This document shows, one piece after another, positions 1 through 64,000 of a DNA stretch of 64,000 nt (position 1 is the stretch's first letter; every line of letters begins with the position of its first letter). A program made the position numbers and the translations under genes. The DNA is from Deferrisoma camini S3R1 (lineage in GTDB: Bacteria > Desulfobacterota > Deferrisomatia > Deferrisomatales > Deferrisomataceae). Below the pieces are notes generated by a model. The model worked only from the letters and a program-made list of their open reading frames with translations. It had not been told where the DNA came from and searched no databases. The stretch lies in the NCBI RefSeq assembly GCF_000526155.1, contig NZ_JAFN01000001.1, positions 2,939,014 to 3,003,013 of the forward strand, written 5' to 3'.

Positions 1-538
1 CAAGCGGGCCGACCGCGGGTCCCCCTCCCTGCATGGAAGGCGCCCCTGGATCAATTTGTAAAACCACACTTAACCCAAATAAAGCAGTTCTTACAAATCA
101 GTCAAGGGAAAAATAACGGTGTTCCAAACAAAAGCGTCGCCATCGCCTCAAACCCCCTTCGTGGGAGCGAGTCGAAACCCACGTGTCCTAACCGTGGTTG
201 TTTGTGAGCGCGACTGGCGAAGCGCTCGACCGCTGGCAACCGCAGGGCCAAGCGCGCTCCGACAGGGTGTGCGATCGGAGACTGCAGGTGTGAAGCCCCT
301 CCGCACCGTGCTACACTTCCCAGCAACTTCGGTCGTCGGTCAGGGGCTTTCGGCCCGCTAGGCGGCCAGGCGGCCCTGGAGCCACGCCAAAACTCGGGGG
401 CAACGCCACGGACCGACGAGAGTCACCCTTCCCCGTGCCCGGGCCTGACGATGCTCCCAAGCATCGTGGCAGGGCAGCAGAACTGGAAACCAAGCCGGCG
501 GCCTCCGCCCGAGCCGGCAGGAGAGAAGCAGGGTCTTC
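1..538. other. Intergenic region upstream of ispH, repeat-containing
   Basis: No convincing gene is seen here. Short open frames overlap each other on both strands and lack a ribosome site. Bases about 55-125 are markedly AT-richer than the rest of the window. From about 325 to 475 the sequence is a shortened copy of the composite intergenic repeat: AACTTCGGTCGTCGGTC, then a GGGGCTTTCGGCCCGC stem, and a tail ending CCTGACGATGCTCCC that matches the tails near 4130 and 12710. The 187-bp inner module seen in the longer copies is missing. Confidence 0.6.
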
Positions 539-1381
539 ATGGAGATCGTGGTCGCCCGGTCCGCCGGGTTTTGCATGGGGGTGCGACGGGCCATCGACAT
601 GGCCCGGGAGGTGGCACAGAACGAGGGCCGCACCGTGTTCACCCACGGCCCCCTGATCCACAACCCCCAGGAGTTGGAGCGGCTCCGGTCGGAGCGGATC
701 GTGCCGTTGGCGCCGGGGGATCCGGTTCCCCGGGCTCCGGTGATCGTGCGGGCCCACGGCATTCCGCCGGGGGAGCGCCGCCAGATCGAGGCCGCGGCCG
801 AGCGGGTGGTGGACGCCACCTGCCCGAAGGTGAGCCGGATCCAGCAGACGATCGCCGAGTACAGCGCCAAAGGGTATGCGGTGGTGATCTGCGGGGACGC
901 GGACCACCCCGAGGTGGTGGGGCTCCTGGGCCACGCCCGGGGGCCGGCCTACGTGGTGGGGAGCCCCGCCGAGGTGGACGCCCTGCCCGATCTGGCCGAG
1001 GTGCTGCTGGTGGCCCAGACCACCCAGGACGAGGGGGTGTTCGAGGCGGTTCGGCGGCGGATCCTGGAGCGGTATCCCGGCGCGGAGGCCATGAGCACGA
1101 TCTGCAGCTCCACCCACCGCCGCCAGACCGAGGCCCGGGAGCTGGCCCGGGACGTGGACGCGGTGGTCGTGATCGGGGGGCGCAACTCGGCCAATACCCG
1201 CCGCCTGTACCAGATCTGCAGGGAGCTCTGCCCCCGCACCTACCACGTGGAGACCCCCGACGAGCTGCCCCTCGAGGAACTCAAACGGGTGCACCGGGTG
1301 GGGGTGACGGCCGGCGCTTCCACCCCCGCGTGGATCATCGAGCGGGTGGTCGAGAGCCTACGGGCGGCCGGGGGGGAATAG
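539..1381 (+). CDS. ispH: 4-hydroxy-3-methylbut-2-enyl diphosphate reductase (IspH/LytB)
   Basis: This is the last enzyme of the non-mevalonate isoprenoid pathway. It reduces HMBPP to IPP and DMAPP using a [4Fe-4S] cluster. The 280-residue protein has the usual length. The three cluster cysteines are visible at Cys12 (GFCMGVRRAI), Cys95 (ATCPKV) and Cys189 (ICSSTHRRQ). The substrate-contacting THGPLIHN (His36, His41) and TTQDEG segments and the late GGRNSANTRRL serine/asparagine motif are also present. The ATG follows an AGGAG-like site. The gene stands alone, convergent with the stress protein at 1463. Family assignment is secure from motifs and length. Confidence 0.95.
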   Translation: MEIVVARSAGFCMGVRRAIDMAREVAQNEGRTVFTHGPLIHNPQELERLRSERIVPLAPGDPVPRAPVIVRAHGIPPGERRQIEAAAERVVDATCPKVSRIQQTIAEYSAKGYAVVICGDADHPEVVGLLGHARGPAYVVGSPAEVDALPDLAEVLLVAQTTQDEGVFEAVRRRILERYPGAEAMSTICSSTHRRQTEARELARDVDAVVVIGGRNSANTRRLYQICRELCPRTYHVETPDELPLEELKRVHRVGVTAGASTPAWIIERVVESLRAAGGE

Positions 1382-1389
1382 GCCCTCAG

Positions 1390-1461
1390 ACCAAGTTGCG
1401 TTCAAAGCTATTGGCCCCTTGCCCCGCCCCCGGATGCGCATCAGAAGGACGGCAACTTGGT
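1390..1461. repeat. 10-bp inverted repeat between convergent genes
   Basis: ACCAAGTTGC at 1390-1399 is the exact reverse complement of GCAACTTGGT at 1452-1461, and both lie in the gap between ispH and the stress-protein stop. The left arm extended (GTTGCGTTCAAA) reappears inverted near 4362 as TTTGAACGCAAC, so it belongs to a small dispersed repeat. It could act as a bidirectional end-of-transcript structure, but the arms are 52 nt apart and no T-run follows. Confidence 0.4.
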
Positions 1462-1462
1462 A

Positions 1463-2302
1463 TCAGGCGTCCCCGCTCAGCACGGCGCCGGGGGGCTGGG
1501 AGTGGGGGCCCACCAGCACCAGGTTGTAGGGCACGCTCCGGAGCACCTCGTGGGCCCGGCTCCCCAGCACTCGCTCCCGCACCGGGTTCCGGCCGAACGC
1601 TCCCAGGACCACCAGCGCGGTGCGGGGGATCTCCTGCAGCACCCGCCGGAACCCCCCCTCGACCACCCTCCACACCGGCCGGATCTCATCGAGGAGATCC
1701 GCCCGTTCCAGCCGCTCGCGGCCCTCTGCCTCGGCACCGCCCTCGGCCTCGGTCATCACCTGGAGCGGCACCCCGGCCAGGCCGGCCAGGGCCCGGGCCC
1801 ACAGGAGCGCCTTGAGCCCGAACGAGGATCCCCCGTACAGGGCCACCACCCGGTCCCACGGGATCCAGCAGGTGGACGGCAACATCACCGGCACGTCGGC
1901 CGCCCGGACCAGGGCCTGGACCTTGGGGCCCAACACGGCGGGGAGCAAGGGCTTGGCGAACGGGCTGGTCAGGGCACGGGGGCACGAGATCAGGCTGAAC
2001 CGGTCCTGGATATCGGGCAGGGTGGACCCCGTGCGGCCCGTGGCTCGCTGTTCCTCCCACTCCACGCCCACCTCCTGAGCCAGGCGGTCCGCCCGCTTCC
2101 GGGCCAGGTCGGGCTCGTACACGTAGGACTCGTCCAGGTCCATCTGGATCGCACCGGAGCCCGCATAGAGCACCAGGTGGCGGGACGTGGGGAAGTGGAC
2201 CCGCAGGGGCACGCCGGTCTGGCGACAGAACCACGCCGCCCCCCGGAACGTCTCGAACCCGCGGGGGTTGTTGCGGAACAGGTGAAGCACCGGCAACGCC
2301 AT
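1463..2302 (-). CDS. Universal stress protein family (UspA-like, two-domain)
   Basis: This 279-residue soluble protein is about twice the length of a single Usp domain, so it is probably a tandem Usp. The C-terminal half carries the family ATP-binding signature G-x2-G-x9-G-S in LGAFGRNPVRERVLGS, followed by the expected EVLRSVPYNLVLVG ending. The N-terminal half shows no such motif and may be a degenerate partner domain. A GGAGG site precedes the ATG. These proteins bind ATP or act in stress adaptation, and the specific role here is unknown. It is transcribed away from the thiolase with a 145-bp gap that shows nothing recognisable. Confidence 0.75.
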   Translation of the reverse strand: MALPVLHLFRNNPRGFETFRGAAWFCRQTGVPLRVHFPTSRHLVLYAGSGAIQMDLDESYVYEPDLARKRADRLAQEVGVEWEEQRATGRTGSTLPDIQDRFSLISCPRALTSPFAKPLLPAVLGPKVQALVRAADVPVMLPSTCWIPWDRVVALYGGSSFGLKALLWARALAGLAGVPLQVMTEAEGGAEAEGRERLERADLLDEIRPVWRVVEGGFRRVLQEIPRTALVVLGAFGRNPVRERVLGSRAHEVLRSVPYNLVLVGPHSQPPGAVLSGDA

Positions 2303-2447
2303 GGCGCCCTCCTACGGCTCCGGCCCGTAACGTTCGCGCGCGGGGATCGCCGTGCGCCCTCGGAACGAAGCCGGGGCCCCAACGGGGCCCCGGTCGGAAA
2401 CACATCGAGATTTCCAAGCCTTCCAAACGCCGGCGGCCCGGCTCGTG

Positions 2448-3728
2448 CTACAGGGCCTCCACCACCAGGGCCATGCCCTGGCCGCCGCCGATGCACAGGG
2501 TGGCCAGGCCGTACCGTCCGCCCCGCCGCTTGAGCTCGTTCACCAGGGTCACCACGATCCGGGCGCCGCTACACCCGATGGGATGCCCCAGGGAGATGCC
2601 GCTCCCCACCACGTTCGTCTTCTCGATGTCGAGATCCAGCTCCCGCATGCACGCGATGGCCTGGGCGGCGAACGCCTCGTTGAGCTCCACCAGGTCCAGG
2701 TCGGCCACGGTGAGCCCCGCCTTGGCCAGGGCCTTCCGGGTGGCGGGCACCGGACCCACGCCCATGTAGGCCGGGTCCACCCCGCCCGAGGCCCACGACA
2801 CGATCCGCGCCAGGGGCTCGACGCCGGCCGACTCGGCCGCGTCCGCACCCATCAGCAGCAGCGCGGCCGCGCCGTCGTTGATGCCCGAGGCGTTCCCCGC
2901 GGTCACCGTGCCGTCCTTCTTGAAGGCCGGCCGGAGCTTGGCCATCTTTTCGACGCTGGTGTCCATGGGCCGCTCGTCGGTGTCCACGACGACCGGGTCC
3001 CCCCGGCGCTGGGGCACGCTCACCGACACGATCTCGGCCGCAAACCGGCCGTCGGCCTGTGCCGCCCGGGCCCGTTGGTGGCTAAGCGCCCCCAGCTCGT
3101 CCTGCTCCTGGCGGCTGATCCCGTACAGGGCCGCGAGGTTCTCGGCGGTGTGACCCATGTGGTACCCGTAGAAGCACTCCCACAGGCCGTCGTGAACCAT
3201 GAGGTCCACCAGGTCGGTGTTGTTCATCCGGGCTCCCCACCGGCCGGCGGGCAGGGCGTAAGGGATCTGGCTCATGTTCTCCATGCCGCCGGCCACCACG
3301 GCGTCGGCCTCGCCCTCCCGAATGGTCTGGGCGGCCAGGGCCACCGCCTTCATGCCCGAGGCGCACACCTTGTTCACGGTGAACGCCGGGGTCTCCTTGG
3401 CCACGCCCGCCCGGATCGAGGCCTGCCGGGCCACGTTCTGGCCCTGGCCCGCGCCCACCACGTTGCCCAGGATCACCTCGTCCACCTGCAGGGGCCGAAG
3501 GGCCTCGTCGTAGTCGTGGTACCGAGTTTCCAGCTCGATGGGGTCCTGGCCGAGCGCCTCGGGCGCCACCGCCCGCAGGGCCTCGCCGGCCACGGGCCGC
3601 ACCCCGGCCCGGGTCAGGGCTCCCTTGATGGCGGCGGCCCCCAGGTCGGCCACCGGCACGTCCTTGAGCGCGCCGCCGAAGTTCCCCACGGCGGTGCGGG
3701 CCCCGGATACGATCACGACGTCTCGCAT
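2448..3728 (-). CDS. Acetyl-CoA acetyltransferase / thiolase, with N-terminal insertion
   Basis: A thiolase that condenses two acetyl-CoA or cleaves 3-ketoacyl-CoA. The nucleophilic cysteine is Cys122 in [11 protein letters not shown]. The substrate histidine is in [15 protein letters not shown] and the second catalytic cysteine is in [12 protein letters not shown] near the C-terminus. The family is usually about 390-395 residues; this one is 426. The extra length is an insertion of roughly 33 residues between AGVRP and QVDEVILGN, which moves the cysteine from the usual ~89. A GGGAGGAG site precedes the ATG. Biosynthetic versus degradative use cannot be told, because no other beta-oxidation genes are nearby. 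Confidence 0.88.
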
Positions 3729-3762
3729 GCGCTGCTCCTCCCTCCAAAGAAAGTGGCGTCAT

Positions 3763-4235
3763 GTAACTTCGGTCTACGGTCGCCGGTCTACGGTCTTCGG
3801 TCGGGGCCTTCGGCCCGCTGGAAGGCTAGGCTGCTAGGCGGCCGGGCGGCTTCCCCGAACCGCCGCCAAACGCTCGGTGGGGCATGGGGTCTGCTGGAGA
3901 GCCGCGTGCGGCTCCTTAGCTCGCCGCGCAGCGCCTCCCACGCTCGTACCGTGAATTCGTTCGTGCTCCACCGAACGGTCATGAAACCGCCGTTTATGCC
4001 CCGTGCCTGCGCGGCGAATCTCAATGCCCGGCTTCGCGCGCGGCCGGAAGCAGACCCCATGCCCCGCCGCCGGCGGGGCCCCCGGATCAGGCAACGTTAC
4101 CCTCCCCGTTGCCGGGCCCCGCAGGGGGCTGACGAGACTCCCTTATAGACCGACCCCCGGTCGATGGCAAACCGGCGGCCTTCCATGTAACTTTGGTCCA
4201 CGGTCTTCGGTCTTCGGTCTCCTGGCCCCCAGGCA
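3763..4235. repeat. Composite intergenic repeat, full copy
   Basis: This is the fullest copy of a unit found across the window. In order it has GTAACTTCGGTC followed by TACGGTC/CCGGTC-type tandem repeats, a GGGGCCTTCGGCCCGCTGG stem, a GC-rich linker, the 187-bp module (3879-4065), and a tail with GTTACCCTCCCCGTTG and GGGCCCCGCAGGGGGCTGACGA. A second start of the unit (TAACTTTGGTCCACGGTCTTCGGTC) follows at about 4190. The rest of the 3729-4403 gap holds three CTAGTTT heptamers at 4311-4335 and no gene. Confidence 0.8.
3879..4065. repeat. 187-bp inverted-end (MITE-like) module, copy 1
   Basis: The module starts GGGGCATGGGGTCTGCT (3879-3895) and ends AGCAGACCCCATGCCCC (4049-4065), a perfect 17-bp terminal inverted repeat. 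The interior holds an AGCCGC-GT-GCGGCT hairpin. Copies 2 and 3 are at 12450-12636 and 15127-15313 and have the same length. No transposase is encoded. The sequence just outside the ends is also conserved between copies, so no target duplication can be defined. Confidence 0.75.
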
Positions 4236-4403
4236 CGTGGCTCTCGCCAACCCGGCGGCGGGGGGCCTGTTGGAGCGCCCCCCTCAGGAGTCGAGGCCCC
4301 TAAGATTTTGCTAGTTTCTAGTTTCTAGTTTCTAGCTCGCCCCGCTCCACGAGAGCTCTCGGTTTGAACGCAACCTGGTATCCCCAGGGATTCCCGAGGA
4401 ACC

Positions 4404-5354
4404 TCACTCCGGGCCCTGGGCCGCGTCCCGGGCGATCCGGGCCAGGGCTTGGATGAAGGAGGGCCGGGTGTTCAGGGCGGGGCACCGGCGGAACTCCCGG
4501 ATGCCGAGGGTCCGGGCCAGGTCCACGTACTCCACGTCGATCTCGTACAGGGTCTCGATGTGGTCCGAGACAAAGCTCACCGGTACCACCAGTATGCGGC
4601 GGAGCCCTTCGGCCGCCAGGGCCGCGAGGGTCTCCTCCACGCCCGGGCCGAGCCAGCGCACCGGCCCGGTGCGGCTCTGGAAGGCCAGGCGGTGGGACGG
4701 GTTCCCCAGCCGTTCCACGACCCCGGCCACGGTGGCCCGCACCTGCTCCAGGTATGGGTCTCCCTGCTCGATCAGCTTCACCGGCAGGCTGTGGGCGCTG
4801 AACAGCACCGTGGCGCCGTCGAATCCGCGAAGGCCCTCGGCCACGGCCTCGGCCAGGGCGTCGAGGTAGGCCGGGTGGTCGTGCCAGGACCGCACCACCC
4901 TTCGGGGAAGGTCGTCCAGGCCCTCGGCGGAGAGGCCGGCCTCCAGGTCGGCCAGGCTCGATCCCGTGGTGGCCCGGCTGTACTGGGGGTACAGGGGCAG
5001 CACCACGATCCGGGTCGCCCCCCGGCAACGGAGCTCGGCCGCGGCCTCGCGGGCCCGCGGGTGCCAGTAGCGCATGGCCACGGTCACGGTCCAGTCCGGG
5101 CCCAGCGCCGAGGCGAGGGCGTCGGCCTGGGCCCGGGTGATCTCGCCGATGGGGCTCCTCCCCCCGATCCGGCGGTACCGCTCGGCCACCTTGGGCGCCC
5201 GCTTCCGGCTGATCCACCGGGCCAAGGGCCGCTGGAGGATCCCCGACAGGGGAAACCGCAGGATCTCGGGGTCGGAGAACAGGTTCTCCAAAAAGGGCCG
5301 GACCGCCTGAAGCGAGTCCGGCCCGCCCATGTTGCACAGCACGACCCCGGTCAT
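4404..5354 (-). CDS. hemH: Ferrochelatase
   Basis: Inserts iron into protoporphyrin (or coproporphyrin) to make haem. The start is chosen at the ATG giving MTGVVLCNMGGPDSLQAV, because the typical N-terminus begins there and it overlaps the upstream kinase stop by 4 nt (ATGA). The resulting 316 residues fit the family. The catalytic histidine lies in FSAHSLPVKL, and the conserved SFVSDHIETLYEID motif with the second active-site glutamate is near the C-terminus. The substrate-loop tyrosines appear in PLYPQYSRATTGS. Haem supply suits the multihaem cytochrome encoded at 25452. Coupling to a sensor kinase is unusual. Confidence 0.93.
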   Translation of the reverse strand: MTGVVLCNMGGPDSLQAVRPFLENLFSDPEILRFPLSGILQRPLARWISRKRAPKVAERYRRIGGRSPIGEITRAQADALASALGPDWTVTVAMRYWHPRAREAAAELRCRGATRIVVLPLYPQYSRATTGSSLADLEAGLSAEGLDDLPRRVVRSWHDHPAYLDALAEAVAEGLRGFDGATVLFSAHSLPVKLIEQGDPYLEQVRATVAGVVERLGNPSHRLAFQSRTGPVRWLGPGVEETLAALAAEGLRRILVVPVSFVSDHIETLYEIDVEYVDLARTLGIREFRRCPALNTRPSFIQALARIARDAAQGPE

Positions 5355-6739
5355 GCCTCGGCCTCCGGCAGCTCCAGGTAGAACCGGCAGCCCTCGCCGG
5401 GCGCGGACCGGAGCCACACCCGCCCGCCCTCGGCCGTGACCACCCGGCGAACGATGGACAGGCCCACCCCGCTGCCCTTGCACTCCCGGCCGCCCCGGAC
5501 GAACAGATGGAACACCCTCTCCTCCATATCCTTGGGGATGCCCCGGCCGTTGTCCTGCACCACCACGCACGCATACCCCGGCTTCGGATCCGCCTCACCC
5601 GGGGCCGCCCGGCGCACCCGGATCCGGGGCTCCACGTCCGGCCGGCGGTACCGCAGCGCGTTGCCGAACAGGTTGAGGAGCACCTGGTGAAGCCGCACGG
5701 GAGCCATGCGCACCCGGGGCAGCGGGTCGTCCAGCTCCAGCTCCGCCCCGGTCTCCTCCACCCGGAGCCCCAGATCGGTCCAGGCGCTTCGGCACGCCGC
5801 GGCCAGGTCCAGCTCCCGGACCGCGGGACGCTCCGCGCCGATGCGCGCAAAGGCCAAGAGGTCCTCCAACAGCCCCCCCAGGCGGTCCACCTGGCTCCGG
5901 AGCTGTCGGCACATGCCCTCGGCTCCGTCCGGCCGCCCACATCGCAACCGCTCCTCCAGGAGCGCCGCATACCCCCGGGCCGTGCCCAAGGGGCCGCGCA
6001 GGTCGTGGGCCACCGCGTACAGGAACCCCTCCAGCTCCCGATTCCGCTCGGCCAGGGCCTCCTTCTCCAGGCGCTCGGCCGTGACATCGCGCACCGTGAC
6101 CACCACGAACTCCCCCTCCGGGTCCCGGTGGAGCACCCCGGCCACCCGGGCCAGGAACCGGCTGCCGTCCGGCCGGGACTGCCACGCCTCCAGCTCGAAC
6201 CGGCCGTGGCGGGCCAGGTCCTCCCTCACCCCCGGCACCAGCTCCAGGGTCTCCGGCGGCAGCAGCTCGGCCACGGTTCGGCCCACCAGCTGGTCCCGGG
6301 GCAGGTCGAACAGGGTCTCGGCGGCCCGGTTCACGTCGAGGATCCGGCCGTTCAACTCCTCCACGAACATGGCCGTGTCCGCCACCTCGAACGCCCGGTG
6401 CAGGGTCTCCAGCACCCACTGCCGGGGCGACCGGGGCCCCATCCACTCCATCACCACGGCCCGCCCACCCCCAAAGGGCACCGCGGTGATCAGGGCCCGC
6501 CCCCCCGACAGGTCCACCTCGCGCACCGCCGGCCCCTCCCCACCCAGGGGGCACCCCGCGCAGGGCGCCGCCCGGCCCCACAGGAACTCGTGACACCGCC
6601 TGCCTTCGGCCGGCCCGAACGTCCTGCGGTGGGCCGGGTTCTGGTACAACACGGTGCGGTCCGGGCCGTGGAGGCTCACCGGGGTGGCCAGCCCCTCTAC
6701 GACCGCCCTCCAGGGAATCCCCCCGTCTTCCCCTGCCAT
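5351..6739 (-). CDS. PAS-domain sensor histidine kinase (soluble)
   Basis: A 462-residue cytoplasmic kinase with no membrane segment. The N-terminus looks like a PAS domain carrying a CHEFLW...PCAGCPL cysteine motif, which may hold a metal or redox group. A second PAS spans about residues 120-240 (DTAMFVEELNGRILDVNRAA). The phospho-acceptor histidine is in YAVAHDLRGPLGTARG (H-box). The ATPase has the N-box (FGNALRYRR), G1 (DNGRGIP) and G2 (GSGVGLSIVRR). No response regulator is adjacent, so the partner is unknown. It overlaps hemH by 4 nt, which suggests co-expression. The ribosome site (GAAAGGGCGAG) is modest. Confidence 0.85.
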   Translation of the reverse strand: MAGEDGGIPWRAVVEGLATPVSLHGPDRTVLYQNPAHRRTFGPAEGRRCHEFLWGRAAPCAGCPLGGEGPAVREVDLSGGRALITAVPFGGGRAVVMEWMGPRSPRQWVLETLHRAFEVADTAMFVEELNGRILDVNRAAETLFDLPRDQLVGRTVAELLPPETLELVPGVREDLARHGRFELEAWQSRPDGSRFLARVAGVLHRDPEGEFVVVTVRDVTAERLEKEALAERNRELEGFLYAVAHDLRGPLGTARGYAALLEERLRCGRPDGAEGMCRQLRSQVDRLGGLLEDLLAFARIGAERPAVRELDLAAACRSAWTDLGLRVEETGAELELDDPLPRVRMAPVRLHQVLLNLFGNALRYRRPDVEPRIRVRRAAPGEADPKPGYACVVVQDNGRGIPKDMEERVFHLFVRGGRECKGSGVGLSIVRRVVTAEGGRVWLRSAPGEGCRFYLELPEAEA

Positions 6740-6779
6740 GCGCTCGCCCTTTCCGTCCCCGCGGGGACGCCCAACCCGC

Positions 6780-7883
6780 TTATTCCGCCGGGCCGCCCAG
6801 GGCCCAGGACAAAGCCCTTCCCCCGTGGCGTAGCCGCCGAACCCGCCGAGGGGCCAGTCCCATCCCCTCCAGTGCCGCCGGGTCCGGGGTCAGGATACCC
6901 CACCGCCACCGCCGGAACGGCCCTTTCAACGCGGCGGCGAGGGCCTCGAGGGCCTCGCGCCGGCCCCCCAGCCGAAACCCGTGGGGGGGATCGGCCACCA
7001 GCAGTCCCCGGGGGCACGGGGGAGTGAGGCATTCTAGCGCCACACAGGCGGCTCGCAACACCTCGGCCACCCCGGCCCTCCGGGCCGCCTGCCGGGTTCG
7101 GGCCACGGCGGCAGGGTCCCGGTCCGAGGCAAACACCGGCGCCGGCGCCGGCCGGCGGGCCTGGGCGAGGACCTCGGCCCGCACCGTCTCCCACCGGCTC
7201 GGATCGTGGGGCACCATCCGCTCGAACGCGAACGCCCGCTGCCACCCGGCGGGCATGCCGCAGCCCATCCGCGCCGCCTCCACGGCCAGGGTGCCCACGC
7301 CGGCCATGGGGTCGAGCAGAGGCTCCTGCCCCTCCCACCCGGCTGCCAGGAGAAGGGCCGCGGCCACGTTCTCCCGCAGCGGCGCCGTCCCGGGGGCCAG
7401 GCGGTAACCCCGCCGGTGAAGGTGGTCGCCCGAGGTGTCCAGGCTGACCACCACCTCCCCGGACACGGCGCGCACCTGCACCCGGAACGGGGGGCTCCCC
7501 GCCGGGGGGCCCACGGACCGCTCCACGGCCTCGCGCACGGCCTCGGTCAGGGCCCCGGAGTGGAGGCGGCTTCGCCGGCGGGCCACCCGCACCTCCACCC
7601 CGGACCCCCGAGGGAGCCAGGCATCCCAAGGGATCCGCCCGAGTTCCCGGGCCGCCTCTGCCTGCCGCTGCGCCCGGAACCGGGCCACTCGCACCAGCAC
7701 CCGGCTCGCCACGGCCGAGCACAGGTTCACCCGCCCCAGGTCGTCCCAGGTGCCCCGGAACCGGGCGCCCCCGCCCTCGGCCGCGGCCTCCAGCAGGCCC
7801 AGGCCTCGGAGTTCCGCCAGCAGCACGTCCTCCAGGCCCGGGGGCGCAACCGCGTAGGCCTCCACCCGGGAGGGATCGGTCAC
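6780..7883 (-). CDS. THUMP-domain class I SAM-dependent RNA methyltransferase (RlmL-type)
   Basis: Likely a 23S rRNA guanine-N2 methyltransferase related to the N-terminal half of RlmL. The start is set at a GTG ([20 protein letters not shown]) that forms a GTGA overlap with the leuD stop, giving 367 residues. Longer upstream frames run into leuD. A THUMP domain occupies about residues 50-160. The methyltransferase fold follows, with motif I DPMAGVGTLAVEAA, an acidic SDRDP motif and motif IV ADPPHGFRLGG, where DPPHG replaces the commoner NPPYG. It is the last gene of the leu run and has no obvious link to leucine synthesis. Confidence 0.82.
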   Translation of the reverse strand: MTDPSRVEAYAVAPPGLEDVLLAELRGLGLLEAAAEGGGARFRGTWDDLGRVNLCSAVASRVLVRVARFRAQRQAEAARELGRIPWDAWLPRGSGVEVRVARRRSRLHSGALTEAVREAVERSVGPPAGSPPFRVQVRAVSGEVVVSLDTSGDHLHRRGYRLAPGTAPLRENVAAALLLAAGWEGQEPLLDPMAGVGTLAVEAARMGCGMPAGWQRAFAFERMVPHDPSRWETVRAEVLAQARRPAPAPVFASDRDPAAVARTRQAARRAGVAEVLRAACVALECLTPPCPRGLLVADPPHGFRLGGRREALEALAAALKGPFRRWRWGILTPDPAALEGMGLAPRRVRRLRHGGRALSWALGGPAE

Positions 7884-8377
7884 CCCTTCGCGGCCCTCTT
7901 GGCGATGTGGGCCATCAGGCCGCCGTCGGCGATCAACTCCTGCATGAACGGCGGGATCGGGGCGGCCCGGAACTCGGTTCCGCGGGTGAGGTTCCGGATC
8001 CGGCCGGTTCCAGCGTCCACCTCCACCTCGTCGCCCTCCTCGATCCCGTCGAACGCCTCGGGGCACTCAAAGATCGGCAGCCCCATGTTGAACGCGTTCC
8101 GGTAGAAGATCCGGGCGAAGCTGCGGGCGATCACGCACGACACCCCGGCCGCCTTGATGGCGATCGGCGCGTGCTCCCGGCTCGAGCCGCACCCGAAGTT
8201 CTTGTCGGCCAGGATGATGTCGCCGGGCCTCATCTTGGCTACGAACTCCGGGTCCGCGTCCTCCATGCAGTGCTTGGCCAACTCGGCCGGGTCGCTGGTG
8301 TTCAGGTACCGTGCCGGGATGATCCGGTCCGTGTCGATGTCGGGGCCGAACTTCCACACCCGTCCGCGAAACTTCAT
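7880..8377 (-). CDS. leuD: 3-isopropylmalate dehydratase small subunit
   Basis: The swivelling small subunit of isopropylmalate isomerase, pairing with the adjacent LeuC. At 165 residues it matches the short archaeal/anaerobe-type (about 160-170) rather than the ~200-residue enterobacterial form. Visible motifs are [16 protein letters not shown] and the substrate loop [15 protein letters not shown], followed by [18 protein letters not shown]. The ATG overlaps the leuC stop as ATGA, and its own stop overlaps the methyltransferase GTG. The start is fixed by [11 protein letters not shown], typical of the family. Confidence 0.95.
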
Positions 8378-9633
8378 GCCACCACCTCCTCGGGGCTCGC
8401 GATCCGCCCCTTCACCGCGCTGGCCGCGGCCACCGAGGGGCTCGCCAGGTACACCTCGCTCTCCGGATGGCCCATGCGGCCCACGAAGTTCCGGTTCGTG
8501 GTCGCCACCGCCCGCTCGCCCTTGGCCAGGATGCCCATGTGCCCCCCGAGGCACGGGCCGCAGGTGGGGGTGGACACCGCGCAGCCGGCGTCCAGGAACA
8601 CCTCCAGCAGGCCCTCGCACATGGCCTGGCGGTAGATCTGCTGGGTGGCCGGGATCACGATGCACCGCACGTACTTGGCCACCCGCTGGCCCCGGAGCAC
8701 CCGGGCGGCCCGCCGCAGGTCCTCGATGCGGCCGTTGGTGCACGAGCCGATCACCACCTGGTCGATGGGCACCTCGCCCACGTCGTCGATGGCCCGGGTG
8801 TTGGAGGGCAGATGGGGGAAGGCCACCTGGGGCCGGATCCGGCCCACGTCGATCTCGACCACCTCCGCGTACCGGGCGTCGGGGTCGCTCCGGTAGTACA
8901 CGGGCGGCCGCTTGGCCCGGCCCTCCATGTAGGCCCGGGTCGTGGCGTCCGGGGCGATGATGCCGTTCTTGCCGCCGGCCTCGATCGCCATGTTGGCCAT
9001 GGTCAGCCGGTCGTCCATGCCCAGGCGCTCGATCACCGGCCCGGTGAACTCCATGGCCCGGTACAGGGCCCCGTCCACGCCGATCCGGCCGATCGTGTAG
9101 AGGATCAGGTCCTTGCCCTCCACCCACGGCGGGAGCTCGCCGCGGTACACGAACTTGATGGACTCGGGCACCTTGAACCAGGCCTCACCCGTCACCATGG
9201 CCGCGGCCAGGTCCGTGGACCCGACCCCGGTGGAGAAGGCGCCCAGGGCCCCGTAGGTGCAGGTGTGACTGTCGGCGCCGATCACCACGTCGCCCGGCAC
9301 CACGATGCCCTGCTCGGGCAGCAGCGCGTGCTCCACCCCCATCTCGCCGGTCTCGAAGTAGTGTTCGAGGTCCTGATCCCGGGCGAACTCCCGGAGGACC
9401 TTGCACTGCTCGGCGCTGGCGATGTCCTTGTTGGGGGCGAAGTGGTCGGGCACCAGCACCACCCGGGACCGGTCGAACACCCTCTCGGCGCCGACGCGGC
9501 GGAACTCGCGGATCGCGATGGGCGCGGTGATGTCGTTGCCCAGGGCCACGTCCACCTTGACGCTCACGATCTGGCCCGGCTCCACCCGGTCGAGACCGGC
9601 GTGGGCCGCGAGAATCTTTTCGGTGATGGTCAT
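8374..9633 (-). CDS. leuC: 3-isopropylmalate dehydratase large subunit (LeuC2 / HacA type)
   Basis: The iron-sulfur aconitase-family subunit that isomerises 2- to 3-isopropylmalate in leucine synthesis. Its 419 residues fit the shorter LeuC2/HacA group. The cluster cysteines are in VIGSCTNGR and in [12 protein letters not shown] (C-x2-C). [21 protein letters not shown] is the conserved substrate and cluster loop. A GAGGA site precedes the ATG. The group also includes homoaconitase and citramalate-pathway isomerases, but adjacency to leuA favours leucine synthesis. Confidence 0.94.
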
Positions 9634-9704
9634 GGGGTCCTCACGGTCTGGAAAAGGGGAGGGGCGCCGGCCGGGCCGGCGCCCCCTTGGATCCTCCCGC
9701 GGCC

Positions 9705-11234
9705 TCAGAGGTGGGCCGCGAAGCTCTTCTGCTTGCGGTGCTCCAGCTTGTTCAGGGCGTGCACGAACGCCTTGGCCGAGGCCACCACGATGTCGGTGTC
9801 GGCGGCCTGGCCGTTGGCCAGCACCCCGTCCTCCTCGATGCGCACGCTCACCTCGGCCTGGGCGTCGGTGCCGCCGGTGATCGAGTTGATGGAGAAGTGC
9901 ACCAGCCGGGGCTTACGGCCGGTGAGCTTCTTGATCACCGAGAAGGCCGCGTCCACCGGCCCGTCGCCAAACCCGGCCTCCTGGCGGGCCACCCCGTCCA
10001 TGAGGAGCTGCACCGTGGCGGTGGGCACGGTGACCGTGCCCGAGTTCACGTTCAGGTACAGCAGGCGGTACCGGTCGGGCAGCCGCAGCACCCGCTCGGC
10101 GATCAGGGCGTCCACGTCCTCGTCGTAGACCGTCTTCTTCTTGTCGGCCAGGGCCTTGAACGCCTCGAAGGCGCTCTCCATCTGCTCGTCCGTGAGGTCG
10201 TAGCCCAGGGCCTTGACCTTCTCTCGGAATGCGTGCCGGCCGGAGTGCTTGCCCAGCACCAGGGCGTTGGTGGGGATCCCCACGCTCTCCGGGGTCATGA
10301 TCTCGTAGGTGGTCTTCTCCTTGAGCACCCCGTCCTGGTGGATGCCCGACTCGTGGGCGAACGCGTTGGCGCCCACGACCGCCTTGTTGGGCTGGACCGG
10401 CAGGCCCGTGATCAGGCTGACCAACCGGCTGGTGGGGTAGATGTGCTGGGTGTCGATCCGGGTCGTGTAGGGCAGGCGGTCGGCCCGGGTGCGCAGGGCC
10501 ATCACCAGCTCCTCCAGCGAGGCGTTCCCGGCCCGCTCGCCGATGCCGTTGATCGTGCACTCCACCTGCCGGGCCCCGGCCTCCACGGCCGCCAGCGAGT
10601 TGGCCACGGCCAGGCCCAGGTCGTTGTGGCAGTGCACCGACACCACGGCCCGATCGATGTTGGGCACCCGCTCCATGACCCGGCGGATCATCTCCCCGAA
10701 CTCCTCCGGCACGGCGTAGCCCACCGTGTCGGGGATGTTCACGGTGGTGGCCCCGGCCTCGATCACGGCCTCCACCACCCGGCACAGGAACTCCAGGTCG
10801 CTGCGCACCGCGTCCTCGGCCGAGAACTCCACGTTCGAGGTGTACCGGCACGCGTGCTTCACGGCCTCCACGGCCTGCTCCAGCACCTGGTCCGGGGACT
10901 TGCGGAGCTTGTGCTCCATGTGGATCGGGCTGGTGGCGATGAACGTGTGGATGCGGGGGTTCTCGCCCCCCTTGAGGGCCTCCCAGGCCCGGTCGATGTC
11001 GGCCCGGTTGGCCCGGGCCAGCCCCGCCACCTCGCACCCCCGCACCTTGTCGGCGATCATCTTCACCGCGTCGAAGTCGCCCGGGGACGAGATCGGGAAC
11101 CCGGCCTCGATCACGTCGACCCGCAGCCGCTCCAGGGCCTGGGCGACCCGCAGCTTTTCCTCGAGGTTCATGGACGCGCCGGGGCTCTGCTCCCCGTCGC
11201 GCAAGGTCGTGTCGAAGATCTTCACGGTCTCCAT
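9705..11234 (-). CDS. leuA: 2-isopropylmalate synthase
   Basis: Commits 2-ketoisovalerate and acetyl-CoA to leucine. The 509-residue protein starts with [18 protein letters not shown], holding the metal and substrate residues. The HxH metal motif is in [15 protein letters not shown], and the [14 protein letters not shown] and GKHSGRHAF motifs follow. A C-terminal LeuA dimerisation/allosteric domain (about 380-509) is complete, so leucine feedback is expected. The GAGGGG site sits 7 nt before the ATG. It is spaced 39 nt after ilvC and 71 nt before leuC, consistent with one transcript. Confidence 0.95.
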
Positions 11235-11273
11235 GGCAGTTCCCCTCGGGCGGCGCCCCGTTTGGCCGCCCCG

Positions 11274-12716
<1,443 letters not shown>

Positions 12717-12764
12717 GTAGAAACGAGCCGATTCCCTCGCCGGGCTGACCGGCTTTTCCGCGGG

Positions 12765-13253
12765 TCACCCCCCGTTCTGCATGCCCCTGGGCATGGCCAC
12801 CTTGCCCGTGCGCACCACCTCTTTGATGCCCAGGGGCCGCATCAGCTCCAGGACGGCGCGGATCTTGTCCTCGCCGCCCGTCACCTCCACCGTGTAGGTC
12901 TTGGGGCTCACGTCCACGATCTTGCCCCGGAAGATGTCCATGAGCCGGAGGATCTCCGGCTTGGTCTCGGCCGTGGCCGCCACCTTCACAAGGACCAGCT
13001 CCCGGTCCAGGTACTGGCCCTCGTGGAGATCCGTCACCTTGAGCACATTCACCAGTTTGTGCAGCTGCTTGATGATCTGCTCGATGATCTGGTCGTCGCC
13101 TCGGGTGACGATGGTCATCAGGCTCACCGTGGGATCCTGGGTCTCGGCCACCGACAGGCTGTCGATGTTGAACCCCCTGCCGCTGAACAGCCCCGCCACC
13201 CGGGCCAGGACCCCGAACTCGTTCTCCACCAGCACGTTGATCGTATGGCGCAT
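12765..13253 (-). CDS. ilvN: Acetolactate synthase small (regulatory) subunit
   Basis: The regulatory partner of IlvB that confers valine feedback. The 162-residue protein has an N-terminal ACT domain ([28 protein letters not shown]) and a C-terminal ALS small-subunit domain (about 85-160). The valine-binding N/G region [10 protein letters not shown] is intact, so allosteric control is expected. The ATG is preceded by GGAGGG and lies 13 nt after the ilvB stop, so the two subunits are co-translated at similar levels. Confidence 0.95.
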
Positions 13254-13266
13254 GGGAAGCCCTCCG

Positions 13267-14955
13267 TTACAGCAGCAGCATCTTGGTCAGGGGAGCCCCG
13301 GCCGGCACCATGGGGTACACCCCCTCCTCCGGATCCACATGGAAGTCCATCAGCACCGGGCCCGGGTGGGCCAGGGCCTGCTCGATCACCGGCCGCACCT
13401 CGTCAGGCCGGGTGGCCCGGAGCCCCAAGGCACCGTACGCCTCGGCCAGCTTCACGAAATCGGGGGCCACGTCCATGCGGGTGTGGGAGTACCTGCGGTC
13501 GTAGAACAGCTCCTGCCACTGCCTCACCATGCCCAGGAACCCGTTGTTCAGGATGGCCACCTTCACCGGTAGCTCGTACTGCACGGCCGTGGCCAGCTCC
13601 TGGATGTTCATCTGGATCGAGCCGTCGCCGGCGATGTCGATCACCACCCGGTCGGGGAACGCGGCCTGGGCCCCGATGGCCGCCGGGAACCCGTAGCCCA
13701 TGGTGCCCAGGCCACCGGAGGTCAGCCAGCACCGGGGCTCCTCCAGACGGAAGTACTGGGCGGCCCACATCTGGTTCTGGCCCACCTCGGTCGAGACGAT
13801 GCAGCGGCCTGCCGTGGCCTCGTGGAGCTGCTCCACCACGTACTGGGGCTTGATCACGTCCTCGCCCTGGCCGTAGTCCATCCGGTGGGCCCGGCGCCAC
13901 GCCTCGATCTCGGCGTGCCACTCCCGCAGGACCTCGTCCCGGGCTTCCCACTCGGGGCCGTGGACCAGCCCGAGCATCTTCTTCAGCACGTTCTTGGCGT
14001 CGCCCACGATGGGGATGTCCACCTGGACGTTCTTCGAGATGGAGGTGGGGTCGATGTCCACGTGGACGATCTTCGCGTTGGGCGCGAACTCGTCGATCTT
14101 GCCGGTCACCCGGTCGTCGAACCGGGCCCCCACCGCCACCAGCAGGTCGGCGTGGCTCACGGCCATGTTGGCCCGGTAGGTGCCGTGCATGCCCAGCATG
14201 CCCAGGAACAGGGGGTCGCTTCCCGGAAAGGCGCCCAGGCCCATCAGGGTGGTGGTCACCGGCAGCCTGAGTCGCCGGGCGAACTCGGTCAGCTCCCGGG
14301 ACGCGTTCGACAGGATCACGCCGCCGCCCGCGTACACCACCGGCCGCCGGGACTCGTGGACGGCCTTCAGGGCCTTCTTGATCTGGCCCAGGTGCCCTTC
14401 GTACGTCGGGTTGTACCCCCGCAGCTTGGCGGCCTCGGGGTACACGTACTCGGCCCGGCCCACGATCACGTCCTTGGGCAGGTCCACCAGCACCGGGCCC
14501 GGCCGGCCCGAACGGGCCAGGTAGAACGCCTCCTTGATGACCCGGGCCAGGTCCCGGACGTCCTTGACCAGATAGTTGTGCTTGGTGCACGGCCGGGTGA
14601 TCCCCACGATGTCGGCCTCTTGGAACGCGTCGTTGCCGATCAGGTGGGTGGGCACCTGGCCCGAGAACACCACGATCGGCACCGAGTCCATGTAGGCCGT
14701 GGCCAGTCCGGTGACGGTGTTGGTGGCGCCGGGGCCCGAGGTCACGAGGGCCACCCCCACCTCGCCGGTGGCCCGGGCGTACCCGTCGGCCGCGTGCACC
14801 GCCGCCTGCTCGTGCCGGACCAGGATGTGGCGGATGTCCGAGTCGTACAGCACGTCGTAGATGTTCAGCACCACCCCGCCGGGGTAGCCGAACAGGGTGT
14901 GCACCCCCTCCTTGCGCAAACTCTCCACGAAGATCTCGGCACCGGTTCGTTCCAC
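13267..14955 (-). CDS. ilvB: Acetolactate synthase large (catalytic) subunit
   Basis: The ThDP- and FAD-dependent enzyme making acetolactate or acetohydroxybutyrate. I place the start at the GTG preceded by AAGGAGGT ([18 protein letters not shown]), giving 562 residues. A longer ATG frame exists, but its first 44 residues are encoded by the intergenic repeat and should be discarded. The catalytic glutamate is in [18 protein letters not shown]. The ThDP-binding GDGS...NN motif runs from [14 protein letters not shown] to ILNNGF. The order ilvB-ilvN is standard. Confidence 0.95.
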
Positions 14956-14972
14956 GGGTACCTCCTTGAAAC

Positions 14973-15320
14973 TTCGGTCGTTGGTCGTCAGTCGTTGGTC
15001 GTTGGTCTGGGCCTTCGGCCCGCTAGAAGGCTGGAAAGCTAGGATGCCAGAAGGCTTGAAACCCTCCGTAATCTCCCAGCATTCCAAGCATGACCACGCC
15101 TCTTTGGCGCCACCTCACGGTCTCGGGGGGCATGGGGTCTGCTGGAGAGCCGCGTGCGGCTCCTTGGCTCGCCGCGCAGCGCCTCCAACGCTCGCACCGT
15201 GAAACCGTTCGGTCCCCGGCCGGACTGCCATGAAACCACCGTCGGTGCCCCGTGCCTGCGCGGCGAATCTCATGCCCGGCTTCGCGCGCGGCCGGAAGCG
15301 GACCCCATGCCCCACCGCCG
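14973..15320. repeat. Composite intergenic repeat upstream of ilvB
   Basis: Starts with AACTTCGGTCGTTGGTCGTC and further GTTGGTC heptamers, then GGGCCTTCGGCCCGC, CTAGAAGGCTGGAAAGC, and the third 187-bp module. It lies directly upstream of the ilvB ribosome site, so any ilvB promoter must lie within or beyond it. The remaining sequence to 15515 has no gene. Confidence 0.75.
15127..15313. repeat. 187-bp inverted-end (MITE-like) module, copy 3
   Basis: Left end GGGGCATGGGGTCTGCT (15127-15143) and right end AGCGGACCCCATGCCCC (15297-15313). It is more diverged than copies 1 and 2, including a one-base loss at AATCTC-ATGCCC that breaks any shared reading frame. That argues the module is not protein-coding. 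Confidence 0.72.
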
Positions 15321-15465
15321 AAACTGTGCGGGGATCGGTTCGAGTTATTTCTTCGCAAACAGGCCGCCTCGCGGTCTACTGGAGCTGAATTCCGGTTCCT
15401 GAAACCCATGCCCCTGGCCGCAACGTCCCGGATCCGCTTTCGTCCGCGGGGCCCTGATGCGCCAA

Positions 15466-15489
15466 CGGCCGGCCCATGGGGGCCGGCCG
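15466..15489 (-). terminator. Candidate hairpin downstream of ilvD
   Basis: CGGCCGGCCC (15466-15475) pairs perfectly with GGGCCGGCCG (15480-15489) around a 4-nt loop, 27 bp past the ilvD stop. No T-run follows on the minus strand, so it would be a weak or factor-dependent end, or a transcript-stabilising hairpin. Confidence 0.35.
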
Positions 15490-15515
15490 CCGGCGGAACC
15501 TATGAAGCGATCGGA

Positions 15516-17171
15516 TCAGCCCTGCAGCACGGCCCCGGTGTTGGCCGAGGTAACAAGTCGAGCGTACCGAAGGAGCCAGCCGGCCGAGACCTTGGGCTCG
15601 GGCTCGACCCACCGGCCGCGGCGGGCCTCGAGCTCGGCCGGGTCCACCCGCAGCTCGAGCCGCCGGCCGGGGATGTCCAGCTCCACCTCGTCGCCGTCTT
15701 GCACCAGGGCGATGGGACCGCCGGCCGCGGCCTCGGGGCTCACGTGGCCCACGCACGGCCCGCGGGTGCCCCCGCTGAACCGGCCGTCGGTCACCAGGGC
15801 CACACTCTCCCCCAGGCCCATCCCCATGAGCGCGGCGGTGGGCGCCAGCATCTCCCGCATGCCCGGCCCGCCCCGCGGCCCTTCGTATCGGATCACCACC
15901 ACGGTGCCCGGCCGGATCTCGCCTCCCATGATGGCGGCCATGGCCGCCTCTTCCGAGTCGAAGCACCGCGCCGTGCCCACGAACCGCATCATGCCCGGGC
16001 TCACCCCCGACTGCTTGACCACGGCCCCGTCCGGCGCGAGGCTCCCTCGCAGGATCGCGATGCCCCCCTCGGGCCGCACCGGCTCTTCCGCGGATCGGAT
16101 CACCGCGTCGTCGAGCCACTCCACCGAGGCCGCCGCCTGGCGCACCGAGACCTCCGCCACCGACGGGGCCTCGACCAGCCGGTCCGCCAGCCGGTGGAGC
16201 ACCGCCATCACCCCGCCGGCCGCGTCCAGGTCCTCCATGAAGTGGTCCCCCGCCGGGCGCAGGGAGCACAGCTGGGGGGTCTCGCGGCTCAGCTCGTCGA
16301 ACCGCTCCAGGGGCAGGTCCACCCCGGCCTCCCGGGCGATGGCGCACAGGTGGAGCACGGAGTTGGTGCTGCCGCCCAGGGCCAGGTCCAGGCGGATCGC
16401 GTTGGCGAACGCGCCGGGGGTCATGACGTGCCGGGGCCGGACCCCCTGCCGCACCAGCTCCACCACCCGCTGGCCGCTGGCATAGGCCAGGTGGCGCTTC
16501 CGAGCGCTCACGGCGAGCGCCGTGCCGCAGCCGGGAAGGCTCATGCCCAGGGCCTCGGTCAGGCAGGCCATGGTGTTGGCCGTGTAGAGCCCCTGGCAGG
16601 AGCCGCATCCGGGGCAGGCCTCCTGCTCGCAGGCCTCCAGCTCCTCGGCCCCGATCTCGCCGGCCTGGTGCCGGGCCATGGCCTCGAAGGTGTCCCGCAC
16701 GAAGCTGAGCCTCCGACCCCGGTACCGGCCGGCCATCATGGGCCCGGCCGTCACCACGATGGACGGCACGTCGAGCCGGGCCGCGGCCATCAGCATGCCG
16801 GGGGTGATCTTGTCGCAGTTGGTCAGGAGCACCAGGCCGTCGAGGCTGTGGGCCTCGACCACGCTCTCGATCATGTCCGCGATGAGCTCGCGGCTGGGCA
16901 GGCTGTAGCGCATGCCCCCGTGGCCCATGGCGATGCCGTCGCAGATGCCCGGCACCCCGAACAGGAACGGGTAGCCGCCCCCGGCGTGCACCCCCTTCTC
17001 GGCGAACCGCTCCAGGTCGCGCATGCCCACGTGGCCGGCGATCAGGTCGGTGAAACTGGAGGCGATCCCGATCAGGGGCTTGCCGAGCTCGTTCCTCGGC
17101 ATGCCGGTGGCCGAGAGCAGGGCCCTGTGGGGGGCCCGTTCCAGTCCCTGGGTGATGCGGTCGCTTCTCAC
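15516..17171 (-). CDS. ilvD: Dihydroxy-acid dehydratase
   Basis: The iron-sulfur dehydratase giving 2-keto acids for valine, isoleucine and leucine. The start is a GTG in a GTGA overlap with the DUF465 gene stop. The 551 residues fit the family. Cluster cysteines are in [13 protein letters not shown] and [18 protein letters not shown]. Conserved [24 protein letters not shown] and [19 protein letters not shown] motifs follow. It is separated from ilvB by about 560 bp of repeat DNA, so it may be on a separate transcript with the small upstream gene. Confidence 0.95.
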
Positions 17172-17422
17172 GGCGCGTCTCCCGATCCGGTCTCGGGGTG
17201 GGCTTTTCGGTACGCCAGGATCATCCGGGCCATCCGATCCTTGCCGGCCAGCTTGAGCTTCTGAATCTTCTTGCGCTCCATCTCCTCGTCCGGCGTCAGG
17301 TGGGGCCGGCGGTTGAGCTCCTCCAGGATGCGCTCGTAACGTTGGTGCGCCTCCATCTCCCGCCGGAACTCCTCGCTCTCCTTCATCAGGATCTTGGCGA
17401 TGGCTTCGTCCCGTTTCTCCAT
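17168..17422 (-). CDS. DUF465 / YdcH-like small coiled-coil protein
   Basis: An 84-residue, highly charged protein, mostly helical, with the DUF465-like core [35 protein letters not shown]. The ATG ([10 protein letters not shown]) is preceded by AAGGAGGGAGG. A longer upstream frame lacks a ribosome site. The family function is unknown. Its stop overlaps the ilvD GTG by 4 nt, so the two are translationally coupled. Confidence 0.75.
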
Positions 17423-17687
17423 CCTCCCTCCTTGCGGCTCCTCCCCCCGAGGCCGGCGCCTAAGCGGGCGGCGGTGGGACAGGGACCGCATCCTACGAGC
17501 AGGATCCGGCCGTGTCAACGCATCCACCCGTATTTTCAACGCTTTTACAGCGAGGCCAAAAACCGTTTCCGGCGGGAGAAACCCTCCCGGCGGTTCCTTG
17601 ACCGTGGAACCGCCCCTGTACTACGTTCGGCGGCGGTTTGTGGGAGTTTCGGCCACGCCGGCCACCCGGGGCAAGGAGACCGGCTCG

Positions 17688-19259
17688 ATGGAGCGTTTCG
17701 ACTTTCTGGTGCTCGGCAGCGGGATCGGCGGGCTCACGTTCGCCCTGGAGGTGGCCGAGACCGGGACCGTGGGGGTGGTCACCAAGAAGGAGCGGGGGGA
17801 GTCCAACACCAACTACGCCCAGGGCGGCATCGCCGCCGTGTTGGACCCGGAGGACTCCTTCGAGTCCCACGTGGCCGACACCCTGGAGGCCGGGGCCGGG
17901 CTGTGCCACCGAGAGGTGGTGGAACGGGTGGTGCGGGAGGCGCCCGAGCACATCCGCCGGCTGGCCCGCTGGGGGGTCGAGTTCACCCCGGCGAAGCGAG
18001 CCGGGCTTGCCTTCGATCTGGGCCAGGAGGGCGGACACTCCCGCCGACGCATCGTGCACGCCCGGGACATGACCGGCCGCGAGGTGGAGCAGGCCCTGCT
18101 CCGCAGGGCCCGGGAGAGCGGGAGCATCCGGTTCTTCGAGAACCACTTCGCCGTCGACCTGATCCGGGACTCCGCAGGCCGGTGTGGGGGGGCCCACGTG
18201 CTCGCCGCCGACGGCCGGATCGTGCCGTTCCTGGCGCCGGTCACGTGCCTGGCCACCGGCGGCGCGGGCAAGGTGTACCTGTACACCTCCAACCCCGACA
18301 TCGCCTCGGGCGACGGCCTGGCCATGGCCTACCGGGCCGGCGCAACCCTGGCGAACCTGGAGTTCATGCAGTTCCATCCCACCTGCCTGTACCACCCCCA
18401 GGCCAAGAACTTCCTGATCAGCGAGGCCGTGCGGGGCGAGGGCGGGGTGCTGAGGTTGCGCTCCGGCGAGACGTTCATGGAGCGATACCACCCCCGGGGC
18501 TGCCTGGCTCCCCGGGACGTGGTGGCCCGGGCCATCGACGCCGAGATGAAACGCACCGGCGACGAGCACGTGCTCCTGGACATCTCACACCGGGATCCCG
18601 AGTTCGTGCGCAGCCGGTTCCCGGGCATCCATGCGGCGTGCCTCCGGTACGGCATCGACATCACGCGGGACCCGATCCCGGTGGTGCCGGCGGCCCACTA
18701 CCTGTGCGGCGGGGTCTGGGTGGACGCCCGCGGCCGGTCGGACGTGCCGGGGCTGTACGCGGTGGGCGAGGTGGCGTGCACCGGGCTCCACGGGGCCAAC
18801 CGCCTCGCCAGCAACAGCCTGCTGGAGGCCCTGGTGTTCGCCACGGCGGCGGCCCGGGACGCGCGCGTCCGGGCCCGGCAGGCCGGGCCCATCGACCCGC
18901 CCCCGCCGTGGGAGGCAGGGGGCAGCCGGGAGCCCGACGAGGACGTGGTGGTCACCCAGAACTGGGACGAGATCCGCCGGACCATGTGGAACTACGTCGG
19001 GATCGTGCGCACCGACCGCCGCCTGTCCCGGGCCCGGCGCAGGGTCGATCTGATCCACGAGGAGGTCCGCGACCACCTGCGCAGGTACCGCCCCTCGGCC
19101 GACCTGCTGGAACTGCGGAACCTGGCCCAGGTGGCCGACCTGATGGTGCGGTGCGCCGCCCACCGCCGGGAGAGCCGGGGCCTCCACTACAACGCCGACC
19201 ACCCCGCGCCCCGTGACGAGTGGCGACGCGACACCTTCGTGCGGAGGGAGGTGCCGTGA
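17688..19259 (+). CDS. nadB: L-aspartate oxidase
   Basis: The FAD enzyme oxidising aspartate to iminoaspartate, first step of de novo NAD synthesis; anaerobes can use fumarate as acceptor. I choose the ATG (MERFDFLVLGSGIGG) after a CAAGGAGA site, because the upstream in-frame extension is not protein-like. The 523 residues fit. The FAD motif is LGSGIGGLTFALEVAE. Further motifs are NYAQGGIAAV, HARDMTGREVEQALL, EFMQFHPTCLYHP and the substrate loop LISEAVRGEGG. nadA and nadC are not in the window. It overlaps the next gene. Confidence 0.94.
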   Translation: MERFDFLVLGSGIGGLTFALEVAETGTVGVVTKKERGESNTNYAQGGIAAVLDPEDSFESHVADTLEAGAGLCHREVVERVVREAPEHIRRLARWGVEFTPAKRAGLAFDLGQEGGHSRRRIVHARDMTGREVEQALLRRARESGSIRFFENHFAVDLIRDSAGRCGGAHVLAADGRIVPFLAPVTCLATGGAGKVYLYTSNPDIASGDGLAMAYRAGATLANLEFMQFHPTCLYHPQAKNFLISEAVRGEGGVLRLRSGETFMERYHPRGCLAPRDVVARAIDAEMKRTGDEHVLLDISHRDPEFVRSRFPGIHAACLRYGIDITRDPIPVVPAAHYLCGGVWVDARGRSDVPGLYAVGEVACTGLHGANRLASNSLLEALVFATAAARDARVRARQAGPIDPPPPWEAGGSREPDEDVVVTQNWDEIRRTMWNYVGIVRTDRRLSRARRRVDLIHEEVRDHLRRYRPSADLLELRNLAQVADLMVRCAAHRRESRGLHYNADHPAPRDEWRRDTFVRREVP

Positions 19260-19636
19260 AGCCCCGGCCGTACACGGAGTCGGTGCTGGTGGTGGACGAC
19301 ACCGAGTTCATGGCCCGGGTGCTGGCCGACATGCTCACCGGCGCCGGGTACCGGGTGCTGGTGGCCCTGGGCGGCCCCGAGGCCCTGAAGGTGTACGAAC
19401 GCGAGCTCCCCGACGTCGTGACCCTGGACGTGGTCATGCCCGGTATGGACGGCATCCAGGTGTTGCGGCTGCTGCGCGAGATCGATCCGGCCTGCCGGGT
19501 GATCATGGTCTCGGCGGTGGGCCACGAGGCCAGGGTGCTCGAGGCCGTGCAGCTGGGGGCCCGGAACTACGTGCTCAAGCCCGTGGACAAGGACAAGCTC
19601 CTCGGCGCGGTGCGAAGGGCGCTGGACGAGTACTGA
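19256..19636 (+). CDS. Single-domain response regulator (CheY-like receiver)
   Basis: A stand-alone receiver domain of 126 residues. The GTG start sits in a GTGA overlap with the nadB stop and follows GGAGGGAGG, inside the nadB 3' end. Conserved acidic residues are in VLVVDDTEFM, the phosphoacceptor aspartate is in VVTLDVVMPGMDG, the switch threonine position is serine in MVSAVGHEA, and the lysine is in VLKPVDKDK. There is no output domain and no neighbouring kinase. It resembles the CheY at 54403 in sequence style. Its pairing with nadB is unexplained. Confidence 0.85.
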   Translation: MKPRPYTESVLVVDDTEFMARVLADMLTGAGYRVLVALGGPEALKVYERELPDVVTLDVVMPGMDGIQVLRLLREIDPACRVIMVSAVGHEARVLEAVQLGARNYVLKPVDKDKLLGAVRRALDEY

Positions 19637-19671
19637 TACGTATCAACCAGGTGACAAAATAGGCACACTTC

Positions 19672-19925
19672 CCAGTAACTTCGGTCCACGGTCTTCGGTC
19701 TTCGGTCTCCTGGCCCCCTGAGCAGAGGGGCAAGGAACCTGCCTCCGGCCGGGCGCGGGTGCCGGGGGCAGAGACTATAGAGGAATTCCGGGCAGATCGG
19801 CCCGTTAGGCGGGCGGCCGCTCCAACAGACCCCATGCCCCCGAGGTCTTGGCGTCGGGATTTCAGGAGCCGCCCAGCCGCCCTGCGGGCCGAAAGCCCCA
19901 GACCGACGACCAACGACCGAAGATA
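19672..19925. repeat. Composite intergenic repeat fragments
   Basis: CAGTAACTTCGGTCCACGGTC with TTCGGTC heptamers (19675-19711) is followed by an inverted fragment at about 19795-19925. That fragment contains ACAGACCCCATGCCCCCGAG (one end of the 187-bp module), CCCTGCGGGCCGAAAGCCCC and CGACCAACGACCGAAG. The two parts therefore face each other. No gene is present between 19637 and 20002. Confidence 0.7.
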
Positions 19926-20002
19926 GAGCCGGTCAGGGATGTGAGCGCACCCAACAACCCCACGGACGGGTTCTCGGTGGCAACCATCGAAACGAGAGGG
20001 CG

Positions 20003-21511
20003 ATGGCGGAGAGCCTGACGATCGAGGCCAGGGCGGGGCGGGTGTATCTGCGGGTGCCGCACGACCCGGCCCCGTTGTCGGCGGTGGTGCGCAGGCTCCG
20101 GCAGGACCTGCCCGGGGTGGCCATCGACTGGGTGGCGGTGCGGGAGGCCTACCTGTACGGCCGGGGCCGGGCGTTTCCGGTGGCCCACCGTAGTGCCGAG
20201 GCGTTCCGCGGCGAGAAGGCCAAGATCCGGTTCTCCGACGACGGGCTGACCGCCTACCTGATCCTGTACCCGCCCAAGGGCCGGGGGGCCCGGCTCACGG
20301 AAGAGGAGCTGGGCGAACTCGTGCGCGCCTACGGCGTGCCCGACGAGCTCTTGGACGCCGACGCCCTGCGGCGGGCGTTCCTGCGGCGCAGCTACCTGGA
20401 GCCCGAGGGGATCGCCCGGGGCCGTCCGCCGGTGGACGGACACCCCTCTCGGGTGGAGTGGCGGGGCGGAGCCCCGGTGGATCCCGACGCGTTCCTGTCG
20501 GCCCTGGAGGCCGGCGCCGACATGGCAGAGCCCTCTCTGCTGGTGGTGGAGCCGGGGCAGGCCGCGGGCACCTTCGTGCCCCCGGGCCGGGGCACACCGG
20601 GGCTGACGGTGAGGGGGGAGCCGATCCCGCCCCGGCCGGGGGAGAACCGGGTGCGGCTGGGCGCGGGGCTGGGCTTGGCGCCCGACGGCCGCACGGTGGT
20701 GGCCCAGGCGGCAGGCCAGGTCCGATTCACCGACCCGGAGCGCTCGCAGGCGTACCTGATGCCGGTGGTGCGGGTGGCGTCGGCCCAGGACCTGCGGCGG
20801 TGGAGGGACGAGGTCATTCCCGCCACGGTGGTGGTGGAGGGGGACCTGGAGGCGCCGTTCCCGGTTCGGGTGCTGGGCGACCTGGAGGTCCGGGGCAGCC
20901 TGATCCGCTCCCCGGTGGAGGTGATGGGCTCCCTGTTCACGGCGGCCGGAGTGATCCAGACCCGTGCGGTGCCCCTCCGGGTGGGCGGCGTGGTGTCGGC
21001 CGAGTTCTTCGAACGGGCCCACGTGATCGCCTCGGTGATCCATGTCCGCCGATACTCCATGAAGGGCCGCCTCACCGCCCTTCGAGCGATCTGGGTGGCC
21101 GGCGGCGGGGCCTGCCGGGGCGGGCTCCTGGAGGCGGGCGAACGGATTCGGGCCGGGGAGCTCGGAAGCCCCAACAACCTGGCCACCGAGGTCTCGGTGG
21201 CACGGGTCCGGATCATCGACCCGTTCCGGTCCGCCTTCTCCGGCTGGGCCGCCTTGCTCTCCCAACAGGCCCGAACCGAGGGAGCCCCCGCCTCCCTGGA
21301 AGCGGCCGCGGACGAGTGGGAAGCCCGGGCCCAGGCCCTGCCCGAACCCGATCCGATCCGAGGCCGGGTCGAGGCGGAAAAGGTGTTCCCCGGGGTCACG
21401 GTGCGGGTGGGCACGGCCGTGCGGAAGATGGAGAACCCGGTGGGCCGGGTCGAGTTCACCTACGAGCGGTTCGGCCCCCACGGCCGGGTCGCCATGCAGC
21501 GCAAGGGCTGA
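20003..21511 (+). CDS. FapA / DUF342 family polymer-forming protein
   Basis: A 502-residue soluble protein of the FapA (DUF342) family. The N-terminal region (about 1-160) matches the family pre-domain. The core (about 190-400) has the repetitive right-handed beta-helix style, for example VVVEGDLEAPFPVRVLGDLEV and GSLIRSPVEVMGSLFTAAGV. The C-terminus (VEAEKVFPGVTVRVGTAV...YERFGPHGRV) matches the usual ending. In other bacteria FapA-like proteins are linked to surface, membrane or signalling functions, but the mechanism is unclear. The ATG follows GAGAGGG. Confidence 0.75.
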   Translation: MAESLTIEARAGRVYLRVPHDPAPLSAVVRRLRQDLPGVAIDWVAVREAYLYGRGRAFPVAHRSAEAFRGEKAKIRFSDDGLTAYLILYPPKGRGARLTEEELGELVRAYGVPDELLDADALRRAFLRRSYLEPEGIARGRPPVDGHPSRVEWRGGAPVDPDAFLSALEAGADMAEPSLLVVEPGQAAGTFVPPGRGTPGLTVRGEPIPPRPGENRVRLGAGLGLAPDGRTVVAQAAGQVRFTDPERSQAYLMPVVRVASAQDLRRWRDEVIPATVVVEGDLEAPFPVRVLGDLEVRGSLIRSPVEVMGSLFTAAGVIQTRAVPLRVGGVVSAEFFERAHVIASVIHVRRYSMKGRLTALRAIWVAGGGACRGGLLEAGERIRAGELGSPNNLATEVSVARVRIIDPFRSAFSGWAALLSQQARTEGAPASLEAAADEWEARAQALPEPDPIRGRVEAEKVFPGVTVRVGTAVRKMENPVGRVEFTYERFGPHGRVAMQRKG

Positions 21512-21525
21512 GCCGGGGAGCCCGA

Positions 21526-21927
21526 TCAACGGGCCCGGAGCGTGCGCCGGACCGCATCCACCACCGCCCCGATGGTGACCGGCTTCCGGAGCATCCGGGC
21601 CCCGGTCACCCGGTCCGCCAGCCGGTCCAGGTCCCACGGCCCGGCCACGAGCAGTACGGACAGTCCGGCCCGGCGGGCCATCCGGACGGCTCGGGCCACG
21701 TCGTCCGCCGGGAACCCCGCCGGATCCATGAGCACGGCCCCGAACCGGTCGGGCCACCGCCACAGGGCCTCGGCCAGATCGTCCACCGCGTCCACGCCGC
21801 ACACGTCCAGCCCGGCCTCCTTCAGCTCGGCATACAGGAAGGCCCGGGCCGGCCAGATCCGCGAGACCAGCACCGTTCCCTGGCCTTTCCCTTCCGTAGG
21901 CGGTAACCTTTCGGTCCCTTTTGTCAT
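21526..21927 (-). CDS. Degenerate response-regulator receiver-like protein
   Basis: A 133-residue protein with the size and pattern of a receiver domain: TVLVSRIWPARAF at the first strand, GAVLMDPAGFP at the phosphoacceptor position, and ARMLRKPVTIGAVVDAVRRTL at the lysine end. The usual acidic pair after strand 1 is replaced by SR, so metal-dependent phosphorylation is doubtful. I chose the ATG at MTKGTERLPP; a longer frame runs into the divergent selenoprotein gene. It is transcribed divergently from that gene across only 42 bp, convergent with the FapA-like gene. Confidence 0.6.
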   Translation of the reverse strand: MTKGTERLPPTEGKGQGTVLVSRIWPARAFLYAELKEAGLDVCGVDAVDDLAEALWRWPDRFGAVLMDPAGFPADDVARAVRMARRAGLSVLLVAGPWDLDRLADRVTGARMLRKPVTIGAVVDAVRRTLRAR

Positions 21928-21969
21928 CGAAACCGCCGATCCGATCAACCCCCTCCAAAGGAGCCGTCG

Positions 21970-22287
21970 ATGATCGAGTTGACCGACAAAGCAAGGGAGA
22001 AGCTCAAGGAATCCCTTCAGGAGCACGGCGAGAACCCGGCCGTGCGCATCTACATCTCGGGCATGGGGTGAGGCGGGCCCTCCTGGGGCCTGGCTCTGGA
22101 CGAGCCCAAAGACGACGACACCGTGCAGCCCGAGGACGGGTTCCGGCTGGTGATGAACCAGTCCCTGCTCGCCCAGGTGGGCGGGGTCCGGGTGGACTAC
22201 CTGTCGGGTCCCCTGCGCCGGGGGTTCGTGGTGAAGGCCCGGTCCCAGACCGGGGACTGCGCCTCCGGCTGCTCGGGCGGCTGCTGA
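21970..22287 (+). CDS. IscA/HesB-like selenoprotein (UGA read as selenocysteine)
   Basis: A 105-residue A-type iron-sulfur carrier-like protein whose reading frame is intact except for one TGA at 22069-22071. Reading that codon as selenocysteine gives Sec34 in SGMG-U-GGPSWGLALDEP, exactly where IscA/HesB proteins carry their first cluster cysteine. The frame continues through the typical domain (FRLVMNQSLLAQVGGVRVDYL, GFVVKA) to a cysteine-rich tail GDCASGCSGGC (Cys97, 101, 105). AAAGGAG lies upstream of the ATG. Hairpins follow the TGA. HesB-like selenoproteins are a known family in anaerobic deltaproteobacteria. Ordinary gene calling splits or loses this gene. Function is inferred to be iron-sulfur or redox chemistry. 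Confidence 0.9.
22069..22106 (+). promoter_or_regulatory. Candidate bacterial SECIS element with Sec UGA codon
   Basis: After the TGA (22069-22071), GGCTC (22092-22096) pairs perfectly with GAGCC (22102-22106) around the 5-nt loop TGGAC. The loop begins 25 nt past the UGA and has G in its second position. As I recall, the bacterial SECIS model requires a small apical loop with a G in the first two positions, roughly 16-37 nt from the UGA. A second hairpin, GGCCC/GGGCC at 22076-22090, lies between. The exact fold is not computed here. Confidence 0.65.
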
Positions 22288-22290
22288 CCC

Positions 22291-22325
22291 GGGGCCTTCG
22301 GCCCGCCCAGCGGGCCGAAGGCCCC
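22291..22325. repeat. Perfect 16-bp inverted repeat after the selenoprotein gene
   Basis: GGGGCCTTCGGCCCGC (22291-22306) is followed after 3 nt by its exact reverse complement (22310-22325), starting 3 bp beyond the selenoprotein stop. It is two copies of the intergenic-repeat stem head to head. The rest of the gap to 22362 is inverted GACCGAAGTTA-type repeat. It may end both convergent transcripts, though no T-run is present. Confidence 0.7.
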
Positions 22326-22362
22326 AAACCGTTGACCAACGACTGACGGCCGCAGACCGAAG

Positions 22363-23358
22363 TTAGGCAGACCGGCGCCGGAGCAGCAAGATCCTGGGCC
22401 CCCGGCCGTACTCGATCCGGCCGTCCGGGTCGAATCCCGCCTCCCTACCCCAGGCCTCCACCTCGTCCAGCGCGTAGGTCCGACCCCGTTCGGTGGAGAC
22501 CAGCATGTGCACCCCGAACAGGGCGGCGAAGGGCGGCCCCGTTCGGCCGGGGTCCAGGAAGTGGTCGTGGATCGCCAGCAGCCCTGCCGGGGCGAGCACC
22601 TCCCCGATCCGGGCGAGCAGCCGCCGGACCTCGTCCTCGCCCAGCATGTGAATGATCTGGCTGGCCCACACCACATCGTAGGGACCGCCCAGGGGATCCT
22701 CGAGAAAGCTCCCCTCCAAAAACGTGATCCGGTCGGCCCCGGGTTTGCCCTCCACGAACTCGCGAGCGATCCGGGAGGTGCCGGGCAGGTCGAAGTGGAA
22801 CACCCGCAGCCCCGGCCACCGGGACGCGAACGCTAGGCAGTAGTTCCCCGGCCCGGCGCCCAGGTCCAGCAGGGACCTCGCCCCGTCCAGGGGAAGCAGC
22901 TCGGCGATCCGGGGCGCGACCTCCCGGGTGACGTTCTCCATGCCCAGGATGAAGTGGCGGCGGGCCGGCTCGTCCGCGTCGGTGGGGGACGAACTCTCCC
23001 GCCGGATCGCGGGGCGGCCCTCGCGCCAGGCGCTCTCCAACCCGGCCCACCTCTCCCAGGTGTTGTGGATGTGCCTGAGGATCTCCCCCCGATACTCGGG
23101 GGAGGTCCGCACCAGCCACCGGGCCGCGGCCGCGGCCAGCCCGTACCCGCGCTCACCGTGGATCAGCAGCCCCATCCCCACCAGGGCGTTCGCGCAGATC
23201 TCGGTGGCCCTGGGATCCGCCCCGATCCGGGCCGCCAGCTCCGACGGGCCCAGGGGCCCGTCGGCAAGGGCGTCGAACACCCCCAGGTCCAACGCCACCA
23301 GCAGAAGCTTGGCCGGCTGGAAACCGGCGGCAAGGTCGCGGAGCCGATCGAAGTCCAT
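22363..23358 (-). CDS. SAM-dependent O-methyltransferase-like protein
   Basis: A 331-residue protein with an N-terminal winged-helix/dimerisation domain (about 1-100: AAGFQPAKLLLVALDLGVFDAL, GPSELAARIGADPRATEI) and a C-terminal class I methyltransferase. Motif I is SLLDLGAGPGNYC and the acidic loop is VFHFDLPGT. This layout is typical of the acetylserotonin/hydroxyneurosporene O-methyltransferase family. The substrate cannot be deduced. The ATG (MDFDRLRDLA) follows AAAGGAGA, and an upstream extension is repeat-derived. It stands alone between the selenoprotein gene and pckA. Confidence 0.8.
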   Translation of the reverse strand: MDFDRLRDLAAGFQPAKLLLVALDLGVFDALADGPLGPSELAARIGADPRATEICANALVGMGLLIHGERGYGLAAAAARWLVRTSPEYRGEILRHIHNTWERWAGLESAWREGRPAIRRESSSPTDADEPARRHFILGMENVTREVAPRIAELLPLDGARSLLDLGAGPGNYCLAFASRWPGLRVFHFDLPGTSRIAREFVEGKPGADRITFLEGSFLEDPLGGPYDVVWASQIIHMLGEDEVRRLLARIGEVLAPAGLLAIHDHFLDPGRTGPPFAALFGVHMLVSTERGRTYALDEVEAWGREAGFDPDGRIEYGRGPRILLLRRRSA

Positions 23359-23675
23359 GGTGGGTTCTCCTTTCGCTCTGGGCCGTTGGCCCGCAGTTAC
23401 TATTACGCCGGCGGCGAAATAGGGGCGTTCGGGGTGGGGTCTGGTGGAGAGCCAGGAGCGGCTCCTCGGCTCGCCGCATCCGACGCGCTCCCAGCGCCGC
23501 CGCAAGGGAAGGTCTGTTTCTCTAATCTCCGGTTTCTAGTCTCTGGAGGGCCCCGAAGCAACCCCTCCACCAACCGCCCGGTTGTTTTCCCCCAGCGATT
23601 CTCCTACACTCCGTGGCCAGTTCCGCTGGGGACCGATGGACCCGCGCCCGATACTTCGAACCCGAGGTGAGCACG
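23359..23675. other. Intergenic region with partial repeat
   Basis: Bases 23432-23505 resemble the left part of the 187-bp module (GTGGGGTCTGGTGGAGAGCC, then GGCTCCTCGGCTCGCCGC) but lack the right end. At 23520-23545 there is TCTCCGGTTTCTAGTCTCTGG, related to the CTAGTTT heptamers near 4311 and 33280. No gene is seen. The pckA promoter should be in this stretch, but no clear -35/-10 pair stands out. Confidence 0.5.
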
Positions 23676-25319
23676 ATGGACCCGCGCGAGCGACTGGATC
23701 AAGCCCTGCACACAAACGACCGTCGGATCGACAACCCGGACCGTCGCCGGCTGATCGCCGACGCCCTGGAGCACCGCGAGGCCATTCCGCTGGCCACCGG
23801 CGCCCTGGCCACCTGGACCCGGCCCGAGTCCACGGGCCGGAGCCCGAAGGACACCTACATCGTGCGGCGGCCCGAGAGCGAGGCCACCATCGACTGGGAC
23901 TCCCCCAACTGCATCCCCATGGATCCGGAGACCTTCGACATGCTGTGGGAGGACGCCTGCCGGGTACTGGGAACCAAGGACCGGGTGTACGTGACCGACC
24001 GGGTGGTGGGCGCGGACTCGGCCTACGCCCTGCCGGTGCGCACCGTGACCCCCCGGGCCCTGACGGCCCTGTTCAGCCACACCATGTTCCGGCCGGTGCC
24101 GGAGGACATCGGGCGCAGCGTGTTCGCCGACCGGCCGTTCGTCCTGCTGAGCCTGCCGGAGGACAAGGTGGAGGCCTCCCGGTACGAGGGGCGGCTGCGC
24201 AGGCTCCCGGACGGTCGGACCTCGGACATGGCCATCGTGATGGACTTCGACCGGCGCCTCGGGCTCGTGTACGGCTCGGCCTACTGCGGGACGAACAAGA
24301 AGCTGATGTTCACCGTGATGAACTACCTTCTGCCCGAGGCGGGCGTGCTGCCGCTCCACTGCTCGGCCAACGAGGGCAGGGCCGGCGACTGCGCCCTTCT
24401 GCTGGGGCTGTCGGGCACCGGCAAGACCACCCTGTCGGCCGACCCCTCCCGGGCCCTGCTGGGCGACGACGAGCACGGGTGGAGCGACCGGGGCATCGCC
24501 AACTTCGAGTTCGGGTGCTACGCGAAGCTGATCAACCTGCGCCAGGACAAGGAGCCGGAGATCTGGCACGCCACCTTCCACGAGGCAGACCCCCTGGACC
24601 ACGGCGCCATCGTCGAGAACCTGATGGTGTACCCCGACGGCACCTTCGACGTGGACGACGATCGGCTCACCCCCAACTCCCGGGTGGCCTATCCCCTGTC
24701 GTTTCTGTCGAACATCAAGACCCCTCCGGTGAGCGGCCATCCCACCACCATCCTGTTTCTGGCCGCCGACGCCAACGGCGTGCTCCCCCCGGTGGCCCGG
24801 CTGGACAAGCATCGGGCCATGTTCTGGTTCCTCATGGGGTACACGAGCAAGCTGGCCGGCACCGAGACCGGCATCAAGGAGCCGGTGAGCACCTTCTCCC
24901 GGTTCTTCGGCGCCCCGTTCATGCCGCGCAACCCCGAGGATTACGCCCGGATGCTGGGCGAGAAGCTGGACCGGCACGGGACCCGGGTGTACCTGGTGAA
25001 CACCGGCTGGAGCGGCGGGCCCTACGGCGTGGGCCAACGCATGGACATCGCCCTGACCCGGGCCGTGGTGAACGCGGCCCTCGCGGGCCAGCTCGAAGAG
25101 GTCCCCTACGAGGAGGACCCCCTGTTCCACCTGGCCGTGCCCCGCGAATGCCCCGGCGTTCCGTCGGAGGTGCTGATCCCCCGCAACACCTGGCCCGACC
25201 CGGCCGCCTACGACGAGCGGGCCCGCCGGCTCGCCGAGGAGTTCCGGAGCCACTTCGAGTCCGCCTACGGCGGGAAGGGGATCGCCCCCGCCGTGGCCGC
25301 CCAGTGCCCGGGCCGGTAA
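23676..25319 (+). CDS. pckA: Phosphoenolpyruvate carboxykinase (ATP)
   Basis: Interconverts oxaloacetate plus ATP with PEP, CO2 and ADP. The ATG (MDPRERLDQAL) after CGAGGTGA gives 547 residues, normal for the ATP-type enzyme. The P-loop is LLGLSGTGKTTLSADP, preceded by the substrate motif LPLHCSANEG. The kinase-2 region reads LLGDDEHGW. The metal ligands and ATP-type-specific TGYTSK-like motif (here FLMGYTSKLAGTETG) and NTGWSGGPYGVG are present. It stands alone, convergent with the cytochrome gene. Confidence 0.95.
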   Translation: MDPRERLDQALHTNDRRIDNPDRRRLIADALEHREAIPLATGALATWTRPESTGRSPKDTYIVRRPESEATIDWDSPNCIPMDPETFDMLWEDACRVLGTKDRVYVTDRVVGADSAYALPVRTVTPRALTALFSHTMFRPVPEDIGRSVFADRPFVLLSLPEDKVEASRYEGRLRRLPDGRTSDMAIVMDFDRRLGLVYGSAYCGTNKKLMFTVMNYLLPEAGVLPLHCSANEGRAGDCALLLGLSGTGKTTLSADPSRALLGDDEHGWSDRGIANFEFGCYAKLINLRQDKEPEIWHATFHEADPLDHGAIVENLMVYPDGTFDVDDDRLTPNSRVAYPLSFLSNIKTPPVSGHPTTILFLAADANGVLPPVARLDKHRAMFWFLMGYTSKLAGTETGIKEPVSTFSRFFGAPFMPRNPEDYARMLGEKLDRHGTRVYLVNTGWSGGPYGVGQRMDIALTRAVVNAALAGQLEEVPYEEDPLFHLAVPRECPGVPSEVLIPRNTWPDPAAYDERARRLAEEFRSHFESAYGGKGIAPAVAAQCPGR

Positions 25320-25387
25320 CTTCCGCTGGAAAGCTAGAAAGCGAGAAGGCTGGGAAGCTAGGCGGCCTGGCGGCTCCCGAGCCGCCG

Positions 25388-25424
25388 AGAAAAAAAGACC
25401 CGGCCCCGAAACGCGGGGCCGGGT
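25388..25424 (-). terminator. Rho-independent terminator of the haem c/b cytochrome gene
   Basis: On the minus strand an 11-bp perfect stem (ACCCGGCCCCG, 25398-25408, with CGGGGCCGGGT, 25414-25424) with loop AAACG is followed by a run of seven T (25390-25396 on the complement). It lies 28 bp after the cytochrome stop. Confidence 0.85.
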
Positions 25425-25451
25425 GAGGAAGGGGGCGAGGCGCCCCTTTTC

Positions 25452-27284
25452 TCAGTGGCCCATGAACCCCCAGGCGATCAGCGCGATCCCCACCAGCCCC
25501 ACGCCCAGCGCGGTGAATCCGATCACCTGGCCCACCAGGTCCCACAGGGGCGGGGTGGGCTCCTCCTGCAGCGTCTCCAGCACCCCTTGGCGTTTCAGGC
25601 GCTCGTACCACGGGCGGCGCTCCTCCCACAGCTCGTGCTTGGGCAGCCGGCCCGTGAAGATCACCGGATCCATGGGGAACTTTCCGGGACGGAAGTGGGT
25701 GTTGAAGAAGTGCACCGTGAAGATGAAGCCCGACGCCAGCAGGGCCTCGTCGCTGTGCACGATCATGGCCACGTTGAAGACCCACCCCGGCAGGAACCTG
25801 CCGAAGAACTCGGGGAACCACAGGAGCAGCCCCGATCCGCCGATGGCGAACATCCCCCAGAACACGGCGAGGAAGTCGAACTTCTCCCAGTAGGTCCACC
25901 GGTCGAAGGTGGGCTCGGGGCCCAACCCGAAGAACCACCGGATCATGGCGCCGATGTCCTTCGCGTCCCGCCAGGTGGGCACCAGGGAGTCGGGACCCAC
26001 CAGCTTCTGCCAGACCGTCTCACCGGTGTCCTTGAGGAACAGGTAGTACAGGATGTACCCGATGCAGGCGCCGAAGTAGGCGAAGGTGATCCCCGCGCAG
26101 ATCCGGTGGATCCAGCCGGCCCGGTGGGGCCCGCCCAGCAGCCCCATCACGGCCGGGGCCCAGGGCGCGTCGTGGAACTTCAGGGGAAGCCCCGTGGCCA
26201 CCAGGCCCAGGAAGCTCGCCATCATGGTCAGGTGCAGGATGCGGTCGAACCAGTTGAACCGGCGGTAGGGCCGGAGGGGCTCCTCCACCTCCGACAGCTG
26301 GTAGTGCCCCCTGCGCAGCCGCTCGCGCCGTTCCCAGTAGGCCGCCCGCCACCACAGCAGGGTGTGGAGCCAGAACACCGCAAACACCGCCACGAGCAGC
26401 CCCGTCATGAACAGCCAGGTGTAGTAGAGCACCGGGTAGTTCTCCTTGTCCCGGTGGTCGGCGTGGGGCAGGAACTGGGCGAACTGGATGGTGGAGCCCG
26501 GGTGGCACTTCCCGCAGGTCTTGGGCAGGTTGTCCGGGTAGGTGCTGGAGGCGGGGTCGGTGGAGGGCAGGATGCCGTGGGCCCCGTGGCAGTCGGCGCA
26601 GCCCGCAGCCAGGGCCGAGCCCAGGGCCTCCACCTTGCCGTGGTAGCTCTCCTCGTACGTCTTCACCGCGATGGTGGGCACACCGTTGCGGCGCATCATG
26701 GCCTCGTCGGCATGGCACCGGTGGCAGGTGTCGGTGTGGAACGCCCGGTACTCGTGGGTGTTGGGATCCCCCAGCTCCTCGATCCGGTGGAGCCCGTGGC
26801 AGTCGTTGCAGGCGGCCGAGTCGTTGTTGCCGGCGGCCACGGCCTTGCCGTGGACGCTGGCGGCGTACTCCTCGCTCTCGTGGCACACCGAGCACACCTC
26901 CACCACCCGAACCTTGGATCCGTCCCATTTTGTGATGGAGTGCACATCCGAGTGGCAGTCGGAGCAGCGCACGTCGTTCATCATGTGCACCGAGGCGAAG
27001 TGCTCCCGGCCCTCGTCCGGATGACACCGGTGGCAGGTCTCGACCTTGTCCTGGGTCCTCGATCCGCAGGCCTCGTGCTCCTCGATGTCCACCACGTCGT
27101 AGTGGCAGCTGTTGCACGCGTTTCGGCCGTGGACCGACGCGGAGTAGGCCTCGTAGTCGATCTCCTCGTGGCACTCCACGCACTGGCTGTCGTCCACGGA
27201 GGCGTCGGCGCCCCAGGGGGTGCCCACGACCACGACGAACACGGCGCCAGCCGCCCACATCGCTCGAACCGATCTCCACTTCAT
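25452..27284 (-). CDS. Nonahaem cytochrome c fused to membrane cytochrome b (CbcL-like)
   Basis: A 610-residue inner-membrane redox protein. After a signal-anchor start (WAAGAVFVVVVGTPWGADAS), residues about 30-260 hold nine CxxCH haem motifs: CVECH, CNSCH, CHRCH, CSDCH, CSVCH, CNDCH, CHRCH, CADCH and CGKCH. The C-terminal half has about six membrane segments with conserved histidines (WLHTLLWW, RILHLTM, GWIHRICAG, FTVHFFNTHF), typical of a di-haem cytochrome b of the HydC/FdnI kind. This layout matches Geobacter CbcL, a quinol-oxidising protein used with low-potential metal acceptors. That role here is inference. GAGGGGAG precedes the ATG. Confidence 0.85.
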   Translation of the reverse strand: MKWRSVRAMWAAGAVFVVVVGTPWGADASVDDSQCVECHEEIDYEAYSASVHGRNACNSCHYDVVDIEEHEACGSRTQDKVETCHRCHPDEGREHFASVHMMNDVRCSDCHSDVHSITKWDGSKVRVVEVCSVCHESEEYAASVHGKAVAAGNNDSAACNDCHGLHRIEELGDPNTHEYRAFHTDTCHRCHADEAMMRRNGVPTIAVKTYEESYHGKVEALGSALAAGCADCHGAHGILPSTDPASSTYPDNLPKTCGKCHPGSTIQFAQFLPHADHRDKENYPVLYYTWLFMTGLLVAVFAVFWLHTLLWWRAAYWERRERLRRGHYQLSEVEEPLRPYRRFNWFDRILHLTMMASFLGLVATGLPLKFHDAPWAPAVMGLLGGPHRAGWIHRICAGITFAYFGACIGYILYYLFLKDTGETVWQKLVGPDSLVPTWRDAKDIGAMIRWFFGLGPEPTFDRWTYWEKFDFLAVFWGMFAIGGSGLLLWFPEFFGRFLPGWVFNVAMIVHSDEALLASGFIFTVHFFNTHFRPGKFPMDPVIFTGRLPKHELWEERRPWYERLKRQGVLETLQEEPTPPLWDLVGQVIGFTALGVGLVGIALIAWGFMGH

Positions 27285-27391
27285 GACAACTCCCCTCTTC
27301 CCGAATAGAAAAGAATCCTCATGCCAAACCGCCTTCTCCACGCACCTCCTTTCTCCCCCCGGCCCATGTGCAGTCCTTCACGACCGACCGG

Positions 27392-27420
27392 ATCAAAGCA
27401 TCCAACCTATTTCCCGTCAA
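27392..27420 (-). promoter_or_regulatory. Candidate promoter of the haem c/b cytochrome gene
   Basis: On the minus strand TTGACG (27415-27420) is followed after 17 nt by TTTGAT (27392-27397), about 108 nt upstream of the cytochrome ATG. The 27285-27584 gap is unusually AT-rich around 27400-27500 for this window, consistent with a control region shared with the divergent cobT. No cobalamin riboswitch was recognised. Confidence 0.35.
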
Positions 27421-27584
27421 GATCGAAAGATTTATCCAAAGTTTTTCACGCCATGCACAGAAACAAAAAAGAGTGAAACAAAACCGAAACATCCCGCTCG
27501 GCCGCCCCCCCAAGGCCGGCCGGGTTGACCCGAGAGGCCGGCCGGGGCTAGGGTAGGCGGCCGCTCGTCTCCGGAGGAAACCCC

Positions 27585-28694
27585 ATGCCCTGCCCGTCTC
27601 GCGCCGCCGCCCTGGACTCGCTCCGGTTCTGCTTCGAGCCGGAGGCGGGGCGCCGGTTCTGGTCCGGCCTTGCGGGCCCGCCGGCGTTCGCCTGCGTGAT
27701 CGCCTCCACCGACACCGCCGAGATCCCGGGGATCTCGGCCGCGGGGGAGACGCCCGAGAAGCGCCGGTTCACGGCCGCCCTCGACAGCGAGTTCCTCGTG
27801 TTCGGCCGACCCCTCACCCTGCCCGAGATTCCCCGCAACCCCCTGGGCCCTCCGAGCCCGGTGGTGATCACCAAGGCCGCGTTGGACGGGCTGGGCGTGG
27901 TGCCCCTGATCGTGGACGCCGGCACGCGGGTGCCGCCGCTGACGCCCCGGCTGGACCTGGGGGGGGCGCCGGGCCGGTGCATCACCACCGGCAACGCCGT
28001 GGACCTGCCCCCGGGGTTCCGGGACCGATGCCGCGAGGCCGGCCGGTATCTGGCCTCCCGGGCCGCCTGGGCGGTGATCGCCGAGAGCGTGCCCGGCGGA
28101 ACCACCACGGCCCAGGCCGTGCTCGAGGCCCTGGGCGTGCCGGCCGGGGGACGGGTGTCGTCCTCCATGCCCGGGGGCAACCACGAGCTCAAGGCCCAGG
28201 TGGTGGACCAGGCCCTGGCCGCCGCCGCCCTGTCCGACCGCCCTTCCGGAGAGGAGGTGGTCCGGGCCGTGGGCGACCCCATGCAGGCCGCCGTGGCCTG
28301 GATGGCCCTCGAGGCGAGCCGGTCGGTGCCGGTGGTGCTCGCGGGCGGCACCCAGATGGCCGCGGTGACGGCGCTGGCGCTCAGGCTGTGGCAGGAGGGG
28401 GAGCCCGGCGAGCCGGGCCGGATGTGCATCGCCACCACCCGGTGGGTGGCGGAGGACCCGGCCGCGGACCTGACGGGCATCCTCTCCCACCTGCCCCGGC
28501 GGATCCCGGCCGTGGCCTGCGGCCTGGACTTCACGGACAGCCGGGACCCGGGGCTGCGGCGGTACGAGGAGGGCCTGGTGAAGGAGGGGGTGGGCGCCGG
28601 CGGCGCGGCGTGCGCGGCCCTGGCCGCGGGCCGCCCCCCCCGGGACCTGGTTCACGCCATCGAGGAGGTGGTCCGTGCCCTCCCCCCCGCCTGA
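27585..28694 (+). CDS. cobT: CobT-family nicotinate-nucleotide-dimethylbenzimidazole phosphoribosyltransferase
   Basis: Probably activates the lower-ligand base of cobalamin using nicotinate mononucleotide. The 369-residue protein resembles the divergent archaeal/cyanobacterial-type CobT: VITKAALDGLGVVPLIVDAGT, AVIAESVPGGTTTAQAVLEALG, SSMPGGNHELKAQVVDQAL, and KEGVGAGGAACAALA near the end, where the catalytic glutamate is expected. GGAGGAAA precedes the ATG. It overlaps cobD by 20 bp and leads the cobD-cbiB group, which supports the cobalamin role over a generic transferase. Confidence 0.8.
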   Translation: MPCPSRAAALDSLRFCFEPEAGRRFWSGLAGPPAFACVIASTDTAEIPGISAAGETPEKRRFTAALDSEFLVFGRPLTLPEIPRNPLGPPSPVVITKAALDGLGVVPLIVDAGTRVPPLTPRLDLGGAPGRCITTGNAVDLPPGFRDRCREAGRYLASRAAWAVIAESVPGGTTTAQAVLEALGVPAGGRVSSSMPGGNHELKAQVVDQALAAAALSDRPSGEEVVRAVGDPMQAAVAWMALEASRSVPVVLAGGTQMAAVTALALRLWQEGEPGEPGRMCIATTRWVAEDPAADLTGILSHLPRRIPAVACGLDFTDSRDPGLRRYEEGLVKEGVGAGGAACAALAAGRPPRDLVHAIEEVVRALPPA

Positions 28695-29766
28695 CCGCTG
28701 GCCCCAGGACCACGGGGGCAACGTGTGGGAGGCGGTCGACGCCCCCCGGGTGGTGGACTTCAGCGCCTCCATCAACCCCTTCGGCCCGCCTCCGGGGTTG
28801 TGGGACGAGATCGAGGCCGCCTGGCCCCTGATCGTGCACTACCCCGACCGGTCGTGCCGGCGCCTGATCGAGGCGTTGGCCCGGCGGCTCGGAAGCCCGG
28901 CCCGGGCGCTCGCGGTGGGCAACGGCTCGGCCGAGCTGATCGACCTGGTGCTCCGGTGCCTGGCGCCGGAGCGGGTGGTGGTGTGCCCGCCGGACTTCGG
29001 CCTGTACACCAGCCTGGTTCCGCCCGGGGTGGCCGTGCACCGGGTGCCTCGGGCCGAGGCCCGGTCGTTCGGCCTGGACCTCCAGGGCCTGGAACGGGCC
29101 GTGCGGGCCGGCGACCTCGTGGTGTTCTCGAACCCCTCGAACCCGGCCGGGACCCTGCTGCCGGCCGAGCGGGTGCTGGCCCTGGCCGATCTGTGCCGGG
29201 AGCGGGGGGCCAGGCTGGTGGTGGACGAGGCGTTCATCGACTTCGTCCCCGATCAGAGCGTGGCGGGCCAGGCGCCGTTCCGGGAGGAGCTGGTGGTGCT
29301 CCGGTCGCTCACCAAGTTCTACGCCCTGCCGGGCCTGCGGATCGGGTTCCTGGTGGCGGCCCCCGGCGTGGCGGAACGGATCCGGAGCCGACAGGTCCCC
29401 TGGTCCGTGAACACCCTGGCCCAGGCGGCCGGCGCCTTCTGCCTGGCCCAGGAGGGCTGGGAGACCCGGGCCCGGTCGGCCCTGGAGGCGCAGCGCCGGC
29501 GGCTCGCAGCCGCCTTGGAGCGGCTGCCGGGCGTGCGCCCGCTTCCGTCGGCGGCCAACTACCTGCTGGTGGAGCTCTCCCGGCCCGCGCCCGACGCGGG
29601 CCGGGTGTACCGCGCCCTCGCCGACCAGGGCATCCTGGTCCGGCACTGCGGCAGCTTCGGCCTGGGCGAGCGGTTCGTGCGGGTGGCGGTCCGCCGGCCC
29701 GAGGAGAACGACCGGCTGGTGGCCGCCCTGGGCTCGCTGCTGCCCGCGAGGATGGCGGCGCCGTGA
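28675..29766 (+). CDS. cobD: L-threonine-O-3-phosphate decarboxylase (CobD/CobC)
   Basis: A PLP-dependent class I/II aminotransferase-fold enzyme making aminopropanol phosphate for the cobalamin nucleotide loop. The GTG start after CGAGGAGGTGG gives 363 residues. Features are HGGNVWEA and FSASINPFGPP at the N-terminus (typical of CobD), SNPSNPAGTLL, the VDEAFIDFVPD aspartate, and the PLP lysine in RSLTKFYALPGLRIGF. A histidinol-phosphate aminotransferase role is possible from the fold, but the N-terminal motif and cbiB next door favour CobD. Confidence 0.88.
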   Translation: MPSPPPDRWPQDHGGNVWEAVDAPRVVDFSASINPFGPPPGLWDEIEAAWPLIVHYPDRSCRRLIEALARRLGSPARALAVGNGSAELIDLVLRCLAPERVVVCPPDFGLYTSLVPPGVAVHRVPRAEARSFGLDLQGLERAVRAGDLVVFSNPSNPAGTLLPAERVLALADLCRERGARLVVDEAFIDFVPDQSVAGQAPFREELVVLRSLTKFYALPGLRIGFLVAAPGVAERIRSRQVPWSVNTLAQAAGAFCLAQEGWETRARSALEAQRRRLAAALERLPGVRPLPSAANYLLVELSRPAPDAGRVYRALADQGILVRHCGSFGLGERFVRVAVRRPEENDRLVAALGSLLPARMAAP

Positions 29767-30731
29767 CCGGGTTCGGGCCGCTCTCGGTCCTGGCGGCCTG
29801 GGGGCTGGACGCCGTGCTGGGGGATCCCCCCTGGATCCCCTGGCCCCACCCCGTGGTGGCCATGGGGCGGGCCGTGGCGGCGCTGGAGCGCCGGCTCTAC
29901 CGGCCCGCCGGGCTCCTGTGGCGGGGGGCCGTTCTGTGGGGCGCGGTCGTGGCCGGAGCCGGCGGGGCCGCCTTGGCCCTGTGGCGGGCCGCCGGCTGGA
30001 TCCACCCGGTCCTGGGAGCGGCCGTGGGCGTGTACCTGGCCTACGCCTGCCTGGCGACCCGGTGCCTGGACCAGGAGGCCCGGGAGGTGGGGCGGTTGGT
30101 GCGACGCGGCCGGATCCCCCAGGCCCGACGCCGCCTGTCCCGGATCGTGGGCCGCGACACCTCCGATCTCTCCCCCTCCGAGATCCTCCGGGCCGCGGTG
30201 GAGACCGTGGCGGAGAACGCGTCGGACGGCGTGGTGGCCCCCCTGTTCTACCTGGTGCTCGGCGCCGCCCTGGGCTGGGGCCCCGCCCTGGCCGTGGCCT
30301 ACAAGGCCGTCAACACCCTGGACTCCATGGTGGGGTACCGAAACCCGCGGTACGAGACCTTCGGCCGGGTTAGCGCCCGGGCCGACGACGTGGCAAACTG
30401 GCTTCCGGCCCGCCTCACCGCCCTGCTGGCCGCGGTCGCTGCCCAGCTCCTGTGGCGCCGGGGCCGGCACACCCTGCGGGTGGCATGGAGGGACGGCCGG
30501 TACCACAAGTCGCCCAACGCCGGGTTTCCGGAGGCCGCGTTCGCGGCCGCCCTGGGGGTGGAGCTGGGCGGGCCCGCCCGGTACGGCGGCGTGGTGCGGC
30601 CCAGCCCGCGGCTCGGCGATCCGGGCCCCCGGCTGGGGCCCGCACACCTGGATCGGGCGCTCGGCCTCCTGTGGGCCACGTCGGCCCTGGCCGCAACCAG
30701 CGGCGCCCTGATCGTGGTCTTTTTCCCCTGA
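29763..30731 (+). CDS. cbiB: Adenosylcobinamide-phosphate synthase (CbiB)
   Basis: Membrane amide synthase that attaches aminopropanol (phosphate), the product of CobD, to adenosylcobyric acid. The GTG overlaps the cobD stop (GTGA), giving 322 residues. Motifs are LDAVLGDPPWIPWPHPVVAMG near the N-terminus, GRDTSDLSPSEILRAAVETV, AENASDGVVAPLFY, YKAVNTLDSMVGYRNPRY and SPNAGFPEAAFAAALGV, all family hallmarks. Several hydrophobic segments are present. Coupling of cobD to cbiB fits their consecutive steps. Confidence 0.92.
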   Translation: MTGFGPLSVLAAWGLDAVLGDPPWIPWPHPVVAMGRAVAALERRLYRPAGLLWRGAVLWGAVVAGAGGAALALWRAAGWIHPVLGAAVGVYLAYACLATRCLDQEAREVGRLVRRGRIPQARRRLSRIVGRDTSDLSPSEILRAAVETVAENASDGVVAPLFYLVLGAALGWGPALAVAYKAVNTLDSMVGYRNPRYETFGRVSARADDVANWLPARLTALLAAVAAQLLWRRGRHTLRVAWRDGRYHKSPNAGFPEAAFAAALGVELGGPARYGGVVRPSPRLGDPGPRLGPAHLDRALGLLWATSALAATSGALIVVFFP

Positions 30732-30785
30732 ACCTGGCTCCGCCGCCCAGCCTCCCAGCGGGCCGAAGGCCCAAAGTGAACGACC

Positions 30786-32126
30786 ATGGCCCGACCCGAC
30801 GACCTGACCTACCGGGAGAAGTACCTCCGGCTCGTGGACGAGCTGGACGCCAAGGAGCGGGAGTGGTCCGCCCTGGGTGAGCGGCTCCGCCGGATCCTGA
30901 CCCATCTGACCATCATCGCGGAGGGGCCGGCCACCCCCGAGATCTCGGCGGCCCTGGCCGAGCTGCGCGACGACCTGAAGGCCGGCCTCGACCTCGAGAA
31001 GCTGGAGAACCGCGTCGAGGAGCTGAAGGACCGGGTGCTCGCCGAGACCCGGTGGGCCGACCCCGACCAGCCCGCCCCCCCGGTGCACCACGTGCTGATC
31101 CATCTGGTGGAGCGGCTCCCCCTGCCGCCGGAGTGCGCGGAGGAGGCCCTGGCCCTCATCGAGACGTTCGAGGCCGGGATCGCCCCCGACGACCTGCCCG
31201 ACGCCATCGAGGGGATCACCGGCCTCGTCTACCGGATGCGGTCCCTCGTGCAGGAGGAGAAAGCCCAGCTCGAAACCCTGCTCCAGGAGATGGCGCAGCG
31301 GCTCCGCCAGATCGACCAGGGTATCCACGGTGCATGGGAGCGCTCCCAGGAGGGGTTCCGGGCCTCCCGCCGGCTCGACACCGCCGTGCGCCAGGAGATG
31401 AGGGGGCTGACCGAGAGGAGCGCGGGGGCCGGCGACGTGGTCACCCTGCGGGACTGGATCCGGAGCAGCCTGGAGGCGATCGAGGCCCACCTGGAAGCCC
31501 ACCGCAGGGCGGACGAGAACCGGGAAAAGGAGCTCCAGGCCGAGGTGGACCGCCTGCGCCAGACCGTGACCCAGCTCGAGGGCGAGGTGGAGGAGCAGCG
31601 GGACCGCGCCCGCACCGCTCGGGAACAGAGTCTCCGGGACCCGCTCACGGGGTGCTTCAACCGGCTGGCCTACGAGGAGCGGGTGCGGGCCGAGGAGGCC
31701 CGGTGGCGGCGCTACGGCAGCCCCCTGTCGATCATCGTGGTGGACGTGGACCGGTTCAAGTCCATCAACGACCGGTTCGGGCACCGGGCCGGGGACAAGG
31801 TGCTCAAGGCCATCGCCCGGATCGCGGACTCCCAGATCCGGGAGGTGGACTTCTTCGGCCGGTACGGGGGGGAGGAGTTCGTGGTGCTCCTGCCCGAGAC
31901 CCCCCTGGCGGCCGCGGTGAAGGTGGCCGAGAAGATCCGACGCAGCGTGGAGGCGTTCCGGTTCCACACCCGGGGGAAACCGGTGCCCGTGACCGTGTCG
32001 TGCGGGGTGGCCCAGTTCCGACCGGGCGACACCGCCGCTTCGGCCTTCGAGCGGGCTGACCAGGCCCTGTACCGGGCCAAGGAGGCCGGACGGAACCGGG
32101 TCGAGACCGAGGCCCCGGGCTCGTAG
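30786..32126 (+). CDS. GGDEF diguanylate cyclase with coiled-coil sensor region
   Basis: A 446-residue cytoplasmic protein. Residues 1-270 are mostly helical and charged, with long coiled-coil stretches and no membrane span. The GGDEF domain (about 285-440) has SLRDPLTGCFNRLAYEER, the metal-binding VVDVDRFKSINDRFGH and an active-site RYGGEEFVVLLPE (GGEEF). An RxxD inhibitory site five residues ahead of GGEEF is not evident (REVDFFGRYGGEEF holds an R-x-x-D-like REVD). It probably makes cyclic di-GMP in response to a partner protein. A 46-bp repeat remnant (GGGCCGAAGGCCC) lies between cbiB and this gene. Confidence 0.88.
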   Translation: MARPDDLTYREKYLRLVDELDAKEREWSALGERLRRILTHLTIIAEGPATPEISAALAELRDDLKAGLDLEKLENRVEELKDRVLAETRWADPDQPAPPVHHVLIHLVERLPLPPECAEEALALIETFEAGIAPDDLPDAIEGITGLVYRMRSLVQEEKAQLETLLQEMAQRLRQIDQGIHGAWERSQEGFRASRRLDTAVRQEMRGLTERSAGAGDVVTLRDWIRSSLEAIEAHLEAHRRADENREKELQAEVDRLRQTVTQLEGEVEEQRDRARTAREQSLRDPLTGCFNRLAYEERVRAEEARWRRYGSPLSIIVVDVDRFKSINDRFGHRAGDKVLKAIARIADSQIREVDFFGRYGGEEFVVLLPETPLAAAVKVAEKIRRSVEAFRFHTRGKPVPVTVSCGVAQFRPGDTAASAFERADQALYRAKEAGRNRVETEAPGS

Positions 32127-32147
32127 CCCCCAACGCCGAGACGAACC

Positions 32148-33176
32148 ATGCGCGACGCCCACTTCATCCGGCAGAACAAGCTCACGAAGCAGTGGGTGAT
32201 CTTCGCTCCGAGCCGTCGGAGGCGGCCCACGGACCTGCGCGCCAAGCCCACCCCCGTGCCCGAGCAGATCCCGCCGTGCGACCCGAACTGCCCCTTCTGC
32301 CCGGGCAACGAGCCCGCCCTCGGCCGCGTGGTGCTCGAGCTCCCCGGCCCCCCTCCCCACGGGTGGCGCACCCGGGTGATCCCCAACCGGTACCCGGCCG
32401 TGTCGCCCGAGCTCGACCCCCGCCGGTACTCGGTGGGCATCCACCTGGCCCTCGAGGGCCACGGCCGCCACGAGGTCATCATCGAGTCCCCCCGCCACGA
32501 CCGGGACCTGCCCGAGATGGACCCGGCCGAGGTGGAGGCCCTGATCGAGACCTACCACCGCCGCCACCGGGACCTCATGGCCCTGGACGACACGATCCTC
32601 ACCCTGACCTTCCGGAACCGGGGCCCCCGGGCCGGGGCCTCGATGGCCCATCCCCACTCCCAGACCATCGCCCTGGCCGTGGCGCCCCCCCACGTGCGGT
32701 GGAGGGAGGAGGAGGCCCAACGCTACTTCGACGAGTGGGGCCGGTGCTGCATGTGCGACGTGCTGGCGTTCGAGACCCGCACCGGCGAGCGGATCGTGGC
32801 CGAGAACGACTCGTTCGTGGCCTTCGTGCCGTTCGCGGCCGAGGTGCCCTGCGAGGTGTGGATCGTGCCCCGGCGTCACCAGGCGGACTTCGGGGAGCTC
32901 GTCGATCCGGAGAAGGCTCCCCTGGCCCGGATCCTGCGGGACGTGCTGGGCCGCATCGCGGAGCGCCTGCGCCGACCCGACTACAACTACGTGATCCACT
33001 CGTCCACCCAGTACCGGGCCGGCGAGCCCCATCTCCACTGGTACATCCAGGTCCTTCCCCGCCTCACCACCCGGGCCGGGCTCGAGATCGGCACCGGCAT
33101 CGCGATCAATCCCTCGATCCCCGAGGAGGATGCGGCCCTACTGCGGGCCGTTTCCAACCTCGGCGGCGCCCGGTGA
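32148..33176 (+). CDS. GalT-like HIT-superfamily nucleotidyltransferase
   Basis: A 342-residue homologue of galactose-1-phosphate uridylyltransferase. Two HIT-type halves are seen. The N-terminal zinc motif is CPFCPGNEP, and the active-site HxHxQ is in ASMAHPHSQTIAL, with serine where GalT has glycine (HPHGQ). The second half has a CCMCD cysteine motif and PHLHWYIQVLPR. No galK or galE lies nearby, so the true substrate (UDP-sugar exchange or another nucleotide-sugar reaction) is uncertain. It follows the GGDEF gene by 21 bp. Confidence 0.75.
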   Translation: MRDAHFIRQNKLTKQWVIFAPSRRRRPTDLRAKPTPVPEQIPPCDPNCPFCPGNEPALGRVVLELPGPPPHGWRTRVIPNRYPAVSPELDPRRYSVGIHLALEGHGRHEVIIESPRHDRDLPEMDPAEVEALIETYHRRHRDLMALDDTILTLTFRNRGPRAGASMAHPHSQTIALAVAPPHVRWREEEAQRYFDEWGRCCMCDVLAFETRTGERIVAENDSFVAFVPFAAEVPCEVWIVPRRHQADFGELVDPEKAPLARILRDVLGRIAERLRRPDYNYVIHSSTQYRAGEPHLHWYIQVLPRLTTRAGLEIGTGIAINPSIPEEDAALLRAVSNLGGAR

Positions 33177-33708
33177 GCCGCGCCCCATTGACCCGGGCCC
33201 GCTCCGCTCTTATCGTACGGCCACCCACACTCCTACGGCTCGCGCACGTCCAGGCCCCTGCGGGGCCAGCTAAAAACCAGAGACTAGAAACTGGAGACTA
33301 GTGCACCGTTTCGCAAAGACGTATGCAGGTTGCGTCGGTGGGGCTGGGGGCACCGACGAAGCGCGACGGCCGAGCAGTTCGGGCCGCCCGGCGCCAGGGG
33401 AGCGGCCGCGGCGCGTGCTCTCACGCGCCGCAGCGGACCGCGCCGAGGCGGCCCCTGCGAGGCCGTTCAGCGAAGGAGGGGCCCCCAGCCCCACCCCCTG
33501 GGAACACAACGAAATTTCGGAAACGATACACTAGACCCTGCTTCCCGGCCCCCGGGAGGTAAAGGCGAAGAGGTATGATGATTGCCCGAACGCGTGGGAA
33601 TCCGGGAGGTTTTCAAGCCTTCTAGCCTCCTGGCCTTCCAGCCTCCCAGCGGGCCGAAGGCCCCAGACCGGCGACCAACGACCGAAGTTACATGGAAAGG
33701 GGTGTTCC
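33177..33708. other. Repeat-filled gap between galT-like gene and pgk
   Basis: No gene is seen. The gap holds GACTAGAAACTGGAGACTAG near 33280, the 159-bp inverted-end module (33337-33495), and at about 33605-33695 an inverted composite repeat (CCTTCTAGCCTCCTGGCC, CAGCGGGCCGAAGGCCC, GACCAACGACCGAAGTTA). The pgk ribosome site lies just beyond the repeat. Confidence 0.65.
33337..33495. repeat. 159-bp inverted-end (MITE-like) module, copy A
   Basis: Ends are GGTGGGGCTGGGGGC (33337-33351) and its exact reverse complement (33481-33495). A central hairpin GGCGCGT/ACGCGCC lies near 33405. Copy B, in opposite orientation, is at 63498-63656 with identical length. Homology continues about 40 bp beyond each end. 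Confidence 0.78.
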
Positions 33709-34893
33709 ATGGAGATCCGTTCGGTGGAGGAGATCCAGGTCGAAGGAAAACGGGTGTTCGTGCGGGCCGACCTGAACGTGCCGCTGAAGGACGGCCGCAT
33801 CACCGACGACACCCGGATCCGGGCCGCCCTGCCCACCCTGCGCTATCTGCTGGACGGGGGCGCGGCGGTGGTCCTGGCGAGCCATCTGGGCCGGCCCAAG
33901 GGCCGGCCCGACCCGGCCTTCTCGCTCGCGCCGGTGGCCGAGCGGCTGGGGGAGCTGCTGGGCCTGAGCGTGTTCCTGGCCCCGGACGTGGTGGGCCCGA
34001 AGGTGGAGCCCCTGGCCCGGGACCTGGAGCCGGGGGAGGTCCTGGTGCTGGAAAACGTGAGGTTCCACCCCGGCGAGACCAAGAACGACCCGGAGCTGGC
34101 GCGCCAGCTGGCCGCCCTGGCCGACGCGTACGTGAACGACGCCTTCGGCACCTGCCACCGGGCCCACGCCTCCACGGCCGGCATGGCATCCCTTTTCCCT
34201 CCGGACCGCCGGGCGGCAGGCCTGCTGCTGCTCAAGGAGATCCGGGCGTTCGAACGGGTGCTGGACCGGCCCGATCACCCCTACGTGGCGGTGCTCGGGG
34301 GCGCCAAGGTGAGCGACAAGATCGGGGTGATCCGCAACCTACTGCCCCGGGTGGACCGGATCCTGGTGGGCGGGGCCATGGCGTACACGTTCCTGAAGGC
34401 CCAGGGAATCGAGGTGGGGGGCTCCTTCGTGGAGGAGGACAAGCTCGAGCTCGCCCGGGAGCTCCTCGCCCAGGCCCGGGAGGAGGGCAAGGAGATCGCC
34501 CTGCCCGCGGACCACGTGATCGCGCGGGACCTCAGCGCCGAGGCCGAGACCCGCGTGACCGACGGGGCCGAGGTGCCGGCCGGGTGGAAGGGGGTAGACA
34601 TCGGCCCCCGGACCCGGGAGGCCTACGCCCGGGCCGTGGCCGGGGCGCGCACCGTGGTCTGGAACGGCCCCATGGGGGTGTTCGAGATCCCGGCGTTCGC
34701 CGAGGGCACCGTGGCCGTGGCCCGGGCCGCGGCCGACTCGCCGGCGTTCACCGTGGTCGGGGGCGGCGACAGCGTGGCCGCCGTGACCCAGGCCGGGCTG
34801 GCCGACCGGATCTCCCACATCTCCACCGGCGGAGGGGCGTCCCTGGAGCTTCTCGAAGGCAAGACCCTGCCGGGCATCGCCGCCCTGGGGTGA
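33709..34893 (+). CDS. pgk: Phosphoglycerate kinase
   Basis: Transfers phosphate between 1,3-bisphosphoglycerate and ADP in glycolysis or gluconeogenesis. The 394 residues are typical. Motifs are VFVRADLNVPLKDG, ASHLGRPKGR, LENVRFHPGE, GTCHRAHASTAG, VAVLGGAKVSDKIGVI and the nucleotide-site GGGDSVAAV. AAAGGGG precedes the ATG. It leads pgk-tpiA-secG; gap is not adjacent in the window. Confidence 0.96.
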   Translation: MEIRSVEEIQVEGKRVFVRADLNVPLKDGRITDDTRIRAALPTLRYLLDGGAAVVLASHLGRPKGRPDPAFSLAPVAERLGELLGLSVFLAPDVVGPKVEPLARDLEPGEVLVLENVRFHPGETKNDPELARQLAALADAYVNDAFGTCHRAHASTAGMASLFPPDRRAAGLLLLKEIRAFERVLDRPDHPYVAVLGGAKVSDKIGVIRNLLPRVDRILVGGAMAYTFLKAQGIEVGGSFVEEDKLELARELLAQAREEGKEIALPADHVIARDLSAEAETRVTDGAEVPAGWKGVDIGPRTREAYARAVAGARTVVWNGPMGVFEIPAFAEGTVAVARAAADSPAFTVVGGGDSVAAVTQAGLADRISHISTGGGASLELLEGKTLPGIAALG

Positions 34894-34914
34894 GGGCGGA
34901 GAAAGGATCCAACC

Positions 34915-35670
<756 letters not shown>

Positions 35671-35705
35671 AGTGCGTTTCGATCCTCATCCAGACGGACG
35701 GGACC

Positions 35706-36041
35706 ATGTACACGCTGCTGATCGTCGTTCATGTGATCGTGAGCTTCATCCTGGTGGGCATCGTGCTCCTCCAGCAGGGCAAGGGCGCCGACATGGGCGC
35801 CGTGTTCGGCGGATCGAGCCAGACCCTGTTCGGCAGCTCCGGGGGCACCACGTTCCTCGGCAAGCTGACCGCGGTGGCGGCCGGGGTGTTCATGCTCACC
35901 TCCCTGGGCTTGACCTATATGGCGAGCCATCGGTATAAGGTCAGCGTGGTGCCGGACCAGCCGGCGGCCACCGCGCCCGCGCCCCAGCAGGCCCCGGCCC
36001 AGCAGCCGCCGGCCGATCAACCGGCCGGCGAGCAGAAGTAG
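35706..36041 (+). CDS. secG: Preprotein translocase subunit SecG
   Basis: A 111-residue accessory subunit of SecYEG. Two membrane segments are clear: MYTLLIVVHVIVSFILVGIV and TAVAAGVFMLTSLGLTYMA. Between them is the conserved LLQQGKGADMGAVFGG...TLFGSSGGTTFLGK loop. The tail is a low-complexity Pro/Ala/Gln stretch. The tpiA-secG order is common in proteobacteria. The ribosome site is weak, and the ATG is fixed by the family start. Confidence 0.92.
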   Translation: MYTLLIVVHVIVSFILVGIVLLQQGKGADMGAVFGGSSQTLFGSSGGTTFLGKLTAVAAGVFMLTSLGLTYMASHRYKVSVVPDQPAATAPAPQQAPAQQPPADQPAGEQK

Positions 36042-36057
36042 AGCCAACCGGATTCGT

Positions 36058-36143
36058 GCCCAGGTGGTGGAACTGGTAGACACGCTATCTTGAGGGGGTA
36101 GTGGGGAAATCCCGTGCCGGTTCGAGTCCGGCCCTGGGCACCA
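36058..36143 (+). tRNA. tRNA-Leu (GAG)
   Basis: A complete type II tRNA of 86 nt with encoded CCA. The acceptor stem is GCCCAGG/CCTGGGC, the D-arm contains GGAACTGGTAGAC, and the anticodon stem CTATC/GGTAG surrounds loop TTGAGGG (anticodon GAG). A long variable arm (TGGGGAAATCCC) and T-arm GCCGG-TTCGAGT-CCGGC follow. It lies 16 bp after secG. Confidence 0.95.
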
Positions 36144-36153
36144 TCGGAAGCAG

Positions 36154-36185
36154 AAAGGGGAGCCGAGAGATCGGCTCCCCTTTTC
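36154..36185 (+). terminator. Terminator after tRNA-Leu(GAG)
   Basis: AAGGGGAGCCGA pairs with TCGGCTCCCCTTTT around a 4-nt loop, ending in TTTTCG. It is 10 bp past the tRNA end and probably ends the pgk-tpiA-secG-tRNA transcript. Confidence 0.85.
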
Positions 36186-36210
36186 GTTTGCGCCGTCCCC
36201 GACGCGCCGC

Positions 36211-36247
36211 AAAAAAAACGACCGGAACCCTCGAGGGACTCCGGTCG
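36211..36247 (-). terminator. Orphaned terminator of the original tRNA-Leu(CAG)
   Basis: On the minus strand CGACCGGA (36219-36226) pairs with TCCGGTCG (36240-36247), with an inner CCC-TCGA-GGG, followed by eight T (36211-36218 on the complement). It sits just outside attL, directly downstream of the displaced tRNA-Leu 3' segment. It is therefore inferred to be the pre-integration terminator of the tRNA gene now 9.2 kb away. Confidence 0.8.
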
Positions 36248-36262
36248 CTCGGTCGAGCGGGT

Positions 36263-36319
36263 TGGTGCCGAAGAGAGGACTCGAACCTCCACGGGCTTGC
36301 GCCCACCAGATCCTGAATC
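36263..36319. repeat. attL direct repeat (tRNA-Leu 3' fragment)
   Basis: 57 bp identical to 45435-45491: CCA, acceptor, T-arm, variable arm and anticodon-arm segments of tRNA-Leu(CAG), read on the minus strand. After 36319 the sequence diverges (AGGTTGGC versus TGGCGCGT), so this copy is not a functional tRNA. Confidence 0.93.
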
Positions 36320-36383
36320 AGGTTGGCACCACAATACTCGACCCACGGTTGATAACTCTACCCCATTTTTTGCTATAAATTCG

Positions 36384-36411
36384 TTGACCTTCACCTCTCT
36401 TGTGTTATCCT
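36384..36411 (+). promoter_or_regulatory. Candidate integrase promoter
   Basis: TTGACC (36384-36389) and TATCCT (36406-36411) are separated by 16 nt, about 95 bp ahead of the integrase ATG, in an AT-richer stretch between attL and int. Confidence 0.35.
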
Positions 36412-36434
36412 GCCTCACGTCACTTCACCCCATC

Positions 36435-36463
36435 TTGTTAGCCCATAGATAGCCGGCTAACAA
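36435..36463. promoter_or_regulatory. Inverted GTTAGCC sites near attL (possible integrase/excisionase arm sites)
   Basis: TTGTTAGCC (36435-36443) and its exact reverse complement GGCTAACAA (36455-36463) face each other across 11 bp. The same core, GTTAGCCC, occurs twice in direct orientation near the other end (45356-45363 and 45367-45374). Shared motifs at both ends of an element are typical of recombinase arm sites; this is inference. Confidence 0.5.
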
Positions 36464-36504
36464 ACCGGACTCCTGTTCCGCCCCCAACGGGAACGAGGGA
36501 CGCC

Positions 36505-37734
36505 ATGAAGCCCAGGGCTAGCAGCGGCGCGCGGACGACCCGCAAGACTCGTTTCACGAAGGCCGTGGTCAAGTCTCTTCAGTACGACGGGGACGGCAAG
36601 AACCGGGTGACCTGGTGGGACTCCGAAACGCCCGGGTTCGGTGTGCGGATCACGCCCAAGGGGAGCAAGTCGTACGTGGTGCTCTACCGCAACCCGGCCG
36701 GCACCCTGAAGTGGTACACCATCGGCCCCGTGGATCGGATCACCTTGACCTTGGCCCGACAGAAAGCCCGGGAGGTTCTGGCTTCTGCCGAGCTGGGGGG
36801 CGATCCGGCCCAAGAGAAGACCCGGAAGCGCGGGGAACTGCGGGTGCGGGACCTGGTGAACCTCTTCCTGGCCGACTACGTGGACGTGCACCTCCGGCCC
36901 TCCACGGCCAGCGAGTACCGGCGGCAACTGCTGACCCGTGTGGTGCCTGCCCTCGGCTCCAAGCGGGTGTCCGAGGTGACCCGCGCCGACGTGGCGAAGC
37001 TTCATCAGAAGCTCGGGAAGACCGCCCCCATCCAGGCGAACCGGACCCTGGCGGCCGTGGGCAAGATGTTCTCCTGGGCCTTGGAGCACGGTCACCTGCC
37101 CGAGGGCTCGCCGCACCCGGCCCGGGGGATCAAAAAGTTCCGGGAGACCAAGCGGGACCGATGGATCAAGCCCGAAGAGCTCCCACGCCTGGCCGAGGCG
37201 ATCGCAGAGGAGCCCAACGTCTTCGTGCGCGGTGCCCTGTGGCTGATCCTGTTCACGGGGCTGCGCCGTGGGGAGGTGATGGGGCTCCGGTGGTCCGACG
37301 TTGACCTCGATCGCCACGAGCTCCACCTGCCCGACACGAAGGCCCACCGTGCTCACGTGGTGCCCCTGAGCGCGCCGGCCGTGGCGCTTCTCCAGGGGCT
37401 TCCGCGTGTCGCAGGGAACCCCTACGTCTTTCCAGGGATGCGGGAGGGGGACCACCTGCGGGACCTCAACGGCCCCTGGGCGCGGATCCGCAAGCGTGCC
37501 GGGCTGGAAGACGTGAGGCTCCACGACCTGCGCCGGACGGTGGGCTCGTGGCTGGCAACCCACGGGGCGAGCCTGCCCCTGATCGGGAAGATCCTGAACC
37601 ACTCCACCCCGGCGACCACGGCCGTGTACGCGCGGCTGGCCGAGGATCCGGTACGGGCAGCCCTGGAAGAGCACGGCCGGCGGATCCTGGCAGCGGCCGA
37701 AGGGCTCAAGGTGCTGGAAGGCGGGAAGAGCTGA
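36505..37734 (+). CDS. Tyrosine-type site-specific integrase
   Basis: A 409-residue phage-type integrase. The N-terminus (about 10-90: TPGFGVRITPKGSKSYVVLYRNP) is the DUF4102-like arm domain found in tRNA-targeting integrases. A core-binding SAM-like domain follows (about 110-190). The catalytic domain has Arg in FTGLRRGEVMGLRWSDVD, HxxR in LHDLRRTVGSWL, the second conserved H in ILNHSTPATTAVY, and Tyr in TAVYARLAED. It lies next to attL and reads into the element. All catalytic residues are intact, so it may still be active. Confidence 0.93.
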   Translation: MKPRASSGARTTRKTRFTKAVVKSLQYDGDGKNRVTWWDSETPGFGVRITPKGSKSYVVLYRNPAGTLKWYTIGPVDRITLTLARQKAREVLASAELGGDPAQEKTRKRGELRVRDLVNLFLADYVDVHLRPSTASEYRRQLLTRVVPALGSKRVSEVTRADVAKLHQKLGKTAPIQANRTLAAVGKMFSWALEHGHLPEGSPHPARGIKKFRETKRDRWIKPEELPRLAEAIAEEPNVFVRGALWLILFTGLRRGEVMGLRWSDVDLDRHELHLPDTKAHRAHVVPLSAPAVALLQGLPRVAGNPYVFPGMREGDHLRDLNGPWARIRKRAGLEDVRLHDLRRTVGSWLATHGASLPLIGKILNHSTPATTAVYARLAEDPVRAALEEHGRRILAAAEGLKVLEGGKS

Positions 37735-37778
37735 CCGGCTCAGAACGAACCGACAACGGCAGAAAGGGAGGCACCCCG

Positions 37779-38009
37779 ATGAACGTGGAGATTCCGAAGG
37801 CGCTCCACCATCGCCTGGCCCAGGCGGCGCGAGCCCTGGGCAAGACCGAGCCCGAGTGCGTGGCCGAAGCCCTGACCGAGTGGCTGGAGGACCTGGAAGA
37901 CGCCCAGGCGTACCGTGACGCCCTGGAAGAGTGGGAGCGGGACGGGCGGGCGACCGTGCCCCTGGAAGCCCTCCGGCGGGAACTCCAGGGGGACAAGGCC
38001 GACCCGTGA
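37779..38009 (+). CDS. Antitoxin, ribbon-helix-helix type (pair 1)
   Basis: A 76-residue small protein with MNVEIPKALHHRLAQAARALGKTE at the DNA-binding N-terminus and an acidic C-terminal half that would wrap the toxin. GGGAGG precedes the ATG. Its stop overlaps the toxin start (GTGA). It is closely related to the antitoxin at 38483, sharing MNVEIPK, GKTE and EAL-EW-ED. RelB/DinJ-like assignment is by pattern. Confidence 0.75.
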   Translation: MNVEIPKALHHRLAQAARALGKTEPECVAEALTEWLEDLEDAQAYRDALEEWERDGRATVPLEALRRELQGDKADP

Positions 38010-38263
38010 TCTACCGCGTCGAACTGACCCGGGCCGCGGCTCGCCAGGTGAAACGTCTCCCGGCCGAGACACGGGAGCGCATCCTGGCCCGGTTGGAAGC
38101 CTTGGCCGAAGCCCCCAGGCCGCCGGGGGTGCGGAAGCTCGCCGGCACGGAAGACGGCTACCGCATTCGGGTAGGAGCATACCGTATCCTCTACCGGATC
38201 GAGGACGACCGTCTGGTGGTCCTGGTGATGCGGGTGGGCCACAGGGGGGAGGTGTACCGCTGA
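38006..38263 (+). CDS. RelE/ParE-family toxin (pair 1)
   Basis: An 85-residue basic protein starting at GTG (VIYRVELTRAAARQVKRLP) in a GTGA overlap with its antitoxin. The RelE fold signature is clear: AAARQVKRLPAETRERI, then KLAGTEDGYRIRVGAYRILYRI and VVLVMRVGHRGEVYR. RelE toxins cut mRNA on the ribosome. Conserved arginines in YRIRVGAYRILY are present, so activity is plausible. Confidence 0.85.
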   Translation: MIYRVELTRAAARQVKRLPAETRERILARLEALAEAPRPPGVRKLAGTEDGYRIRVGAYRILYRIEDDRLVVLVMRVGHRGEVYR

Positions 38264-38482
38264 CGAGGCTCGAATCCGGCAAAGGCCCCTGTGCCGTACC
38301 GACAGAACCGACAAAAGCCCCCGTTGTGGATCACATGGCGGTGGTTCGTGACGCACAACCCCGGTTGCTGCTCACGGCAGAACGACAAAGCGCCCCCCCC
38401 GGGGCTCCACCACGTCGAGCCCCCCACGTGACGCCTGGCAACCCGCGCCCGGACGGCCGGCCCAAGAACAGGAGGCAACCCG

Positions 38483-38692
38483 ATGAACGTCGAGATCCCC
38501 AAGCCCATCCACAGGAAGATAGCCCTGTTGGCAAGCCGGTTTGGCAAAACCGAAAGCGACTGTGTGGTGGAGGCACTGCAGGAGTGGATCGAAGACCGGG
38601 AGGACTACCTGGTTGCGGCAGAACGTCTGAAGACCCCTGGCCGGCGCTTGACCACCGAGGAAGTGGAGCGGGAACTTGAGCTGGCGGATTGA
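38483..38692 (+). CDS. Antitoxin, ribbon-helix-helix type (pair 2)
   Basis: A 69-residue paralogue of the antitoxin at 37779, beginning MNVEIPKPIHRKIALLASRFG. AGGAGG lies upstream. It overlaps the toxin by 17 bp. The 219-bp gap before it carries a CCGACAGAACCGACAAAAG motif and a GGGGCTCCACCACG stretch that recurs after pair 2 (GGGGCTCCACAACG), so the flanks were duplicated along with the genes. Confidence 0.72.
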   Translation: MNVEIPKPIHRKIALLASRFGKTESDCVVEALQEWIEDREDYLVAAERLKTPGRRLTTEEVERELELAD

Positions 38693-38942
38693 ATGGGACG
38701 AGCGGGCCGTCAAGGATCTGAAGGGCCTCGACCGACAGGCCCAAAGACGGGTTGTCCGGTACATGGCCGACCGGGTGGGAGGTCGCTCGGATCCCCGGAC
38801 ACTCGGCCGAGCCCTGGAGGGGCCGCTCGGGGAGCTCTGGAGATACCGAGTCGGCCCCTACCGCGTGGTATGCCGCATCGAAGACGACCACCTGGTGGTC
38901 CTGGTGGTACGGGTGGGGCACAGGCGGGAGGTGTACCGCTGA
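38676..38942 (+). CDS. RelE/ParE-family toxin (pair 2)
   Basis: An 88-residue RelE-like protein that appears to start at TTG (MSWRIEWDERAVKDLKGLD), overlapping the antitoxin by 17 bp. It ends in VVLVVRVGHRREVYR, almost identical to the toxin of pair 1, with GELWRYRVGPYRVVCRI in place of YRIRVGAYRILYRI. The N-terminal halves differ more, so the two pairs may be non-cross-reacting. Confidence 0.82.
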   Translation: MSWRIEWDERAVKDLKGLDRQAQRRVVRYMADRVGGRSDPRTLGRALEGPLGELWRYRVGPYRVVCRIEDDHLVVLVVRVGHRREVYR

Positions 38943-39134
38943 CGGCGTTTCCGTTGAAACCCCATGGCAAACCCCAAATCGTTGAGACCCCATGACGACG
39001 GGGGTGAGAAGCAAAGCCCCGGGGCTCGGCACCCCGGGGCTCCACAACGCCGAGCCGCCCAGGCAACGCCAGGTAAGAACTCCTGGACGGCCAGCCCAAC
39101 AAGGAGTCTAGCACGGCGCCCAAGGAGGTGCACC

Positions 39135-39428
39135 ATGCGGCACGATCCCGTCCTCGCGACACCCACACCACAGCAACCGGATCCGCTCGACTTCCCCCAC
39201 GCCCGAGCCCTGGCTGGGAAGGTGCAACGGGACTGCCGTGCCTACGCCTGCCAGGGCGTGCCCTTCACCAGAGAGGACGTGATCCAGGACGTGGTGGACC
39301 TGGAACCCGAGGTGGATCGCCGCCGCTGGTTGGATGAGTTCGGCCGCGATCGGGACCGCGTGCCCACCATCGACGGAGGCGTGGTCTGGCTCACCGACAC
39401 CGAGCCCTGGGCGATCCTGGAAGAGTAG
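39135..39428 (+). CDS. Hypothetical protein (97 aa) of the integrative element
   Basis: Not recognised. The ATG follows AAGGAGGTG. The protein is acidic, with no membrane segment: YACQGVPFTREDVIQDVVDLE, then RRWLDEFGRDRDRVPTIDGG and a C-terminal WAILEE. It lies between the second toxin-antitoxin pair and the insertion sequence, whose target duplication begins 24 bp past its stop. A DNA-binding or antirestriction-like role cannot be shown. Confidence 0.55.
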   Translation: MRHDPVLATPTPQQPDPLDFPHARALAGKVQRDCRAYACQGVPFTREDVIQDVVDLEPEVDRRRWLDEFGRDRDRVPTIDGGVVWLTDTEPWAILEE

Positions 39429-39461
39429 CCCCCACGGACAACATGCCCCACGGCTAGGGTC

Positions 39462-40930
39462 AATACTGTTCACTTTAAGATACGAACGTGTTCGCAAATG
39501 GGCTGCAGTCGCATGGGCGAGACCGTTTGGCGATGCCGAGTCGGATACGGGGTCATCTTCCGCTTCACCGCTCGCGGGTTGCGTCGACCACGACTGGACA
39601 CCACTCGCTCTTCCAAAATCTCCTCCAGCACCTGCGCATGGAACGCCGCCCTGTGCTCAGGGGGGAGTGGCGACGAAAGCGGGCAGTCTCCGACGCACCA
39701 CCCGCACCGTGTGAACGAAGGAAAGTTCGTCAGGATCCACATCGCCCTTGCGGGCGGCTTCATGCATGAGTCCTCGTATCGCAAAATGCGCCATCAGGAA
39801 CCCAAAGAACTCCTGTCGGACGAGCTCCGGGGTCTTGCTCCGGAGCACAATCCGAGCCCCTCGGAGGTGCGTTTTCAACTCGTCGAGTGCAGTCTCGATC
39901 TCCCAGCGTTCCTGGTACAGGGCGGCCAACTCCTCTGCCGGGGCATCTTCAGGGTCGAGGATCGTGGTCACCAACCGGTACACGTCCTCTGCGCCTGGGA
40001 CTCCGTCCAGTGTGTACTCGATCACCCGGACCATGACACCGCCCCGATCCTTTTGGCGAGCATAGGCGTTGGGATAGATCTTGCTCAGATAGGAACCATC
40101 GGACAGACGGCGGATGCACGGCAGGCGTGCGCTTGCCTTCACTCGCCACAGCAGATCGGCTCCGGTTGCGCAGGCCTGGGTCCACAAGGGCCAGGAGAAG
40201 AAACACCGATCGGCCAGACACAGCATCCCGGGCCGCAAGGACTCCACCACGTGCCGAGCCAACGCGACCTCGCTCGTGTGGTATCCACCCATGCGGGAGC
40301 CGAACAGCACGTGGGTTCCGTTCTCCACCAAGGAGACGAACCGGATCTGCGGATAGGCGCTCCGTCCCCGGGCGGCCTTGGGGCGTCCGAAGGCTTGTTC
40401 GTTCTCCTGAGTATCGGCCACATCCAAGGTGCTGCCGTCCAGGCTGACCAGCCGCCAGCGCCGGTACCACGCCCCTCGGGTGGCCGTTTCGGCGATCGGC
40501 CGGACGAGTTCGTTGTGCAGCCGTTCGATCGGTTCCGCCCCCAGACGGGACCGCGCTTGGGAGATGGCCGATTTTCCGGCAACGCGAACGCGTTCACGGG
40601 GCCCCATGAGCCACTGGAGACCTTCGAGCAAACAGCGGAGCACCTCTCGTGTGGACACGCTCATGTACAACGCCAGTGCGATCACATAGTAGACCACGAC
40701 ATGGGCAGGTAAGGCGCGCTGTCGCTGGCTCGCCTTGCCTGTGGCTTGCAGCACCTCGTGCACCTTGGGCAGGGGGAACGTTTTTGCGATGACCCCCAGC
40801 GTGATGTAATCCGTGATCCGCGTGCCTTCGGGAAGCCCTGCTGGAGTTCGAGCCATCCTTCACCTCGCTTTCCATGAGTAAGGAAGACGAGAGAAGAATA
40901 GCACGAAGGCACACTAAGTGAACAGTATTG
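39462..40930. mobile_element. IS4-family insertion sequence (1,469 bp)
   Basis: Ends are CAATACTGTTCACTTTAAG (left, from 39462) and, inverted, CAATACTGTTCACTTAGTG (right, to 40930), a 15-bp perfect terminal inverted repeat. It is flanked by a perfect 10-bp target duplication CGGCTAGGGT at 39452-39461 and 40931-40940. It carries one transposase gene on the minus strand. The exact duplication indicates a fairly recent insertion into the element. Confidence 0.93.
39657..40856 (-). CDS. IS4-family transposase, frameshifted near its C-terminus
   Basis: A 399-residue DDE transposase. The catalytic acids are in SLDGSTLDVAD, LADRCFFSWPL and the YREK-type motif YQERWEIETALDELK. The frame stops at ATPP directly after a run of six C (complement of about 39661-39666). 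In the next frame the expected IS4 ending continues (EHRAAFHAQVLEEI then RRNPRAVKRKM) to about 39470. One base fewer in the run would restore a full-length protein. This is a mutation, a sequencing slip or a regulated frameshift. The DDE core is complete. Confidence 0.88.
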   Translation of the reverse strand: MARTPAGLPEGTRITDYITLGVIAKTFPLPKVHEVLQATGKASQRQRALPAHVVVYYVIALALYMSVSTREVLRCLLEGLQWLMGPRERVRVAGKSAISQARSRLGAEPIERLHNELVRPIAETATRGAWYRRWRLVSLDGSTLDVADTQENEQAFGRPKAARGRSAYPQIRFVSLVENGTHVLFGSRMGGYHTSEVALARHVVESLRPGMLCLADRCFFSWPLWTQACATGADLLWRVKASARLPCIRRLSDGSYLSKIYPNAYARQKDRGGVMVRVIEYTLDGVPGAEDVYRLVTTILDPEDAPAEELAALYQERWEIETALDELKTHLRGARIVLRSKTPELVRQEFFGFLMAHFAIRGLMHEAARKGDVDPDELSFVHTVRVVRRRLPAFVATPP

Positions 40931-41021
40931 CGGCTAGGGTCGCTCCCGAAGTCGGGCTCCCGCACCCGGCACGCCGTGGGGCTCCTTTTCTCCTTGCGGG
41001 AGCACCAAGCGGGAGGTGCGG

Positions 41022-41753
41022 ATGCGTCCCAAGAACCCTTACCGCGGAACCGTTGTTTTCTCCCCTGACACCCCCCCACGAAAAGAGGTCCGACTCCCGC
41101 TGTTGCCCGAGGGAGCTTTTGTTCCCGGGTCGTGGGACCCTCAAACGGACGTGTTCCCCGGGATTGGACGCGAACTTCTGACTCCTTCGTTGCCCGAGAC
41201 GGACCCCAATCACCAGGTGGAAACGGTACTTGTTGGGTTTTTGGCTGAACTCTTGGAACTCACGACTCGAAGCACGCAGACCTACTCCGTGGGAGGGGGG
41301 GAAGAGATCAAAGACTCCCCTTACAAGGCTGCTCTGTACTCTGCAGCCGAGATGGTTCGAGCTTGCATGGCGGGTGACCCCTGGAAGGCAGCGGCGGCGG
41401 CCTTGGTGACGGCTGCGAATGCGGCGGAGAACAACATGAGCCTCTGCATGGCGCCGGTGTTCGAGGCGTTGGACAGACACCGATCCGGCGGAAGGCCCAG
41501 GGGAAGCAAAGGACGGGTCGTCGAGGCGGTGGAAGCGGCTGCAGACAGGGGGGTGCGAAGCGTCGGGGGCCTGGTTGCATGCCTTGGCAAAGGGGTTCAG
41601 GTCCGGGCGGGAGTCTTTCGCATCCGAAATCCCGGCGATCCCAACAACTACAGGTGGACCGTTGAGGCGGATGGACGGACCATTGAGTCGGGGACCTGCA
41701 CAAGGAGCACCCTAAAAACATATCTTTCCCGCACTCGCACCAAAAAGAGTTGA
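41022..41753 (+). CDS. Hypothetical protein (243 aa) of the integrative element
   Basis: Not recognised. The ATG follows GGGAGGTGCGG; an in-frame GTG lies 6 bp upstream. The first half is Pro-rich (FSPDTPPRKEVRLPLLPEG). The middle holds an Ala-rich helix (WKAAAAALVTAANAAENNM), then a basic linker RSGGRPRGSKGR, and the C-terminal part VFRIRNPGDPNNYRWTV looks like a small nucleic-acid-binding domain. Its GC content is lower than in the flanking genes. The IS inserted between it and the 97-residue gene. Confidence 0.6.
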   Translation: MRPKNPYRGTVVFSPDTPPRKEVRLPLLPEGAFVPGSWDPQTDVFPGIGRELLTPSLPETDPNHQVETVLVGFLAELLELTTRSTQTYSVGGGEEIKDSPYKAALYSAAEMVRACMAGDPWKAAAAALVTAANAAENNMSLCMAPVFEALDRHRSGGRPRGSKGRVVEAVEAAADRGVRSVGGLVACLGKGVQVRAGVFRIRNPGDPNNYRWTVEADGRTIESGTCTRSTLKTYLSRTRTKKS

Positions 41754-41755
41754 CA

Positions 41756-41767
41756 GAAAAGCTTTTC
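41756..41767. promoter_or_regulatory. Palindrome ahead of the AlpA-like gene
   Basis: GAAAAGCTTTTC is a perfect 12-bp palindrome directly after TTGACA (41750-41755), a consensus -35 hexamer, about 100 bp ahead of the AlpA-like ATG. No convincing -10 lies 16-18 bp on. It could be an operator for the element regulator. Confidence 0.35.
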
Positions 41768-41866
41768 CATCAACCCTTTTGGCGTCTCTGGTGTTCCACA
41801 CGGTGGGGTTCTTTTGTACTGTGTGTCTCCACATGCTTCACTCTTACGCAACGGAGGCACGCAACC

Positions 41867-42115
41867 ATGATCAAACCCGCAACCGCATCGCACAACGAGA
41901 CGCCCACCAGCGAAACTGCCACCAACAACCTTCTCGTGGATCAAGACCGCGCGGCGGAGATTCTCGGGCTGAAGAACTCGGGAACGCTGGCAAACTGGCG
42001 ATCCATGCGGAAAGGCCCCCGGTACGTGCGCCTTGGCCGGCTGGTGCGCTATCGGGTCTCTGACTTGCTGGCTTGGTTGGACGAACAGACCGTAGACCCC
42101 GCCGAAGCGGATTGA
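41867..42115 (+). CDS. AlpA/excisionase-like helix-turn-helix protein
   Basis: An 82-residue protein with a MerR-like winged helix: LLVDQDRAAEILGLKNSGTL, WRSMRKGPRYVRLGRLVRYRVSD and LLAWLDEQ. This is the typical excisionase/AlpA pattern, in which the wing reads pRyvrlGr.vRyr.sdl. ACGGAGG precedes the ATG. It lies 7 bp ahead of the primase gene, the usual place for the regulator of a satellite-type replication module. It probably controls excision or the replication genes. Confidence 0.82.
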   Translation: MIKPATASHNETPTSETATNNLLVDQDRAAEILGLKNSGTLANWRSMRKGPRYVRLGRLVRYRVSDLLAWLDEQTVDPAEAD

Positions 42116-42122
42116 GGCACCG

Positions 42123-43271
42123 ATGGTGTCCCTCAAGAGGAACGCCCCGGGGGGCAACCCGGGGCGCCATGGGACCGGTACGGGAGCCGGTCGGATACCG
42201 GAAGCATATTCCACCGTTCGTCTTGCTTCAACCCGCATTGGAAAGGGCTCCCGCCTCGATGCCGTCCGGGTTCGGGAAGCCGCCCGCGGCCTGTGGCTTG
42301 AGATTCTGCCCGTCCTGGCCCCGGAACTCGCCGACGCCGTGGAGCACTGGCCCCGGCACGGACCGTGCCCACGGTGCGGGGGGAAGGACCGGTTCCGCTT
42401 GTTCAACGACGCGGACGAAACCGGAGGTGCGCTCTGCAACCAGGAGAGCACGTTCCCAGACGGGTTCGCAGTGCTCCGGTGGCTCAAGGGCTGGACCTTC
42501 CCCGAAGCCCTGGAGGCCGTGGCCGGGGCGCTTGGGCTGGCCCACGTCACGCCGCCCCCGGGCCGTGCACCTACCCCGACCACCACGGTCCCCCGGCCAA
42601 ACCGCAACGGCCGGCGACTGGCCTTCCTGCGCCGCACCTGGGCCGAGGCCCCGCCCCTGGCCGACGTGTCGGCCGCTGTGGCGTACCTGGAGGCCCGGGG
42701 GGTGCTGCCTGCCGAGTTGACCCCCATTCGAGAACTGCGTGCCCATCCTGACCTCGTGTTCAAGGACCGGGAGGGCCATACCCACGGCCGCTGGCCCGCG
42801 CTGGTCGCCATGGTGAGGAGCCCCCAGGGGCGGCCGGTGGGACTCCACTGCACCTGGATCGACCCCGCCCGCCCGGGGAAGAAAGCGCCTGTGATGCCAC
42901 CCCGGAAGCTGTACGCGGTGCACGCCGGGGCGACCCGGGGCGGGGCTGTGCGCCTGTTCGCCGCGGCCGACGGGCTTGCCGTGGCCGAGGGGATCGAAAC
43001 GGCCCTGGCCGTGCACGTGCTGACGGGCTGCCCGGTATGGGCCGCGCTCTCGGCTGGTGGGATCGAGCGCCTGGTGGTGCCGCCTACGGTCCGGGATGTG
43101 ATCGTGTGCGCCGACCACGACCGGCACGGGGTGGGGCAGCGGGCGGCCGAGCGCCTGGCCGGCAGGCTTGTCTCCCAGGGGCGGGTGGTCCGAGTGGCTG
43201 TGCCGCCAGAGCCGGGGACCGACTGGTGTGACGTGGCCGCACGGGAGGCCCGGGGGGAGGTGGCACCATGA
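42123..43271 (+). CDS. Primase-like protein with zinc ribbon and Toprim domain
   Basis: A 382-residue replication protein. A primase zinc ribbon lies at about 75-130 (HGPCPRCGGKDRFRLFNDAD, then ALCNQE; the pattern is C-x2-C...C), like the P4-alpha/DnaG N-terminus. A Toprim domain lies at about 270-370 (VAEGIETALAV with the catalytic glutamate, then VIVCADHDRHGVGQRAA with the DxD-type acids). It lacks a helicase motor; the next gene, overlapping by ATGA, may supply the partner. The assigned ATG is MVSLKRNAPGG; a later start is possible because the first 40 residues are poorly conserved in style. Confidence 0.82.
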   Translation: MVSLKRNAPGGNPGRHGTGTGAGRIPEAYSTVRLASTRIGKGSRLDAVRVREAARGLWLEILPVLAPELADAVEHWPRHGPCPRCGGKDRFRLFNDADETGGALCNQESTFPDGFAVLRWLKGWTFPEALEAVAGALGLAHVTPPPGRAPTPTTTVPRPNRNGRRLAFLRRTWAEAPPLADVSAAVAYLEARGVLPAELTPIRELRAHPDLVFKDREGHTHGRWPALVAMVRSPQGRPVGLHCTWIDPARPGKKAPVMPPRKLYAVHAGATRGGAVRLFAAADGLAVAEGIETALAVHVLTGCPVWAALSAGGIERLVVPPTVRDVIVCADHDRHGVGQRAAERLAGRLVSQGRVVRVAVPPEPGTDWCDVAAREARGEVAP

Positions 43272-44791
43272 GTGCGTCCGAAGCGGCCCGGAGCATCCTG
43301 GAGGCCCCCGTTCGGGCCTTGCCCGACCCAGAGCCTCTTCCACCCGAGCTGCCGCCGGTGCCCGCCCTGGAGCCGGTGATGCTCCCGGAGGGGCTGCGCC
43401 CCTGGCTCGAAGATAGCGCCGAGCGCACCCAGATTCCCCTCGACTTCTTGGGAGCTGGCGCGCTGGTGGTACTCGGAGCGACCGTAGGCCGAACTCTGGC
43501 GATCCGGCCGAAGGCCAGGGACGACTGGACCGTGGTTCCCAACCTGTGGGGGGCGGTGATCGGCCGCCCCGGGCTTCTCAAGAGCCCGGCCCTGGCCGAG
43601 GTGATGCGACCTCTTCATCGCTTGGAAGCCCAGGAGGCCGAGGAACACGCCAAGGCTCTGCACCGGTTCGAGGCGACGGTGATGGTGGCCGATGAGTCGA
43701 AGAAGGCCGCCCGGGAGAGGATCCGCAAGGCGGCGCGCCAGGGCGACCTTGCCGCGGCCGAGGCCCTGGCCCTCGATGCCGTCTCCGACCTGCCCGAACC
43801 TCCTGTCCGCCGACGCTTCGTCACCTCCGACCCAACGGTGGAGAAGCTGGGGGAACTCCTGGCATCGAATCCCCGGGGCGTCCTGATCTTCCGCGACGAA
43901 CTCGTTGGTTTCCTCCGGAGCCTCGACCGGGAAGGCCGGGAGGGGGCGCGGGCGTTCTTCCTTGAGGCTTGGAACGGAACCGGCCGGTTCACGTTCGACC
44001 GGATCGGCCGGGGAACAGTGGAGATCGAAGCCGCATGCGTCTCGATTCTGGGGGGGATCCAACCGGGGCCGCTCTCGCAGTACCTCAGGGCGACCCTGGC
44101 AGGCGGCGCGGGGGACGACGGGCTGTTGCAGCGGTTCCAGGTGACCGTCTGGCCGGACCCACCGAAGAGCTGGCGAAACGTAGACCGGCTCCCCGACTCG
44201 CGGGCGAGGGACGCAGCCTTCGGCCTGTTCGAGCGCCTGGCGCACCTCGACCCGGCCCAGGTGGAAGCCGAGCCTGGCGAGCCTCCGTTCCTCCGGTTCG
44301 ACGCTACCGCGCAAGAGGTGTTCGACGCCTGGCGAGCCGAGCTGGAACGCCGACTCCGAGTCGGGACCGAGGCGGACGCCTTCGAGGCGCACCTGGCGAA
44401 GTACCGTAGCCTTGTGCCGAGCCTGGCCCTATTGCTTCACCTGGCGGACGGGAACACAGGGCCGGTGGGGGAGGTGGCCGTGGTGGGGGCGGTAGCGTGG
44501 GCCGACTACCTGGAAGCCCACGCCCGGCGGCTGTACGGCGTTGCCCTCGATCCGGCTCTTGCCGCGGCCCGGGAACTCGACCGCAGGATCCGCAGGGGAG
44601 ACCTGCCCGACGTGTTCACGGCGCGGGAGGTGTACAGGAAGTGCTGGCGGCTTCTCGACGTCGATGGAACCCGCGCGGCCCTGGACTACCTCGTGGATCT
44701 GGGTCGGGTATTCGAGGAACCGGTGGATACCGGAGGCCGCCCGAGCGTTCGATACCGAGCCCATCCGGCTCTCGTGGGGGGTGGCCGATGA
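43268..44791 (+). CDS. DUF3987 (YfjI-type) replication-associated protein
   Basis: A 507-residue protein of the DUF3987 group commonly paired with Toprim primases on integrated elements. Typical segments are DFLGAGALVVLGATVGRTLAI, WGAVIGRPGLLKSPAL (a degenerate P-loop-like loop lacking GKT), VTSDPTVEKLGELLASNPRG, LIFRDELVGFL, and ILGGIQPGPLSQY. The Walker A lysine/threonine appears as LLKS. It is thought to be a helicase-like or initiator protein, and biochemical function is not established. Its start overlaps the primase stop, and its stop overlaps the next gene. Confidence 0.8.
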   Translation: MSASEAARSILEAPVRALPDPEPLPPELPPVPALEPVMLPEGLRPWLEDSAERTQIPLDFLGAGALVVLGATVGRTLAIRPKARDDWTVVPNLWGAVIGRPGLLKSPALAEVMRPLHRLEAQEAEEHAKALHRFEATVMVADESKKAARERIRKAARQGDLAAAEALALDAVSDLPEPPVRRRFVTSDPTVEKLGELLASNPRGVLIFRDELVGFLRSLDREGREGARAFFLEAWNGTGRFTFDRIGRGTVEIEAACVSILGGIQPGPLSQYLRATLAGGAGDDGLLQRFQVTVWPDPPKSWRNVDRLPDSRARDAAFGLFERLAHLDPAQVEAEPGEPPFLRFDATAQEVFDAWRAELERRLRVGTEADAFEAHLAKYRSLVPSLALLLHLADGNTGPVGEVAVVGAVAWADYLEAHARRLYGVALDPALAAARELDRRIRRGDLPDVFTAREVYRKCWRLLDVDGTRAALDYLVDLGRVFEEPVDTGGRPSVRYRAHPALVGGGR

Positions 44792-45204
44792 ACGCCCTGA
44801 AGCGGTTGCGAACCCTGAAAAGCGCCCCGTACCCCACTGACAAAACCGACAAAAGCCCCACGGGCACCCCTTCTGTCAGTTTTGTCAGCACCCCACAGGG
44901 GCGTTTCCAGAAAACGCGGGGAGGCTCGCACCTCACCTCAACGCGCCGGAACGCCCCACCCGCTCCCCTGCCCCGGCCCGACTTCACGGCCGCGGCTCCG
45001 GCCGACGTGGAACGGATCCGCGAGACGGTGAAGGGGTGGCCCCGATCCTTCGCCCAGGGGTGGGCCGAGCTCGTTGTGAGCGCCATGGTGGCCGGCCGGG
45101 ACCAGCACGAAGCCGAGCGGCTGGCGTTCCGGCCCCTGGCCGAGGATGCCCCCCTGTACCAGGCCGAGACCGGGGAAGCCTCCGCGCCGTGGCCGCCGTC
45201 GTAA
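44788..45204 (+). CDS. Hypothetical protein (138 aa), last gene of the element
   Basis: Not recognised. The ATG overlaps the DUF3987 stop (ATGA). Residues about 15-40 (PTDKTDKSPTGTPSVSFVS) are encoded by a long inverted repeat and may not be structured protein. The real domain seems to be the C-terminal 80 residues (ADVERIRETVKGWPRSFAQGW, VVSAMVAGRDQHEAERLAF), which are helical. An internal start would avoid the repeat, but no strong ribosome site was seen. Its position suggests a replication accessory role. Confidence 0.5.
   Translation: MNALKRLRTLKSAPYPTDKTDKSPTGTPSVSFVSTPQGRFQKTRGGSHLTSTRRNAPPAPLPRPDFTAAAPADVERIRETVKGWPRSFAQGWAELVVSAMVAGRDQHEAERLAFRPLAEDAPLYQAETGEASAPWPPS
44837..44888. 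repeat. 19-bp inverted repeat within the element replication module
   Basis: CTGACAAAACCGACAAAAG (44837-44855) and CTTCTGTCAGTTTTGTCAG (44870-44888) are reverse complements at 17 of 19 positions with a 14-nt loop. A third related copy, CCGACAGAACCGACAAAAG, is near 38300 in the same element. It lies downstream of the primase and DUF3987 genes and could be an initiator-binding or transcript-end structure. Confidence 0.7.
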
Positions 45205-45355
45205 ACCCTGTTGCTGTTACCCCCTCCCCTGGTAACTTCTCAACCATCGGGTCGCCTGGGCCGGGTGCTCGCGTACGCTCTTCCCCCCGGAGCTCTCACA
45301 CCACGCGCGCCCGCCCTGGCGGTCCGTTCTTTGTCGAGCCGTGAAAGCCTTTCGT

Positions 45356-45374
45356 GTTAGCCCCATGTTAGCCC
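45356..45374. promoter_or_regulatory. Direct GTTAGCCC sites near attR
   Basis: GTTAGCCC occurs at 45356-45363 and 45367-45374, 11 bp apart, matching the inverted pair near attL. Probable integrase or excisionase binding sites, by position. The rest of 45205-45388 has no gene. Confidence 0.45.
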
Positions 45375-45388
45375 GCGCCTTTCGGGCA

Positions 45389-45424
45389 CAAAAAAGCGGG
45401 TCACCGGTCTTTCGGTAACCCGCT
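45389..45424 (-). terminator. Element-borne terminator for tRNA-Leu(CAG)
   Basis: On the minus strand AGCGGGT (45395-45401 complement) pairs with ACCCGCT (45418-45424 complement); the stem continues inward as ACCG/CGGT across one wobble pair and is followed by six T. It lies 10 bp past the tRNA 3' end, inside the element, replacing the terminator left behind at 36211-36247. Confidence 0.83.
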
Positions 45425-45434
45425 GAAATCTTTA

Positions 45435-45521
45435 TGGTGCCGAAGAGAGGACTCGAACCTCCACGGGCTTGCGCCCACCAGATCCTGAATCTGGCGCGTC
45501 TACCAGTTCCGCCACTTCGGC
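45435..45521 (-). tRNA. tRNA-Leu (CAG), rebuilt by integration
   Basis: A complete 87-nt type II tRNA with encoded CCA. The acceptor is GCCGAAG/CTTCGGC, the anticodon stem CCAGA/TCTGG holds loop TTCAGGA (anticodon CAG), with a long variable arm and T-arm. Bases 45435-45491 are the attR copy, so the 3' half comes from the element and the 5' half from the host. Confidence 0.95.
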
Positions 45522-45679
45522 ACGGAGCGCGTTTGATACCACAGCCCCGCCGTGAGCGTCAAGCCCCTACGGCGCCTTCGTTGCCGACCCCGCATGGCGC
45601 CGCTATAATGCCGGCCATCGTCTCCCGGGCGGCGACGAGCCGTTCCCCCTCTCTGTCCCTTCCGATCGGATGACCCGAC

Positions 45680-46084
45680 ATGAACCTTACCTGGCAGGAC
45701 AACTGTTTCGTGTGCGGCCAGGACAACCCCGAGGGGTTGCGCCTGGCGTTTCGGTTCGACGAGGAGGCCCGGTCCATCGAGACGGTGTGGACCCCCCGGC
45801 CGGTGCACATCGGGTACGAGGGAATCGTCCACGGCGGCCTGGTGGCCACCCTGCTGGACGAGGCCCTGGGCAAGCTCACCACACTGCTGGGCACGCCCGC
45901 GGTCACCGCGGAGCTCACCGTGCGCTACCACAAGCCCGTGCCCGTGGGCCGGCCCTTGCGGGTGGAAGGAAGGATCACCCGGGACCGGGGCCGGCTGCTC
46001 CAGGGGGAGGCGCGGGCTCTCCTCGAGGACGGCACCGAGGCGGCCACCGCCACCGCCAAGCTTCTGCGCACCCCCCGGAGCTGA
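45680..46084 (+). CDS. PaaI-type hotdog thioesterase
   Basis: A 134-residue single hotdog-fold acyl-CoA thioesterase. The active-site region is IVHGGLVATLLDEALGKL and is followed by ELTVRYHKPVPVGRPLRVEG. An N-terminal NCFVCGQDNPEGLRLAF segment marks a common subgroup of PaaI proteins. Substrate unknown. The ribosome site is weak. It is the first chromosomal gene to the right of the integrated element and reads away from it. Confidence 0.82.
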   Translation: MNLTWQDNCFVCGQDNPEGLRLAFRFDEEARSIETVWTPRPVHIGYEGIVHGGLVATLLDEALGKLTTLLGTPAVTAELTVRYHKPVPVGRPLRVEGRITRDRGRLLQGEARALLEDGTEAATATAKLLRTPRS

Positions 46085-46166
46085 TGCGGGCGGGGGGGGA
46101 TGACCGGCCCCGTGCCCCTTCGCTCCTCCCGCGTCTGAGCGTTTCTCGCACGAAAGGAATCCCGGC

Positions 46167-48296
46167 ATGCCCCTGAGACCCGAAACCCTGGTGTCGTTCC
46201 TGCGGGAGAAGGCGTCCCATCCGGTCACGGCCCGCGAGCTCGTCAAGCGGCTGCGCGTCCCCAAGGCGTCGGAGCCGGAGTTCCTGGCCCTGCTCCAGAG
46301 CCTCGCGGAGACGGGCGAGGTGGTGGAGATCAAGGGCGGCCGGTACGCCCACCCCTCCCGGGTGGGGCTGGTGGTGGGCCGCCTGCAGGTCCACCCGGAC
46401 GGGTTCGGCTTCGTGGTGGCCGAGGATCCCGACCAGCCCGACGTGTTCGTCAAGCCCCGGTGGCTGAAGGCCGCCATGCACGGCGACCGGGTGGTGGCCC
46501 GAATCGAGCGGCGGCCGCCCAAGGGCCCCGAAGGCCGGATCATCCGGATCCTGCAGCGGGCGAACCCCAGGGTGATCGGGGTCGTCCGGGTGCGGCGCAA
46601 GGCGGCCGTGGTGGCGCCCCTGGAGGAACGGCTCCTCCACGAGATCTACGTGGCGCCCGACGACCTCGGCGGCGCGGCCGACGGCCAGATCGTGGAGGTG
46701 GAGATCACCGCCTTCCCCACCGACGAGGCCGGCCCCGAGGGCCGGGTCGTCCACGTGCTGGGCCACCGGGGCGACGCCTCGGCCGAGGCCAAGGCCGTCG
46801 CCCTGAAGCACGGCATCCCGGTGGCGTTCCCCCCCGAGGTCCTGGAGGCGGCCGAGGGCGTGCCCACCAAGGTGCGGGCGGCGGACCGCCGAGGGCGGGA
46901 GGACCTGCGGGAGCTGCCGTTCGTGACCATCGACGGCGAGACCGCCAAGGACTTCGACGACGCCTTGGTCCTGGAGGAGCTGGACCGGGGCCGGGTGCGG
47001 CTGCGGGTGGCCATCGCCGACGTGAGCCACTACGTCACCCCGGGCAGCCCCTTGGACGACGAGGCGTTCGCCCGGGGCACCTCCACCTACTTCCCGGACC
47101 GGGTGTTCCCCATGCTGCCCGAGCGGCTGTCCAACGGCATCTGCTCCCTGAACCCGGGGGTGGACCGCCTGGCCCTGGTGGCCGACCTGGTGTTCAGCCG
47201 GGGGGGCCGCCGCCAGGAGGCCCGGTTCTACCCGGCCGTGATCCGGAGCCGCCACCGCCTCACCTACACCACGGTGGCCCGCATCCTGGACGACCCGGAC
47301 TGCGACGAGGCCCAGGAGCTGGCCGACGTAACCTCCATGCTCCTGCGGATGGGCGAGCTGGCCCGGGCCGTGCGGGCCCGGCGGCGGGAGCGGGGCAGCA
47401 TCGACTTCGACCTGCCCGAGGCCGAGATCGTGCTCGACGTGCAGGGCCGGCCCGAGGACATTGTGCGCAGCCGCCGCAACGAGGCCCACTTCCTGGTGGA
47501 GGAGTTCATGATCGCCGCCAACGAGGCGGTGGCCGACTTCCTCACCAAGCGCCGGATCCCGTGCCCCTACCGGGTCCACGACGCCCCGGACCCCGAGAAG
47601 CTGGCCGAGTTCCGCAAGTTCGTCCACAACTTCGGCTACACCCTGAAGGGCCGCGCCCGGGTGCACTCGAAGGACTTCCAGCACCTGCTCGCCCAGGTGG
47701 AGGGGAAGCCCGAGGAGCGCATGATCCACAACATGATGCTCCGCACCATGGCCAAGGCCGTGTACTCGCCCGACAACGTCGGCCACTTCGGGCTGGCCTC
47801 GGAGCGGTACCTCCACTTCACCTCGCCGATCCGGCGGTACCCCGACCTCATCGTGCACCGGGAGCTCAAGAAGGCGCTCCAGAAACGCCCCGCCTCCAAG
47901 ACCTGGCGCCAGAAGGAACGCCGGTATCTGGAGGAGGCCTGCCCCCACCTCTCGACCCGCGAGCGGGCGGCCGAGGCGGCCGAGCGGGAGGCCGTGCAGT
48001 GGAAGAAGTGCCAGTTCATGGCCGACAAGGTGGGCAGCGAGCACTGGGGGTTCGTGGTGGGCGTGGCGAGTTTCGGGTTCTTCGTGGAGCTCGAGACCTA
48101 CTTCGTGGACGGCCTGGTGCATGTCTCCAGCCTGGAGGACGACTTCTACCACTTCTCAGAGGAGACCCAGGCCCTGATCGGTGAGCGCACCGGCCGCACC
48201 TTCCGCATCGGCGACCGGGTGCGGGTCCGGGTGGACCGGGTGAGCGTGGCCCGACGCCAGATCGACTTCGTGCTCGCGGAGAAGCCCCGACCGTGA
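46167..48296 (+). CDS. rnr: Ribonuclease R
   Basis: A processive 3'-5' exoribonuclease that degrades structured RNA. The 709-residue protein has an N-terminal winged helix (VTARELVKRLRVPKASEPE), cold-shock domains (GFGFVVAEDPDQPDVFVKPR), the RNB catalytic domain (about 235-560) with TIDGETAKDFDDAL holding the metal aspartates, SNGICSLNPGVDRLA, and a C-terminal S1 domain (GVASFGFFVELETYFVDGLVH). AAAGGAA precedes the ATG. The stop overlaps ubiB (GTGA). Confidence 0.95.
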   Translation: MPLRPETLVSFLREKASHPVTARELVKRLRVPKASEPEFLALLQSLAETGEVVEIKGGRYAHPSRVGLVVGRLQVHPDGFGFVVAEDPDQPDVFVKPRWLKAAMHGDRVVARIERRPPKGPEGRIIRILQRANPRVIGVVRVRRKAAVVAPLEERLLHEIYVAPDDLGGAADGQIVEVEITAFPTDEAGPEGRVVHVLGHRGDASAEAKAVALKHGIPVAFPPEVLEAAEGVPTKVRAADRRGREDLRELPFVTIDGETAKDFDDALVLEELDRGRVRLRVAIADVSHYVTPGSPLDDEAFARGTSTYFPDRVFPMLPERLSNGICSLNPGVDRLALVADLVFSRGGRRQEARFYPAVIRSRHRLTYTTVARILDDPDCDEAQELADVTSMLLRMGELARAVRARRRERGSIDFDLPEAEIVLDVQGRPEDIVRSRRNEAHFLVEEFMIAANEAVADFLTKRRIPCPYRVHDAPDPEKLAEFRKFVHNFGYTLKGRARVHSKDFQHLLAQVEGKPEERMIHNMMLRTMAKAVYSPDNVGHFGLASERYLHFTSPIRRYPDLIVHRELKKALQKRPASKTWRQKERRYLEEACPHLSTRERAAEAAEREAVQWKKCQFMADKVGSEHWGFVVGVASFGFFVELETYFVDGLVHVSSLEDDFYHFSEETQALIGERTGRTFRIGDRVRVRVDRVSVARRQIDFVLAEKPRP

Positions 48297-49972
48297 ACGT
48301 CCTGGCGCTGACCCGCACCTACCGGTCCCTGGGCCGGATCCGGGAGATCGCGCTCGTGCTCTCGAAGCACGGGTTCAACCAGCTCCTCGAGCGGGCCGGG
48401 CTGGGGCGGCTGCTGCCGTTCTCCCGGCGGATCCGGGGCCGAAGCGGGGTGGCCGGGGACGTGCCCGCCCCCGTGGAGTGGCGGCTGGCCCTGGAGGACC
48501 TGGGCCCCACCTTCGTGAAGCTGGGCCAGATGCTCGCCACCCGACCCGACCTGGTGCCCCCCGCCTACGTGGAGGAGTTCCGCAAGCTCCAGGACCAGGT
48601 GCCCCCGTTCCCGTTCCAGGAGGCCCTGCGCATCGTGACCGAGGAGCTGGGAGGCCCGGCGGAGGAGGTGTTCGAGCACATCTACCCCCAGCCCGTGGCC
48701 GCGGCCAGCATCGCCCAGGTGCACCGGGCCCGCCTGAAGGACGGCACGCCGGTGGTCCTGAAGGTCCAGAGACCCCGGGTGGACCGGACCATCTCCCAGG
48801 ACCTGGCGACCCTGTTCCTGCTCGCGGGCCTGGTGGAGCGCTACATCCCCGAGGCTCGCATGTTCCGCCCCCGGGAGATCGTGGAGGAGTTCGCCCGAAC
48901 CCTGAACCGGGAGCTCGACTTTTTCCTCGAGGCCTCGAACATCGAGCGGTTCCGCCAGAACTTCCAGGGGTTCGAGGGGGTGGTGATCCCCGCGGTGCAG
49001 TGGGACCTCACGTCCCGACGGCTTCTGGTCATGGAGGCCATCGAGGGGCTGCCGGCCGACCGGGCCGACGCCCTCCGGGATCAGGGGCTCGACACCTCCG
49101 CCCTGGCCCGCACCCTGGCCCGGGCGTTCCTGAAGCAGGTGTTCGACGACGGCCTGTTCCACGGCGACCTGCACCCCGGCAACGTGATGGTCACCCCCGA
49201 CGGAAAGGTGGCGTTCCTGGACTTCGGGGCCGTGGGGTACCTGTCGGAGGAAGCCCAGGAGGGGCTGGGCGAGCTGTTCCTGGCTCTGGTGAGCCGGGAC
49301 TACGCCCAGATGGCCGAAGGGTTCGTCCGGCTGGGCAGCACCGAGGACACCGTGGACCTACGGGCGTTCCAGCGGGACCTGAAGGAGCTGATCGAGCCCT
49401 ACTTCGGCAGGCCGCTCAAGGACCTGCGGGTCGGCCACCTGCTCCACGAGTCCTCGGAGATCGCCCTGCGCCACCGGGTGCGGGTGCCCCCCGACCTGAT
49501 GCTGCTGGCCCGCTCCATCCTGACCGTGGAGGGCCTGGCCCGCACCCTGGACCCGGACTTCGTGGTGCTCGACGAGGCGGTGCCGTTCGCCCGGCGGCTG
49601 CTGGTGCGCCGGCTCGACCCCCGGCGGCAGGCCCGGCTCGCCTACCGCACCATCCGGGATCTGCGCGAGCTGATCCGGTCGGTGCCCGGCCAGGTGACCC
49701 GGATCCTCCAGAAGCTCCTGGAGGGCAAACTGGCCGTGGACTTCGTGCACAAGGGCTACGAGCCGCTCCTCCACGAGATGGACCGGTCGTCCAACCGCCT
49801 GTCGTTCGCCATGATCGTGTCGGCCCTGATCATCGGGTCGAGCCTCATCGTGCTGGCCGGCCGGGGGCCCCTGCTGTGGGACTTCCCCGCGTTCGGGATC
49901 TTCGGGTTCCTCCTGGCGGGGGTCCTGGGCTTCGGGCTGGCCATCGCGATCCTCCGCTCCGGAAAGCTCTGA
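48293..49972 (+). CDS. UbiB/ABC1 family atypical kinase
   Basis: A 559-residue member of the ABC1/COQ8 family, linked in other bacteria to quinone synthesis. Family motifs are FVKLGQMLATRPDLVPP (KxGQ), AAASIAQVHRARLKDGTPVVLKVQRP (Ala-rich loop and lysine), LFHGDLHPGNVMV and FLDFGAVGYL. Two C-terminal membrane spans (MIVSALIIGSSLIVLAG and FGIFGFLLAGVLGFGLAIAI) are present. A GTG start overlaps the rnr stop. Whether it serves menaquinone or another lipid is not shown. Confidence 0.9.
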   Translation: MNVLALTRTYRSLGRIREIALVLSKHGFNQLLERAGLGRLLPFSRRIRGRSGVAGDVPAPVEWRLALEDLGPTFVKLGQMLATRPDLVPPAYVEEFRKLQDQVPPFPFQEALRIVTEELGGPAEEVFEHIYPQPVAAASIAQVHRARLKDGTPVVLKVQRPRVDRTISQDLATLFLLAGLVERYIPEARMFRPREIVEEFARTLNRELDFFLEASNIERFRQNFQGFEGVVIPAVQWDLTSRRLLVMEAIEGLPADRADALRDQGLDTSALARTLARAFLKQVFDDGLFHGDLHPGNVMVTPDGKVAFLDFGAVGYLSEEAQEGLGELFLALVSRDYAQMAEGFVRLGSTEDTVDLRAFQRDLKELIEPYFGRPLKDLRVGHLLHESSEIALRHRVRVPPDLMLLARSILTVEGLARTLDPDFVVLDEAVPFARRLLVRRLDPRRQARLAYRTIRDLRELIRSVPGQVTRILQKLLEGKLAVDFVHKGYEPLLHEMDRSSNRLSFAMIVSALIIGSSLIVLAGRGPLLWDFPAFGIFGFLLAGVLGFGLAIAILRSGKL

Positions 49973-49997
49973 GACCGGGCCCCGTTCCCCCCCATCC

Positions 49998-50340
49998 GTT
50001 TCCCAGTAACTTCGGTCGACGGTCTACGGTTAACGGTCGTCGGTCTGGGGCTTTCGGCCCGCTGGAGAGCTGGGCGGCCGGGCGGCCCTCGAGCCGCGCC
50101 AAAGCTCGGAGGGCAGGGGGGCGGGTGGTGTGCCGGCCGCGGGGCCTCTTCCGTCCCCCTGCGATCTGTGGTACCCAGAAGTCTCGTCAGGTCCCTGCAG
50201 GGCCCTGCTGCGTCTCACGTAGCCGGGCAGGTCCCGCGCGCGGCTCTCACTAGGCCCCATGCCCGGAGAGCACCGGCGTGCCATTGGGCCCCTGACCGAC
50301 GACCGTCGACCGTCGACCGAAGGCACCACGCATTCACCCC
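49998..50340. repeat. Composite intergenic repeat, two facing parts
   Basis: Left part (about 50003-50130): CCAGTAACTTCGGTCGACGGTC heptamers, GGGGCTTTCGGCCCGC, GAGCCGCGCCAAAGCTCGG. Right part (about 50170-50325), inverted: CTCGTCAGGTCCCTGCAGGG, AGGCCCCATGCCCGG, and GACCGACGACCGTCGACCG. No gene lies in 49973-50360. The repeat supplies a false N-terminal extension to the next gene. Confidence 0.7.
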
Positions 50341-50360
50341 ATCTCCCCGAGGAACCCGAA

Positions 50361-52451
50361 GTGACCCAACGCTTCACCCGAGAGAAGGAACAGATCCTCA
50401 CCCAGTACATCCTCCACCACGAGCTGGAGGAGTCCCAGGTGGGGGAGCTGGCCGAGCGGCTGGACCGGGCCCTGGCCCGGGCCGAGCAGCTCCACGCGGG
50501 TCAGCGCCGCAAGACGGGGGAGGAGTACATCTGGCACCCGGTCCGGACGGCCATGGAGGTCAGCCGGTACGGCCGGATCGTGGACTGGGCGTCGGTGGAG
50601 GCGGCGCTGCTCCACGACACCCTGGAGGACACCGACTACCCCTACGAGGAGCTACGCCGGGAGTTCCCCGAGGCCGCCGACCTGGTGGCGGCCCTCACCA
50701 AGATCAAGGACAGCCGGGTGCTCACGTACCAGCGGCTGTTCAGCTACGTGCTCCAGGACATCCGGGTGCTCCTTGTCAAGCTGGCCGACCGGCTCGACAA
50801 CCTGGAGAGCCTGGGGGTGTTCCGTCGAGAGAAGCAGGTCCGCATCGCCCGGGAGAGCGCCGAGATGTACGCCAACATCTGCCGGCGTCTGTGCATGACC
50901 GACCTGGCCGAGCGGCTCACCGAGAAGATCGGGCCCATCCTCTACCCCGAGGCGTTCGAGGCGTTCCAGGCGGCCCAGGAGGAGATGCGCAACGGCTGGG
51001 CCCGTCCCATGGAGGCCCTGCGGACCCGGCTGGCCGAAGCGTTCCCCGGCGACCTGCAGGCCCGGATCGAGTTCCGGTGGAACCGGTTCCGGCCCGACGT
51101 GACCCCCACCAGCGAGAACCTGTTCACGGTGCGGATCATCACGGCCGGCTCGGAGGACGCCTACCGGGCCCTGGGCCGGGTGCACACGGCCTTTCGGGCC
51201 CTGCCCGGAGGGTTCTCCGACACCCTGAGCGTGCCCCGCAAGAACGGGTTCCGGGCCCTGGAGACCCGGGTGTCGTACCAGGGCCGGATCCTGAGCTTCT
51301 ACCTCGCCCCGGCCGCGGCCGACCGGTTCAACCGCCTCGGCCTCCTCTCGATGGACATCACCAGCCCCGAGTTCAACCTAGAGTATCTGGAGGAGCTTCG
51401 GGAGTTCCTGGAGAACGAGGACATGGACATCCAGGACTTCCTGCGGTTCCACAAACCGGACGCCATCCAGGTCACGAGCCCCCGGGGCGACGTGTTCAGC
51501 CTGGAGGAGGGGGCCACCGCCCTGGACTACGCCTTCGCCGTGCACGAGCAACTGGGCCTGCGGGCCCGGGGCGCCCGGATCAACGAGGAGGAGGTCCCCC
51601 TGGAGACCCAGCTTCGGCCGGGGGATCGGGTGGAGATCCTCACCTCGGACCAGCCCGTGGCCGACGACCGGTACCTGGCCTGGGCCCACTCCCGGAAGGC
51701 CCTGTCGAGCCTACGGCGGTACATGCGGCGCCGCGAGGCCGAGCGGGCCGCGGTCACGGGCCGGCAATGGGTGGTGGAGACGGCGCGCAGCCGGGGCCTG
51801 AGCGAGCGCCAGGCCGAGGAGCGGGCGGCCCAGCGCGCCCAGGAGCTCGGCGAGATCCCGGTCCAAGAGCTGTACCGCCGGGTGTGCCTCGGCGAGGAGG
51901 AGATCGACACGGTGCTCGGGCCCGCGCCGGGCGGAGGCCGCCTCTCCCTGTTCCGCCGGAAGCGCTCGGCCCCCACCCGCCGGGTGCGGCGGTACGTGTT
52001 CGACGACCCCCACATCCGGTTCTGCCCGGTGTGCGCCCCGGTGGAGGGCGACGAGATCGTGGGGGTGCCCGAGGAGGGGCGGCTCCGGGTCCACCGCACG
52101 GTATGCGACCGCCTGCCCAAGGGCGGGGGCGTGCCCCTGGCCTGGGACCGGGGCAGCCGGGGCGACCTGCGGGACCCCGGCATCGTGGAGCTGGAGGTGA
52201 CGCTGGAGGACGGACCCGGGGTGCTCTACGGCGTGCTCTCGGCGTTCCGGGACCTGGGGCTCGACATCCAGCGGATCCGTCTGCCCCGGGGCAACGAGCT
52301 CCTGACCGCCCGGATCCAACCCGGCAGCGACCGCACCCTGAACCGCCTCATCCGGGCCCTCCGGCGCAAGCCGGCCGTCAAGGACATCCGGGTGTTCCCG
52401 GTGCTGGACCCGGCGGGGGACACCCCGCCGGGTCAGGGCGGGCCGGGGTGA
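50361..52451 (+). CDS. Rel/SpoT-like protein: intact HD hydrolase, degenerate synthetase, TGS and ACT
   Basis: A 696-residue RelA/SpoT homologue from a GTG after CCGAGGA; a longer ATG frame is repeat-encoded. The (p)ppGpp hydrolase HD site is complete: YIWHPVRTA (His59), LLHDTLEDT (His85-Asp86 and the ED pair) and VKLADRLDN (the Asp and Asn ligands). The synthetase region is eroded: FSDTLSVPRKNGFRALET aligns with the usual FKDYI-PK-NGYQSLH, but the EIQIRT segment is missing. A TGS domain (SPRGDVFSLEEGATALDYAFAVH) and C-terminal ACT follow. Probably hydrolase-dominant; inference. Confidence 0.82.
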   Translation: MTQRFTREKEQILTQYILHHELEESQVGELAERLDRALARAEQLHAGQRRKTGEEYIWHPVRTAMEVSRYGRIVDWASVEAALLHDTLEDTDYPYEELRREFPEAADLVAALTKIKDSRVLTYQRLFSYVLQDIRVLLVKLADRLDNLESLGVFRREKQVRIARESAEMYANICRRLCMTDLAERLTEKIGPILYPEAFEAFQAAQEEMRNGWARPMEALRTRLAEAFPGDLQARIEFRWNRFRPDVTPTSENLFTVRIITAGSEDAYRALGRVHTAFRALPGGFSDTLSVPRKNGFRALETRVSYQGRILSFYLAPAAADRFNRLGLLSMDITSPEFNLEYLEELREFLENEDMDIQDFLRFHKPDAIQVTSPRGDVFSLEEGATALDYAFAVHEQLGLRARGARINEEEVPLETQLRPGDRVEILTSDQPVADDRYLAWAHSRKALSSLRRYMRRREAERAAVTGRQWVVETARSRGLSERQAEERAAQRAQELGEIPVQELYRRVCLGEEEIDTVLGPAPGGGRLSLFRRKRSAPTRRVRRYVFDDPHIRFCPVCAPVEGDEIVGVPEEGRLRVHRTVCDRLPKGGGVPLAWDRGSRGDLRDPGIVELEVTLEDGPGVLYGVLSAFRDLGLDIQRIRLPRGNELLTARIQPGSDRTLNRLIRALRRKPAVKDIRVFPVLDPAGDTPPGQGGPG

Positions 52452-52480
52452 TCCCCGTTTGGGCCCTTCGGCCCGAAGCC

Positions 52481-54406
52481 TCACGCGGGGAGCAGGCTGG
52501 GGGGGTCGAGCAGGAACACCAGCCGGCCGTCGCCCAGCACCGAGTAGCCGCCGACCCCACGCAGGGCGCGCAGGGGCCCCTTCAGCGGCTTGATGAACAG
52601 ATCCTGCTCGCCCAGGAAGGCGTCCACCGCCAGGGCCACCGTGCCGGCCTGGGACGCGGTCAGCACCAGGGGCATTCGCTCGAACCGGGTGCGACACGGG
52701 AACCCCACGATCTTCCCCAGCGCTGCGATGGGAACCTGGCCCTTCTCGGTGAGGAGCACGTGGCCGTCGGGGGTGCGGCGCACGTCCCGGGGCGATGCCT
52801 CCACCGTGCGGTGGATCGAGGCCGTGGGCAGGGCCAGCACCCGTCCGCCCACCTCGACCAGCAGCACCGGCACGATCGCCACGGACAGGGGCAGGCTCAT
52901 CCTCACCTGGGTGCCCTCCCCGGGTGAGGACGTCAGCTCCACCGTGCCGCCCATGGCGTCCACCTGGGCCTTGACCACGTCGAGCCCCACCCCCCGGCCC
53001 GACAGCTCCGACACCTCCTCGCGGGTCGAGAACCCCGGTCGGAACAGGAATCCGAAGATCTCGGCCGGGCTCAGCGAGCGGCTGTCCGCGTCGGACACCA
53101 GGCCCAGCTCCACGGCCCGGCGCCGCACCGCCTCCACGTCGATGCCCTTGCCGTCGTCGCACACCCGCACCTCGACCCGGTTGCGCACCCTCTCGGCCTC
53201 GATCCGCAGCCGGGCCTGGACGGGCTTGCCCACCCTCTCCCTCACCTCGGGGGGCTCGATGCCGTGGTCCAGGGCGTTGCGCACCAGGTGGACCAGGGGG
53301 TCGGAGATCCGGCTGAGGATCGACTTGTCCAGCCCGATCTCCTCGCCCCGGACCTCCAGGGTCACCGACTTGCCGAGCCGGCCGGCCTGGTCCCGCACCA
53401 GGCGCCGCAGCCCCCCCACCACCAGCCCGAACGGGAGCATCCGCAGCTCCATCACCTTGCTGTGGAACCCTCGGACGATCCGCCCCAGCCGGTCCACCTC
53501 CTCGAGGAGCACCTCCGAGCCCAGCCGCCGGGCCGAGTTCTCGATGTGGCTCCGGGCGATCGTGAGCTCGCCCAGCAGGTCCACGAACGAGTCCAGGATC
53601 CCCACCGGCACCTGCACCGTCTCGGGCAGCCGCACCCGGGGGCCCTCGCCGCCGGACGGATCGGGGGGCGGGGCCTCGGTCCGGGGCGCCGCGGCCCCCC
53701 CGGCCGGAGCAGGGGCGGGCTCCACGGGACCGGGCTCCGGAGGGGGGGGCGGCTCCTCCTCGCCGGCCGGGTCCGGGAACTCGAGCCCCGCCACCTCCGT
53801 CAGGGTCTCGTACAGGGCCTCCACGTCGGCCCGGTCCAGGCCGTGGACCACCAGGTCCAGGGCCTCCAGGGGGCCGCCCTGAAGGATCTCGGCCTCCGGC
53901 GGGTCGCTCACCACGGCCGGGTCCGCCTCCCGGAACCGCAGCAGGATCAGGTACGCCCGGGCGGCCGGCGACCCGCAGTCCGGAGCCAGGCGGATCCGCA
54001 CCCTCAGGCCGTCGGCCCCCTGCCCCCCCTCCGGTGCGGCCGCCCGGCCCAAGTGCCCGGCCAGGTCATCCCACGCCACGTCGCCCGCCCCGCCGGCGGC
54101 GATGTCGTCGCGCATCTCGGCGAGCCGGTCGCAGGCCCGCAGGGCCAACTCCCGCTCCTCCGGGCTGGGGGCCGTGCCCCGAACCCGCCAGGCGTCCAGC
54201 AGGTCCTCCAGCCGGTGGGCCAGCTCGGCCATGGCCGCGAACCCCATGGACCCGGCCATGCCCTTGAGGCTGTGGATCTCCCGAAACACCGCCTCCAGGT
54301 CCTGGGGGCCGGGGTCGTCCCGGCCCAGCACCTCCTCGGCCGCCTCCAGGTGACGCAGGCTCTCCTCCAGGAACAGCTTCCGGTACCGCTCCATGCCGCC
54401 GTTCAC
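52481..54406 (-). CDS. cheA: Chemotaxis-type histidine kinase CheA
   Basis: A 641-residue CheA from a GTG in a GTGA overlap with cheY. The P1 phospho-histidine is His45 in FREIHSLKGMAGSMGF. A proline-rich linker (about 215-255) precedes the P3 dimerisation helices. The P4 kinase has HLVRNALDHGIEPPE (N-box), CDDGKGID (G1) and LSGRGVGLDVVK (G2). The P5 CheW-like domain ends the protein. All catalytic boxes are intact. The neighbours are CheY, CheW and a receptor on one transcript. Confidence 0.94.
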   Translation of the reverse strand: MNGGMERYRKLFLEESLRHLEAAEEVLGRDDPGPQDLEAVFREIHSLKGMAGSMGFAAMAELAHRLEDLLDAWRVRGTAPSPEERELALRACDRLAEMRDDIAAGGAGDVAWDDLAGHLGRAAAPEGGQGADGLRVRIRLAPDCGSPAARAYLILLRFREADPAVVSDPPEAEILQGGPLEALDLVVHGLDRADVEALYETLTEVAGLEFPDPAGEEEPPPPPEPGPVEPAPAPAGGAAAPRTEAPPPDPSGGEGPRVRLPETVQVPVGILDSFVDLLGELTIARSHIENSARRLGSEVLLEEVDRLGRIVRGFHSKVMELRMLPFGLVVGGLRRLVRDQAGRLGKSVTLEVRGEEIGLDKSILSRISDPLVHLVRNALDHGIEPPEVRERVGKPVQARLRIEAERVRNRVEVRVCDDGKGIDVEAVRRRAVELGLVSDADSRSLSPAEIFGFLFRPGFSTREEVSELSGRGVGLDVVKAQVDAMGGTVELTSSPGEGTQVRMSLPLSVAIVPVLLVEVGGRVLALPTASIHRTVEASPRDVRRTPDGHVLLTEKGQVPIAALGKIVGFPCRTRFERMPLVLTASQAGTVALAVDAFLGEQDLFIKPLKGPLRALRGVGGYSVLGDGRLVFLLDPPSLLPA

Positions 54407-54768
54407 GAGCCCCTCCCGGCCTTTGCCACCGCCTCCCGCAGCTTCTCCGCGGAGACGGGCTTGAGCACGTAGTCCCGGGCCCCCAGCCGGATCGCCTCGA
54501 GGATCGAGGTCTCGTCGCTGACCGACGAGCACACCACCACCCGGGCCTCGGGGTGGCGCCGCCTCAGCTCCCGGAGCACCTCGATGCCCCCCATGCGGGG
54601 CATCACCAGGTCCAGGGTGACCACGTCGGGCCGAACGGTCTCGTACAGCTCCAAGGCCTCGTGTCCGTCCTGGGCCTCGGCCACCACCTCGTGGCCGGCC
54701 CCCTCCAGCACGTCCCGCAGGGTCCGGCGCATGAAGGCGGCGTCGTCCACCACCAGCACGCGGCTCAC
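54403..54768 (-). CDS. cheY: CheY-like response regulator
   Basis: A 121-residue single receiver with the acidic pair in VLVVDDAAFMRR, the phosphoacceptor in VVTLDLVMPRMGG, a switch serine in VVCSSVSDE and the lysine in VLKPVSAEK. The GTG overlaps the cheW stop and its own stop overlaps the cheA start. It is the likely phosphorylation target of the adjacent CheA. Whether it drives a flagellar motor or another output is unknown, because no motility genes are in the window. Confidence 0.92.
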   Translation of the reverse strand: MSRVLVVDDAAFMRRTLRDVLEGAGHEVVAEAQDGHEALELYETVRPDVVTLDLVMPRMGGIEVLRELRRRHPEARVVVCSSVSDETSILEAIRLGARDYVLKPVSAEKLREAVAKAGRGS

Positions 54769-55199
54769 CGGATCCGCTCCGCCAAGGCCCCCAACATCGC
54801 TTCCAGGTCGAGCACGTGGACCCGGGAGCCCTCCACCTCCAGGGTCTGGTCCAGGAACGGGCCGTCCCAGCGGCCCAGCACCTGGGACACCCGCACCCGG
54901 GTCAGCGGGGTCAGCAGCCCGTGGGCCCGTTCGGCCAGCAACCCCAACAGGCCGTCCTCCCAGTCCACCACCGCCACCACCGAGCGCAACGGATCGAGCC
55001 GGGGCTTCAGGCCCAGGAGCGAGGCCAGGTGCGCCACCGGCAGCAGCTCGCCGTGGTGGTTCAGCGCACCCAGCAGGGGTTTAGGTCGGCCGGGGATCGG
55101 CACCGGCTCCTGATACCCCACCACCGTCTGGACCCGGTCGGCGAGAATCCCGAACCGTTCCCCGTCCACCTCGACCACCAGCACCGGAGCCGCGCTCAT
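54765..55199 (-). CDS. cheW: CheW-like coupling protein
   Basis: A 144-residue CheW domain linking receptor to CheA. The pattern is [42 protein letters not shown] and [15 protein letters not shown]. The ATG overlaps the receptor stop (ATGA), and its stop overlaps the cheY GTG. Confidence 0.88.
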
Positions 55200-56470
55200 G
55201 CCTCGGCCTCTTCGGGCAGGTGGAACCGGGAGACCCGTCGGTTCAGGTCCTCGGCCATCTCGCTCAACCGCATGGCGGCGTGGGCCATGTCCTCCATGGC
55301 TGCCGTCTGGTGCTCGAGGGTGGTGGACACCTCGTGGGTAGCCGCGGCGTTCGCCTCGGCCACCGCTGCCACCCGGTCGGCGAACTTGGCGATCTCGCGG
55401 CCCCCTTCCACCTGCTCCTGGATCACGGCCAGCACGTCGCCCATGCGCCGGGCGTTGTCCCCCACGAACCCGGTGATCTCCCCCAGCGCCTGGGCGGCCG
55501 CCTCCAGCCCTTCCCGCCCCTCGGCCACCTTGCCCCGGGACGCTTCCAGGAGCCCCCGGACCCCCTGGCCGGCCTGGTCCAGGCGCCGCAGCAAGGCCGT
55601 GATCTGGTCGGCGCTCTTCTCGGCCGAGTCGGCCAGCTTGCGGATCTCGCTGGCCACCACCGCGAACCCCTTGCCCTCCTCGCCGGCCTTGGAGGCCTCG
55701 ATGGCGGCGTTCAGGGCCAGCAGGGTGGTCTGGCGGCTCAGGTTGGTGATCACGTCCGCGAACCGCTGCACCTGCCGGATCTGCTCCGAGAACGCCACCG
55801 CCGCCTCGGCGGAGCGCTCCAGGTCGCTCAGCACCGACTCGAGCCGGGCGAATCCCTCCCGCGCGGTGCGGGTGCCGGCCTGGGCCTGGTCCTCGGCCGA
55901 GGCGGCCGCCTCGGCCGCCAGGCGGCAGGTGCCCTCGATTCGCTGGAGCCCGGCCTCCAGATCGTGGATCCGGTGGACCACCCGCTCCACCTCGCCCTTC
56001 TGCTCGGCCACGCCCCGGGCCACCTCCTCGGTGGTCACCGCGATCTCCTCGGTGGAGGCGTTCACCTCCTCGGCCGTGGCCGAGAGGTTCTGGGCGGCCG
56101 AGGCCACCTCGGTGGACGTGCGCAGGATGTGGGCCACCATCTGGCGCAGGTTCGTGAGCATGGCGTTCACGGCCCCGGCCAGGTCGTCCAGCTCGTCGGG
56201 GAACCACCGCTCGCCCAGGTTCACGGCGTGTCGAAGATCGCCCTCGGCGATCCGGACCGTGGCGCTTCGCAGCTCCCCCACGTGCCGGGTGAGCCCCTTG
56301 GTGAGGGCGCTGCCCATGGCCAGGCCCACGGCGATGGCGGCCAGGGGTGGGATCAGGCTCTGGGCCCAGGGCGGCAGATCCAGGAACCCAACCAGGTAGG
56401 GCACCAGCACCACCGCCGCGATGACCAGGATGAACCCCAGGATGAACTTGTACCCCATCTCGATGCGCAT
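55196..56470 (-). CDS. Methyl-accepting chemotaxis protein without a large sensor domain
   Basis: A 424-residue receptor. Two membrane spans near the N-terminus ([20 protein letters not shown] and [20 protein letters not shown]) are separated by only about a dozen residues, so there is almost no periplasmic sensing domain. A HAMP domain follows (about 55-110), then a long coiled-coil signalling domain with the hairpin-tip signature [20 protein letters not shown]. It may sense membrane state or work through a cytoplasmic partner. First gene of the mcp-cheW-cheY-cheA run. Confidence 0.9.
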
Positions 56471-57028
56471 GGATCACCTTTTTGCTGGGCCGCGAGGCAG
56501 CGAGGCGGCCGGGCGGCGAGAACCGGATCCCGGCCCCACGTGCCGGGCGGCGGGCCGGCACCCCGCCGCCCGGCCGCCCGAGTCTATCACCGGCGCCGGA
56601 CCTCCACAAACACCCGAAAACCGTTGCGGTTTCGCCCCTTTGACTTCCATGTAGCTTCGGTCGTTGGTCGTCGGTCTGGGGCCTTCGGGCCGCTGGGCGG
56701 CTGGGCTGCTAGGCCGCTGGGCGGCCGGGCGGCTCCTGAGCCCCGACGTCAAGGCTTCGGGGGGCGTGGGGTCTGCTGGAGAGCCGCGTGCGGCCGTATC
56801 ATCTGACCTCTGGCCCCTGACACCTGAATCGCAGCCCCCCACCCCGTACCCTGGCAATACGTTTGGAGGTCTTAGTATAGTGCCGCCCCCAGAGCCGAAT
56901 CGGCTCGCCGTCCGCTCCCCGCGCTGCACGGGGTGCGCTCCCCTCCCCGACCGGGGACCTGCCGGGGAGCCGGCCGCGGCCGCATCAGGGGGCAGAACTC
57001 AAACGCGAGCCGACTTTTCGCCGGGCTT
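56471..57028. other. Gap upstream of MCP and rsmB, repeat-containing
   Basis: A divergent intergenic region. Composite repeat at about 56650-56795: GTAGCTTCGGTCGTTGGTCGTC, GGGGCCTTCGGGCCGCTGG, CCCCGACGTCAAGGCTTCGG and the left part of the 187-bp module (GGGGCGTGGGGTCTGCT) cut off after about 30 bp. Around 56860-56885 the DNA is AT-richer (TACGTTTGGAGGTCTTAGTA) and may hold a promoter, but no clear hexamer pair was found. Confidence 0.55.
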
Positions 57029-58405
57029 ATGAGTAATGATGCCGTGACCCGATCTCCGAACCCCCGATCCGTGGCCGTGGCGGTCCTCGAGCAGGTGGCC
57101 CGCCGGCAGGCCTACGCCGACGCCGCCCTCGACGCCCACCTGCGCCGCCACCCGTCCATGCCCCCCCGGGACCGGGCCCTGGCGGCCCACCTGGTCTACG
57201 GGGTGCTCCGGTGGCAGAATCGGATCGACGTCCATCTGGCCCGGGCCAGCAGCCGGCCCCTGGGGAAGATCCATCCCATGGTGCTCACGATCCTGCGCCT
57301 GGCCGCCTACCAGATTCTGTTCCTCGACCGCGTGCCCGACCGGGCCGCGGTGCACGAGGCCGTGGAGGAAACCCGGCGCCGGCGCCTGGGGCACGCGTCG
57401 GGGTTCGTGAACGCCGTGCTCCGGAACCTGTCCCGGCAGGGCCCGGACCTCCCCCTGCCCGACGAGCCCGCGGAGCGCCTGGCCTTACGTTTCGGTTGCC
57501 CGGCCTGGATCGTTGAGCGGTGGCTGGACGAGTGGGGCGAGGCCGGGGCCGAGCGCCTGTGCCGGGCCGCCTCCCGGGTGCCGGAGACCTGGCTCCGGGT
57601 CCGGGGCGACCGGGCCGAGGCCCTGGCCCGGCTCCGGGCCGAAGGCGTCGAGGCCGGGCCGGGTCGGTACGCACCGCAGGCCGTGTGGGTCCGGTTCCAG
57701 GGTCAGCCCCGGGACCTCCCTCTGGTTCGCGAGGGCCGGGCCGTGGTCCAGGACCAGGCGTCCCAGCTCGTGGCCGACGTGCTGGCTCCCCAGCCGGGGT
57801 GGCGCGTGCTCGACGCCTGCGCCGCGCCCGGCCTCAAGACCCTGCAGATCGCCGAACGGGTGGGGCAGGGCGGCTCCGTGCTGGCCCTGGACCTCCACCC
57901 CCACCGGGCCCGCGGGGTGGGGGAGCTGGTCCGCGGGCTCGGCCTCCCCAACGTGGGGGTGGTCGCGGCCGACGCGGCGAGCCCGCCCACGGCCCGGGAG
58001 TTCGACGCCGTGCTGGTGGACGCCCCCTGCTCGGGCCTGGGGGTGCTCTCGCGCACCCCCGAGGCCAAGTGGCGCCGCACGGCCGAAGAGGTCGAGGACC
58101 TGCCCGGGCTCCAGGCCCGGATCCTGCGGGGGGTCGCGGATCGGGTGCGGCCGGGGGGGATCCTGGTGTACGCCACCTGCACCACGCTCCGGGCCGAGAA
58201 CGAAGAGGTGATCGCGGCGTTCTTGGCCGACCGGCCCGAGTTCCAGGTCGAGGCGCCGCCCGACGCGAACGCCCCCTGGGCCCGGTTCGTCACGGCCGAG
58301 GGGTTCCTGCGCACCTTCCCGGAGGGGGTGGGGGAGGCCGGCCCTACGGCCCTGGACGGCTTCTTCGCGGCCCGCCTCCGGCGCACCGGGGGAGAGCACC
58401 GGTGA
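57029..58405 (+). CDS. rsmB: 16S rRNA (cytosine-967-C5)-methyltransferase RsmB
   Basis: A 458-residue RsmB/Sun protein. The N-terminal NusB-like domain (about 10-140) includes RDRALAAHLVYGVLRWQNRID. The methyltransferase has motif I DACAAPGLKTLQIAE, where leucine replaces the usual glycine of APGGKT, motif IV VDAPCSGLGVLSRTPEAKW, and the nucleophile motif YATCTTLRAENEE. The ATG is MSNDAVTRSP; the ribosome site is poor and a nearby downstream start is possible. The stop overlaps the PASTA gene. Confidence 0.9.
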   Translation: MSNDAVTRSPNPRSVAVAVLEQVARRQAYADAALDAHLRRHPSMPPRDRALAAHLVYGVLRWQNRIDVHLARASSRPLGKIHPMVLTILRLAAYQILFLDRVPDRAAVHEAVEETRRRRLGHASGFVNAVLRNLSRQGPDLPLPDEPAERLALRFGCPAWIVERWLDEWGEAGAERLCRAASRVPETWLRVRGDRAEALARLRAEGVEAGPGRYAPQAVWVRFQGQPRDLPLVREGRAVVQDQASQLVADVLAPQPGWRVLDACAAPGLKTLQIAERVGQGGSVLALDLHPHRARGVGELVRGLGLPNVGVVAADAASPPTAREFDAVLVDAPCSGLGVLSRTPEAKWRRTAEEVEDLPGLQARILRGVADRVRPGGILVYATCTTLRAENEEVIAAFLADRPEFQVEAPPDANAPWARFVTAEGFLRTFPEGVGEAGPTALDGFFAARLRRTGGEHR

Positions 58406-59355
58406 AGCGGGCCCTGGTCGCGGCCCTCTATGGGGCGATGTTCCTGGCCTCCGCCGGGCTCGGCGCCTACCTGGCCGTGGCCTGGCTCGTGGAGAACACC
58501 CCCGAGGTGGAGGTGCCCGACCTGCGGGGCCTGGCCCTGGGCGAGGCCCTGGACCGGCTCCAGGGAACCGGCCTCGACCTGGAGGTGCGTGATTTCGACT
58601 ACTCCGACACGGTGCCGGAGAACCACGTGATCCTCCAGCGCCCCCGGCCCGGCGCCCGGGTCAAGGCGGGGCGGGGCGTGGGGGTGATCCTGTCCCGGGG
58701 CCCTGAGCGACACCCCGTGCCCGACCTGCGGGGCCTGGCCCTGGAGGACGCCCGCATCCGGCTGGAGGAACTGGGGCTCAAGGCCGCGGTGGAGGTCCGG
58801 ATCCGACGGGGCCCAGAGGGCACGGTGGTGGCCCAGGGGATCGAGCCCGGCCGGACCCTGCCCCGGGGGGCCCAGGTGCCCCTGGTCGTGAGCCGGGGCC
58901 CCCGGCCCGTTCGGTGGCGCATGCCCCGGCTGGCCGGCCTGCCCCTGGCCGAGGCCCTGGACCGCATCGACCGCATGGGGCTGCGGGTGGGCCGGATCGA
59001 GGAGGTGGAGCTGCTCGACCCCACCCAGGCGGGGCGGATCGTGGCCCAGGACCCCCTTCCGGGGTTTCCGGCCGAGGCCGGGGCCGCGGTGGCCCTCACC
59101 GTGGCCGGCACGGCCCCTGCCGTGGGGTTCAGTCGGGCCCTGTACCTGTTCCACGCCGTGCCCCCCGGGTTCGGGAAGGCCCGGGTCCAGCTGATCTGGC
59201 GATCGGGCGGCCGAACCTGGACCGTCTGGGACGACTGGGTGCCCCGGGGCCGGGTGGTCCGGGTGGCCGTGCCGGCCGGCCTGGCCGACCGGGCCGAGCT
59301 CCGGGTGGACGGCCGGGTGGTGCAGACCGCCTCGGCGGCCGACCTGGGGCCTTGA
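58402..59355 (+). CDS. Membrane-anchored triple-PASTA protein
   Basis: A 317-residue protein from a GTG overlapping the rsmB stop. One N-terminal membrane segment (ALYGAMFLASAGLGAYLAVAWL) is followed by three PASTA repeats: VEVPDLRGLALGEALDRLQ, HPVPDLRGLALEDARIRLEE, and WRMPRLAGLPLAEALDRIDR, each with its GxxV/I-xxQxPxPG ending. A C-terminal beta domain (about 240-317) is unassigned. There is no kinase or transpeptidase domain. PASTA units bind cell-wall fragments in other proteins. The rsmB-PASTA-rpe order recurs in related bacteria, to my knowledge. Confidence 0.85.
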   Translation: MKRALVAALYGAMFLASAGLGAYLAVAWLVENTPEVEVPDLRGLALGEALDRLQGTGLDLEVRDFDYSDTVPENHVILQRPRPGARVKAGRGVGVILSRGPERHPVPDLRGLALEDARIRLEELGLKAAVEVRIRRGPEGTVVAQGIEPGRTLPRGAQVPLVVSRGPRPVRWRMPRLAGLPLAEALDRIDRMGLRVGRIEEVELLDPTQAGRIVAQDPLPGFPAEAGAAVALTVAGTAPAVGFSRALYLFHAVPPGFGKARVQLIWRSGGRTWTVWDDWVPRGRVVRVAVPAGLADRAELRVDGRVVQTASAADLGP

Positions 59356-59415
59356 CGACCGGCGCCCCCGCACTGCAATCTGACGATCGCCCCTTTCTTT
59401 CCGGAGTCCTCCCCC

Positions 59416-60069
59416 ATGCCAATCATCGCTCCCAGCATCCTCTCCGCCGACTTCGGCCGGCTGGCCGACGAGGTCCGGGCCGTGGACCGGGCCGGGGCCG
59501 ACTGGATCCACGTGGACGTGATGGACGGCCGGTTCGTGCCGAACCTGACCATCGGCCCGCCGGTGGTTCGGGCGGTTCGGGCGGCCACCGACAAGCCCTT
59601 GGACGTGCACCTGATGATCGTGGAGCCCGAGCGCTACGTGCCCGCGTTCGCCGAGGCCGGGGCCGACGTGCTCACGGTGCACGCCGAGGCATGCCCCCAC
59701 CTGCACCGGAACCTCCAGCAGATCCGGGACCTGGGCCGGAAGGCCGGGGTGAGCCTGAACCCCTCGACCCCGGTGTGCGCGGTGGAGCACGTGCTCGACC
59801 TGGTGGACCTGGTGCTGGTGATGAGCGTGAACCCGGGGTTCGGGGGTCAGTCGTTCCTGGACCTGGCCGTTCCCAAGATCGAGCGGCTGCGCCGCATGGC
59901 CGACGAGCGGGGCCTTTCGTTCCACATCGAGGTGGACGGGGGCATCACCCACCGAACGATCGGGCCGTGCGCCCGGGCCGGGGCCGACGCGTTCGTGGCC
60001 GGGTCGTACGTGTTCGGGGCCGAGGACTACGCCGGCGCGATCGAGCGGCTGCGCCGGGGCGCCTCTTGA
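59416..60069 (+). CDS. rpe: Ribulose-phosphate 3-epimerase
   Basis: Interconverts ribulose 5-phosphate and xylulose 5-phosphate. A 217-residue TIM barrel: [36 protein letters not shown] (metal His/Asp), [25 protein letters not shown] and IEVDGGI, all diagnostic. GGAG precedes the ATG by 9 nt. Located 60 bp after the PASTA gene. Confidence 0.96.
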
Positions 60070-60163
60070 CTCCCCGGGTCGGTTTGCTAAGGTAGGGCGT
60101 TCTTTTTGCCCGGGCTTCCGGGCGGTTGTCGGGGCTTGCCCCAGGCCTTCGGAGGACGCGCTG

Positions 60164-62959
60164 ATGGACTACAAAGAGACCCTGAACCTCCCCAAGACCG
60201 CCTTTCCCATGCGGGCCAACCTGGCCAAGCGGGAGCCGGAGATCCTCACCCGGTGGGAGGAGCAGGGGCTGTACCGCCGCATACTCGACAACTCGTCCGG
60301 CCGGCCCCTGTTCGTGCTCCACGACGGGCCCCCGTACGCCAACGGCCACATCCACATGGGCCACGCGGTCAACAAGATCCTCAAGGACATCGTGGTCAAG
60401 AGCCGGTCCATGTTCGGGTTCCACAGCCCGTACGTGCCCGGGTGGGACTGCCACGGGCTGCCCATCGAGCACCAGGTGGACAAGGAGCTCGGGTCGGAGA
60501 AGGAGACCCTCTCCAAGGCCGACGTGCGGCGGCGGTGCCGGGCCTACGCCGATCGGTTCGTGGGGATCCAGCGCGAGGAGTTCCAGCGGCTCGGCGTGTT
60601 CGGGCTGTGGGATGAGCCCTACCTCACCATGAACTACGCCTATGAGGCCCAGATCGCCCGGGAGTTCGGCCGGTTCGTGGAGGCGGGGGCCGTGTACGTG
60701 GGCCAGAAGCCGGTGTACTGGTGCGCCTCGTGCCGCACCGCCCTGGCCGAGGCCGAGGTGGAGTACGCCGAGAAGAGGAGCCCCAGCATCTACGTGAAGT
60801 TCCCGTTCGGGGGCGACCCGGCCGAGATCGACCCGGCCCTGGCGGGCAAACGGGTGTCGGTGGTGATCTGGACCACCACCCCCTGGACCATCCCGGCCAA
60901 CCTGGCCGTGGCCCTGAACCCCGAGTTCGAGTACGCGGCCTACGAGGCGCCCGCGGGTTCGGGCGAGGTGTGGATCCTGGCCCGGCGGCTGGCCCCGGTG
61001 GTTCTGGAGGCGGCCGGCGTCGACGAGGGCCGGGAGCTGGTGCGGGTGGACCCCGTGGCCCTGGAGGGCAAGGCGTTCCGCCACCCCCTGTACGACCGGG
61101 ACAGCGTGGTGGTGCTGGGCGACCACGTCACCCTGGAGGCCGGCACCGGGTGCGTGCACACGGCCCCGGGCCACGGCCAGGAGGACTACGAGGTGGCCCT
61201 GCGCTACGGCCTGGAGCCCTACGCCCCGGTGGACGACCGGGGCCGGTTCACGGCCGAGGTGGGGGACCGGTTCGCGGGCCGGCACGTGTTCCAGGCCAAC
61301 GCCGAGGTCAACGCGGCCCTGCGCGACGCCGGGGCACTCCTCCGAGAGGAGGAGATCGAGCACTCCTACCCCCACTGCTGGCGGTGCAAGCAGCCCATCA
61401 TCTTCCGGGCCACCCGCCAGTGGTTCATCTCCATGGACAAGACCGGGCTGCGGCAGAAGGCCCTGTCCGAGATCGACCGGGTCCAGTGGGTGCCGCGGTG
61501 GGGGCGGGAGCGGATCTACAACATGGTGCGCGACCGGCCGGACTGGTGCATCTCGCGCCAGCGGGCCTGGGGCGTGCCGATCACGGCGGCCCGGTGCGCC
61601 GACTGCGGCGCCACCTACCTGGACCCCCGCCTGAGCTACCGGGCGGCCGAGGTGTTCGAGAGCGAGGGCGCGGACGCCTGGTTCGAGCGGCCCCTGGAGG
61701 ACTTCCTGCCCGATGGCGCGGCCTGCCCCTCGTGTGGCTCGACCCGCCTCGAGAAGGAACAGGACATCCTGGACGTGTGGTTCGACTCGGGGGTGTCGTT
61801 CGCGGCCGTGTGCGAGAAGCGGCCCGAGCTCGACAGCCCGGCCGACCTGTACCTGGAGGGCTCGGACCAGCACCGGGGCTGGTTCCACTCGAGCCTCCTG
61901 GCCGCCGTGGGCACCCGGGGCCACGCTCCGTACCGGGCCGTGCTGACCCACGGGTTCGTGGTGGACGGGCAGGGCCGCAAGATGTCCAAGAGCCAGGGCA
62001 ACGTGGTCAGCCCCGACGAGGTGATCCGGCGGTACGGGGCCGAGATCCTGCGGCTCTGGGTGGCGGCCGAGGACTACCGGGACGACATCCGGATCTCCGA
62101 GGAGATCCTGAAGCGCCTGGTCGAGGCCTACCGGCGCATCCGCAACACCTGCCGGTTCCTGCTGGGCAACCTGTCCGACTTCGCCCCCCGGTCCGACGGG
62201 GTGGACCGCTCCGACCTGTGGGAGATCGACCGGTACTGCCTGGACCGGCTGAACCGGCTGGTCGAGCGGTGCCGCCGGGCCTACGAGGAGTACGAGTTCC
62301 ACGTCATCTTCCACCGGATCCACAACTTCTGCGCGGTGGACCTGTCGGCGTTCTACCTGGACATCCTCAAGGACCGGCTCTACACATTCCCCGCCCGGAG
62401 CCGGGGCCGGCGGGCGGCCCAGACCGTGCTGTACGAGGTGCTCCACAAGCTGTGCCGGCTCATGGCGCCGGTGCTCGCGTTCACGGCCGACGAGGTGTGG
62501 CAGCACCTACCGGCCGCGGGCGACAGCGTGCACCTGGAGCTGTTCCCCGAGGTGGAGGCCGACGCCGTGGACGACGAGCTGGCCGACCGGTGGGACCGGC
62601 TGCGCAGGCTCCGGACCCTGGTGACCCGGGCGGCCGAGACCGCCCGGGTGCGCAAGCTCATCGGCCACTCCCTGGACGCCAAGGTGGTGCTCCACGTGGA
62701 CAACCGGTGGGAGGCGTTCCTCGGCCCCTACGCGTCGGAGCTGCCGTTCCTGTTCATCGTGAGCCAGGTGGACCTGGTGCCCGGTGAGGGAGGCGCGTTC
62801 ACCGACCCGGACCTGCCCGGCGTGGGCGCGACCGTGGAGCGGGCCGAGGGCGAGAAGTGCCAGCGGTGCTGGAACTACTCCCCCACCGTCGGTCAGGACC
62901 CCGAGCACCCCGCGGCCTGCGCCCGGTGCGTGAAACACCTGGCCGAGGCAGCCGGGTGA
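60164..62959 (+). CDS. ileS: Isoleucyl-tRNA synthetase
   Basis: A 931-residue class I synthetase. The HIGH motif is in [18 protein letters not shown] (HMGH) and KMSKS in [14 protein letters not shown]. The CP1 editing domain (about 190-400) has [15 protein letters not shown] and [16 protein letters not shown]. The C-terminal zinc finger [11 protein letters not shown]...CARCVKHL identifies the bacterial (IleS1) type. GGAGGA precedes the ATG. It overlaps lspA by GTGA, the classic ileS-lspA arrangement. Confidence 0.97.
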
Positions 62960-63444
62960 GGGCCAAGCTCCTCTTCTTCGCTGCGCCGGCCGCCGCGGCC
63001 CTCGCCCTGGACCAGCTCACCAAGGCGTGGGTGCAGGCCTCGTTCCGGCTGTACGAGAGCCGCCCCGTGATCGAGGGGTGGTTCCATCTGACCTACGTGC
63101 GCAACCCCGGGGCCGCCTTCGGCCTGTTCGCGGACCACGGCGCGGGGTTCCGTACCCCGTTCTTCGTGATCGTGACCCTGGTGGCCCTGGCCGCCATCGG
63201 CGTGGCCGTGGCCCGCCTGGCCCCGGACCGGCGCTGGACGCTGGGGGCGCTGGGCCTGGTGGCCGGCGGGGCCCTGGGCAACCTGGTGGACCGGGTCCGG
63301 TGGGGCGAGGTGGTGGACTTCCTGGACGTGTTCTGGCGCTCGTACCACTGGCCCGCGTTCAACCTGGCCGACTCGGCCATCACCGTGGGCGTGGCCATGC
63401 TGCTCCTGGAGGAGTTCCGGGGCTCCCGAAAGCCTGAAAAATGA
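62956..63444 (+). CDS. lspA: Lipoprotein signal peptidase (signal peptidase II)
   Basis: A 162-residue inner-membrane aspartyl protease that trims prolipoproteins. The GTG start overlaps the ileS stop. Four membrane segments are visible. Family motifs are [44 protein letters not shown] (catalytic aspartate) and [12 protein letters not shown] (second catalytic aspartate). It acts after Lgt, encoded just downstream. Confidence 0.95.
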
Positions 63445-63497
63445 ACCCAAGGCTTTCCAACGTTCCAGCTTTCTAGTATTTCGTGGTTCTCCCAGGG

Positions 63498-63656
63498 GGT
63501 GGGGCTGGGGGCCCCTCCTTCGCTGAACGGCCTCGCAGGGGCCGCCTCGGCGCGGTCCGCTGCGGCGCGTGAGAGCACGCGCCGCGGCCGCACCGCTCGC
63601 GCCGGGCGGCCCGGCCTGCTCGGCCGTCGCGCTTCGTCGGAGCCCCCAGCCCCACC
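63498..63656. repeat. 159-bp inverted-end (MITE-like) module, copy B
   Basis: Ends are GGTGGGGCTGGGGGC (63498-63512) and its exact reverse complement (63642-63656). It is the reverse complement of copy A (33337-33495), with homologous flanks (TTTGCAAAACGG at right; CCCAGGGGG at left). It separates lspA from lgt. Confidence 0.78.
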
Positions 63657-63718
63657 CACGCAGTCCGCATACGTTTTTGCAAAACGGAACACTAGCCTTC
63701 GAGCCTTCTAACGGACCC

Positions 63719-64000
63719 ATGCATCCGATTCTGTTTCAGTTCGGCAGACTCACCGTCTATACCTACGGCCTGTTCGTGGCCCTGGGGTTCTTCGTGGCCA
63801 TCTGGGTCGCGGGCCGCGAGGCCGGCCGGCTCGGCATGGAGCCCCGCAAGGTCCAGGACCTGGGCCTGGTGGTGCTGATCTCGGCCCTGGTGGGCGCACG
63901 GCTGTTCTACGTGCTGGTCGAGTGGGAGTACTTCGTGGACCACCCCCTCCAGGTGTTCGAGATCTGGAAGGGGGGCCTGGTGTTCTACGGCGGGTTCGTG
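63719..64000 (+). CDS. lgt: Prolipoprotein diacylglyceryl transferase (5' part)
   Basis: The first 94 codons of Lgt, truncated by the window edge. The start reads MHPILFQFGRLTVYTYGLFV and continues with membrane helices (ALGFFVAIWVAG, LVVLISALVGARLFYVLVEW). WKGGLVFYGGF, at the edge of the window, is the beginning of the conserved GGLvfYGG motif. Lgt attaches the lipid to the lipobox cysteine before LspA cleavage. No good ribosome site is seen after the repeat. Confidence 0.92.
   Translation, partial: MHPILFQFGRLTVYTYGLFVALGFFVAIWVAGREAGRLGMEPRKVQDLGLVVLISALVGARLFYVLVEWEYFVDHPLQVFEIWKGGLVFYGGFV

Follow-up and report, generated by a model that had tools for sequence, protein, structure and literature searches.

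The window, the 64,000-nt stretch of Deferrisoma camini S3R1 DNA analysed here, carries an IscA/HesB-like gene of the A-type iron-sulfur (Fe-S) carrier kind that is split by an in-frame UGA (Table 1). On read-through its product is a protein of 105 residues, MIELTDKAREKLKESLQEHGENPAVRIYISGMG-U-GGPSWGLALDEPKDDD...GDCASGCSGGC, and the terminator of the gene itself, at 22285-22287, is again a TGA. The start codon, length and UGA position given in the initial annotation proved exact, and the ribosome-binding site that it had proposed is present before the ATG; most class relatives of the gene have a GGA/AGGA-type site upstream of the ATG. Reading through a TGA is a permissive operation in DNA of this composition: 292 of the 1007 TGA triplets on both strands of the window (29%) are followed by 71 open codons, so that an open frame alone is weak evidence. 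Because chance open frames are this common in the GC-rich window, the case for the gene rests on homology and comparison.

Table 1. Positions in the window of the IscA/HesB-like gene and its sequence features
Feature	Position	Strand	Description and basis
Sec-containing IscA/HesB (A-type carrier-like) gene	21970..22287	+	105 codons and stop TGA; homology, class conservation, fold model
Shine-Dalgarno AAAGGAG	21957..21963	+	6 nt upstream of ATG 21970; sequence
In-frame UGA, predicted Sec, residue 34	22069..22071	+	first cluster Cys position of A-type carriers; codon comparison
SECIS hairpin GGCUC-UGGAC-GAGCC	22092..22106	+	5-bp stem, 5-nt loop, G at loop positions 2-3; comparison
Cys-rich tail C97-ASG-C101-SGG-C105	22258..22284	+	codons 97-105; candidate further metal ligands; sequence

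The neighbouring genes, named by reading their sequences, are FapA-like, receiver-like and methyltransferase-like. We found no conserved gene neighbourhood indicating function, the neighbours being partly common to close relatives only. The FapA/DUF342-like gene (window 20003-21511) also lies near the Sec gene in four relatives (L021, L022, L024 and L027), with no functional link between the two evident from them. Between the Sec gene and the convergent methyltransferase-like gene there is a perfect 15-bp G+C-rich inverted repeat (window 22291-22325) with the loop CCCAG and without a T-run, a possible two-way terminator; a scan for sigma-70 promoters and terminators gave no match.

Searches of the read-through protein with HMMSCAN recovered the curated NCBIfam model NF038090 (IscA_HesB_Se) over residues 1-102 at 89.8 bits, above its curated cut-off of 85; in a six-frame search with the TGA treated as a stop the score was 82.5. 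As its first ligand NF038090 calls for Sec or Cys, and this is the position at which the gene has its TGA codon. TIGR00049 (57.7 bits, cut-off 58.8), TIGR01911 HesB_rel_seleno (49.1 bits, cut-off 66.35) and PF01521 (26.2 bits, cut-off 26.3) were also matched, each below its cut-off, and all four family matches span the UGA. The equivalog cut-offs were missed for IscA (43.2 against 150.6 bits), SufA (46.1 against 136.2) and ErpA (47.0 against 117), and a profile search of solved structures returned AQ_1857, HI1723, IscA and SufA. Judged by these profiles, the gene belongs among the HesB-like selenoproteins already known and covered by NF038090. It resembles the TIGR01911 proteins in that its UGGP fits the UxGP motif of HesB-like selenoproteins (PMC13188914), but its score is too low for that model and it hence falls under NF038090 instead. 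It shares the fold and the first-ligand position with the canonical IscA, SufA and ErpA proteins (PF01521, TIGR00049), from which it differs in having Sec for Cys, in the spacing of its tail cysteines and in scoring below the equivalog cut-offs.

That the family is not new had been recognized from the outset, and both the curated model and the literature bear this out. In 2006 the HesB-like selenoprotein had 11 members with two Sec-to-Cys conversions (PMC1794560). An archaeal HesB-like selenoprotein has been identified by mutagenesis and 75Se labelling; its function is unclear, and a disruption mutant was obtainable and still fixed nitrogen (PMC11097638). A literature search combining the genus Deferrisoma with selenoprotein found no paper.

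To compare the codons of this family we assembled a set of 90 distinct genes, drawn from the class and the phylum. The initial annotation had anticipated Cys or Sec at position 34 in the homologues, and the set contains nothing else: 67 genes have TGA and 23 have TGY. Well-supported branches of the tree force at least 10 switches between Sec and Cys. Adjacent Sec and Cys copies, about 90-350 nt apart, occur in many genomes of the phylum (loci L036, L039-L041, L049, L062, L066, L073-L075, L080, L081 and L087). The homologues from the class form a single clade with support of 100/100 and share the motif UGGP[ST]WG, in contrast to the UxGPSL common elsewhere in the phylum.

An AlphaFold2 model built from 43 window and locus sequences has a mean pLDDT of 83, with residues 95-105 of the tail below 50 and disordered. 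Its best Foldseek matches are IscA (1R94; E-value 2.9e-6), SufA (2D2A) and holo-IscA (1X0G), and the protein is thus predicted to have the A-type fold. In the 43-sequence alignment C97 and C101 are nearly invariant, and most relatives keep at least three tail cysteines, with varying spacing. The CxxxCxxxC tail pointed out earlier, which differs from the CxC of canonical IscA, holds for the window gene and two congeners (G006 and G007) but not for the clade, where eight of the 12 class tails have CxC and another contains just one Cys. The latter, L031 from genome G003, ends in SNVPSAC, unlike every other class member. Since this homologue keeps only one tail Cys, the tail ligands are not universal; together with the varying spacing, this weakens a strict three-ligand model, since such a carrier site would not hold for the family at large.

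The genomic context of Fe-S assembly sets this gene apart. A search of the genome for PF01521 proteins found none besides it, and TIGR00049 matches nothing but the UGA gene in any of the 12 class genomes. SufBD was not found in any of these 12 genomes, whereas all 14 control genomes gave matches, and a NifU/IscU-type scaffold is present in each of the 12. The genome containing the window has a NifU-like gene followed by a NifS/IscS-like gene (both named by reading sequences), and this NifU is the only IscU/NifU-type scaffold found there. The scaffold and carrier parts found across the class are accordingly the NifU-type scaffold and this Sec A-type protein only. Across a 118-genome sample of the phylum, a TGA homologue is present in 46, as counted from the listed rows; of these, G097 alone has a canonical A-type gene above the cut-off as well. 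What is new here is that a class lacking SufBD has, in all 12 of its genomes, no A-type homologue other than the selenoprotein. A 2009 survey found A-type carriers to be absent from many deltaproteobacteria and mentions selenocysteine in a reference title only (PMC2682760); truncation of such genes at the UGA may have contributed to these absences.

We propose that Sec34 replaces the first cluster-binding Cys of an A-type carrier, acting as a cluster or redox ligand, and that the C-terminal cysteines probably complete the cluster site. The protein would most likely receive Fe-S clusters from NifU and hand them on to apoproteins, and under anaerobic conditions the selenolate may provide a ligand that is softer and either exchanges more easily or is redox-active. 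We would put the carrier function itself at roughly even chances. The main rival of this model is that the protein is a true selenoprotein with the A-type fold but not an Fe-S carrier, Sec34 being instead a redox centre or a binder of soft metals or selenium. Most uncharacterised selenoproteins are expected to be redox proteins (PMC13188914), and such a role would sit well with the missed IscA/SufA/ErpA cut-offs, with a tail pattern that varies and is nearly gone in one relative, and with the position of the Sec gene, which does not adjoin or cluster with nif/isc genes. Nevertheless, Sec occupies the exact place of the cluster Cys and is exchangeable with it, three or more tail cysteines persist in most relatives, the class has no other A-type homologue, and the protein has UGGP rather than a UxxC or CxxU redox motif; a redox or soft-metal role therefore seems to us a possibility to be entertained, if a somewhat doubtful one.

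Both the carrier model and this rival take residue 34 to be Sec, and the machinery for its insertion is complete. The initial annotation had singled out selA, selB, selC and selD, and our search of the window's own genome (one contig, 4.24 Mb) located selA (591.7 bits), selB (340.3 bits), selD (353.5 bits) and a tRNA-Sec with the anticodon UCA (72.6 bits). The selD gene carries an in-frame UGA of its own in the context CGUAAK, and SelD is thus a selenoprotein too (L110, G000:C1 about 2674700-2675650, - strand).

The best evidence for the selenoprotein is comparative and comes from the hairpin downstream of the UGA. In the window gene this hairpin lies 21-35 nt 3' of the UGA, with its loop 25 nt after it. 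Its commonest forms across the Sec genes follow the consensus GG[CU]UC-UGGAY-GA[GA]CC, and the departures from it are a UGGCU loop in one case, G-U pairs, and a single U-A pair close to the stem base. The stem forms with all five of its pairs in 67/67 Sec genes as against 0/23 Cys genes, the Cys set having been picked in part from tandem pairs and open-frame hits. The C-G to U-A compensation is complete, with the U at +23 paired with an A at +33 in six of six cases. The codons underlying the hairpin are correspondingly constrained: the third base of codon 42 is T in 67/67 Sec genes but in only 2/15 of the Cys genes with Ala or Val there (Fisher p = 2.4e-13), although of the 399 Ala codons at other positions of the Sec genes only 57 are GCT, and Leu43 is CTG in 67/67 Sec genes versus 9/21 Cys genes (1.4e-9). 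As these Fisher tests ignore relatedness, we also used tree-independent Sec/Cys pairs, on a tree built without the Sec/Cys column and the SECIS-coding columns; the hairpin tracks the UGA in 10/10 pairs (sign test p = 0.002). The 13 tandem Sec/Cys pairs give a clean comparative demonstration of the same association: every time the full stem is found in the Sec copy only and is missing from the neighbouring Cys copy.

Within the window the family-specific SECIS motif follows just one of the 1007 TGAs. The stem pairs with a mean probability of 0.76 in the window gene; the figure is 0.88 over the Sec set as a whole and 0.02 in the Cys genes. The minimum free energy (MFE) of +19..+37 in the window gene is -7.7 kcal/mol. 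The bSECIS model allows a loop of 3-9 nt, a stem of 4-16 bp, a G in the first two loop positions, a distance of 16-37 nt from the UGA and an MFE of -7.5 kcal/mol or lower (PMC13188914). The window hairpin falls within these limits: it has a 5-nt loop with G at position 2 and a 5-bp stem, stands 25 nt from the UGA and passes narrowly in its energy. An Rfam scan returned tRNA only and no SECIS family match. A hairpin nearer the UGA, GGGCCCUCCUGGGGCC, is strong in the fold of the window sequence, yet no more than about 12 nt separate its loop from the UGA; it was set aside, the downstream hairpin being the one conserved in 67/67 Sec genes. A bacterial SECIS check, advised in the initial annotation, hence comes out in favour of a hairpin that is present and goes with the UGA. 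We infer that SelB and tRNA-Sec decode UGA 22069-22071 as Sec, directed by this hairpin within the coding sequence, and on sequence grounds the gene almost certainly encodes a selenoprotein.

A reading of the UGA as Trp or Cys, through suppression or a change of code, could draw on the homologues that have Cys at position 34. However, the genome has the complete Sec machinery, UGA doubles as the gene's own terminator at 22285, and the hairpin accompanies the UGA and is missing where the codon is one for Cys; we therefore rejected this reading as highly improbable.

The class-wide record of the gene likewise speaks for its integrity. Each of the 12 class genomes has a single homologue, interrupted by a single in-frame TGA that always falls at the same codon. 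Wherever dN/dS was computable (one dS was saturated), no pair or segment on either side of the UGA reached 0.5, and several close pairs stayed below 0.1; the values for the two sides are, for instance, 0.00 and 0.10 in the comparison with L022 and 0.02 and 0.05 in that of L029 with L030. These ratios point to purifying selection on both sides of the UGA, and the decay in close relatives that would have spoken against the gene is not seen. That the locus is a pseudogene, or a gene decayed through a nonsense mutation, for which one could cite only the literal in-frame stop and the frequency of chance open frames after TGAs (292/1007), was rejected as extremely improbable on the UGA conservation and the dN/dS ratios, with the intact ribosome site and the SECIS-specific constraint also standing against it.

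Taken as a whole, the explanation offered here, with a UGA-decoded Sec A-type protein at its core, appears to us quite probable. The locus itself is of modest interest, as a well-supported addition to a known selenoprotein family; the point to carry forward is that the whole class relies on a selenoprotein for its sole A-type homologue. More tentatively, and at less than even odds, in the class and much of the phylum the selenoprotein may have replaced the canonical A-type carrier and rendered Fe-S delivery selenium-dependent, and the reported A-type absences (PMC2682760) may partly be an artefact of UGA truncation. Surveys of Fe-S assembly genes can miss carriers that contain a UGA. A class without SUF, in which a selenoprotein is the sole A-type homologue, offers a natural system in which to ask if Sec serves as a ligand in an Fe-S carrier.
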